Assembly (NCBI GenBank): GCA_013151415.1 | Contig: JAADII010000134.1 | Location: forward strand, 1-40,927 | DNA: 40,927 nucleotides | Reading direction: 5' to 3' | Source: Chloroflexota bacterium | GTDB lineage: Bacteria; Chloroflexota; Anaerolineae; J102 | In this document: piece by piece, positions 1-40,927 of the stretch | How the letters are laid out: the number at the start of each line of letters is the position of its first letter | How positions within the stretch are numbered: position 1 is the stretch's first letter | The notes under the pieces: generated by a model | Databases searched by the model: none | Seen by the model: the letters and a program-made list of their open reading frames with translations, nothing else | What the model was told of the DNA's origin: nothing | Translations under genes and position numbers: made by a program

Positions 1-3000
1 GCGGAGCGGAGGCGCGTAGCTGGCCGGAAGCCAGGGCTCCATGCCCTCCTCGAATGAGGGATTGTCGAGCAGATTGCCGGCATCGTGGAGTAAGATCGCG
101 TCATCATAGTAAACCGGGCTATTGTCGCCCACGGGATCATGGCCGTAAAGATAGACCCACCAGTCATCGTCCGCGGTGCTGTCGCCGCAGTCATCGAGCA
201 TAGGGATGGTCACCTGCACGCTCAGCTCTTGCCATTGGCCGGAGCCAGACGCGCGCGCGGTGAAGGATTTGCCCGAACCGCCGCAGCTTCGACCCCACGA
301 GCGGTCGTAGAGATTGATGTATCCGTTGTGGCTCGCGGTCGTTTTGAAAGAGACCGTGAGGGTGTAGACCTGTCCGGGGAGCAGTTGGCCCACCTGCTGG
401 CGCACGCCTTGCCAGGTGGCGTCGTTGTGCTGCATGAACAGGCATTGACCGCTCAAACAGCCCTGGCCGACGATGGTCGCGGTCGCGGGCGTGCGCACCG
501 GCTCGCCCTCGAAAAAGAGTTTGCCCTCGTCCAGACCAAAGCGGATGCGGCCCCCCGCGTCGAGGGCAAAAATCGTCTGTTCCGCGCTCGCCGTCTGCGT
601 GATCTTGAGCGCCGCGAAGAGTGAGAATTCGTCGCCCGTTAGCTCTAGCGCTTGCGACGTATTCCCCACCAGCCGGGACGCGGCGTCGAATGCAAAAACC
701 CGACGACCGTCCACCTGGGCCGGTGAAGGGGCGCGGATGTCGGCGCCCACGGCCTGGCCGGGATTCATGCCATGGGCGCTGTCGTCGCGGGCGTAAGGTT
801 GGTCGAATGTGAAGTGGAGCGCGTAGAAAGGCTCGCCATCCACCAGCCATTGCGCAACCGAACTCTCGGCCTCGCACGCGAAGATGTCGCCTTTGCGGGT
901 TAGCGTCGCGTCCGCGGCCGGCGGCGCGCAGTCCGCCAGACAGGTTTCATAGGTCTCGCCCACATCGCACACGCCGTTGCCGCAAGTTTGCCCCAGGCAC
1001 ATGGCGTTGTATGGGGTCCAGAATGCATCGGTGGAAAAGGAAATCCCGCGTTGAAAATGCTTGTCATAAATGCGGGAGGTGGTTCCATAGGGATTGGTGA
1101 TAAAGCCGCCCTCGCAAGCCAGGCTCTTATCGATCTGCTCTTGAGGCGAGAGCGAGAGCGCGGCGCTGGTGTCGGGACTCAGGCTGTAGTCCACAGGACG
1201 CAACTCGGCCAGCAGCCAACTGGGCGTGTTGTTCACGTTGCGACCACAATAATTCAATCGCCATGCGTCGTCGTCCGCCCGTTTCACACCCTCGCCGTTC
1301 CAGATCAGGTCGGCCATATCATCCAGGAAAGGCGCTCGGTAGCGGTTGGAGCGACGAATCAGGCTGCGTTCCCAGGAGATGTGTTGGGCGTAGAATCGGT
1401 CGCCCAAGAGATCGCGCGTTTTTCGCACCAACTCAAGCGAGCGCAGCGCGTCGCCGCCGTAGACCCCATCAAAATAAACGCCGTCCAAATCATATGCTTC
1501 CAGCAAAGCGTGCAGATTGGCCAGAAACGCGTCCACATCCGAGGTGTAATAATAGTTGGGACTCATGTAAATGACCACTTTCATGTCCAGGTCGTGGGCC
1601 GCCTGCACGAAGCGCTGCATGGCCTCCGGCTCGCCCACCACATAAGGGCCGGTCACGTCGAACTGATAGCCCACAGGATACTGGCGGGTGGCCGCAGGGT
1701 CATCGCAGTGGACGAACAAACCCGCGTCGTTCTTGCAATAGAATTGGGGCGGATCGAGGTCGTTTGGCGACCGAGCGTATTTGTTCATCCACAACAGCGC
1801 GACGTTGACCCGCTCGCGTAGCTTCTGCAAGCTGTAGGTGAAATCCGCGGAGGGATTCTGGATCATGTTCGCGCTGACCGATGCCATGCGTTGGCGGCAA
1901 AACGCGTCGCGGTCGAAGGCTTTGGGCGGGAAGGGTTGCGCGATGAAGCCCTCGCCACCGTGGAACTGGTAGCTCACCCGCCAGGTCGATTCCTCGAACC
2001 CGGCCAGAACCCGCCAGTTTTTCTTGCCCGCGGCCTCGAACAGCGCCTCGGGATAGGCGAACTCGACGTGGGCGGAGTCGTATTCATAAGGCATGGACGC
2101 GACTTGTTGCCTGGGGCGTAGAGGCGCGAAAAGCAGGCCCGATTCATAGTCGGTGACGAAAATCACGCCCGCCTCGAAGTCATGATAGTTCGGGCGCGGG
2201 CCGCGCACCTCCACGCCGACCCCATCCTCATCGGACTGGGCCTTGATCTTCGCCAGCAAAACGCTGTCCGCGGCGATGCTGAGCAGGATATTCGGGTTTT
2301 CCAGCACCACGTTGCCCATCTCCTCCGTTATCTCCAACCCGTGCAAAAAGCCGGCCGGGAAGATAATCTTGCTCGCGTAGCCCTGTTCGTGCGTGATTTT
2401 GATGGCGTCATCCGTGAAGGCGAAGCGCGCGGCGTTGGTGCGCACTTCCGGCGGCTCCTTGCCCACCGACTCGATACGCATTCCCTTGAAAGAGACGCCG
2501 ACGGGGACGTGGAAATAACTATCATCGATGAAGCTGTCCACTTCCTCCACGATGAGACCGTCGAGATAAAGCCTGCCATCGAAGCCCTGTTGCCAGATTC
2601 GTAAGATGGCCTCGGCCTGATCCGGGCCGGTCTGGAAATAATGCTTTTCGTGAAACCAGTCCACGTCCGAAGGCGAACGATATTCCGCGTCTTTGGCGAT
2701 GTCCGGCAACAGGTTGACGCCGTCCATCTGGAAGCCGTATTTTCCGCTCCAGATGCCCTTGGTTCCCTCTACGATGTCGTGCACATCGGGCCGCTGCTGG
2801 GTCCAGGCCGTGGGATAGTCCAGGTTGAGGTAATTGTAGACCGCTCGATCCGCGATTTTGAGCGAGAATTCGATGCGATACGTGGCGTTGGGTTTGACGG
2901 GAATGGCCAGCGCGTAAGCGGTCTGAAGCTCGCGTGCGCCGCGCAGAACCAACGCGAAATCTCCACTCAGGTTGGAGGTCTCGTCCGCGCTTACGAAATC

Positions 3001-3735
3001 ATCGGGGCAAGGCGCGAGGGGCATGCCATCGGCGAAGCGTTGACATTGCGCTTGCCAGCCGTCCTGCTCCTCGAGTTCGGCGGCGATGGTCGGGGGCGAG
3101 AAATCGGTCAGTTGCAGCAGGGCGATGTCGTCGTAGAGAATAGGGCTGTTGTCGGTTACGGGATAATGGCCGTAGAGATAGACGCGCCACGCGTGATCCG
3201 CGGTGGATTCGCCGCAATCGTCGCTTTCGGGGATGCGAATGCGTCTTTGCATGAAACGCCATTCGCCATCCCCTTGCAACAAAACCGTGAAAGAGCGCTT
3301 GCTCACCTCGCATTCGGCGTTCTTCCAGTCGGGATCATGCAGGTTGATGTAGCCGTAATGCAGTGGTGAGGTCTTGAACCATGCCTGAAGTTGATAGATC
3401 CCGCCCGGAACCAATTTCCCCACCGGTTGACTCGTCCCCTGCCAGGTGGAGTCGTGGTGTTGCATCTGCAAACACATGCCTTGCCGACAACCGTCGCTCA
3501 CGATGGCGGCTTCGGCTCCGGAACCGGGCGGGTGGCGAGCGGCCGTCCAATGCTCGAAACCCGCCTCGAATCCGGGATTGAGAAGCAGGTTTTGGGGCTG
3601 AGAGCCATTTTTCAGGAGCAAGGGAAGCCGGACGAGGGATTTGGCCTGTGGCGTGGGGAGCGAGGGAAGGGTGCGATGGGGCGCGATCGCGTTCAGTCCC
3701 CACACCAATAAAAATAGAAACCAGAAACGCTTCAT
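1..3735 (-). CDS. Secreted multidomain carbohydrate-binding, glycoside-hydrolase-like protein (C-terminus off window)
   Basis: The frame is open for 1,245 codons from the ATG at 3735 to the window edge; I checked every triplet and found no stop. Residues 1-18 form a signal peptide (MKRFWFLFLLVWGLNAIA), followed by an LPLLLKN motif of a kind often seen early in secreted Chloroflexota proteins. Residues about 54-206 look like a CBM4/9-type beta-sandwich (starting LLNPGFE, ending LYDDIALLQ). Residues about 640-910 resemble a TIM-barrel glycoside hydrolase, with a DGVYFDG strand at 751-757. Next come a Cys-rich CGNGVCDVGET segment (about 916-927), a LamG/jelly-roll-like domain (about 966-1082) and a second copy of the first module (about 1088-1225), after which a third 'LLDNPSFEEGMEPW' module begins. 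The protein is probably exported and binds or hydrolyses a polysaccharide. Enzyme family and substrate are not identifiable by eye. No clear Shine-Dalgarno sequence precedes the ATG. Confidence 0.75.
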   Translation of the reverse strand, partial: MKRFWFLFLLVWGLNAIAPHRTLPSLPTPQAKSLVRLPLLLKNGSQPQNLLLNPGFEAGFEHWTAARHPPGSGAEAAIVSDGCRQGMCLQMQHHDSTWQGTSQPVGKLVPGGIYQLQAWFKTSPLHYGYINLHDPDWKNAECEVSKRSFTVLLQGDGEWRFMQRRIRIPESDDCGESTADHAWRVYLYGHYPVTDNSPILYDDIALLQLTDFSPPTIAAELEEQDGWQAQCQRFADGMPLAPCPDDFVSADETSNLSGDFALVLRGARELQTAYALAIPVKPNATYRIEFSLKIADRAVYNYLNLDYPTAWTQQRPDVHDIVEGTKGIWSGKYGFQMDGVNLLPDIAKDAEYRSPSDVDWFHEKHYFQTGPDQAEAILRIWQQGFDGRLYLDGLIVEEVDSFIDDSYFHVPVGVSFKGMRIESVGKEPPEVRTNAARFAFTDDAIKITHEQGYASKIIFPAGFLHGLEITEEMGNVVLENPNILLSIAADSVLLAKIKAQSDEDGVGVEVRGPRPNYHDFEAGVIFVTDYESGLLFAPLRPRQQVASMPYEYDSAHVEFAYPEALFEAAGKKNWRVLAGFEESTWRVSYQFHGGEGFIAQPFPPKAFDRDAFCRQRMASVSANMIQNPSADFTYSLQKLRERVNVALLWMNKYARSPNDLDPPQFYCKNDAGLFVHCDDPAATRQYPVGYQFDVTGPYVVGEPEAMQRFVQAAHDLDMKVVIYMSPNYYYTSDVDAFLANLHALLEAYDLDGVYFDGVYGGDALRSLELVRKTRDLLGDRFYAQHISWERSLIRRSNRYRAPFLDDMADLIWNGEGVKRADDDAWRLNYCGRNVNNTPSWLLAELRPVDYSLSPDTSAALSLSPQEQIDKSLACEGGFITNPYGTTSRIYDKHFQRGISFSTDAFWTPYNAMCLGQTCGNGVCDVGETYETCLADCAPPAADATLTRKGDIFACEAESSVAQWLVDGEPFYALHFTFDQPYARDDSAHGMNPGQAVGADIRAPSPAQVDGRRVFAFDAASRLVGNTSQALELTGDEFSLFAALKITQTASAEQTIFALDAGGRIRFGLDEGKLFFEGEPVRTPATATIVGQGCLSGQCLFMQHNDATWQGVRQQVGQLLPGQVYTLTVSFKTTASHNGYINLYDRSWGRSCGGSGKSFTARASGSGQWQELSVQVTIPMLDDCGDSTADDDWWVYLYGHDPVGDNSPVYYDDAILLHDAGNLLDNPSFEEGMEPWLPASYAPPLR

Positions 3736-3829
3736 CGTGATGACTCACTTGAAACTTGAAAAACATCTTTTTGCCGATGTTGACCAAGATGGACGAAAGT
3801 AGACCAGTTGCCTGCAAATTCATTTGCGT

Positions 3830-4408
3830 CTACGCGGCGCCATCATCACCGGCGTAAGCCATGACCAGCTTGATGTAATATAGCGGCGGTAGCCAGACCA
3901 GCCCCGCGGGCATCCGCAGCAGAGACATCGAAGCCGTTATGCCCAACGCAGCCAGCCCAAAGGCCAGCGGTCGCCTGAGATGAACGGGCGCGGCCAGGAC
4001 CGTATTGGCCATGATCAACATGCTCAGATAAAGCGCGAGGGCCTGAGACCAGGCGTAGTCGGGCCAAAGCCAGGCGACGATGAAGGGATAGACGTGAACG
4101 ACCAGAAAGCGGTTATGGTCGGCCCATGTGCGCCCCGGGCGATGCCAGTAACGCGCGGCCGAGCGCGTGGCATTGACCACGACGCCACCGCAGATGTCGA
4201 GCGCGAACAACGCGGCGATGAGTGTTTGCCACCAGGTCCAATCGCCTCGCGTCAACGCCCAGATCAGTTGCAGCGCGGCGCCGATGAGCGCGGCTCCCCA
4301 ACCCAGCGCCAGTTCGCCGTTCGTGGCCTCCGGCCCGAAAAGGGGCCGCGAGATGCGCCGGAGCAGGCTATCTTGCACAGGTCGGGAAACATGATCGGAA
4401 GAGGACAT
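3830..4408 (-). CDS. Small polytopic membrane protein, function unknown
   Basis: 192 residues. A short polar N-terminus (MSSSDHVSRPVQDSLLRRIS) is followed by about four or five hydrophobic stretches (for example ALGWGAALIGAALQLIWAL, LIAALFALDICGGVV and LALYLSMLIMANTVLAAP), so it is an inner-membrane protein. I do not recognise the family. The start is placed at 4408 because GGAG lies six bases upstream of that ATG, whereas the ATG two codons earlier abuts the GGAG directly. The frame stays open further upstream, but that part (the MVYFGLRWSAQ reading) is the translation of a dispersed repeat that recurs near 31056 and should not be counted as protein. The gene stands alone between the secreted protein and the repeat. 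Confidence 0.6.
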   Translation of the reverse strand: MSSSDHVSRPVQDSLLRRISRPLFGPEATNGELALGWGAALIGAALQLIWALTRGDWTWWQTLIAALFALDICGGVVVNATRSAARYWHRPGRTWADHNRFLVVHVYPFIVAWLWPDYAWSQALALYLSMLIMANTVLAAPVHLRRPLAFGLAALGITASMSLLRMPAGLVWLPPLYYIKLVMAYAGDDGAA

Positions 4409-4454
4409 GGCCATCTCCAAATGTGGTAAGATTGAATCAGGAAAATAAGGCTGT

Positions 4455-4614
4455 CCGACCGCGGGCCAGCCCGCTCCGATACGGATGAAAATGGCTTGCG
4501 CCGACCAACGTAGACCAAAGTAGACCAAGGTAGACCATGGGCCTTTTGGTCTATGTTGGTCCTATGGTCTATGTTGGTCTGAGCGCTCATCAAGGCCTGT
4601 GCGACCGACATCGG
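4455..4614. repeat. Dispersed repeat family C, copy 1 (TAGACCA palindrome with conserved flanks)
   Basis: The interior is an imperfect palindrome built from TAGACCA words on the left (4503-4538) and TGGTCTA words on the right (4546-4580). Flanking sequence is conserved too: 4471-4590 aligns without gaps to 30999-31118 with about nine mismatches in 120 bases by eye. Similarity continues, more weakly, out to a CCGAC-containing border on each side. It lies immediately upstream of the membrane protein gene. A single related word (AAGTAGACCAG) occurs alone near 3795. Confidence 0.8.
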
Positions 4615-4788
4615 ACATTGGACATTGATTTTCGAAGCAAGAGCATGAGGCGTCTTCTGTAAGCGAAGACGTCCGAAACGGAGTATAGTTGCGACAAGAA
4701 GTGTGGGAGGATTCTGGATAGACAGAAGCGGGTGTTTTTGCTACAATTGCAATGTCCGAAAGCGCCTCACATCGCATTCGCCGCATCC

Positions 4789-5168
4789 ATGAAATACGAC
4801 ATCGCGCTCAAAGAACTCTTTCGTCATTGCAGCGAGGCCATTGAAGGGATATTATGATCGAATCCGCCGGATACGAACTTATCAAACAGGAAGGTTGGAA
4901 GGAGGGCCTGAAAGAGGGCCTGAAAAAAGGTCGCGAGGAAGGCCGGGAAGAAGGTCTGGAAGAAGGTCTGGAAAAGGGCCGCGAGGAAGGACTGCGCGAG
5001 GGCTTATTGGACGCCATCGCCTTGGGTTTGAACCTGCGTTTCAACGCCGAAGGTCTGAAGTTGATGAAAGAGATTCGTCAGATCGAGGACATTCAGGTGC
5101 TGCGCATCTTGCGCGAGGCGTTGCTCTCGGTCAAGTCATTGGACGAATTCCGCGCACTTTATCAATGA
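4789..5168 (+). pseudogene. Remnant of a Rpn/PD-(D/E)XK transposase-like family gene (internal deletion)
   Basis: An ATG at 4789 opens 22 codons (MKYDIALKELFRHCSEAIEG) that resemble the N-terminus of the Rpn/DUF4351-type PDDEXK proteins, then stops at 4855-4857. An ATG at 4854 (ATGA overlap) opens 104 codons resembling the C-terminal part of the same family: a Lys/Glu/Gly-rich helix of KEGLKEGLKKGREEG-type repeats, a LLDAIALGLNLRFNAEGL segment and an EIRQIEDIQVLRILREAL tail. The roughly 150-200-residue nuclease core between these ends is missing, so the gene appears to have lost its catalytic domain by internal deletion. The short tail might still be translated, but it has no catalytic residues. 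This is inferred from recalled family layout. Confidence 0.6.
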
Positions 5169-5170
5169 TA

Positions 5171-5302
5171 GTTGGTATTAGGTATTGGATATTGAGATAT
5201 TGGGTGCGCTTAACTCATAAATGGAATCAAGCGCCAATACCCAATACCCAGTATCCAATATCCAGTATCTAATATCCAGTATCCAAGTATCCAGCACCCA
5301 AT
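5171..5302. repeat. Word repeat family A, copy 1 (GTATTGGATATTGG palindrome)
   Basis: The left arm (5173-5205) is a run of GGTATT/GGATATT words. A short loop of unrelated sequence (5211-5229) follows, bounded by GCGCT and AGCGC. The right arm (5230-5302) contains the complementary AATACCC, GTATCCA and ATATCCAG words. The element starts with GTTGG and ends in CAGCACCCAATC, as does the copy at 14719. It directly abuts the stop codon of the methyltransferase gene on the minus strand and follows the Rpn remnant on the plus strand. Confidence 0.8.
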
Positions 5303-6147
5303 CAACCAGCCTCAACCACGCCATAAGCATGGAATGGCCGCCTGGGCCGGACGCGAGCGCGCAGGTTGGCCAGGCGCAATTGGGGATAAGAGCGAATCTT
5401 CATGCCTGCGGCCTCGAGGCGCGTTTTATCCGTCCAATCGAGATAACCTTTGGTGGGGCGTAGGAACAAATCGAATCTATGCTTCTGTTCATAATGACGT
5501 TTCAGCGCGGCCACTTGCGCCGCTTTTTGGCTCGCATCGCGAAAGAACTCCAACCCCAACGCCAACAGCATTCCCCCGGCCGCGACTCGCTCGCGCGCGG
5601 CGTTCCAAAAAGCGACCGGATCGGGCTGGAATTGCAGGCAACGATTGAGGATCACGACGTCAAACGATTCATCCAACAGGGACAAGTCGAGCAAATCCAT
5701 CTGAATCGCGCGCCATTGGCGGGGATAGAACTTGAGCGCGGCCAGACCGTCGATTTCGTCCGCAAAATAATCGATGGCCGTCACCTGATGTCCCCATTGA
5801 GTGAGGCGATAACTCAACCACCCGTTCCAAGCGCCCACATCGAGCGCCCGCAATCCTGACCGGCCCGCCAGCAGTTCTCCGAGCACCTCCAGATCATAGC
5901 GTCGCAAACGCCATTGAAAATCATCGCGCACGGTCGCCGCGTCGGGTAAGAGGGGAAGAATGTTGGGGTCGAGCAGGCGGCCCTCGGCCTTACGAATCGC
6001 GGTCCACTGTCGCGTAAACGCGTCCAGCCGCGGCGCAAAATCCGCGGCCACGAGACGCAATACGCCATCTTTCATCCCGAAAGCATGCCCGCTTGTACAA
6101 ATAAATCGGGATGCATCGAGCGGTTCGCGACAGTCGGGACAGAGCAT
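5302..6147 (-). CDS. SAM-dependent class I methyltransferase with N-terminal zinc-ribbon-like segment
   Basis: 281 residues. The N-terminus (CPDCREPL, then CTSGHAFG) has a Cys4/His-like metal-binding pattern resembling the small zinc domains in front of some bacterial methyltransferases. The SAM-binding glycine-rich motif is ALDVGAWNGWLSYRL (about residues 98-112), with an acidic residue after the next strand (VTAIDYFADE). FDVVILNRCLQFQPDP corresponds to the strand-4 region and GGMLLALGLEFF to strand 5. The substrate cannot be told from sequence. It lies downstream of, and on the same strand as, the flippase and phosphodiesterase genes, which suggests but does not prove a role in envelope glycan or lipid modification. 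No good ribosome-binding site is visible before the ATG. Confidence 0.75.
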   Translation of the reverse strand: MLCPDCREPLDASRFICTSGHAFGMKDGVLRLVAADFAPRLDAFTRQWTAIRKAEGRLLDPNILPLLPDAATVRDDFQWRLRRYDLEVLGELLAGRSGLRALDVGAWNGWLSYRLTQWGHQVTAIDYFADEIDGLAALKFYPRQWRAIQMDLLDLSLLDESFDVVILNRCLQFQPDPVAFWNAARERVAAGGMLLALGLEFFRDASQKAAQVAALKRHYEQKHRFDLFLRPTKGYLDWTDKTRLEAAGMKIRSYPQLRLANLRARVRPRRPFHAYGVVEAG

Positions 6148-6274
6148 GGCGTCACATTTCGGGTGCTAAGAGATGAATCAGAGCGAGCGTGTCACGCAAT
6201 ATGCCATAAACCCGCGCGCACTGCAAGGAAAAAGCGATACAACTATTATCCTCTCTTGTTTTGTTTTCCATCGT

Positions 6275-7531
6275 TCAAGATGACTTCAGTTTGCCTGGGC
6301 CTTTCCATCGATCCACCACGCGCCAGTAAAACCCAAACGCGGCCCAACGCACCAGCGTCGTGGACGTGGACAAGATCGCGCCGACCAGCCCCACTCGAGG
6401 CAACAAAAACGCATTTAATAACAAATTCATCAAAAAACCAGTAATATTTACAAACAACACGATATGCTGTAAATTTTGCCTGTAAAGACCGTATATTTTG
6501 GGCAAATAGTAGTAAATTGGTAAAACGTACAATATTGCTAAAGTGTAAAAAATATCGGGGAGTTCAATGCGATAAAGATAGGCCAGCGCGACATAGAGCG
6601 CGAGCAAAAAAGGTCCCATCAACAGCGCGCCCAGCGCAAGCAATCGTCGCGACACGCCGCGTCTGATGGCCGCATCATCAAGACGATACAACCCTTTCAC
6701 GAACGGCGTTAGCACGAACGCGGCCACGGCCTGAGCATAGAGCAGTAAATTGATATACACCTGATACCGACCCACCTCCTCAGGCCCCAGCCAGAAACTC
6801 ACACTATACAAATCGATGCGCGATTGCAACATGCCGCTGAAACTGAGCAAAAAGAACGGGAACGCAGCCGCAAAATAGCCGGGGTCGATCCATGTTCGCC
6901 GGCGTCTGAGGCGATGGGACGAAAGGGCGATGTCGCGAGGAAACCGGAGAGCCAACGCATGGCGGAAGCGCCAGAACATGGCCGCGGATTTCAGCGCGGC
7001 CGCGAGCGCGAACAGCGCCATTAGCGCCTCCACCGTCAGCGCGGAGCCCAGCCACAACACCATCGCCACCATGCCCGCGGTCGCGAACGCCTCCACGCCA
7101 AACGCCCACGCAAACGCCCGCCGATACACCACCCACACATCGAACGAACGATACGCCAACAGCCCCGCGCCCCAACCCAACCCCAACCAGAACCGCGGCC
7201 CCCGCCAGCCCAACGCCACCAGAACCATCCCATACGCCGCCAGGAGCAGCCCGCGCGTCGCCAGACTCCGCCACCACAACGCGGCCGCCTCGGCCGGCCG
7301 ACGGCTGAACTCCCGCAACAAAAATTCCTGATTCCCCCAGGCCATCACGGCCGCGGCCAACTGCACCACAATGAGCGCATCCACGAAAGCGCCCCACAAA
7401 TCCACCGACGCCAGCCGCACCACCAACACCGACACCGCCATCCCAAAAAGCGGCCGCGCCAGGCTGTTCAGCGAACTCGCCAGCGCGACCCGACCCCGCC
7501 GCCGGGCCTTGCGCCATATCGCCCCCCTCAT
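6275..7531 (-). CDS. Polysaccharide/oligosaccharide flippase (Wzx/MOP superfamily)
   Basis: 418 residues, nearly all membrane segments (about 12). It starts with MRGAIWRKARRRGRVALASS followed by FGMAVSVLVVRLASVDLWGAF, the usual opening of Wzx-type flippases in which the first helix precedes an 'E/D-x-G/W' turn. It probably moves lipid-linked sugars across the cytoplasmic membrane. The ATG overlaps the stop of the upstream phosphodiesterase-family gene by four bases (ATGA), so the two are probably translationally coupled. The C-terminal end has noticeably lower GC around 6400-6560 than the rest. The next gene on the strand is the methyltransferase, after a gap of 127 bp. Confidence 0.85.
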   Translation of the reverse strand: MRGAIWRKARRRGRVALASSLNSLARPLFGMAVSVLVVRLASVDLWGAFVDALIVVQLAAAVMAWGNQEFLLREFSRRPAEAAALWWRSLATRGLLLAAYGMVLVALGWRGPRFWLGLGWGAGLLAYRSFDVWVVYRRAFAWAFGVEAFATAGMVAMVLWLGSALTVEALMALFALAAALKSAAMFWRFRHALALRFPRDIALSSHRLRRRRTWIDPGYFAAAFPFFLLSFSGMLQSRIDLYSVSFWLGPEEVGRYQVYINLLLYAQAVAAFVLTPFVKGLYRLDDAAIRRGVSRRLLALGALLMGPFLLALYVALAYLYRIELPDIFYTLAILYVLPIYYYLPKIYGLYRQNLQHIVLFVNITGFLMNLLLNAFLLPRVGLVGAILSTSTTLVRWAAFGFYWRVVDRWKGPGKLKSS

Positions 7532-9120
7532 CCCAGATACCCCAACCCGCGCAGCCTTCTCGCCACCGCCTCCTCTTCCTCCCTTGAGAGAACCGCCATC
7601 CTCTCCGCTCCAGCCTGATTCTCGGATGCTCCACCCTTCTCTTCACCCGAGCTCCAGCCTCCCGAGGACAACCCCACCTGCAAAACATCACCATCTCCTT
7701 GCACCGGAAAGCGCACGCCCATCATCGCGGCGATGGTGGGGGCCAGGTCCACAATGCGCGCGCCTTCCATTCGGCCCACTCGTCGCACCCCCGGCCCGGC
7801 CATGGCGAACATGCCCTCGCGGCGATGATCGCCCGAATTGCCGTGCCGCCGCTCCGAAACCACGCGGCCATCGCTCGCGAACATGGGATACGCGCTCGCC
7901 TCTTTGAACGTGACGAACACATCCGGCCCTTGCCACCGATACGGCCCATCGCCCGCGTCCTCGGCCCGCAACACCTCCAACACCAGCTTCTCGCCTGTCT
8001 CCGGGTCTCGCAGCGCGTGCAGCGCCTCGATCACCTCCTCGCGCACCCGCTCGTAATCCTGCCTCGAGACCGTCCCCTCCGGCTCGCGGCCCCGCACATT
8101 CACATACACCTGGCCCAAATGCCCCATAGAATATGCCACCGTGCGCGACCAATCCACATCCTCGAACCCAAGCAGCGTCTCCCTCCCCCAGATTCGCGCC
8201 ACCCGTCTGGCCAACCCATCCCGCACCCGGCCCCGCGCCAGCCAACCCCGCCCGCGGCTCCTTGCACCCCCTTTCAGCTTCATCAACCCCTGCTCCAAAA
8301 ACCACATATTGATATTCACCGTCCAGCGCACCGGCCCGAAACCGTGGTCGCTCATCACCAACGCCACCCGCTCCTCGCCCAAAATCTCCCGCAGCCGGCC
8401 CAACGCCTCATCCGCGCGCATGAACAACCCCTTCACCACATCGCGGTAGCGCTCGGCCAGCCGCGGTTCATGCCACGGGTGCGATGCGTCCATATAGCGC
8501 CACAAGGCATGTTGCGCGATATCCGTGGCCAGAAAATGCACCATGAAAAAATCGGTGGGCCGCTCCTGCGCCAGCCGCAACGCGTAGCGAATCTGCTGCT
8601 CCATCACCGCCTGCAAATCCGCGACGAATGCATCTTCCTGGCCGGGCCGGTAAAGCGCGCTCGGAGTCAGGCGATACGGCCCGAGCGCCTTCCGGTATGG
8701 GGCCAGAAAACCGGCCGGGTGCGTGGTCTCACCCCGGTCGGGACTCAGCAACCCCGCCACGATGAACCCGTTCACCTTCTCTGGCGGATAGGTCAGCGGA
8801 ACATTCAGCACCCCCACCGAGCGGCCCCCGTCCGAAAGCGTTCGCCATAGCGTCGCGCCGTCCACATCCGTTCCATTCACCAACCGCCAGCGCCCCGCGC
8901 GACCGCGAAAGAAATCGAACACGCCATGCCCGCTCGGCCACTTGCCGGTCATGAAACTGGCCCAGGCCGCGGCCGTGATGGGCGGCATGGACGATTCCAG
9001 CGGTCCCCAAATCCCCTCCTCCATCACCCGCGCCAACGCGGGCAGCGCGCCCTCGTCCGCCCAGGGCCGCAACACATCCCACGTCGCGCCATCCAAACCG
9101 ATTACCAGGAATTTCGACAT
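7528..9120 (-). CDS. Alkaline-phosphatase superfamily protein (type I phosphodiesterase/nucleotide pyrophosphatase family)
   Basis: 530 residues from the ATG at 9120 (MSKFLVIGLDGATWDVLRPW). The frame is open further upstream, but those codons lie in repeat family B, so the later ATG is preferred. Metal-site hallmarks of the superfamily are visible: GLDGATWD near residue 8, a PPITAAAWASFMTGKWPSG motif that probably holds the nucleophile Thr/Ser, VMSDHGFG in the middle, and a later RRHGNSGDHRREG His/Asp cluster. Such proteins hydrolyse phosphodiester or phosphomonoester bonds, or transfer phospho-groups to lipids or glycans. Coupling to the flippase by an ATGA overlap suggests envelope glycan or lipid modification. 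No signal peptide is evident. Confidence 0.85.
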   Translation of the reverse strand: MSKFLVIGLDGATWDVLRPWADEGALPALARVMEEGIWGPLESSMPPITAAAWASFMTGKWPSGHGVFDFFRGRAGRWRLVNGTDVDGATLWRTLSDGGRSVGVLNVPLTYPPEKVNGFIVAGLLSPDRGETTHPAGFLAPYRKALGPYRLTPSALYRPGQEDAFVADLQAVMEQQIRYALRLAQERPTDFFMVHFLATDIAQHALWRYMDASHPWHEPRLAERYRDVVKGLFMRADEALGRLREILGEERVALVMSDHGFGPVRWTVNINMWFLEQGLMKLKGGARSRGRGWLARGRVRDGLARRVARIWGRETLLGFEDVDWSRTVAYSMGHLGQVYVNVRGREPEGTVSRQDYERVREEVIEALHALRDPETGEKLVLEVLRAEDAGDGPYRWQGPDVFVTFKEASAYPMFASDGRVVSERRHGNSGDHRREGMFAMAGPGVRRVGRMEGARIVDLAPTIAAMMGVRFPVQGDGDVLQVGLSSGGWSSGEEKGGASENQAGAERMAVLSREEEEAVARRLRGLGYLG

Positions 9121-9168
9121 AGTTGGGAGCATAGAGCAGCATAGAACAGACGACACGGGCGATGAAAA

Positions 9169-9263
9169 CGACGATCGGACGATAAGACGATGGACGAGAG
9201 ACGATGAGACCATAGCTGAGCCTGAGCCCCCATCGTCCTATCGTCCATCGTCTATCGTCTATC
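9169..9263. repeat. Word repeat family B, copy 1 (GGACGAT palindrome with conserved loop)
   Basis: The left arm is made of CGGACGATAAGACGATGGACGA words and the right arm of ATCGTCCTATCGTCCATCG words. The loop (about 9208-9231, GACCATAGCTGAGCCTGAGC) closely matches, in reverse complement, the loop of the copy at 32737-32806. It lies between the phosphodiesterase-family gene and the radical SAM gene. Readings from it extend the phosphodiesterase frame artificially upstream. Confidence 0.8.
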
Positions 9264-9298
9264 AACAAAGGAGAACGCGGAGCCAAATCCTCGACCTT

Positions 9299-10888
9299 TC
9301 AAAATCCACTCGTCTCAGGTCGTTGGTAATCGATGAGTCGGTGCATTAGGCGCAATTCGACGGGGAAACGATAATATTGCAAATGATAGCGCCAGGCAGA
9401 GACCGCGCGTAGCACGCGGCGCCATCGCCCCGAAAGCCGCGCATCGGTGGACGTGGGATAATAGGCGTTCAGCACCCGTTCGAAATCGTGCAATCGCGCT
9501 TGAAGCGGCTGCTTGACCCAAGGCATGGTCGCGCTGCGGCGCTGCGTGAAATCCAACCATTCCGGGCTGATCCACTCCTCCAGCGTTTCGGGGAATGCGA
9601 ACCCTTCGGCCCTGGCCTTTTCATACAACTCACCGGCCAGGGGAACCGGGGTGTACAGGTACATGATGATCTCGGTGGCCGGGTTCACCTCCTTCACCTT
9701 GCGGATGAAAGCCATGGTCTCCTCGACATCGCGCTCGGGGTCGGGCGGATTGCCGAGCACGAACGACATTTCCGGCACGATGCCGTAGTCGGCCATTTTG
9801 CGGGCGATGGTCAGCGTTTTCTCGGTGGACGCTTTGCCGCCCTTGTTCATGCGGCGCAACGTTTCATCCGAGCCTGACTCCGCGCCCAAAAAGACCATTC
9901 TCAGGCCGCTGTCGCGCATCAAACGCCAGGTGCGCTCCTCGAACTTGAGCATGGTGTCGATGCGCGCCTCGCCCCACCAGGCCACGTCCAGGTCCATGAT
10001 GCGCTCCGCGAATTCGGCCACCCGCGCCTCGCTGACGAAAAAGTTGTTGTCGTAGAACTCCACCGCGTTCACGCGCCAGCGTCGCGCATACAACCGCACC
10101 ACATCGGCCACCTGTTCGGCCGTCTGCGGAAACCAGCGCCCCTCCACCATGTTCACCACCGCGCAAAAATTGCAGAAAAAGGGACAGCCATACGAGGAAT
10201 GATAACCCAGCGTGCGGTCGCCCAAAAACGTCTTGCGCACATACCGCGCCACCGGAACGCGCTCGAAATTGAACGTCGGCAACTCGCGCGGATGAGGAAT
10301 GGCCGGCAAGCCGTTGGAGACGGGGCGGCCCGCGGCGTCGCGATGGGCCAGGCCGGGGATGGTGGATATTGGGTATTGGGTATTGGGCTGGGTGTTGGGT
10401 AGTCGGTTGGCGACCGGTTCGACGAATGGGTCCTGACCACGGACTTTGGATTTTCGACTTCGGACTTCGGACCTGGGCTTTCTTCCAAACACCTCGTCCA
10501 TGAGCGCGCGGAATGTGTATTCGCCGTGGCCGCGCACGACGAAATCGACGTAGTTCGCGCGCAGAACCACATCCCAATGCTGGGTGGGAAAATATCCGCC
10601 CCAAACCATGATGATGTGCGGGTGGCGGCGCTTCAGCTCACGCGCCAACGGAACCGACTGCTGCAACTGCGGCCCCGGCATCACCGTGAACCCCAGCACG
10701 ATAGGCTCGTCCCCGGCATACTGGCTTATCCGCTCGTCCAGTGCGGCCAGAGCGTCCTCCTCTAGATTCCCGTCCACGATTTCATATTCATGCGCGCCTT
10801 CCAACACCGCGCCCACCGCCAACAGCGAGCAAGGCAACACGGGCTTCTTGTTGGCCGAAGATTGGGGGTTGTAGAGAATAATGGGCAT
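9299..10888 (-). CDS. B12-binding-domain radical SAM protein with repeat-derived insertion
   Basis: 529 residues. The N-terminal part (MPIILYNPQSSANKKPVLP, then IVDGNLEED, FTVMPGPQLQQS and GGYFPTQHWD) matches the cobalamin-binding-like domain found before many radical SAM cores. The radical SAM cluster motif is SSYGCPFFCNFCAVV (CxxxCxxC, about residue 230). RMVFLGAESGSDETLRRM and EMSFVLGNPPDPERDVEET follow as in Elp3/MiaB-like cores. The C-terminal part (WISPEWLDFTQRR) is typical of the BchE/HpnP/HpnJ-like group, so methylation or cyclisation of a lipid or sugar is possible. Residues about 137-176 are translated repeat sequence inserted between the two domains. Start support is strong: GGAGGTGA lies about ten bases before the ATG. 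Confidence 0.8.
   Translation of the reverse strand: MPIILYNPQSSANKKPVLPCSLLAVGAVLEGAHEYEIVDGNLEEDALAALDERISQYAGDEPIVLGFTVMPGPQLQQSVPLARELKRRHPHIIMVWGGYFPTQHWDVVLRANYVDFVVRGHGEYTFRALMDEVFGRKPRSEVRSRKSKVRGQDPFVEPVANRLPNTQPNTQYPISTIPGLAHRDAAGRPVSNGLPAIPHPRELPTFNFERVPVARYVRKTFLGDRTLGYHSSYGCPFFCNFCAVVNMVEGRWFPQTAEQVADVVRLYARRWRVNAVEFYDNNFFVSEARVAEFAERIMDLDVAWWGEARIDTMLKFEERTWRLMRDSGLRMVFLGAESGSDETLRRMNKGGKASTEKTLTIARKMADYGIVPEMSFVLGNPPDPERDVEETMAFIRKVKEVNPATEIIMYLYTPVPLAGELYEKARAEGFAFPETLEEWISPEWLDFTQRRSATMPWVKQPLQARLHDFERVLNAYYPTSTDARLSGRWRRVLRAVSAWRYHLQYYRFPVELRLMHRLIDYQRPETSGF
10363..10477. repeat. Repeat families A and D inserted in frame in the radical SAM gene
   Basis: 10363-10401 consists of the GGATATTGGGTATTGGG words of family A. 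10437-10477 consists of GGACTTTGGATTTTCGACTTCGG-like words, with CTTCGG/GGACTTCGG repeated, forming a different family (D). Read on the minus strand they encode SEVRSRKSKVRG and NTQPNTQYPIST in the host frame, at the junction between the cobalamin-like and radical SAM domains. The frame is preserved on both sides. Confidence 0.75.
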
Positions 10889-11098
10889 TCGCGCGTCACC
10901 TCCGCTGTTATTCTAATCATCGCGTCCGCAAAACTCAACTTTGGCTGGTTGGCTGCCAATCGACCGGCTTTCTCGCTCCGTTGTGACAACGCAAGTCCGG
11001 GGCAATGTTTTTTTCCATTCAGCGTTATCTTTCATTTGTGTTCATTAACTGGCGATAATCATTGTTCATGAAACCATCCTCGCGGCGGTTCCTGCAAA

Positions 11099-11128
11099 TT
11101 GGTTTTCATGGCGAGCATGGCCTATAAT
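11099..11128 (+). promoter_or_regulatory. Candidate sigma-70-type promoter for the hydroxybutyrate dehydrogenase gene
   Basis: TTGGTT at 11099-11104 and a perfect TATAAT at 11123-11128 are separated by 18 bases. They lie about 70 bases ahead of the ATG at 11197, in the divergent gap with the radical SAM gene. The call is based on consensus match only. Confidence 0.45.
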
Positions 11129-11196
11129 GAAACCGACGTGAGTCGCGTATTCGATTTCGTCCGCCATATTCCACACACGCCACAGGTGCGAACCTC

Positions 11197-11970
11197 ATGT
11201 TCACATCTTCACTGAATGAACGAGTGGCCATCGTGACAGGGGGGGCCAGCGGGATCGGGCGCGCCATTGCTCTGGCGCTGGCCGAGGCGGGAGCTGTGGT
11301 CGTTGTTGCAGATATGAATGAACTCGATGGCCGAATTGTAGCGGAGCAGGCGGGAGGCGCGTTTGTAGCAGCGGATTTAGCGAAGCAAGCTGCATGCAAG
11401 AACCTGGTTGATGTTGCGCTCGAACGATTTGGCAAGGTGGATATTTTGATCAATGTGGCCGGGTTTCAGCATATTGATCCGGTGGAGGATTTTCCCGAGG
11501 ATGTCTGGAATCGTATGCTCGCGGTGATGCTCACCGCGCCTTTCTTGTTGACCAAATATGTCTGGCCATCGATGAAGGCGCAGGGCTGGGGGCGCATCGT
11601 TCATATTTCCTCCGCGCATGGTTTGGTGGCCTCCCCTTTCAAGAGCGGTTACATTTCGGCCAAACACGGGCTGATCGGCCTCACGCGCACCACGGCTTTG
11701 GAGGGCGGCCCTTATGGAATCACAGTGAATGCGATCTGTCCGGCCTATGTGCGCACCCCGTTGGTCGAAAACCAAATCGCGGATCAGGCTCGCACTCGCG
11801 GCATCTCCGAGGACGAAGTCATCGAAAAGGTGATGTTGGAGCCGGCCGCGGTCAAACGCCTCATCGAGCCGGAAGAGGTCGCGGCCATGACGCTCTATCT
11901 ATGCAGCGATGCGGCCGGCGCAATCACCGGTTCGGCCCTCACCATCGATCTTGGCTGGACGGCTCGATAG
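11197..11970 (+). CDS. bdhA: 3-hydroxybutyrate dehydrogenase (SDR family)
   Basis: 257 residues of a classical short-chain dehydrogenase. The NAD-binding motif [12 protein letters not shown] is at about residue 14, with D39 (VADMNE) after the second strand favouring NAD(H). NVAGFQ follows the fourth strand. The catalytic Ser-Tyr-Lys triad is in [23 protein letters not shown]. The C-terminal block ([20 protein letters not shown], then [14 protein letters not shown]) is the segment that distinguishes D-3-hydroxybutyrate dehydrogenases from other SDRs, so the likely reaction is 3-hydroxybutyrate + NAD = acetoacetate + NADH. It would act in polyhydroxybutyrate or ketone-body use. The ribosome-binding site is weak. 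Confidence 0.8.
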
Positions 11971-12110
11971 TTCGATTACGTCTTTTGACACGAAATTAGC
12001 GAATATTCTCTCTTTGTTCGCGACCTCATGTTCATTCGTGTCAAAATCAAAAACGCCAGTGTCCAGAGTTTAGCTATTTTTGTGTTTCGCTCGTTTCCGG
12101 AGAAACAGTT

Positions 12111-12566
12111 ATGTTTAATCATCTACTGGTGCCTCTTGACGGTTCGCCCTTTGCCGAGAAGGCGCTGCCCTACGCGTTGGAAATCGCGGAGAAGTGCAAC
12201 GCGAAGATCACCCTGGTGCATGTGATCCCGCCCGGACAATGGGAATGGGAGGCCGAAATGCGGGCCGAGCTTCCTGAAGGCGAAGAGAGTGCGCATCAAC
12301 ACGACACCCGCGACGCCGCCAACTATCTCAAGAAGCAAGAAGAGGAGCTACGCGAGCAAGGTTACGACGTAACGGCGTTGTTGGTGAAAGACAGAGCCGT
12401 TGACAAGGCGATCATCGAAACCGCCAAAAGTGAAAATGCAGACACCATCATCATGACTACGCACGGTCTGACGGGTTTGCAGCGGCGCATTTTGGGCAGT
12501 GTCGCCGAGAAAGTCACCCGCCACGCCCCTGTGCCCATTTTGCTCATCCGCGTTGAATCCAGCTAA
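12111..12566 (+). CDS. Universal stress protein (UspA family)
   Basis: 151 residues, the normal single-domain length. MFNHLLVPLDGSPFAEKALP is the standard first strand and helix, with the Asp that contacts nucleotide. TIIMTTHGLTGLQRRILGSV and VTRHAPVPILLIR form the C-terminal nucleotide-binding loop (G-x2-G ... GS). It is therefore expected to bind ATP and dimerise. GGAG lies eight bases before the ATG. It sits between the dehydrogenase and the TRAP permease genes, all on the plus strand, and UspA genes next to TRAP transporters are a common arrangement. Confidence 0.88.
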   Translation: MFNHLLVPLDGSPFAEKALPYALEIAEKCNAKITLVHVIPPGQWEWEAEMRAELPEGEESAHQHDTRDAANYLKKQEEELREQGYDVTALLVKDRAVDKAIIETAKSENADTIIMTTHGLTGLQRRILGSVAEKVTRHAPVPILLIRVESS

Positions 12567-12671
12567 TCGCCCTTGCTCAGACAAAGCGACGGGCTTTCTT
12601 TTTCGATGCTCTCTCGTATTGCACGCGCGGCGAGAGCGTTGTTATTGGACGGCGGGTTTGCCCTCCCGACG

Positions 12672-12705
12672 CTTTGCGCAACACGCAGTACGAACTACGC
12701 AACGG
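12672..12705. repeat. Word repeat family H, copy 1 (ACACGCAGTACGAA) at the dctQ ribosome-binding site
   Basis: GCGCAACACGCAGTACGAAC followed by TACGCAACGG. The word ACACGCAGTACGAA recurs in reverse complement at about 40534-40547, upstream of the peptide-binding-protein gene. Here the repeat runs directly into the GGAGG at 12704-12708 that serves dctQ. Confidence 0.55.
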
Positions 12706-12713
12706 AGGCTTAC

Positions 12714-13313
12714 ATGAAGCGAATCATCCATGTCTATGTCAACACAATCGACGGGCTGTCTGAATTCTTGGGTAAACTATCCATGTATCTCACCATCACC
12801 ACGGTGGCGGTGGGGTTCTTAAATGTGGTGTTGCGGTATGTGGGGCGTTTTGTGGGCGTGCGGCTCACCTCGAATTTTTTCATCGAATTGCAATGGTATC
12901 TTTACACGCTCATTTTTCTTTTCGGCTTCGCTTACATCCTCAAGCACGATATCAATGTGCGGGTCGACTTCTGGTATGGTCAGCAGAACGAGCGCACCAA
13001 GGCCTGGATCAATCTGGTGGGCCATCTCATAGCCCTTATCCCCTTCTGCATTATGGGCATTTGGGTCACATGGGGGCCTGTAATGACCTCCTGGGGCCGT
13101 CGTCCGGATGGTTCGTGGGGGGTGTGGGAAATGTCGCCCGATCCCAGCGGTCTTCCTCGCGCGCCCATTAAAAGCATGATCATTTTGGCGTTCGTCACCC
13201 TGTTGTTACAGGCTATTGTTGAGGTGATTCGCCAAATCGCAATTTTGCGCGACATCAACGAATTCAAGCCGCATCGACTGCGCGAAGTCGAAGCGCCGCT
13301 TCGCATTGAATAA
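12714..13313 (+). CDS. dctQ: TRAP transporter small permease (DctQ)
   Basis: 199 residues from the ATG at 12714, chosen because GGAGG lies five bases upstream. The frame is open for another 47 codons before it, but these look non-coding. Four hydrophobic segments are visible, with the DctQ signature in the second and third (FFIELQWYLYTLIFLFGFAY, then LKHDINVRVDFWYGQ). It forms the small membrane subunit that pairs with DctM in sodium-dependent organic-acid uptake. The extended loop between helices 3 and 4 (TSWGRRPDGSWGVWEMSPDP) is typical of the TakQ-like subgroup whose binding proteins take 2-oxoacids or related compounds. It is followed 65 bp later by dctM. Confidence 0.88.
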   Translation: MKRIIHVYVNTIDGLSEFLGKLSMYLTITTVAVGFLNVVLRYVGRFVGVRLTSNFFIELQWYLYTLIFLFGFAYILKHDINVRVDFWYGQQNERTKAWINLVGHLIALIPFCIMGIWVTWGPVMTSWGRRPDGSWGVWEMSPDPSGLPRAPIKSMIILAFVTLLLQAIVEVIRQIAILRDINEFKPHRLREVEAPLRIE

Positions 13314-13378
13314 AACCGGCAATGAACCACGCGTTGTAAATCATTTCAAGGAATCATCATAATCAAGGAGACGATCTT

Positions 13379-14710
13379 ATGGGACTTGAATGGATCGCCA
13401 TTGTCATGTTTGTCCTGTTTTTGTTCTTGATTTTGAGCGGCTATCCTGTTGCGTTTTCTTTTGCAGGCACCGCCATAGTTTTTGGTCTTATCGGGTTGGC
13501 TGTCGGGACGTTTAATCCCAATTTGCTCAAGCTGTTATCCAACCGCTGGTTTGGGGCCATGTCGGATTTCACCTTGCTGGCCATTCCTTTCTTTGTGTTC
13601 ATGGGCGCCATGTTCGAGAAATCAGGCCTGGCCGAACAACTGCTCACCACCATTGGCATTTTGTTGGGGCCGCTGCGCGGAGGGTTGGCCGTGGCCGTAA
13701 TCATCGTGGGCACATTGCTGGCTGCGGCCACGGGCGTGGTGGCGGCCACGGTCATTGTTATGGGCATCCTTTCTCTGCCCATTATGGTGCGTTATGGTTA
13801 CGATCATAAGCTGGCCACCGGCGCTATTGTTTCTTCTGGAACTTTGGCTCAGCTTTTGCCGCCCAGCTTGGTGTTGGTGGTGCTTAGCTCGACCGTGGGC
13901 GTCTCCATCGGCGACCTCTTCCTCGGAGCTTTGATTCCGGGCCTGATGCTGTCTGGTCTATATATTTTGTATGTTTTGGTCGTCGCATTCTTTCAGCCGG
14001 AAAAGGCCCCTGCGCTTCCGCCAGAAGCGCGCACACTTTCAGGTTGGCCATTGATCCGCAAGACCATGTTGGTGGTGGTTCCTCCGTTGCTGCTGATCTT
14101 TGCTGTGTTGGGCAGCATTTTCACTGGCATCGCCACCCCAACCGAAGCCGGCGCTGTGGGCGCGGCCGGCGCCACCTTGCTGGCTTTCCTCAATCGCCAG
14201 CTCAATTGGGACATCATCAAAAAGGCCGGACGCTCCACCGCCAACATCACGGCTTTGGTGTTGATGATTCTGTTTTCCTCCACCTTCTTTGGTCTGGTCT
14301 TCGATGGCCTGGGCGGCCAGCGCTGGGTGACCGATTTGCTGGTGTCTTTGCCGGGCGGCTATTGGGGCTTTGTTATCGTGGCCAATATTGCCGTTTTCTT
14401 GCTGGGCATCAACCTGGAATTTCTGGAGATCAGCTTTATTGTCATGCCGTTGTTTGTGCCCGCGGCCACGGCTCTGGGCATTGATCTCGTATGGTTCAGC
14501 GTGATGATGGCCATCAACCTGAACATGGCTTTTGTCTCCCCCCCTGTCGGTTTCTCTCTCTTTTATTTGCAAAGCGTGGCGCCGCCCGAAGTGGAGACTC
14601 TCGATATCCACAAAGGCGCGTTGCCATTCATGGCCCTCCAAGGCGTGGGTTTGATTTTGGTCATGCTCTTCCCCCAGACTGTGCAATGGCTGGTGAATCT
14701 CAGCGGATGA
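13379..14710 (+). CDS. dctM: TRAP transporter large permease (DctM)
   Basis: 443 residues, hydrophobic throughout (about 12 segments), the usual DctM length. Family motifs include [20 protein letters not shown] at the N-terminus, [18 protein letters not shown], an [20 protein letters not shown] segment, and [19 protein letters not shown], where the PP pair is typical. The C-terminal part has [19 protein letters not shown] and [19 protein letters not shown]-like sequence. It is the translocating subunit of the Na+-coupled TRAP importer. AAGGAG precedes the ATG by eight bases. The matching binding protein gene is not downstream but faces it on the opposite strand beyond a shared terminator. Confidence 0.92.
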
Positions 14711-14718
14711 GATGGGAT

Positions 14719-14860
14719 GTTGGATAGTAGGTATTAGGTATTTGGATATTAGGTATTGGCGCTGAGTTCCAGAAACGCCAGTATCCAATACCCAATATCC
14801 AGTATCTAATATCCAGTATCTAATATCCAGTATCCAATACCCAATTCCCCAGCACCCAAC
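14719..14860. repeat. Word repeat family A, copy 3 (palindrome)
   Basis: The left arm 14719-14763 (GTTGGATAGTAGGTATTAGG and on) is separated by a short loop, bounded by GGCGCT and ACGCC, from the right arm 14775-14860 of GTATCCAATACCCAATATCC-type words ending CAGCACCCAAC. The order GTTGG / GCGCT loop / CAGCACCCAA is the same as in the copy at 5171, although the loop sequences differ. It fills the gap between dctM and the terminator. Confidence 0.8.
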
Positions 14861-14901
14861 AAAAAAACGAGCCTGGAGTGGTTTCCAGGCTCGTTTTTTA
14901 T
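14861..14901. terminator. Bidirectional intrinsic terminator between dctM and dctP
   Basis: A perfect 11-bp stem (ACGAGCCTGGA at 14867-14877 with TCCAGGCTCGT at 14884-14894) and a 6-base loop are flanked by seven A on the left and six T on the right. It can therefore end both the plus-strand dctQM transcript and the minus-strand dctP transcript. Confidence 0.92.
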
Positions 14902-14921
14902 TACGGGGGGATGACGACGGT

Positions 14922-16100
14922 TTAGCCCTGGCGGCTGGCCACATAGGCGGTGTAGGGGGCCTCGACCACGCTATGCCAGGCCTGGATGCCTTCGCGGAAC
15001 TTGTTCCACTCGGCAAAGACCGACTTGAAGTCGGGGTCCTGGCTGGCGAATTCGTCGAAGAGGTCGAAGGCGGCTTCTTCGGCGGCTTTCAACACATCAT
15101 CGGGGAAGGTGCGCAGCTCGACGCCCTTGTCCAGAAGTCGTTGCAGCGCCTCGAAGTTCTTGGCGTCGTACCGAGCGAGCATCTGCATGTTCGCTTGATA
15201 GGCCGCGGTGGCAATCACCTGTTGATACTCTTCGGGCAACTTTTGATATTCCGCGTAATTCACCTGAACCTCGAGAGAGGGTCCTGGCTCCCACCAACCG
15301 GGCGAATAGTAATACTTGGCCGCGTCAGCCAACCCCAGTTTTTCGTCATCGTAAGGCCCCACCCATTCGGCGGCGTCGATGGCGCCGGTCTGCAGAGCCT
15401 GGAAGATTTCACCACCGGGCAGAACTTGCACCGTGACGCCCAGTTTGGACATAACCTTGCCGCCGAGGCCAGGAATGCGCATCTTCAAACCCTGCATGTC
15501 GGCAAGCGAGTTGATCTCTTTTTTCCACCAACCACCCATCTGCGCGCCCGTGTTGCCGGCCGGGAACTGAATGACGCCAAAACGTTCTTTATAGAAGTTT
15601 TGCAGCAGCTCCAGCCCGCCTCCTTCGTATAGCCAGGCGTTTTGCTGGCGAGCGGTCAGGCCAAAGGGCAGTGAGGTGCCGAAAGCGGTGACGTTGCTCT
15701 TACCCACATAGTAGTAAGAGGCGGTGTGGCCGAGAGGGACCGCGCCCTGCTCCACCACATTGAGCACTTCCAGGCCAGGAGCCAATTCACCCGCGGCGCG
15801 CGGGGTGACTTTGAATTTGCCGCCGGTCATGGCCGCGACGCGTTCGGCGAAAATCTGCGCGCCGCCAAAAATAGTGTCCAGCGCCAAGGGCCAACTGGTG
15901 GCCATTTGCCATTCAATGGTGGGCAGCGAAGGCTCTTGGGCTACGGCCTCCTTTAGCTCTTCCTCTTTTTCTTGGGCGGCGCCAGCCGCGGCGGTGGGGG
16001 TGGCTTGCGAAGTGCATCCGGCAAGCCCAACCACGGCGGCTGCACCAAGCGCGCCTTTCGCCGCAAGACCAAGAAAATCTCTACGGTTTACACTGTTCAT
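14922..16100 (-). CDS. dctP: TRAP transporter solute-binding protein (DctP/TakP type), Tat lipoprotein
   Basis: 392 residues. The N-terminus combines a twin-arginine motif (NRRDFLGLA) with a lipobox (GLAGC, Cys at about residue 29), so it is probably exported folded by Tat and lipid-anchored. The mature domain has TakP-group features: [19 protein letters not shown] at the start, [16 protein letters not shown], the conserved [15 protein letters not shown] arginine segment that pairs with a substrate carboxylate, and [17 protein letters not shown], where TakP-like proteins place metal- and substrate-binding residues. A 2-oxoacid or similar monocarboxylate is the likely ligand; this is inference. 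AAGGAGGAG sits just ahead of the ATG. It converges on dctQM, an unusual layout since dctP normally leads the operon. Confidence 0.9.
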
Positions 16101-16245
16101 GGATGCTCCTCCTTTTCACGAGCGCAAGATGGAAAATGAATAGAAGTATAGAAATGTGAAACCCCGGAGGGGACGAACACAACATGAACGGCCCCATTAT
16201 AGAAGGATTGAAAGGATTGTCAAAATAGGAGGAACTCGAAACTCG

Positions 16246-16668
16246 TTACGCATCTTCCAAAATCGCCATGGTCAGCCGCGCTGCACACACCGGTCGTCCT
16301 TTATCATCGGCGATGCGAATTTCCCACACATGGACGCGGCGACCCAAGCGAATAGGTCGGGCGACGCCTTTCACCTTCCCCTCGCGCACCGCGCGCAAAT
16401 GGCTGGCGTTGATTTCCAAACCCACGCATTGCTGCCGCGGAAAGTCCACGCATAAGGTCGATGCAACGCTGCCCAAGGTTTCGGCCAGAAGCACGGATGC
16501 GCCGCCGTGCAACAGGCCCATAGGCTGCCGCGTGCGCTCGTCCACAGGCATGGTGGCCGCGAGATAATCATCGCCCACCTCGACGAACTCGATGCCGAGA
16601 TGACCCACCGCGGTTTGTTGCCGCATCTGATTCAAGACGGCGAGATCAGGCTTGACTTTCCAGATCAT
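16246..16668 (-). CDS. Hotdog-fold acyl-CoA thioesterase (PaaI/YdiI-MenI type)
   Basis: 140 residues, full family length. MIWKVKPDLAVLNQM at the N-terminus and the block VGLEINASHLRAVREGKVKG closely follow what I recall of Escherichia coli YdiI (a 1,4-dihydroxy-2-naphthoyl-CoA hydrolase). The active-site segment PMGLLHGGASVLLAETLGS contains the HGG turn and the catalytic Glu. It would hydrolyse an aryl- or acyl-CoA; the physiological substrate could be in menaquinone synthesis or general acyl-CoA turnover. The gene is monocistronic, divergent from the GlcD gene, and downstream of nothing on its strand that explains the substrate. Confidence 0.85.
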   Translation of the reverse strand: MIWKVKPDLAVLNQMRQQTAVGHLGIEFVEVGDDYLAATMPVDERTRQPMGLLHGGASVLLAETLGSVASTLCVDFPRQQCVGLEINASHLRAVREGKVKGVARPIRLGRRVHVWEIRIADDKGRPVCAARLTMAILEDA

Positions 16669-16829
16669 CAGGCGCGTATTATAGCCTCATCTTCTGTGTT
16701 CTCAAAAAACCGTTTCTCCGGAGACTTCCGCATTTGAAATCCACCCATCAACGCGTGTAAGATAAACTGAAATTATTCGAATTCACCCCCTTTTTTTATT
16801 GACATAACTGGTGTGTTGTGAGAACAACC

Positions 16830-18203
16830 ATGTTTGATCTGGCTTCTGCCCTCAAATCGCTTCTCTCCGCCGATCAGGTTTCTACGCGTCGAGGCGATCG
16901 CGAGCAACACGCCGCGGATCAATCCGCCTACGCCCCCTCGACGCCCGATGTGGTGGTGTGGCCCGAAACCACCGCCGATGTCAGCGCTGTGCTTCGTTTC
17001 GCCAATGAACATAAGATCCCTGTCACGCCCTGGGGCGCGGGGACCAGCATCGAGGGCAATCCCATTCCTGTGAAAGGCGGCGTTGTGCTCGATTTGGGGC
17101 GCATGAACCGCATCATCGCTATACACGAAGAGGATTTCCAGGTGACGGTGCAGCCGGGCGCGCTGTATAAAGATATGAACAAGGTGCTAGGGCGGCGCGG
17201 CCTCTTTTTCCCGCCCGATCCCGGTGCAAACGCCAGTATTGGCGGCATGTTGGCCAACAATGCCGCGGGCACGCGCACGGTGAAATATGGCGCGACGCGG
17301 GATAACGTGCTCGGACTCGAAGTCGTGCTCGCCGATGGCCGCATCATTCGCACGGGCTCGCGTGCGGTGAAACAATCCAGTGGTTACGATCTAACTCATC
17401 TCTTTGTAGGCTCAGAGGGCACCTTGGGCGTTATCACCGAGGCCACGCTCAAGCTTCATCCCCTGCCCGCGCATTTCAGCGCGGCCACGGCCGCGTTTCC
17501 TACGGTCGAGGCGGCCGCGGCCGCGGTCTTTGATATCATTGCCGCGGGCTTAGAGCCGGCCGCGCTCGAGCTGCTCGATGAGACCACCATCCATATCCTG
17601 AATCAGGAGACCGATCTCGATCTGCATCCCGGCCCCAATCTGTTTATGGAATTCAGCGGTTCTAGCAAGGCGGCCCTGGCCGAAGCCCTGCCCCTGGTGG
17701 AGGAAATTTGTCGCGAAAACGGTTGTGTGCATTATCAGGCTGGCGTGGGGCGGCAGGAGCGGGCGAGGTTGTGGGAGGCCAGGCATAGCGTGTTTGAGGC
17801 GCAGGTGCGCCATTTTCCCGGACAGGACTACATCGTCACCGACACGGCCACTCCTATCTCGCGCTACCCCGAAATGATCGCGTATGCTCATGAGCTCATG
17901 CAAGCGCTTGATCTTGTGGGAAGCATTGTCAGTCATGCCGGCGATGGCAATGTGCATGTGATTCTGTTTTACCCCAGGGGAGACAAGGCCGCGCGCGCCA
18001 AAGTGTTGGAATTTAGCGATCGTATGGTGGAAAAGGCGCTCGGTTTGGGTGGCACCATCACGGGCGAACACGGCGTTGGTTTGGGCAAGCAAAAGTTCAT
18101 GGCCCGCGAGCATGGCGCCGAAGCCCTGGCCCTCATGCGCGATCTCAAACGCTTATTGGATCCCAACGGCATTCTCAATCCGGGCAAAGTGCTGGACTTA
18201 TGA
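16830..18203 (+). CDS. glcD: FAD-linked 2-hydroxyacid oxidase/dehydrogenase (GlcD / D-lactate dehydrogenase family)
   Basis: 457 residues from the ATG at 16830; a GTG four codons earlier (16818) is in frame and possible. The PCMH-type FAD-binding half is clear: VTPWGAGTSIEGNPIPVKGG, VTVQPGALYKDMNKVLG, FPPDPGANASIGGMLANNAA and the long block SSGYDLTHLFVGSEGTLGVI. The C-terminal FAD-oxidase half ends with SHAGDGNVHVILFYP and TGEHGVGLGKQKF, which supply conserved His and Glu residues of the active site. It would oxidise glycolate or D-lactate to the 2-oxoacid at the membrane. No GlcE or GlcF partner is adjacent, so it may act alone as in single-subunit D-lactate dehydrogenases. No strong ribosome-binding site is seen. 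Confidence 0.88.
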   Translation: MFDLASALKSLLSADQVSTRRGDREQHAADQSAYAPSTPDVVVWPETTADVSAVLRFANEHKIPVTPWGAGTSIEGNPIPVKGGVVLDLGRMNRIIAIHEEDFQVTVQPGALYKDMNKVLGRRGLFFPPDPGANASIGGMLANNAAGTRTVKYGATRDNVLGLEVVLADGRIIRTGSRAVKQSSGYDLTHLFVGSEGTLGVITEATLKLHPLPAHFSAATAAFPTVEAAAAAVFDIIAAGLEPAALELLDETTIHILNQETDLDLHPGPNLFMEFSGSSKAALAEALPLVEEICRENGCVHYQAGVGRQERARLWEARHSVFEAQVRHFPGQDYIVTDTATPISRYPEMIAYAHELMQALDLVGSIVSHAGDGNVHVILFYPRGDKAARAKVLEFSDRMVEKALGLGGTITGEHGVGLGKQKFMAREHGAEALALMRDLKRLLDPNGILNPGKVLDL

Positions 18204-18221
18204 GCTCATGTCACCGCGCGC

Positions 18222-18255
18222 GTGCGTCGTCCAGGATAGGTCCCGGACGACGCAC
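18222..18255. terminator. Hairpin between convergent glcD and kamA
   Basis: A perfect 11-bp stem (GTGCGTCGTCC at 18222-18232 with GGACGACGCAC at 18245-18255) and a 12-base loop lie in the short gap between the two convergent genes. Neither side has a T-run, so it would be a weak or factor-dependent terminator. Confidence 0.5.
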
Positions 18256-18264
18256 CAACGCTTC

Positions 18265-19662
18265 TTAGTTCGCAAAAATGGCCGGGGCGGGCGCGGCGGG
18301 CGCGCTCACTGCATGAGAAAGGGGAGCCGGTTCACGCTCGAAGAAGAATTTCTCTTCGCCAAATGCGGGGCGCAACTCATCCAGCCAAATGGCTTTTTCA
18401 TCATACGTTGCGAAAAAGGGGCGCTCCACCCAATCGGGATTTCGACCTTGCAAGAAGCGCAAGACCATGACGCGCTCGCCCTTGATCTCGCTCACTCCGA
18501 CGACTTCGACCTTGCCAGGATGCGCGGACATGCTCGGCCCGCGCACGGTGCGAGCCAGACCGCTCACCTGGTTATATGCATCTCGGAAAATGCGCCAGGC
18601 GCGCACCAGCGGCACGCCAAAATAGTGTTGCGCGCCCGTATCCCGCACAACAAACATGTAATAAGGGATCATGCCCAGATTCACTTGCTCTCGCCACATG
18701 GTCGCCCATACATCGGCGTCGTCGTTGATGTGTTGCAAAAGTGGTGATTGTGTGCGAATCTGAGCGCCGGTTTCCTGGATGCGGCGAATGGCCTGCAACG
18801 CGGCCTCGGTGCGCATCTCGTGCGGGTGGTTGAAGTGCGCCATGATGGAGACATGCAGTCCAGTGGCGCGAATTTCCTCGAACAATCGCAGGATATCATC
18901 GGCGTCGGGATCACTGGTGTAACGGTAGGGCCAGTAGCTGAGCGATTTCGTTCCGAAGCGAATGGTTTTGAGATGAGGGGGCTTGGCTTTGAGCAGCGGC
19001 TCCACGTAGGCGCGCAAAGCATGAGCTTTCATGACCATGGGATCGCCGCCAGTGAATAGGATATCGCTTATTTCGGGGTGTTGGCTCACATATTTCACCA
19101 GCAACTCGGCCTCGCGCATCGCGAAGCGCAGGTCTTTCATGCCTACGAACTGCGCCCAGCGAAAGCAAAAGGTGCAGTAGGCATGACATGTTTGTCCTTG
19201 AGCCGGAAAAAACAATACCGTTTCAGGATACTTGTGCTGCATGCCGTGCAGGCGCTGACCGTCCAATCGGGGCACGTTGTGTTCAATTTGTCCGGCCGGG
19301 TGGGGATTGAGCTGCCAGCGGATACGGTCCGCAGTTGCGCGGATGGCCGCGCGCGAACCGTTGTGCTTGATGACCTGTTCCATCATTTGAAAATGTTCAG
19401 GCCGAAGCATGCCCTTTTGGGGAAAAGTGATGCGAAATATGGGGTCATCGGGAACCCGCTCCCAATCGATCAATTCCTCGATGACATAGTTATTGACCCG
19501 AAATGGCAACACGCGACCGACAATTTCGATAGCGCGTATTTGGTCGTCATCCAAACGACGAATTTGCGGAATCTGCTTGAAGTTCTGCAATGTGTAGACC
19601 TTGTAATCCCGACTTCGAGCAGCCGTTGCAACCGGCGTCGATGCAAGACGTGATGCAAACAT
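18265..19662 (-). CDS. kamA: Lysine-2,3-aminomutase-family radical SAM/PLP enzyme
   Basis: 465 residues. The radical SAM motif is QTCHAYCTFCFRWAQF (CxxxCxxC, about residue 160). It is followed by ILFTGGDPMVMKAHALRAYV, the GGDP motif of the KamA family, and by IRFGTKSLSYWPYRYT. A lysine in MSAHPGKVEVVGV near residue 370 is at the position expected for the PLP Schiff base. The enzyme would interconvert an alpha-amino acid and its beta-isomer by a radical mechanism. The motif CTFCFRW differs from the CRHCTRRR of clostridial lysine 2,3-aminomutase, so the substrate may not be lysine. The tail (APLSHAVSAPAAPAPAIFAN) is low-complexity. AAGGAGG with five-base spacing supports the start at 19662. Confidence 0.8.
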   Translation of the reverse strand: MFASRLASTPVATAARSRDYKVYTLQNFKQIPQIRRLDDDQIRAIEIVGRVLPFRVNNYVIEELIDWERVPDDPIFRITFPQKGMLRPEHFQMMEQVIKHNGSRAAIRATADRIRWQLNPHPAGQIEHNVPRLDGQRLHGMQHKYPETVLFFPAQGQTCHAYCTFCFRWAQFVGMKDLRFAMREAELLVKYVSQHPEISDILFTGGDPMVMKAHALRAYVEPLLKAKPPHLKTIRFGTKSLSYWPYRYTSDPDADDILRLFEEIRATGLHVSIMAHFNHPHEMRTEAALQAIRRIQETGAQIRTQSPLLQHINDDADVWATMWREQVNLGMIPYYMFVVRDTGAQHYFGVPLVRAWRIFRDAYNQVSGLARTVRGPSMSAHPGKVEVVGVSEIKGERVMVLRFLQGRNPDWVERPFFATYDEKAIWLDELRPAFGEEKFFFEREPAPLSHAVSAPAAPAPAIFAN

Positions 19663-20311
19663 GATGCCCTCCTTGAGAAAAAGGTGCCGCGAACTTCAGA
19701 TCCCTTTACTTCCCCAATGGAAAGTCGTGGGGCGTCCCACTTGGATTTCTGCTTTACGGCTATGGACAATAGGCGCCTCCTTTCGCGTGACTCCTTGCCA
19801 ATAGTCGAAACCTGGTGGGTTCCAAATGTAGCAGAGACCCGTCAAGACAGCGACAACCGAAAGAGAAGCGCCCGATCGTTCGTTCTGCTTATCAGGAATT
19901 CACCAGGTTTGGAGACGATTTTGATCAATTCTGGCTGATTTTAACATGGTGGCGCAGTGCATGACAAGAAACGATGTAAAGGACAGACAGCCCGCCAAAA
20001 AGATATTGTTTTCCCTACAGACCCGGCTCATTTTCTTCGTCAGACTCACATTCCATCCATCTACAAACCCGAATTCGTCCTGGCCGCGGGAATCGCCTCA
20101 TCGGTCTTGTTTTGGACGACCAGGCCAAAGTGCAAAGCCGCGCGCTCCAGGCCTTCCCCAGGCCCAGCGGCTATGGTTGGACCTGGGTGGGTTTCTATCC
20201 TCTGTTGGAGATTTGGGAGGGGAATTGACGGGATGACTCACGTTTGTATCCTCATTCGGGGATCGATTATAGTATCGTATGACAACCTTTATTCGATAGG
20301 GATATTGCGCC
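19663..20311. other. Intergenic region of about 650 bp with no supported gene; possible gene remnant
   Basis: Divergent gap between kamA (-) and the AbrB-like gene (+). On the plus strand, 20108-20225 reads protein-like (GLVLDDQAKVQSRALQAFPR ... GWTWVGFYPLLEIWEG) and ends in a stop. Its upstream continuation (KPEFVLAAGIAS) is in another frame, which could mean a decayed or frameshifted small gene. I do not recognise it. TTGACG at 20225-20230 with TATCCT 16 bases later is a possible promoter for the antitoxin gene. Confidence 0.3.
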
Positions 20312-20515
20312 ATGGACACCGTCACCGTTTCATCCAAATACCAAATCGTGATTCCCGAAAAAGTGCGCGAAGCTTTGAACATCAAGCCGGGCCAGAAAGT
20401 GCGCGTTTTGCTGCACCCAAACCGTATCGAGTTGATTCCGGTGGTTCCTATCCGCCAAACTCGGGGGTTCTTGAAAGGCATTGACACAACCGTGGCGCGG
20501 GAGTCGGATAAATAA
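20312..20515 (+). CDS. AbrB/MazE/SpoVT-fold DNA-binding protein, orphan VapB-like antitoxin
   Basis: 67 residues. MDTVTVSSKYQIVIPEKVRE and ALNIKPGQKVRVLLHPNRIE are the swapped-hairpin AbrB fold seen in VapB and MazE antitoxins. The C-terminal tail (TRGFLKGIDTTVARESDK) is the toxin-neutralising type usually found in front of a PIN-domain VapC. Here no toxin follows: glnA begins its terminator within a few bases on the opposite strand. It could be a residual antitoxin, an anti-addiction module acting in trans, or a stand-alone regulator. Confidence 0.8.
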   Translation: MDTVTVSSKYQIVIPEKVREALNIKPGQKVRVLLHPNRIELIPVVPIRQTRGFLKGIDTTVARESDK

Positions 20516-20546
20516 AAACAACCCGCAAGTAGTGCTTGCGGGTTGT
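20510..20546 (-). terminator. Intrinsic terminator of glnA
   Basis: A perfect 12-bp stem (20518-20529 with 20535-20546, ACAACCCGCAAG / CTTGCGGGTTGT) and a 5-base loop are followed on the minus strand by TTTTTATTT. It lies 32 bases beyond the glnA stop and partly overlaps the end of the antitoxin gene. The plus strand has no T-run, so it works for glnA only. Confidence 0.9.
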
Positions 20547-20577
20547 CATGCCAGAACTAACCGGAGAGGCCGAACGA

Positions 20578-21981
20578 TTACTCGTTGTAATACAGCAAGA
20601 ACTCGTAGGGGTGGGGGCGCAGGCTGACCGGGCCGACCTCGTTCTCGAACTTGTAAGATACGAACGCGTCCAGCACGTCTTCGGTGAATACCCCGCCCTC
20701 CAAGAGGAAATCCTTATCGGCCATGAGCGCGTCCAGGGCCTCGTTCAGCTTGGCCACGGTCATCTCCACCGTGCCCATATGTTCTTCTTCATATAGGTCG
20801 AGTTCCGCGGGGTCGCCCGGATCGATCTGATTCTTGATGCCGTCCAACCCGGCCATGAGCATGGCCGCGAACGCGAGATAGGGATTGGCCGTGGGGTCGG
20901 GGCAGCGGAATTCGATGCGTTTGGCTTTGGGCGAGCCCGAATACATGGGAATGCGGCATGCAGCCGAGCGATTGCGCGCCGAGTAGGCGATGACCACGGG
21001 CGCTTCGTAGCCGGGGACCAGACGACGATACGAGTTCGTGGTGGGCGCGACTAACGCAAGCAGGGCGTTGATGTGCTTGAGAATGCCGCCGATATACCAC
21101 AGCGCCATCTGGCTCAGACCCGCGTAGCCATCCCCTGCGAAAAGCGGCTCGCCATCTTTCCATAGGCTTTGATGCGTGTGCATGCCCGAACCATTGTCTG
21201 CATAAATGGGCTTGGGCATGAAAGTGACGGTTTTACCGTGCTTCTTGGCCACGTTCTTAACAATGTATTTGTACATTTGCACCTGATCGGCCATCTTCAC
21301 CAGCTCGGCGAAGCGCATATCGATCTCACATTGTCCGGCCGTGCCCACTTCGTGGTGATGGACTTCCACCTCGATGCCAGCATCGATCATGGTGCGCACA
21401 AATTCGGAGCGCAGGTCTTGCAGCGTATCAAGGGGCGGGACGGGGAAATAGCCGCGTTTGTGGGGAACCGAGTGGCCAAAGCCGAAGATGCCGTTGTTCC
21501 AAGGCCCTTCGATGCTATCCACCTGGTAGGCCGAGGAGTATTCGCCGGCCGAATACATCACCTGGTCGAAAACGAAGAACTCGGGTTCGGGGCCGAAATA
21601 GGCCGTGTCTGCAATGCCGGTGGATTTAAGATATTCGACGGCCTTTTGCGCAACATAGCGGGGATCGCGAGAATAGGGTTCGCGAGTGACCGGGTCGAAA
21701 ACATTGCACACCAGGCTGAGAGTGGGGATTTCGCAAATGGGATCCACCACCGCGGAGTCGGGATCGGCCAATAGGATCATGTCGCTGGCTTCGATGCTCT
21801 GAAACCCGCGAATGGAGGAGCCGTCGAAGCCCATGCCCTCTTCGAACGCATCTTCAGGATCGAACGCCTCCACAGGCATGGAGAAGTGTTGCCACTGACC
21901 AAACAGATCGGTGAATTTGACATCCACGATTTTGAGATCGTGTTCCGCGATGAGTTTCATGACATCATTTGGTGTGGCCAT
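20578..21981 (-). CDS. glnA: Glutamine synthetase type I
   Basis: 467 residues, the normal length for GSI. The start is the ATG at 21981, with AAGGAG upstream ([20 protein letters not shown]); the open frame beyond it is not supported. Diagnostic segments are [32 protein letters not shown], the metal-site [49 protein letters not shown] and [20 protein letters not shown]. It makes glutamine from glutamate, ammonia and ATP in the cytoplasm. The region of the adenylylated Tyr reads [13 protein letters not shown], so control by adenylylation is possible but the motif is not the standard NLYDLPPEE. Confidence 0.96.
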
Positions 21982-22137
21982 TGGGTTGCTGTCTCCTTCA
22001 GTGATATGGATAGTTGGGTGAAGCCAGAGAATGCGGCCTGAATAACGCGGCCGCGCTGACATTTCCCAGTATAGCTCCCCTTGCATCCCAATTCTAGTAC
22101 CCAAATGGATCATATTTTGGTGTCGAGCTCTGGCTTC

Positions 22138-22929
22138 TTACGCCGTTTGTTCGGCCAGCCATGCCAAAATACGGTCGGCCACTGCGCGCCATCCCGGCTC
22201 CAACATCATGTCGTGAGCCATATTGGGGAATATCTCGGCATGCGCGCCATAAGCTCGCGCGGTGGCTTGCACCTCCTTCACCGCAATGGCTCGATCCTCG
22301 GCCGCTCCTAAAACAAGCATCGGCGCACTCAGCCTTCCGGATGGCGAATGCGGAAAGAGCATTTCGAGATAGGCCCGATAAGATTCGTCTTGCATTTGTT
22401 CATAGTAATGCATCAGCCGTTCTTTATCCAGCGCTTCGGAAAACAACAGCTCGCGACATCTTTCTGGCGAGCCAATGATGGGGTAAAGGCTGAGCGTGAG
22501 ATTCGCTTTCAAAAAGATGAGAGGATGCCGTTTGGCGACGCGCAACGTGGCCGGGATTAGCCCGCCGACCGGAACCGGGGCCAATAAAATCACCGCTGGC
22601 GCAGAACGTTTTTTGAGATAAGCTTGCAGAATTCGGCCGCCCATAGAATGACCGATCAGAACCGGCGGGGTCTCCATGTTATCGACTACAGAGGCGACAT
22701 CGGCTACGTAATCAGCCAGCGACGCCCACCGCAGCCGCTTTCGCCCCTTGCTGGCGCCATGGCCGCGCAAGCTGAGCGCATACGAAACGTAGCCATGTTT
22801 GGCAAAGTAGGGCAGAAAGTGCTCTTGCCAGCACCACGCGGCATGCCACATGCCATGAATGAATAGCAATGAGCGTTGCTTTGCACCCGATTTTGGTGTT
22901 TCGACAAGTAATTCCAGCTCATGTTTCAT
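22138..22929 (-). CDS. Alpha/beta-hydrolase (lysophospholipase/esterase-like)
   Basis: 263 residues from the ATG at 22929 (MKHELELLVETPKSG). A run of G follows the ribosome-binding-site position, and codons further upstream look non-coding. LLFIHGMWHAAWCWQEHFLP holds the oxyanion-hole HG. VLIGHSMGGRILQAYL holds the nucleophile Ser in GHSMG. The acid is probably the Asp in GAAEDRAIAV and the base is the His in FPNMAHDMML. The substrate is unknown; the closest general similarity is to monoacylglycerol-lipase/lysophospholipase-type hydrolases. Separated by 77 bp from the glycosyltransferase gene upstream, it may share its transcript. Confidence 0.82.
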   Translation of the reverse strand: MKHELELLVETPKSGAKQRSLLFIHGMWHAAWCWQEHFLPYFAKHGYVSYALSLRGHGASKGRKRLRWASLADYVADVASVVDNMETPPVLIGHSMGGRILQAYLKKRSAPAVILLAPVPVGGLIPATLRVAKRHPLIFLKANLTLSLYPIIGSPERCRELLFSEALDKERLMHYYEQMQDESYRAYLEMLFPHSPSGRLSAPMLVLGAAEDRAIAVKEVQATARAYGAHAEIFPNMAHDMMLEPGWRAVADRILAWLAEQTA

Positions 22930-23006
22930 GCTGTAAACGCATCCCCCTGCCAGAATTCGATTACAATTCCGGCGCGTTTGCTTGTGTTTTCTAAAAAACC
23001 GTTTAG

Positions 23007-24131
23007 TCAATTATACAGCGCCTTGGCGATATGCTCCAATTTATGCAAGGTTGATGTTAAAGCATACTCGCGGCGCACGCGTTGGCTGAGCTTCGCTGCC
23101 AGCGCGGCACGGCCGGGTTCATCCGCCAAGAGCGACGCGGCCGCATCCGCCAGGGCTGCTGCATCGCCGGGCGGGGCCAGGCAGTTGGCGGGCAACAGCT
23201 CGGGAAGAACGCCCACGCGCGTCCCCGCGACCGGGCATCCACAGGCCAACGCCTCCAATACGGCCAGGTTCTGGCTTTCGAAGCGGGAGGAGAGGAGAAA
23301 GAGGTCGGCCCCGCGATAAAAAGGCGGAAGCCGGGGGTGGAGAACCGGGCCGTGAAAGGTGATATGCTCGAACGCTCCCAATGTACGGGCCAGATCGGTC
23401 AGCTTCTCGCGTAAAGGCCCGCCGCCAATCATGTGTAAATGCGCGTCCGGGAAATTCGCGCGCAGCCGCGCGAACGCGGCCAACAACGTGGCCTGGTCTT
23501 TGATGGGAACCAATGAGGCCGCGTGCAGCAGCGCGGGCGATCCGACCAGCTTCTCGACCCGACCATCCGGCCTAAACCGGGCCGCATCCACGCCCAAAGG
23601 AGCTACGCTCAACCGCTCTTCTCGCGTCCATCTTCTCGCCCGCTCGGCCAGCCAACCGGACCCCACCGTGACGCGGTCGGCTCGCGCTAAAGAGAAACGG
23701 ATCAAACCGCGACCAATGCGGCTCAGTTGGCCGCCGTAGCCGATGTCCGCAAAACCCACCAACTCACCGCCCATCACCGAAACTATGGCGGGAATGCGCC
23801 ACCAACGGGCGGCCAAAACGGCCAGAAAGCCCGGCTCATCGGCCCAAAACCCGTGCAGCGCATCGAATGGTCGCTCTTCATGACTGCGGCGCAAAGCCAT
23901 CAGCGCCCGCGTTAACAGAGCCCCTCGCGCCGGCCCTCGCGTCTCGGCCCCGCCCAATGCCTGCACCTCCACCCCAAACACCTCATACCATCCCCGTCGA
24001 TGCGGATAGCGCAATGCAAACACCCGCACATCATGCCGCCGCCCCAACTCACGCACCAGATTCGAGAGCGCAGGAATGGCCCAATCTCCCTCATGGGCGT
24101 CGAATCCCGGCGTGATCAAGCCAATGCGCAT
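23007..24131 (-). CDS. Family 4 glycosyltransferase (GT-B fold)
   Basis: 374 residues. MRIGLITPGFDAHEGDWAIP is the usual N-terminal GT4 opening with a glycine-rich loop. ADRVTVGSGWLAERA and VAPLGVDAARFRPDG mark the inter-domain linker. LLHAASLVPIKDQATLLAAF starts the nucleotide-sugar domain. The E-x7-E donor-binding motif is ESQNLAVLE in SRFESQNLAVLEALACGCPV. It transfers a sugar from an NDP- or GDP-sugar, probably to an envelope or exopolysaccharide acceptor. The word repeat at 24132 abuts the start codon and no ribosome-binding site is visible. Confidence 0.9.
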   Translation of the reverse strand: MRIGLITPGFDAHEGDWAIPALSNLVRELGRRHDVRVFALRYPHRRGWYEVFGVEVQALGGAETRGPARGALLTRALMALRRSHEERPFDALHGFWADEPGFLAVLAARWWRIPAIVSVMGGELVGFADIGYGGQLSRIGRGLIRFSLARADRVTVGSGWLAERARRWTREERLSVAPLGVDAARFRPDGRVEKLVGSPALLHAASLVPIKDQATLLAAFARLRANFPDAHLHMIGGGPLREKLTDLARTLGAFEHITFHGPVLHPRLPPFYRGADLFLLSSRFESQNLAVLEALACGCPVAGTRVGVLPELLPANCLAPPGDAAALADAAASLLADEPGRAALAAKLSQRVRREYALTSTLHKLEHIAKALYN

Positions 24132-24196
24132 GTTGGTCGGGTGGTCTGTTCGTCGCTTGGTCGTTTGGTCGGGTGGTCGGGTGGTCGGGTGGGTTG
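24132..24196. repeat. Word repeat family E (GGTCGGGT tandem)
   Basis: A tandem array of TGGTCGGG/TGGTCGTT words, with GGTCGGGTGGTCGGGTGG repeated at the right end. It exactly fills the gap between the glycosyltransferase start codon and the small membrane protein gene. Unlike families A-C it has no complementary second arm. Confidence 0.7.
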
Positions 24197-24198
24197 AT

Positions 24199-24513
24199 TT
24201 ATGTTTGTGCGTTTTGGGTTGCGTCCCACGTTCGAGGCGCGCCGCTTTTCGCCTCCGGCTCGGCTTGGGGCGTGGGCGTGCCCAAGATTTGCTCGACGGG
24301 GATGGGCGTGACCTCAGGCTCGCCCAACCATTCTTCCAGGCGCAGCACCTCCAGCCAATCGTCCAGCGTGTATTGGGCCAGCTCGTTCACCCGGGCCTGA
24401 TAGCGCCCCTCGACGCGCGCGTACGACCATCGTATGGCCAGGATGGAAACGATGATGATGAGCAAGAAGCCGAGGGCGTAGCCGCGATTGAAGCGTCTCA
24501 TTCTGGGTGTCAT
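24199..24513 (-). CDS. Small single-pass membrane protein
   Basis: 104 residues with one strong transmembrane segment near the N-terminus (GYALGFLLIIIVSILAIRW) after a short basic stretch (MTPRMRRFNR), so it is probably N-in. A helical acidic part (RVNELAQYTLDDWLEVLRLE) and a Pro/Thr/Ala-rich tail (TPIPVEQILGTPTPQAEPEA) follow. I do not recognise the family. An alternative start is the ATG four codons in (24501). It is encoded just upstream of, and on the same strand as, the glycosyltransferase gene, separated by the GGTCGGGT repeat. Confidence 0.6.
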   Translation of the reverse strand: MTPRMRRFNRGYALGFLLIIIVSILAIRWSYARVEGRYQARVNELAQYTLDDWLEVLRLEEWLGEPEVTPIPVEQILGTPTPQAEPEAKSGAPRTWDATQNAQT

Positions 24514-24557
24514 TTTTTGCCAATCGACCGGGCCTGTGGCATAATAGCGAGTGCTTC

Positions 24558-24631
24558 GGGCGAGTAGCTCAGTTGGTTAGAGCGCGCGGTTCACATCCGC
24601 GAGGTCAGGGGTTCGAGTCCCTTCTCGCCCA
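24558..24631 (+). tRNA. tRNA-Val (anticodon CAC)
   Basis: 74 bases that fold as a full cloverleaf. The acceptor GGGCGAG pairs with CTCGCCC, with A as discriminator. The D arm is GCTC/GAGC. The anticodon stem CGCGG/CCGCG carries a 7-base loop TTCACAT, giving anticodon CAC. The T arm has TTCGAGT. The terminal CCA is not encoded. A T-rich stretch follows directly (CTTTTTTCTTTATT) and may terminate the transcript. Confidence 0.95.
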
Positions 24632-24703
24632 CTTTTTTCTTTATTGGCGCTGGGGCGCTGGGGAGAGAGTAGGTTTTTTCATGCACGCTTTCCCGACGCA
24701 TCA

Positions 24704-24768
24704 AAAAACCGATAGGACGACGGAACGACAACACTATCGTCTTATCGTCCATCGTCCTATCGTCTTCC
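24704..24768. repeat. Word repeat family B, copy 2
   Basis: ATAGGACGACGGAACGACAA is the left arm and the middle of the element. The right arm is a series of CTATCGTCTTATCGTCCATCG and CGTCCTATCGTCTTCC words. It is less symmetric than the other copies. It lies between tRNA-Val and the small basic membrane protein gene. Confidence 0.7.
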
Positions 24769-24803
24769 CACGGCGGACACGGCGAGTCGTTATCGCCGTC
24801 GGG

Positions 24804-25082
24804 TTAGTAGTTGATGACAAAATTGAGCGTCAACAGCAACACCACCATCGCGCCGGTTACGATCATCATGTTGCGCAGGTCACCGACCACGTAACGATAC
24901 TCTTCCGCAAAATCCGCGGTCGTCGTTGGTTGTTTGGCCGCGGCCGTCTTGACAACCTTTGGTTGATTCGAAGAAGTGGGGGCCGAGGTCTCGGCTGTGG
25001 GCGTCGGCTCGATTGGGCCGGTGTACCGCGGCACATTGGGTTTGCGTTGACGTCGTTTTCTACGAGAACTTCGTTTGGCCAT
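24804..25082 (-). CDS. Small C-terminal tail-anchored membrane protein
   Basis: 92 residues. The N-terminus is highly basic (MAKRSSRRKRRQRKPNVPR), the middle is a Thr/Pro/Ala-rich linker, and one hydrophobic segment near the end (MMIVTGAMVVLLLTLNFVIN) is preceded by FAEEYRYVVGDLRN. The layout suggests a cytoplasmic, nucleic-acid- or ribosome-binding head tethered to the membrane by its C-terminus. I do not recognise a named family. It stands alone between the B-family repeat and the divergent cspA leader. Confidence 0.65.
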   Translation of the reverse strand: MAKRSSRRKRRQRKPNVPRYTGPIEPTPTAETSAPTSSNQPKVVKTAAAKQPTTTADFAEEYRYVVGDLRNMMIVTGAMVVLLLTLNFVINY

Positions 25083-25231
25083 GAGTCAGGATGTGAAAAG
25101 AGCAGTGTAAGATTTGAATGCTATTTTGGGTTGTGATCGTGAGCAAAGAAGTGTGGTCATGAAAATGAACCACGCTTTATCGGGCAATCATAGCACAGAG
25201 TCCGCGCAGACTGCAACCATTAAAATGGGAT

Positions 25232-25262
25232 TTGCACTTTCCGCGGACTTCTGTCATACTAT
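25232..25262 (+). promoter_or_regulatory. Candidate promoter for the cspA leader / small RNA
   Basis: TTGCAC at 25232-25237 is followed by CATACT at 25255-25260 (17-base spacing); an alternative -10 is TACTAT at 25257-25262. Transcription would start near 25268, just upstream of the attenuator-like structure. Confidence 0.45.
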
Positions 25263-25267
25263 GAGAT

Positions 25268-25346
25268 GTAGGACGCTGTAAGTGCTGCTTCGGAACACGC
25301 TCTTGGACGCCGCCAGAACTTACGAAGGTCTGGCGGCGTTTTTTCT
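25268..25346 (+). ncRNA. Leader RNA / attenuator or small RNA upstream of cspA, ending in an intrinsic terminator
   Basis: About 78 bases that end in a perfect 11-bp terminator stem (ACGCCGCCAGA at 25307-25317 with TCTGGCGGCGT at 25329-25339) and TTTTTT. No gene precedes it on this strand, so the terminator must act on RNA started just upstream. GTAAGT at 25278-25283 is exactly complementary to ACTTAC (25318-25323) in the terminator loop, and GGACGC at 25271 can pair with the 3' side of the stem. This suggests an alternative or pseudoknotted fold. The cspA ATG lies 70 bases beyond. It could be a conditional attenuator of cspA-slyD or an independent sRNA. Confidence 0.6.
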
Positions 25347-25415
25347 GTGTGAAGAACGGGCCGGCGTTTCTCAAAAACTCATTTTTACCCTCTGTACCGA
25401 AGGAGAATCTTCAAC

Positions 25416-25628
25416 ATGACTACACGAGAAACTGGCACCGTGAAATGGTTCAACGATGCTAAGGGATACGGCTTTATCGAGCGCGATAATGGCGCAGAAG
25501 ACGTATTCGTCCACTACTCGGCCATCGAAGGCCACGGCTATCGCAGCCTGAAAGAGGGCCAACGCGTCGAGTTCACCATCGAGCAAGGCCAGAAGGGCCT
25601 CTCGGCCGCGGACGTTCGCAAGGTGTAA
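25416..25628 (+). CDS. cspA: Cold-shock protein (CspA family)
   Basis: 70 residues. The RNP1 motif GYGFIER and RNP2-like VFVHYSAIE are present in [20 protein letters not shown] and [18 protein letters not shown]. It binds single-stranded RNA/DNA and acts as an RNA chaperone in the cytoplasm. AAGGAG lies about ten bases before the ATG. It is followed three bases after its stop by the SlyD-like gene, so the two form an operon, with the attenuator-like leader in front. Confidence 0.95.
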
Positions 25629-25631
25629 CCT

Positions 25632-26111
25632 ATGACCACCCCACAGAAAGTCGCCGACGACGTTGTCGTCACCCTGGATTATGAGCTTCGCCTGGACAGC
25701 GGCGAGATCATCGACTCGTCTGTTGATGTCGAAGGGCTGAGCTACCTGCACGGTCACGGCGAAATCCTGCCTGCGCTGGAAGAGGCGCTTACGGGTATGG
25801 AAGTCGGCGAAGAAAAGGGCGTGACTTTGACGCCTGAGCAGGGATATGGCCAGCCCGATCCCGAAGCCCGGGTTGTCATCCCCGCGGCCTCTTTTCCTCC
25901 CGACATGCCTTTGGATCTCGGCATGGAGCTGACGCTGGAAGACCAAATGACCGGCCAGCTTGTTCAAGCTTATGTCACCGAGATTCGCGCGGATGGCGTT
26001 GTGCTGGATCTCAACCATCCGTTGGCGGGCGAGAACTTGCACTTCTATGTCAAGATTCTTGGCCTGCGCGAGGCGACCGCCGAGGAGTTGGCCCACGGCC
26101 ACGCTCACTAA
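25632..26111 (+). CDS. slyD: FKBP-type peptidyl-prolyl cis-trans isomerase (SlyD-like)
   Basis: 159 residues. VTLDYELRLDSGEIIDSS begins the FKBP fold. YLHGHGEILPALEEALTGME is the signature loop shared by SlyD proteins. The insert-in-flap chaperone domain follows (VTLTPEQGYGQPDPEARVVI to MTGQLVQAYVTEIRADGVVL), then the FKBP domain closes with DLNHPLAGENLHFYVKIL. The C-terminal GHAH is a short remnant of the His-rich metal-binding tail of enterobacterial SlyD. It catalyses prolyl isomerisation and acts as a chaperone in the cytoplasm. Its ribosome-binding site lies in the last codons of cspA. Confidence 0.92.
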   Translation: MTTPQKVADDVVVTLDYELRLDSGEIIDSSVDVEGLSYLHGHGEILPALEEALTGMEVGEEKGVTLTPEQGYGQPDPEARVVIPAASFPPDMPLDLGMELTLEDQMTGQLVQAYVTEIRADGVVLDLNHPLAGENLHFYVKILGLREATAEELAHGHAH

Positions 26112-26152
26112 TCCAACTCAATTGCTTACAATTATATAGGACAATGATATAG

Positions 26153-26183
26153 AAAGCGCCCGGAGATTACCCGGGCGCTTTTT
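26153..26183 (+). terminator. Intrinsic terminator of the cspA-slyD operon
   Basis: A perfect 11-bp stem (AAAGCGCCCGG at 26153-26163 with CCGGGCGCTTT at 26171-26181), a 7-base loop and a T-run lie 41 bases after the slyD stop. Confidence 0.92.
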
Positions 26184-26335
26184 GCTCGGCCGTTGTTCCT
26201 GACAATTTTGCAATCCGATTGCGAATTTGTCACGTTCATGCTTCGTGGTCTATGGCGGCGATCTCACCTTGCGAACTGCTGAAGGATGGTTTGTTGGTTG
26301 GAAAGATTTGCAGCGCGTCTATCAACGTCTGTAGG

Positions 26336-26815
26336 TTAGGATTCCACCAGCACCTCCAGGTCGGGCGGCGCGTCCTTGGCAAGCGTGCGCGCGGCGCGTG
26401 TGGCCAGCGCGTCCACCCGCTCGTTTTCCTTGTGCCCCGCGTGGCCCTTCACCCAACGCCAATGCACCTCGTGCGGCTCCATGGCCTTCAGCAGAGCTTG
26501 CCACAAGTCTTGATTCTTGACCCGCTTCTTGTTGGCCGTGCGCCAGCCATTCCGTTGCCAGCGCGCGATCCACTCGGTGATTCCCTTTTTCAGGTACTCA
26601 GAGTCGGTGTGAAGATAAACCTTGCAGGGCTTGTTCAACGCTTCGAGGGCGTGGATGGCCGCGCGGAGCTCCATACGGTTGTTGGTGGTGCGGCTGGCCG
26701 CGCCCACCAACTCCTTTTCGTGTTTGCCATAACGCAACAGCGCGGCCCAGCCGCCCGGTCCGGGGTTGCCCAGGCACGCGCCGTCGGTGAAAATGTCTAC
26801 AGCGGGTCGGTTCAT
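26336..26815 (-). CDS. rnhA: Ribonuclease HI
   Basis: 159 residues, normal RNase HI length. All four DEDD metal ligands are visible: Asp in [18 protein letters not shown], Glu in [17 protein letters not shown], Asp in [13 protein letters not shown], and Asp in [14 protein letters not shown]. The basic region [15 protein letters not shown] also holds the conserved His. It removes RNA from RNA-DNA hybrids. The gene runs opposite to the cspA-slyD operon and ends about 150 bases beyond the shared terminator. No strong ribosome-binding site precedes the ATG. Confidence 0.95.
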
Positions 26816-26831
26816 TGATATTCGATTGGTT

Positions 26832-26859
26832 TTGCAGTGCAGCCGTGTTGTGATATATT
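26832..26859 (+). promoter_or_regulatory. Candidate promoter of the Phd/PIN toxin-antitoxin operon
   Basis: TTGCAG at 26832-26837, a 16-base spacer and TATATT at 26854-26859. It is followed by the palindrome CATGGCCATG (26877-26886), which overlaps the expected start region and could be an operator for the antitoxin. Confidence 0.45.
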
Positions 26860-26899
26860 GTGACCACAGTTATGACCATGGCCATGCAAGGAGGTTGCC

Positions 26900-27136
26900 A
26901 TGACTCGAACCATCTCTAAAAGTAAACTCAAGGCCAATATGCTGCAAATTTTCCGTGAAATCGAGAAGAGTGGTGAAGAACTGGTAGTGACCGATCGCAA
27001 TCGACCCACCTTACTCATTCGGCCCGTGGAGCAAAAGCGAAGCATGGACGAAGTCTTCGCACCATGGCGAGGCAAGGCCATCGTGTATGAAGACCTCAAC
27101 GCGCCCACAGATGAAGAATGGGAGGCGCTCGAATGA
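26900..27136 (+). CDS. Phd/YefM-like antitoxin
   Basis: 78 residues. MTRTISKSKLKANMLQIFRE and IEKSGEELVVTDRNRPTLLI form the N-terminal Phd/YefM fold. The C-terminus (MDEVFAPWRGKAIVYEDLNA and PTDEEWEALE) is an acidic extension, as in toxin-binding tails. AGGAGG sits six bases before the ATG. It overlaps the toxin start by four bases. It would bind the PIN toxin and repress the shared promoter. Confidence 0.88.
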   Translation: MTRTISKSKLKANMLQIFREIEKSGEELVVTDRNRPTLLIRPVEQKRSMDEVFAPWRGKAIVYEDLNAPTDEEWEALE

Positions 27137-27513
27137 TCGTTCTCGACACATCGGCTCTGTTTTTCTGGGCCTTTGATCCCGAAAAACTAACGCCAGCCGC
27201 GCGGCAAGCGATTCAGGAGGCCGATTTGAGAATCGTCAACGCCATTAGCCTGTGGGAACTTGGCTTGAAAGTGCAGAGAAGAAAACTCTACCTGCCCATA
27301 ACTGTGCGGGAGTTCGCCATCCAATTGTCGCGCGTGGAGAGATTGGATATTCGTCCCACGGATATAGACATCTGGTTGCATAGCCTTGATTTGGATTGGG
27401 CGCACCGAGATCCGGCGGATCGGGTGATTGTGGCGAGCGCGGATTTGCTTGGCTGCAAATTGGTCACATCCGACCAACGTATTCGAGGGTTTTATCCTCT
27501 AACCGTTTGGTGA
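27133..27513 (+). CDS. PIN-domain ribonuclease toxin (VapC-like)
   Basis: 126 residues from the ATG at 27133, which overlaps the antitoxin stop (ATGA). Start codons five codons earlier lie inside the antitoxin gene. Active-site acidic residues are in MIVLDTSALFFW, AISLWELGLK, HRDPADRVIVASA and LVTSDQRIRGF, the PIN-domain order. The likely activity is Mg2+-dependent cleavage of tRNA or rRNA. Pairing of a PIN toxin with a Phd-type rather than AbrB-type antitoxin is a known variant. Confidence 0.9.
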   Translation: MIVLDTSALFFWAFDPEKLTPAARQAIQEADLRIVNAISLWELGLKVQRRKLYLPITVREFAIQLSRVERLDIRPTDIDIWLHSLDLDWAHRDPADRVIVASADLLGCKLVTSDQRIRGFYPLTVW

Positions 27514-27568
27514 ATGCAACAAATTCGAACACAAGAAAACCCAGCGCTCAATTGTCGATTTCCGTCAC

Positions 27569-29032
27569 CTATTTTGTGGCGCGGTGGGCTGGGGGCGTGC
27601 GGGTGAGGATGGGCCGACGGGCCGCGCGCACCTCATCCAGCCGGCGCACGGGCGCGAGGTGGGGCGCAGTGTGAAGCAGGTCGGGATCGGTGCGCGCCTC
27701 CTCGGCGATGCGCGTCAGAGCCTCGATGAACGCGTCCAATGTCTCTTTCGACTCGGTCTCGGTCGGCTCGATCATCAAGGCTTCATGGACGATAAGCGGG
27801 AAATACATGGTGGGCGGATGGAAACCGTAATCGATGAGGCGTTTGGCCACATCCAGGGCGTGCACGCCGGCCGCGCCCGAAATCTTGCCCTGAGCCACGA
27901 ACTCATGCATGCAGGTGCGGTGGCCGTAGGGGATGGGGTAATCTCCGCGCGCTTGTAGCCGGGCCTGCATGTAATTGGCGTTGAGCACCGCGTCCTCGCT
28001 CACGCGGCGCAGTCCCTCCGCGCCGTGCATGCGAATATAAGTGTAGGCGCGCACGATCACGCCGAAATTGCCGTGGAAACTGCGCACGCGGCCGATGCTC
28101 TGTTCGGGCCATTTCCAGATATATTCGCCGTTCTCGTCCACATCCACAATGGGGCCGGGCAGGAAAGGCGCGAGTTCGGCCGTCACGCCAACCGGGCCGG
28201 ACCCAGGCCCGCCGCCGCCATGAGGCGTGCTAAAGGTTTTGTGGAGATTGAAATGCATGACATCGATGCCCAGGTCGCCGGGTCGCACAATGCCCATGAT
28301 CGCGTTGAGATTGGCTCCGTCGCCATACACCAGACCTCCGGCTTGGTGCACCAGCTCGCAAATCTCAACGATATGCTGCTCGAACAGGCCCAACGTGCTG
28401 GGGTTGGTGATCATGAGGCCCACCAAGTCGTCGTCCAATTCCCGTTTGAGCGCCTCGAGATCGACGTTGCCGTTCTTGTCGCTGGGCAGCTCGACCACGC
28501 GCAGGCCGCTCATGGTGGTGGTGGCCGGGTTGGTGCCGTGGGCCGAGTCGGGTACGAGAATCTTGGTGCGATGACCCTGGCCGCGGGCGATTTGCGCTTT
28601 GCGCATGATGAGCACGCCGGTCAACTCGCCGTGCGCGCCGGCCGAGGGCTGCAATGTGACCGCGTCGAAGCCCGCGATTTCGGCCAGCATGGCTTGCAGC
28701 TCATACATAAGCTGCATCGCGCCTTGCACGGTGGCGGGGTCTTGCAAGGGATGGAGGTTGACAAAGCCGGGCAAGCGCGCCATGCGTTCGTTGACTTTGG
28801 GATTGTATTTCATGGTGCAAGAGCCGAGCGGATAGAAGCCCACGTCCACTGCGTAGTTTTTCTGGCTGAGGTGCACATAATGGCGCACCACGTCGGCTTC
28901 GCTCAGCTCGGGCAAAGGCAATTCCTCGCGCACGAACTCGGCCGGGATGGGCGTCTCGGGCACATCCACATCGGGGACGTCCACGCCATGACGCCCCGGC
29001 TCGCCCAATTCGTAAATGAAAGGCTCGCTCAT
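27569..29032 (-). CDS. gcvPB: Glycine decarboxylase (P-protein) subunit 2
   Basis: 487 residues. The start at 29032 ([16 protein letters not shown]) is fixed by GGAGGTGG upstream and by the ATGA overlap with gcvPA. Core motifs are [55 protein letters not shown] and the PLP lysine in [19 protein letters not shown]. The C-terminal part ([40 protein letters not shown]) is typical. With gcvPA it forms the two-subunit decarboxylase that removes CO2 from glycine and passes the aminomethyl group to the lipoyl arm of GcvH. The tail beyond about residue 460 is a poorly conserved, Arg/Pro-rich extension. Confidence 0.96.
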
Positions 29033-30417
29033 GATCCCACCTCCAATTCCAGGGGAACGCCCGGTTGATTCACTTCGGCCAGCGCCTCCACCAGGTCGTC
29101 GATTTCCTCGCGCGTGTTCATCTCGGTCACGCATATCAGCATGGCGTCGCCCAAATGGGGATAGTCCTGGCTCAGATCATAACCGCCAATAATGCCGTAT
29201 TCGTCCAGCAAAAAGGCGTTGATCTCGGCCACAGGACGGGGACACCGCACCACGAATTCCTTGAAGAAAGGCTTCTCGGCCACGATCTCGTAGCCCTCCA
29301 GTTGGCCGATGCGGTCGGCCGCGTAATGCGCCTTGTGCCAGCACAACTCGGCCACCTTGCGCAGGCCCTGCTTGCCCATCGCGGCCAGATACGCGGCCGC
29401 GGCCAGCGCGTTCAGCGCCTGATTGGTGCAAATGTTGCTGGTGGCTTTGGCGCGGCGGATGTGCTGTTCGCGCGTGCTCAATGTGAGCACATACCCGCGC
29501 TCGCCCTCCGCGTCCACGGTTTCGCCCACCAATCGGCCCGAGCTGCGGCGCACCAAGTTATTGCGAAACGCGAAAAGCCCCAGGTAAGGACCACCAAAAT
29601 TGAGACCATTGCCCAGGCTCTGCGCTTCGGCCGTGACAATGTCGGCCCCATAATGGCCGGGCGGCGTAAACAAGCCCAAGGCAATGGGGTCGGTGGCAAC
29701 CACCAGCAGCGCGCCATGTTCGTGCACCGCGTTAGCCAGGTCTTGCATTTCGTTTGGGGTGTGCAATTGGCCCAAAAAATCGGGGTTTTGCACCACGACC
29801 GCGGCCGTTTCGTTATCACACAATCCTAATAAAGCGCGGAAGTCGTTCTGACCGTCGCTTACGTCACCCACTATGTTTAGCCCCATGCCCTGGGTGTAGG
29901 TTCGGGTCACCTGACGATACATGGGATGGACTGTGGGCGATATCACAATTTTTTTGCGTTTGAGGCGGTGGACATTGATAGCCATGATCACGGCCTCGGC
30001 CACCGCGGTGGCGCCGTCGTAATGCGAGGCGTTGGCCACATCCATGCCCGTCAACGCGGCCGCCATGCTCTGATATTCGAATGTGGCTTGAAGCGTGCCT
30101 TGCGAGATTTCGGGTTGATAAGGCGTGTAAGCCGTATAGAATTCGTTGCGGCTGATGACCATGTCCACGACCGAGGGCGTGAAATGCCGATACGCGCCCG
30201 CGCCCAGGAAGCAGGCGAACTGGTCGAGATTCACGTTCTCCTCGGCCAAAGCCTGAATCTCGCGGATGACCTCCATCTCGGTTAGAGGGGGAGGCAGCTC
30301 GAGCGCGGGGAAGCGGTGTTCGGCCGGGATGTCGTGAAAGAGATCGGCCACATCTTTCACGCCCACCGCGTCCAACATGGCCCGCCGGTCTGCGTCTGTG
30401 TTGGGATTGAATCGCAT
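29029..30417 (-). CDS. gcvPA: Glycine decarboxylase (P-protein) subunit 1
   Basis: 462 residues. [20 protein letters not shown] starts it, followed by the family blocks [60 protein letters not shown] and [12 protein letters not shown], then [20 protein letters not shown]. It is the N-terminal half of the classical single-chain GcvP, complementing gcvPB. The ATG lies two bases after the gcvH stop, with GGAGG inside the last gcvH codons, and the gene ends in an ATGA overlap with gcvPB. This indicates tight co-translation of the three genes. Confidence 0.96.
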
Positions 30418-30419
30418 GA

Positions 30420-30815
30420 TTAACCCGCCTCCTCCTCGGCGACAAAGGCTTCATAGGCTGCGGCGTCCATGAGCGCGTCCAATTCGGACGGGTCCGAGGG
30501 TTTGATCTTGAAGAACCAGGCGCCATACGGGTCTTCGTTGACGACTTCGGGCGTATCTTCCAGGGTTTCGTTCACCGCGACGACCTCACCCGAAACCGGC
30601 GCCATCACATCCTCGGCCGCTTTCACCGATTCGACCGTGGCCACGGCTTCGCCCGCGCTCACGGTCGCGCCCACTTCGGGCAATTCCACATAAACCACAT
30701 CGGAAAGCAAGTCCTGGGCGTAGTCGCTGATGCCGACCACCACGACATCGCCCTCCAACCGCGCCCATTCGTGCGATTTTGCATAGCGTGCGGATTCATC
30801 GTATTTGTAACTCAT
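30420..30815 (-). CDS. gcvH: Glycine cleavage system H protein
   Basis: 131 residues from the ATG at 30815 ([20 protein letters not shown]). AAGGAG precedes it by eight bases. Codons further upstream are translated repeat ([12 protein letters not shown]) and are rejected. The lipoyl-attachment lysine is in [19 protein letters not shown]. It carries the aminomethyl intermediate between GcvP and GcvT and hands the reduced lipoyl to Lpd. Apart from the repeat island upstream, it is contiguous with gcvPA. Confidence 0.96.
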
Positions 30816-30829
30816 GGTTCTCGCTCCTT

Positions 30830-30890
30830 GTTGGGGATTGGGTGCTGGATACTGGGTATTGGGTATTGGATATTGGGTATTGGATACTGA
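30830..30890. repeat. Word repeat family A, copy 4 (one arm only)
   Basis: GTTGGGGATTGGGTGCTGG followed by ATACTGGGTATTGGGTATTG words. It is the reverse complement of the right arm of the copies at 5171 and 14719, including the CAGCACCCAATC end, but no left arm is present. A family B element follows directly. Confidence 0.75.
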
Positions 30891-30899
30891 GGGGTGACG

Positions 30900-30969
30900 A
30901 TGGGACAATGGACGATAAGACGATTAGCGAGGCGTTCATGGTCCCATCGTTTATCGTCCTATCGTCCGA
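30900..30969. repeat. Word repeat family B, copy 3
   Basis: ATGGGACAATGGACGATAAG is the left arm and CATCGTTTATCGTCCTATCG the right. The core GATTAGCGAGGCGTTCATGG and adjacent GTCCCATCG match, in reverse complement, the CGATGGGACCATGAA in copy 6 at 38583. It is wedged between copy 4 of family A and copy 2 of family C in the gcvT-gcvH gap. Confidence 0.75.
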
Positions 30970-30982
30970 CTTGCAAACCAAC

Positions 30983-31147
30983 CCGACGGCGGGCGGACCC
31001 GCTTCGATACGGATGAAAATCGCTTGCGCCGACCAACGTAGACCAAAGTAGACCAAGATAGACGACGGGCCTATTGGTCTATGTTTGTCCTATGGTCTAT
31101 GTTGGTCTGGCCGCTCATTACGACATGACTTGTCCGACCGACCTCGG
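30983..31147. repeat. Dispersed repeat family C, copy 2
   Basis: It contains the same TAGACCA/TGGTCTA palindrome and the same 120-base ungapped core (30999-31118 against 4471-4590) as copy 1. The translated reading MVYFGLRWSAQAIFIRI on the minus strand is shared between the two copies, which is how the similarity first shows. It lies immediately downstream of gcvT. Confidence 0.8.
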
Positions 31148-31197
31148 GTCTTTGGAGTGTTTACAAAGCAGATCGTCCGGTCTCGGAATGCATTCCG

Positions 31198-32310
31198 TCA
31201 AGCGTCGGCTCGACGATAGGCCGGAACATAGAACGGCCGCCTGACCACTTTGGCCTTGCGCGATTTGCCGCGGATAATGACATCGACCTCGGTTCCCAGG
31301 CGATTGTAAGGACGGTTGACATAGGCCAGAGCCAGGAATTTGCCCAGGGTGGGGGATTTCATGCCGGTGGTGACCCAACCGATGGTCTCGCCCTCGGCCT
31401 GCACCGGATAATGCTCACGCGGGACGCCTCGCTCCACCATTTCCAGGCCCACCAGCAGCCGCGGGGTCTTCTCCAGTTTGTGCTTGAGCACGGCCTCGCG
31501 GCCCACCCAGGGGCCTTTGTCCCAGTCGCAAACCCAGCTCAACCGAGCCTCAACAGGGTTCAGTTGGGCGGTGATTTCGTGGCCATAGAGGGGCAGGCAT
31601 GCTTCGAAGCGCAACGAATCGCGCGCGGCCAGACCACAAGCCAGCAAACCGTCCTCCTTGCCCGCCTCCAGCAACGATTCCCACATGGCGATGGCCGATT
31701 CCGCGGGGAAGAACAGCTCGTAGCCATATTCGCCCGTGTAGCCCGTCGCGCCGATCAGGGTCTCGATGCCGGCCACCTGGCCCCGCGCGGCCGTGTGAAA
31801 GGCCACTTGATCGAGATCGATGTCGGTGAGTTTTTGCAACACGGTTTGGGCCTTGGGGCCTTGCAACGCTAACATGCATGTGGGATCGGACTCGTCGATG
31901 ATGTCGCAATCGAAGCCCGCGGCCAGGGTGTCGAGCCAGAAAAGGTCTTTTTCGCGATTGGCAGCGTTCACCACCACATACCACGCATCGGGCAGGCGGT
32001 AGATGAAAATGTCATCCACGAACGTCCCGTCCTCGTAACACAAATAGCTGTATTCTGCGTCCCACACCTTCATCTTCCCAAGGTCTCGCGGCTGCACATA
32101 TTGCAAAAACGCGTCGGCGTCCGGCCCCACGATGCGAAACTGGCCCATATGGTCGATGTCGAACAATCCCGCGGCCTCGCGCACGGCATGATGCTCCGCG
32201 GTCGGCCCGGTGGGATATTGCACGGGCAATTCGTAACCTGCAAAGGGAACCATGCGGCCGCCCATAGCCACATGCACGGCGTACAACGGCGTACGTTTGA
32301 GGTTTGTCAT
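31198..32310 (-). CDS. gcvT: Aminomethyltransferase (glycine cleavage T protein)
   Basis: 370 residues from the ATG at 32310. AGGTG lies about eight bases before it; a GTG four codons earlier is possible. TPLYAVHVAMGGRMVPFAGY and ELPVQYPTG start the folate-binding domain, with GLFDIDHMGQFRIVGPDAD after it. ATGYTGEYGYELFFP holds the folate-contacting Glu. ACGLAARDSLRFEACLPLYG is the characteristic T-protein motif, and KGPWVGREAVLKHKLEKTPR begins the C-terminal beta-barrel. It transfers the methylene group from GcvH to tetrahydrofolate with release of ammonia. It is first in the operon, behind the glycine riboswitch. Confidence 0.96.
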   Translation of the reverse strand: MTNLKRTPLYAVHVAMGGRMVPFAGYELPVQYPTGPTAEHHAVREAAGLFDIDHMGQFRIVGPDADAFLQYVQPRDLGKMKVWDAEYSYLCYEDGTFVDDIFIYRLPDAWYVVVNAANREKDLFWLDTLAAGFDCDIIDESDPTCMLALQGPKAQTVLQKLTDIDLDQVAFHTAARGQVAGIETLIGATGYTGEYGYELFFPAESAIAMWESLLEAGKEDGLLACGLAARDSLRFEACLPLYGHEITAQLNPVEARLSWVCDWDKGPWVGREAVLKHKLEKTPRLLVGLEMVERGVPREHYPVQAEGETIGWVTTGMKSPTLGKFLALAYVNRPYNRLGTEVDVIIRGKSRKAKVVRRPFYVPAYRRADA

Positions 32311-32351
32311 TGTGGTTGTCACCTAAGATTGAGAAGTCGGGTGATGCACGA

Positions 32352-32398
32352 GCAAAAAGAAAAAGCCTGGACGTCATAATTGAGCGTCCGGGCTTTTC
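32352..32398 (-). terminator. Expression-platform terminator of the glycine riboswitch
   Basis: The stem AAAAGCCTGGACG (32361-32373) with CGTCCGGGCTTTT (32385-32397), one mismatch, is followed on the minus strand by TTTCTTTTTGC. It sits between the second aptamer and the gcvT ATG, so it is likely formed when glycine is low and disrupted when the aptamers bind. Confidence 0.85.
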
Positions 32399-32597
32399 TC
32401 TGTCCTGGCGCCTGAGAGTTTGGCGAACGAGTCGGGTCAACTCGTTCGCTTACCCCGTCGGCGGGAGCGCGAGGCTCCGCTCTCCAGAGATCTGTCGGCG
32501 CACGATCCTTTTGCCTGAGAGATTGGCGGCCGCCTCCGGTCGGAGACCGCTTGCCCCTTCGGCGATCCGCTCGAGGCGGATTCTCTCTCGCACGCGT
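32399..32597 (-). promoter_or_regulatory. Tandem glycine riboswitch upstream of gcvT
   Basis: Two consecutive type-II-like glycine aptamers on the minus strand. The first transcribed lies at about 32491-32597 and the second at about 32399-32490. Each ends with the conserved CTCTCAGG (positions 32411-32418 and 32514-32521 read as CCTGAGAG on the plus strand). The CGCCGAAGGGGCAAGC and CGCCGACGGGGTAAGC loops and the P1/P3a-like GC stems are present. The order aptamer-aptamer-terminator-gcvT matches glycine-activated gcv operons. Confidence 0.95.
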
Positions 32598-32627
32598 CAA
32601 CCAGGGGGATATGGAATTATCGCCTAT

Positions 32628-32656
32628 AGTTTACTCGACCGATAGAATTTCGTCAA
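32628..32656 (-). promoter_or_regulatory. Promoter of the gcv operon
   Basis: On the minus strand, TTGACG (plus-strand 32651-32656), a 17-base spacer and TAAACT (32628-32633) fit a sigma-70-type promoter whose start would fall some 20 bases ahead of the first aptamer. GATAAT just downstream is an alternative -10. Confidence 0.6.
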
Positions 32657-32736
32657 TATCCAGTGATAATACTGGCTTCACTGAAAAAAAGTTCACCGCC
32701 GAGCAGGCGGAGGACGCAGAGAGGAAAATACTGTAG

Positions 32737-32808
32737 TTCGATAGGACGATGGGGGCTCAGGCGCATGGATGGTCTCATCGTCTATCGTCCCGTCGTCCCT
32801 TTCATCGG
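32737..32808. repeat. Word repeat family B, copy 4
   Basis: GTTCGATAGGACGATGGGGG is the left arm with the start of the core. CTCAGGCGCATGGATGGTCT is the core. ATCGTCTATCGTCCCGTCG is the right arm. The core closely matches the reverse complement of copy 1 (GGGGGCTCAGGC ... ATGGTCTCATCG). A run resembling a further word family (CCGAGCAGGCGGAGGACGCA) lies just upstream at 32698-32717. The element lies between the acyl-CoA dehydrogenase stop and the gcv promoter. Confidence 0.78.
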
Positions 32809-32869
32809 TATCGGCGGCTGGTCGCATGGTCTTTTCTGAAAATAGGCGATAGAAGATAAGCGGTTTTCT

Positions 32870-34009
32870 CTACCGCAATAGTTCCCGCGCGACGCCGAGG
32901 CGCTGGATTTCGACCGTGCCGCCGCCCAGGGTGAACATGCGCGCGTCGCGCAGCAGGCGCTCGACCGGATAACGACGACTATAGCCATTGCCGCCGAAGA
33001 CCTGAAGCGCGCTGTTGGTGATGGCGATGGCGGCCTCGGCCGCGAATGTCTTGGCCACGCTGGTTTCGTAGCGCAAAGGCGGATCGCCGCTCTGGATGGC
33101 GCGATAGCAGAGCAGCCGCGCCGCGTCGCGCAAGATGGCCATGTCGGCCAACCGAAACTGGATGGCCTGGAAATCCGCGATGGGGCGGTCGAACTGATGC
33201 CGCGTCTTGGCGTAGGCGATGGCGGCCTCGAGCGCGGCCGTGGCAATGCCCGTGGCCACCATGGCCGCGCCCACGCGCTGGCCGTTGTACGCGCGCATGA
33301 GCTTGCCAAAACTCCCCGGCCCGGCCGGCAACAAAATCTGCTCGGCCGCGACCGGCGCATCTTTGAACATAATCTCGGCCTCGCGAATCCCGCGCAGGCC
33401 CAGGGTCGGCTCGCGCGGGCCGTCCTCCACGCCCGGACTATCGGCCGGAACCAGCGCGCAGCCCACGCCATTCTTTCCGGGAATGTCGCCGAAGCGGGTG
33501 AAGACCACATAAAGCTCCCGCTCGCCCGCGCCCGTGATCCAGCGTTTGTGGCCGTTGAGCCGGTAACCCCCGCGTCCGTCCGGGGTCAACGTCGTTTCCA
33601 TGAGATTGGCGTCGCTTCCGTGCTCCGGCTCGGTGATGCAGATGCTGGTCAACGTCTCCCCGCGCGCGATTTTGGGCAGCCAGGCCCGTTTTTGCGCCTC
33701 GGTCCCATAGTGCAAAATCATGCCCGTAGGCCCGAAATTGTGATCCACCACCAGCCGCCCGCTGACGCCGCAGCTCTCGGCCACGGCCTCCACGGCCAGC
33801 AGCGCGTCCAACGGCGAACGGCCATGACCGCCATAAGCTTTGGGAATGGTCAGGCCAAAGAGACCGAAATCGGCCAGCTTTTGAATGTGTTCGCGCGGGA
33901 CGCGTTCGGTCTCATCCCAGCGCGTGGCATAGGGCGCGACCTCGGCCCGGGCGAACTCCCGCACATGCTCTTGCCAAGAGCGTTCTTCCGCTGAAAGGTT
34001 CATATCCAT
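32870..34009 (-). CDS. Acyl-CoA dehydrogenase-family flavoprotein lacking the canonical catalytic Glu
   Basis: 379 residues, full ACAD length, all three domains. ICITEPEHGSDANLMETTLT and KRWITGAGERELYVVFTRFG are the FAD/substrate-site blocks, and LQVFGGNGYSRRYPVERLLR the conserved C-terminal helix. Where most ACADs have the catalytic Glu (the EGT motif) this one reads FTLGGGTVEIQ. At the alternative Glu site of the isovaleryl-CoA group it has Gln (YNGQRVGA, Gln244). Arg85 lies in VSGRLVVDHN. From memory, 3-sulfinopropanoyl-CoA desulfinase (the Acd of Advenella strain DPN7) combines an Arg near 84 with a Gln near 246, so a C-S-cleaving or other non-dehydrogenating role is possible. It is the last gene before the gcv riboswitch. 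Confidence 0.8.
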   Translation of the reverse strand: MDMNLSAEERSWQEHVREFARAEVAPYATRWDETERVPREHIQKLADFGLFGLTIPKAYGGHGRSPLDALLAVEAVAESCGVSGRLVVDHNFGPTGMILHYGTEAQKRAWLPKIARGETLTSICITEPEHGSDANLMETTLTPDGRGGYRLNGHKRWITGAGERELYVVFTRFGDIPGKNGVGCALVPADSPGVEDGPREPTLGLRGIREAEIMFKDAPVAAEQILLPAGPGSFGKLMRAYNGQRVGAAMVATGIATAALEAAIAYAKTRHQFDRPIADFQAIQFRLADMAILRDAARLLCYRAIQSGDPPLRYETSVAKTFAAEAAIAITNSALQVFGGNGYSRRYPVERLLRDARMFTLGGGTVEIQRLGVARELLR

Positions 34010-34221
34010 ATTGACACGCGTGAGTTTCTAAATCGACGGAGAATGAGAGAAGTGGAGGGCGAACGCATCATATCATGAGGCCAGAAGCACGGCAAAGAGC
34101 GAGTTCCGGCTCCATGGCCATTTAGGCGAATCGCACTTCCGAAGTGCGACTCACCTTTTCACTAAACCTCTTTATTTCTTCTCCGCGTTGAACCTTTTTT
34201 CAGGCACCCCAATACGTGAGT
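34010..34221. other. Intergenic region with an 18-base inverted repeat
   Basis: The gap between the dppF-like stop and the acyl-CoA dehydrogenase start. It holds a perfect 9-bp inverted repeat with a one-base centre at 34131-34149 (TCGCACTTC C GAAGTGCGA). With one mismatch it extends to 34128-34152. No T-run follows on the minus strand, so a terminator is doubtful; it could be an operator. The rest shows nothing I can name. Confidence 0.5.
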
Positions 34222-35295
34222 TTATGATTCAGTGCCGGGTGAAATAGGCGATGCATCATACAGCCAACACGCCACCTTTTGTTCGCCCACCTGGAAGAAC
34301 GGCGGATATTCCTGTTCGCAGATAGGCCCCTTCTTGGCGAAACAGCGAGGGTGAAAGGGACAACCGGACGGCGGATTGATGGGGCTGGGCGCGCCGCCTC
34401 GTAGCAGAATGCGTTCGCGGCGCGCGGCCTTGTCCACCACGGGCACGGCCGCCAGCAACGCCTGCGTGTACGGATGCCGCGGCTCCGCGAACAGCGCGTC
34501 GGTCGGCCCTTCCTCCGCGATATGCCCCAGGTACATCACGGCCACCCGGTCGCTGATGTAATAGATCACGCTCAGGTCATGGGCGATGAAAAGGTAGGTG
34601 AGATTGAACTCCTCCTGCAATTCCAGCAGCAAATTGATGACCTGCGCCTGAATGGACACATCGAGACTGGAGACCGGCTCGTCCGCAACGATGAAACGGG
34701 GATGCATGGCCAGCGCGCGGGCGATGCCAATGCGCTGACGCTGGCCGCCCGAAAATTGATGGGGATAATTGTCGATGTGCCGCGGGTTCAATCCCACCCG
34801 CGCCAGCAGTTTCAGGCTTTCGGCCTCTTGCTCCAGCGGATCCGTCACCCCGCGATGGCGCAGCGGCGCGGCCAAAATCTGGCGCACGGTCTTGCGCGGG
34901 TTGAGAGAGGAGTAAGGGTTCTGGAAGACGATTTGGGCCATGCGGTGAAAGCTGTACGACTCGGCCCCATTCCCCGCGGTCCGGCCCGCGTCTCCCGCGT
35001 CCTCCTGGCCCGCGCGGGGGTCGAAACGGATTTCGCCCGCGGTGGGTTCATAAAGTCGCGTGAGCAGGCGGCCCAAAGTGGTCTTGCCGCAACCCGATTC
35101 ACCCACCAGGCCCAGGGTTTCGCCGGGATAGATGGCCAGGTCCACGCCGTCCACCGCGCGCACCACCACATCCTTTTGCGCGGCCAGGATGCGGCCCAGG
35201 AAACTCGGCTTGCGCACGAAATGCTTCTTCAAATTCACCGCCTGCACCAGCGGTTGGGAGGTGCTGGGATTGTTCGTCATAAGATTTCCGGTCAT
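34222..35295 (-). CDS. dppF: Oligopeptide/dipeptide ABC importer ATP-binding protein (DppF/OppF)
   Basis: 357 residues from the ATG at 35295, which overlaps the stop of the preceding ATPase gene by four bases (ATGA). An ATG at 35280 is the alternative. Walker A is GESGCGKTTLGRLL, Q-loop IVFQNPYSSLNPR, signature YPHQFSGGQRQRIG, Walker B FIVADEP, and the H-loop is in LFIAHDL. The C-terminal Cys-rich oligopeptide-transporter tail is present (SGCPFHPRCFAKKGPIC, a 4Fe-4S-type motif in this family). An unusual Ala/Gly/Asp-rich insert (DPRAGQEDAGDAGRTAGNGA) sits between Walker A and the Q-loop. Confidence 0.93.
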   Translation of the reverse strand: MTGNLMTNNPSTSQPLVQAVNLKKHFVRKPSFLGRILAAQKDVVVRAVDGVDLAIYPGETLGLVGESGCGKTTLGRLLTRLYEPTAGEIRFDPRAGQEDAGDAGRTAGNGAESYSFHRMAQIVFQNPYSSLNPRKTVRQILAAPLRHRGVTDPLEQEAESLKLLARVGLNPRHIDNYPHQFSGGQRQRIGIARALAMHPRFIVADEPVSSLDVSIQAQVINLLLELQEEFNLTYLFIAHDLSVIYYISDRVAVMYLGHIAEEGPTDALFAEPRHPYTQALLAAVPVVDKAARRERILLRGGAPSPINPPSGCPFHPRCFAKKGPICEQEYPPFFQVGEQKVACWLYDASPISPGTES

Positions 35296-36350
35296 TGATT
35301 GGAGATTTCGTATTCCGTCCCCCATGTCCAGCCTTGCTCGCGGGCGAAGTCTACATGGCGCAGACAACGGCTGCGGCGGTCGCGCGCCAATCTCACCATG
35401 GGGATGGGGCCGCTCTCGCAGACGGGCCGGGCCAGGGGGCAGCGCGGCGCGAAGGAGCAGCCGGGGGGCAGAGTGGCCAGGTCGGGCACGTTGCCGGGGA
35501 TGGGCGAAAGGGGTTGGCGTTCGCGACCCAGTCGCGGGATGCAGTCCAGCAGGCCCTGGGTGTAGGGATGCTGCGGCGATTCGATGACCTCATCCACCGA
35601 ACCCATTTCCACGATGCGGCCCGCGTACATCACCGCGATGCGGTGGCAGAATTCGGCCGCGACGCCCAGATCATGCGTCACCAGGATGATGCCGGTTCCT
35701 CGGCGCTCGTTGATGCGCTTCATCAAGTCCAAAATCTGGGCCTGGATGGTCACGTCCAGCGCGGTGGTCGGCTCATCGGCCAGGATCAGCCTGGGTTCGC
35801 AGGCCAGGGCGATGGCGATGAGCGCGCGTTGCTGCATCCCGCCGGAAAACTCGTGAGGATAGGCCTTGTAGCGCGCGTCGGGCGAGGGGATGCCCACCTC
35901 CTCCATAAGCTGGATGACTCGCTCCTTTTCGCGACGCCGCGCGCCCATATCCAGCGGCCAGGGCCATCTTCCATCGACGATGTGATGCAGTCGCAGCGAT
36001 TCCCGTATCTGGTCGCCCACGCGAAAAGCCGGGTTCAGCGTGCTCAGCGGGTCCTGAAAGATCATGGCGATTTCGCGGCCCCGCACGCGGCGCATCTCCC
36101 CTTCCGAAAGCGCGCGCAGGTCGCGGCCCTGGAACCGAATCTCGCCCTCGGCAATGTGGCCGGGTCGTCGGATCAGCCGCATGATGGAGAGCAAGACCGT
36201 GCTCTTGCCGCAACCCGACTCGCCCACCAGGCCCAGCACCTCGCCCGGCGCCAGGGAGAGATTCACGCTTTCCACCGCGCGCACCTCCCCGCGACGGGTG
36301 GGAAACACCGTGGTCAAATTACGCAGTTCCAATAGGGGTTCTTGAGTCAT
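35292..36350 (-). CDS. dppD: Oligopeptide/dipeptide ABC importer ATP-binding protein (DppD/OppD)
   Basis: 352 residues from the ATG at 36350 (MTQEPLLELRNLTTVFPTRR). Walker A is GESGCGKSTVLLSI, Q-loop IFQDPLSTLNPAF, signature YPHEFSGGMQQRALI, Walker B LILADEPTTALDV and H-loop VTHDLGV. The C-terminal iron-sulfur-like motif is PPGCSFAPRCPLARPVC. Together with dppF it powers uptake by the dppBC permease. It directly precedes dppF with an ATGA overlap. The gap to dppC upstream (178 bp) contains a family B repeat and a further word repeat. Confidence 0.93.
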   Translation of the reverse strand: MTQEPLLELRNLTTVFPTRRGEVRAVESVNLSLAPGEVLGLVGESGCGKSTVLLSIMRLIRRPGHIAEGEIRFQGRDLRALSEGEMRRVRGREIAMIFQDPLSTLNPAFRVGDQIRESLRLHHIVDGRWPWPLDMGARRREKERVIQLMEEVGIPSPDARYKAYPHEFSGGMQQRALIAIALACEPRLILADEPTTALDVTIQAQILDLMKRINERRGTGIILVTHDLGVAAEFCHRIAVMYAGRIVEMGSVDEVIESPQHPYTQGLLDCIPRLGRERQPLSPIPGNVPDLATLPPGCSFAPRCPLARPVCESGPIPMVRLARDRRSRCLRHVDFAREQGWTWGTEYEISNQ

Positions 36351-36407
36351 GAATGCAATCCTGTTCGAACACAGGCCACACGGGCCATGGCCCGCCGACA
36401 CCGATGA

Positions 36408-36512
36408 GAGGGACGAGGGGACGATAGGACGATGGACGATAGATGAGCCTTATCCCCATCGTCTGTAGTCAAACAAAAACCAATCCGTGAAATCCGTGTT
36501 CATCCGCGTCCT
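36408..36512. repeat. Word repeat family B, copy 5, and family G word run
   Basis: 36408-36470: left arm GAGGGACGAGGGGACGATAG and GACGATGGACGATAG, core AGATGAGCCTTATCC, right arm CCCATCGTCTGTAGTC. The core matches, in reverse complement, the GGGGxxxAGGCTCA found in copy 1. 36480-36512: AATCCGTGAAATCCGTG with TTCATCCGCGTCC, a separate tandem word family of a kind common in large environmental genomes. Both sit between dppC and dppD, inside the apparent operon. Confidence 0.75.
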
Positions 36513-36528
36513 ATTTTCAAACCGGTCT

Positions 36529-37464
36529 CTATTCGATCTTCAAACGCGGGTCCAATACATCGCGCAGGCCCTCGCCGAACAAGTTGATGGCCAGGACCAG
36601 ACCCACAATGGCCAGGCCGGGAAAAGTCGAAACCCACCAGGCTGTGAGCAGATAATCCCGACCCGAGGCCACCATCGAACCCCAGGCCGGCGTGGGCGGC
36701 TGGATGCCCAATCCCAAAAAGCTGAGACTGGCTTCCATAATGATCATATAGCCCATGCGCAGGGTGGCCAGCACAAACACGGCCTGCATGATATTGGGCA
36801 GTATCTCGCGCGTGATGATGGCCACCTTGCCCATGCCGCTCACCCGCGCGGCCTCGACATACTCCTTGGTTTTCTCGGCCATCATCTCCCCGCGCACCAG
36901 ACGAAAGAACTCGACCCAGCCCTTGAAAGTCAGCGCCAGGATGAGATTGCCGAACCCCGGCCCCAAAAAAGCCATCACGCCGATGGCGAAGATGAGAAAG
37001 GGAAAGGCCAGCAGCAAATCGGCCGCGCGCGAGACAATCGTATCGAAGCGACCGCGATAAAAACCCGCCAGCGCGCCCAAAGTTAATCCCACCAGCACCG
37101 AGACGCCCACCGCAATGACGCCCACCAGCAAGGAGACGCGCGCGCCGTAGATGATGCGCGTGAGAATGTCTCGGCCCTGGTCATCGGTGCCGAGCAAGAA
37201 TTCGGTCGAACCGCCCTCCATCCAGAACGGCGGCTCGAAACGGGTGCGCAGACTCCCGCGCGTGGGGTCGTGCACGGTGATGGCCGGCGCGAAGATGGCC
37301 GCGAGGATATAGAGCAGGATCACCACCGCGGCTATGATGGCCAGCGGGTGCTTGCGCATCTGATGCGCGAACTCGCTCCAATTGCGGCGCATCATGCGCC
37401 AGCGCAGGCCCCACAGGTGGCGGGCCCGCGCCCAGGATGAGGTTGGCGCTGGTGTCGTGGTCAT
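36529..37464 (-). CDS. dppC: Oligopeptide/dipeptide ABC importer permease (DppC/OppC)
   Basis: 311 residues. The N-terminal domain before the first helix (RMMRRNWSEFAHQMRKHPLA) is the DppC-type extension. Helix 1 is IIAAVVILLYILAAIFAPAI. GTDDQGRDILTRIIYGARVS is the conserved periplasmic block. The EAA-type cytoplasmic loop is KEYVEAARVSGMGKVAIITR, which contacts the ATPases. SLSFLGLGIQPPTPAWGSMV is a family hallmark near the end. It pairs with dppB. Confidence 0.94.
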   Translation of the reverse strand: MTTTPAPTSSWARARHLWGLRWRMMRRNWSEFAHQMRKHPLAIIAAVVILLYILAAIFAPAITVHDPTRGSLRTRFEPPFWMEGGSTEFLLGTDDQGRDILTRIIYGARVSLLVGVIAVGVSVLVGLTLGALAGFYRGRFDTIVSRAADLLLAFPFLIFAIGVMAFLGPGFGNLILALTFKGWVEFFRLVRGEMMAEKTKEYVEAARVSGMGKVAIITREILPNIMQAVFVLATLRMGYMIIMEASLSFLGLGIQPPTPAWGSMVASGRDYLLTAWWVSTFPGLAIVGLVLAINLFGEGLRDVLDPRLKIE

Positions 37465-37490
37465 GATGGAAAGTCGTTTGATCTAAATTC

Positions 37491-38501
37491 CTATAATGTG
37501 ATCTTGGGATTCAAATAAGTGTACAGAATGTCCACAATGAGGTTGGCGATGACGAATGTGAACGCGTAGACCATGACCGAGGCCTGAACAAGAGGAAAAT
37601 CGCGGTTGAAAATCGCATCCACCACCAGACGCCCCAGGCCCGGCCAACCGAACACCGTCTCCACGATCATGTTGCCGCCCAAAAGCACGCCCACCTGCAG
37701 GCCGATGACCGTGACCGTGGGGATGAGCGCGTTGCGCAGCGCATGGCGCAGCACCACGCGATGTTCGGGCGCGCCCTTGGCCCGCGCCAGGGTCACATAA
37801 TCCGCGCGCAGGGTTTCTAGCATGGAGGAGCGCAACACGCGCGCGACAATCGCGGCCACGGCCGCGCCCAAAGCAATGGAGGGCAAGATGAGATGACGAA
37901 GCGCATCTTTCAGGGCCGGCCAATTGCGCGTGAGAATGCTATCCACCACATACAAGCCCGTAATCTCCTGCAGATTCACATCATAGCTGATGCGGCCCTG
38001 CACCGGCAGCCAGCGCAGTTTTACGCTGAAGATGAGAATGAGCACAATGCCCAGCCAGAACGCGGGCATGGAAATCCCCAGAAACGCGCCGGCCATGCTG
38101 AAACGATCCAGCCACGAATTTTGCTTCACCGCGGAGAGAATGCCGATGGGAAAAGCGATGATGAGCGCGAAGAAAAGCGCGCCCAGGGCCAGCTCGATGG
38201 TCGCGGGCAGCCGTTCGGCGATGAGCTCCATGGTGGGGCGCTTCTTGATGTAGGAGTTGCCCAGGTCGCCCCGCGCCGCGTCGCGCAGGAAATACCAGAG
38301 CTGAATGTGGATCGGCTCATCGAGGTGGAACTCGGCCCGAAGCTGCTCGATTTCACCCGCGCCCACCGCGCCGCCCGCGCCCATCATGATGTCCACCGGG
38401 TCGCCTGGCGTCAGGCGCATGAAGATGAACACCATGATGGCCACGCCGAACATGATGGGGATGGTGGCCAGGATGCGTTCCAGAACTTTGATCGCGCGCA
38501 T
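37491..38501 (-). CDS. dppB: Oligopeptide/dipeptide ABC importer permease (DppB/OppB)
   Basis: 336 residues. VLERILATIPIMFGVAIMVF starts the first helix, with MRLTPGDPVDIMMG following it. A block typical of DppB (RGDLGNSYIKKRPTMELIAE and RLPATIELALGALFFALIIA) precedes the core. The EAA loop is DYVTLARAKGAPEHRVVLRH, and the C-terminus has ETVFGWPGLGRLVVDAIFNR. GGAG is five bases before the ATG. It begins 201 bp after the solute-binding-protein gene and ends 26 bp before dppC. Confidence 0.95.
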   Translation of the reverse strand: MRAIKVLERILATIPIMFGVAIMVFIFMRLTPGDPVDIMMGAGGAVGAGEIEQLRAEFHLDEPIHIQLWYFLRDAARGDLGNSYIKKRPTMELIAERLPATIELALGALFFALIIAFPIGILSAVKQNSWLDRFSMAGAFLGISMPAFWLGIVLILIFSVKLRWLPVQGRISYDVNLQEITGLYVVDSILTRNWPALKDALRHLILPSIALGAAVAAIVARVLRSSMLETLRADYVTLARAKGAPEHRVVLRHALRNALIPTVTVIGLQVGVLLGGNMIVETVFGWPGLGRLVVDAIFNRDFPLVQASVMVYAFTFVIANLIVDILYTYLNPKITL

Positions 38502-38582
38502 GGGGGCTCCAACTGGTGCGAAGAGGGTGGATTCCTCGAATTGAGATGGCTTCGAGTTGTTACTGGTCTTGGCCAGGTGGAC

Positions 38583-38646
38583 CGGACGATGGGACGATGA
38601 GACGATGGGACCATGAAATAGTCGTCATCGTCTCATCGTCCATTGG
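38583..38646. repeat. Word repeat family B, copy 6
   Basis: GACGATGGGACGATGAGACG is the left arm. CGATGGGACCATGAAATAGT is the core, which shares CGATGGGACCATGAA with the reverse complement of copy 3. CATCGTCTCATCGTCCATTG is the right arm. It lies in the gap between the solute-binding-protein gene and dppB. Confidence 0.78.
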
Positions 38647-38702
38647 GCTAACCATTTCCTGGAGGGCGAGCGCGTCGCCCCCCAAGAAAATAACGAACGG
38701 GA

Positions 38703-40433
<1,731 letters not shown>

Positions 40434-40748
40434 GATTCTCCTCCTATAAGTGTGATGTGAAAGGCGAGAAACGATTGACGCGGGGTGGACAACCCCTGAT
40501 GGCAAGCGCGTGTCCGGCAATGGCCTCCTTGATTCGTACTGCGTGTGATGTATTGCGTTTGGCGGCGAAGCCGCAACTGACGGCCATAAACACAAATAGG
40601 GGAGAACACAAATGGGAAAATTTTAGAAAGACCTATTCGTGTTTCTTCCTATTTGCGTCTTTTCTGGCTGCATTCTCGGGCATCATCAACACATACCGGC
40701 TATCGACCGTTGACCGTTGATTGTTGACTGTTAGCTGTTGGTTGTTGT
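40434..40748. other. Intergenic region with repeats, upstream of the dpp operon
   Basis: About 315 bp without a supported gene. 40533-40560 is family H copy 2 (GTACTGCGTGTGATGTATTG), sharing ACACGCAGTACGAA in reverse complement with the dctQ leader. 40588-40664 contains AACACAAATAGGGG and TTTCTTCCTATTTGCGTC words, with the two halves roughly complementary. 40691-40748 is a tandem run of GACCGTTGACCGTTGATTGT-type words (family F) that abuts the stop of the next gene. The dpp promoter must lie in here but none stands out. Confidence 0.55.
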
Positions 40749-40927
40749 TCATGCCAACACCGGCTCTCGCGGCGGCTCCTCGGCCGTTTTCAACGGCATC
40801 AGCTCGCGTTTCATCACGCGTAGCGCTCGCTCCGGCTCCAACCGGCCATACAAACCGCCCAGCACGCTGACCAGATAACTCGCGTCCAGCAGCACATCGC
40901 CGTTGGGCCGCAGCACATAAGGGTCTT
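40749..40927 (-). CDS. C-terminal end of an unidentified gene (partial)
   Basis: A 59-codon open frame entering from the right edge and stopping at 40749 (DPYVLRPNGDVLLDASYLVS near the edge, then LGGLYGRLEPERALRVMKRE and a Pro/Glu-rich end). The C-terminus is not enough to name a family. The codon usage and absence of stops fit the neighbouring genes. It lies on the same strand as the dpp operon, upstream of it, separated by about 315 bp of mainly repeat sequence. Confidence 0.6.
   Translation of the reverse strand, partial: DPYVLRPNGDVLLDASYLVSVLGGLYGRLEPERALRVMKRELMPLKTAEEPPREPVLA

Follow-up and report, generated by a model that had tools for sequence, protein, structure and literature searches.

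Dispersed short repeats are commonly dismissed as noise between genes or regarded as regulatory hairpins; at the locus described here they have become part of a core enzyme. The palindromic elements of Rickettsia, dispersed repeats that have entered protein genes without breaking the frame, have been proposed as a source of new peptides. Enterobacterial RU elements, which are dispersed in-gene mobile repeats, have been given the same proposed role (PMC2759123). G-rich heptamers are known from Xanthomonas (GGGAATC) and Nostoc (GGGGA(C/T)T), where they are dispersed and mostly intergenic, with 7–11% intragenic; those of Xanthomonas form convergent inverted pairs (70–75 cases; PMC4692102), and the 7-bp STRR repeats of cyanobacteria form hairpins (PMC2670836). 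In marine Beggiatoaceae, TAACTGA heptamers occur within ORFs; in one orientation they are stop-free and all frames yield a single 7-residue cycle, whereas the opposite orientation contains stops (PMC4679880). Heptamers inside genes are already known, therefore, with precedents in Beggiatoaceae and Xanthomonas; a literature search of incomplete coverage found no paper on in-frame heptamers in Chloroflexota.

The window analysed here is a stretch of 40,927 nucleotides from a Chloroflexota bacterium (contig JAADII010000134.1), whose 4.52 Mb genome is a single MAG in 197 contigs. Its gene at 9299–10888 on the minus strand, delimited by ORF, Pfam and orthologues, encodes a 529-residue protein with a B12-binding domain (residues 19–129) and a Radical_SAM domain (232–395). 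The first-pass annotation had claimed that repeats lie within this gene and leave its frame and catalytic motifs intact, and the observation is confirmed: the ORF runs uninterrupted across the repeat-bearing region and both Pfam domains are found. The protein belongs to the BchE/HpnJ-like superfamily; every NCBIfam match falls below its curated cut-off, and we therefore assign neither a specific function nor a reaction.

Two unrelated heptamer families sit in frame immediately past the B12 domain. The family A array (GGRTAYT units, G-rich strand on the plus strand) occupies 10357–10402 and encodes residues 163–178, reading NTQPNTQYPIS on the coding strand; an exact GGATATTGGGTATTGGGTATTGG spans 10364–10386 and degenerate units continue to about 10402, so that the array is short, with about three clean units. 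The family B array (GGACTTY units, plus strand) occupies 10441–10477, encodes residues 138–150 and reads RSEVRSRKSKVR. Between them lies a non-repeated middle part of 38 nt (10403–10440, plus strand), encoding roughly GQDPFVEPVANR, of which no other copy was found in the genome. Strict generic detection of period-7 repeats yields few arrays because the units are degenerate, and arrays were therefore counted by word patterns with reversed-pattern controls. Across the genome the family A pattern has 351 matches against 0 for its control, and family B 97 against 7, which excludes chance and upholds the report of two repeat families at the B12/radical SAM junction; the identical family A 23-mer is present at other sites (e.g., C31:4208 and C125:2603). 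GG at a period of 7 was the commonest intergenic spacing among those tested, and the repeat units carry GG or GGG tracts only, where G-quadruplex formation in the Xanthomonas–Nostoc type goes with GGG or longer tracts.

Elsewhere in the window family A lies outside called genes, as had been noted from the sequence. A hairpin at 5173–5299 (G-rich arm 5173–5195, C-rich arm 5234–5299) folds at −53.5 kcal/mol (z −8.1), a second at 14744–14849 has arms at 14744–14759 and 14778–14849 (z −8.0), and an array at 30833–30890 adjoins a hairpin of a third family, C (GGACGAT), at 30896–30966. Another family C hairpin (GGACGAT/ATCGTCC; 9170–9259, z −7.8) separates the host gene from the next. A pure terminator role for these hairpins was considered and rejected, since they are not confined to convergent gene ends. 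The intergenic habit is not strict genome-wide, as arrays of both A and B also occur inside genes. A sample of 882 kb, drawn without reference to repeats and 85% coding by gene calls from a simple codon model, holds 46 A and B arrays between genes, 1 at a gene edge and 7 inside called genes; one of these seven precedes the true start, leaving six arrays in four genes. Two arrays (L132 and L280) that first seemed intragenic proved to be upstream of the true start, and ANTKYP matches in L133 and L230 are ordinary coding sequence. The families show a weak tendency to cluster as mosaics (13 clusters, 8.6 expected under random intergenic placement), on which we base no claim.

Alignment with 83 homologue rows from genome collections reveals that the linker between RGHGEY and ELPTF, 88 residues in the window protein, normally has 52–58, and in most rows 52–54. 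The closest orthologue (L003/L082, 77% identical) has a linker of 58 residues, 30 shorter, and the nearest relatives pass almost directly to PGLAYRD. The net gain is thus 30 residues relative to the closest orthologue and about 35 relative to the typical length, somewhat below the 40 or so first estimated. A tree built by a quick method on the gene without its linker places L003, then G007, as sisters of the window gene. These short linkers show the insert to be derived, its date and the empty site being seen only across about 20–25% protein divergence. The same-family genome that holds L082 (G003) has 30 family A matches, none of them in this gene, and no homologue with the same linker was found in a genome that lacks the repeats. 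The MAG's 197 contigs and many copies of family A could in principle have produced a chimeric join at the repeat; however, the two parts of the gene flanking it align in order and in a single frame with one and the same orthologue, codon scores are positive on each side, and the same phenomenon occurs in independent genomes, such that an assembly chimera is hardly credible.

Prediction with AlphaFold using 30 orthologues (mean pLDDT 85.9) gives, apart from the C-terminus, one long segment below pLDDT 50, residues 141–172, flanked by the final B12-domain helix (123–133) and the strand at 180–183. The insert is hence predicted to form a disordered loop of ~30 residues between two domains. The idea that domain linkers tolerate such repeats draws further support from comparisons with PDB structures (FdhA, TilS, MenD and MenE, below) and from parallel inserts in the linkers of orthologues.

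Orthologues L004, L005 and L008 carry linker inserts of PISQSP type, built of CCAATCTC words that have 110–390 matches per genome in their own genomes. The linker of L006 holds an array of GCTCACC, a word with 52 matches in that genome (41–68 per genome among those counted); that of L031 has ACCATTC words (5 matches in its own genome), and that of L042 a palindromic dispersed element (also 5). Sister genomes differ in their linker words (L004 versus L006, L008 versus L010): outside the linker L008 and L010 are 92.5% identical over 1440 nt with 0 gaps, and inside it 62% identical with 19 gaps. The linker has been filled recurrently, in other lineages, with different genome-specific words. For L013 and G007 (L083) the insert sequence is no dispersed repeat of the genome that carries it, and both were dropped from the parallel cases.

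A rival explanation is a purely local origin, in which the linker DNA would have grown by replication slippage from chance seeds and never been copied from elsewhere. Linker length does vary among orthologues, the G007 linker holds three GCAACCG units, an array without dispersed copies in that genome, and heptamers are reported to be the most frequent long tandem repeats of bacteria, with polymerase slippage as a proposed cause (PMC4692102, PMC4679880). On the other side, the exact family A 23-mer and the family B words match genome-specific families at many other sites (with 0 control matches for A), and local growth would not repeatedly yield a genome's own word in different lineages. Slippage alone leaves the shared genome-specific words unexplained, and we regard a local origin as improbable.

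The radical SAM gene is one of several hosts. With targeted stretches added to the sample, A or B arrays turn up in no fewer than five further genes of the same genome, among them a Wzy_C-family ligase, a membrane protein, with B followed by A; a DUF2298/PMT membrane protein with families C and A; a lectin-domain protein; and the formate dehydrogenase alpha gene (FdhA), whose product has about 64 residues where a solved formate dehydrogenase structure has 5. The FdhA gene also contains an in-frame TGA (L185:3360–3362, G000 contig C166) at CARL(U)HSATVTGL, where relatives have Sec or Cys, and which probably encodes selenocysteine. In two other genomes (those of L004 and L007, in stretches picked because they bear arrays) in-frame arrays occur in genes for a DEAD-box helicase, 2-oxoacid dehydrogenase E2, pyruvate:ferredoxin oxidoreductase, TilS, an aminotransferase and neighbouring chorismate-binding enzyme, MenD and MenE; TilS, MenE and MenD with arrays have extra residues relative to PDB structures. 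Arrays of G062 and G065 were sampled at known sites. Together, the array-bearing genes of the three genomes substantiate the initial suggestion that the elements can hit genes. In the L007 genome the adjacent chorismate-binding enzyme, MenD and MenE genes (L318:4427–10903) each carry an in-frame ACCATTC array. Separately, one ORF of G000 (L230:6694–9541, contig C36) contains two near-identical extracellular solute-binding domains in tandem, either a real fusion or an assembly effect.

A family A array at L273:6847–6950 (G000 contig C44) joins a beta-propeller in frame 0 before the array to frame 2 after it. Both halves match the same propeller families, and the shift reflects either an out-of-frame gain of the array, giving a broken or phase-variable gene, or an assembly indel. 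This gene of the present genome, out of frame exactly at its A array, speaks for a phase-variation switch, in which gain or loss of units, each 7-nt unit shifting the frame, would toggle the enzyme. The in-gene arrays of this genome are nevertheless short and degenerate and hence a poor substrate for slippage, and every orthologue with a complete locus keeps its array in frame; for the radical SAM gene we consider such a switch very improbable.

We next consider how an array of this kind can be read through. Since three does not divide seven, all frames of an array yield one 7-residue cycle, and for both families this cycle is stop-free in all frames (IPNTQYP for A, KVQSPKS/EVRSPKS for B). With a stop-free unit of 7 nt, translation cannot end within the array, and the sole condition for coding is that the total length be divisible by three. 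Stop-freeness is not special by itself, as one random heptamer in two lacks stops on either strand.

In intergenic inverted pairs the G-rich arm comes first (9 of 9 for A, 25 of 26 for C, 34 of 35 for the CCAATCTC word), and such convergent pairs can form stem-loops, those of the window folding with z about −8. The in-gene segment instead has one arm per family and folds no better than shuffles (z +0.6), with no hairpin. Wherever orientation is unforced, lone arms inside genes are C-rich as transcribed. This holds for 15 of 15 cases, with all 6 loci of this genome and all 9 of the L004 genome agreeing (together p = 6e-5). The nine arrays of the L007 genome are also C-rich in mRNA, an orientation forced by a stop on the other strand. 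G-rich arms occur inside genes only as part of complete hairpins. This bias suggests filtering. The C-rich strand of family A encodes the hydrophilic, proline-rich IPNTQYP and the opposite strand the hydrophobic WVLGIGY; peptide hydropathy accounts for the bias of family A but not for that of the CCAATCTC word, for which a reason at the level of RNA or of disorder is possible. Intergenic singles of family A also lean C-rich (10 to 3), hence an RNA-level cause may contribute.

The hairpins raise the alternative that a defined mobile element (a MITE, RPE or REPIN-like) was inserted as one unit. Between genes the units are hairpins whose arms follow a fixed order, two membrane protein loci of the L004 genome (L291:14114–14175 and L303:9999–10070) contain whole two-arm hairpins in frame, and the L042 orthologue has its palindromic element in the very same linker. 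The window insert itself looks otherwise: a search of the whole insert against the 4.52 Mb genome returned many matches to its A half, few to its B half and no second A–middle–B unit, and it has one arm per family, a segment without fold, and neither fixed length nor fixed ends. We looked for a target duplication or defined insert ends and identified none; the insert lacks the combination of fixed-length unit, terminal inverted repeats and target duplication typical of MITEs and REPINs, and the in-gene segment lacks the palindrome of about 100–150 bp that characterizes Rickettsia palindromic elements. Insertion of such a unit is unlikely here, and a fixed-ended element is disfavoured as the copying route.

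We favour the reading that the segment is a repeat-derived insertion of dispersed heptamer words, fixed in a tolerant B12/radical SAM linker, and put its probability at roughly 85%; the words recur across the genome and lie in frame, their C-rich strand falls on the mRNA, the insert is derived by comparison with orthologues and predicted to be disordered, and this linker has received different genome-specific words in other lineages. One arm each of families A and B, which usually form hairpins between genes, would have become fixed between the domains. Purifying selection may pass single arms that are in frame, C-rich in sense and placed in loops, and remove the rest, the words then perhaps turning over by slippage or re-copying. 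Because no fixed unit with common ends appears to be copied, the spread might proceed by transposase-independent copying, conceivably by template switching or gene-conversion-like events between words. We suggest more tentatively, at somewhat less than even odds, that in those Chloroflexota that have lineage-specific heptamer or octamer words, stop-free words are continually copied into coding genes, with interdomain linkers as acceptors whose words turn over at the pace of the intergenic ones, giving a standing, frame-neutral supply of disordered segments under strand-specific selection. The share of short repeats in new coding sequence is directly testable, as orthologues show empty and filled sites and the 7-nt unit predicts the frame.

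The arrays thus resemble those of Xanthomonas, Nostoc and STRR in having G-rich tandem units of 7 nt in many copies, mainly intergenic and in convergent inverted pairs. They differ in that a single genome holds several words side by side, whose tracts are GG and not GGG/GGGG; that in-frame internal linker inserts are documented against orthologues, one linker being recurrently invaded; and that lone arms show a sense-strand bias. With the TAACTGA heptamers of Beggiatoaceae they share arrays inside ORFs and frame-independent translation, but most of those sit at the ends of proteins or in hypothetical ones (PMC4679880), whereas the present ones are internal to conserved enzymes and separate their domains. 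Like Rickettsia palindromic and RU elements, they are dispersed repeats in frame within protein genes; those elements, however, measure about 100–170 bp and have defined ends, whereas these are arrays of short words without fixed ends, although the insert in the L042 orthologue does look like a palindromic element. For annotators and structure modellers, NTQYPIP, PISQSPNL or TIHHSPF in a Chloroflexota protein is likely to mark a repeat-derived linker, not a domain.

The window contains further repeats of other kinds. A dispersed repeat of 145 nt with a GACCAAAGTA-type decamer array is present twice (4455–4599 and 30983–31127, 88% identical), about nine 12-nt tandem units occupy a coding-like stretch at 4888–4995, and an octamer array (TTGGTCGG/GTGGTCGG) lies at 24133–24192.
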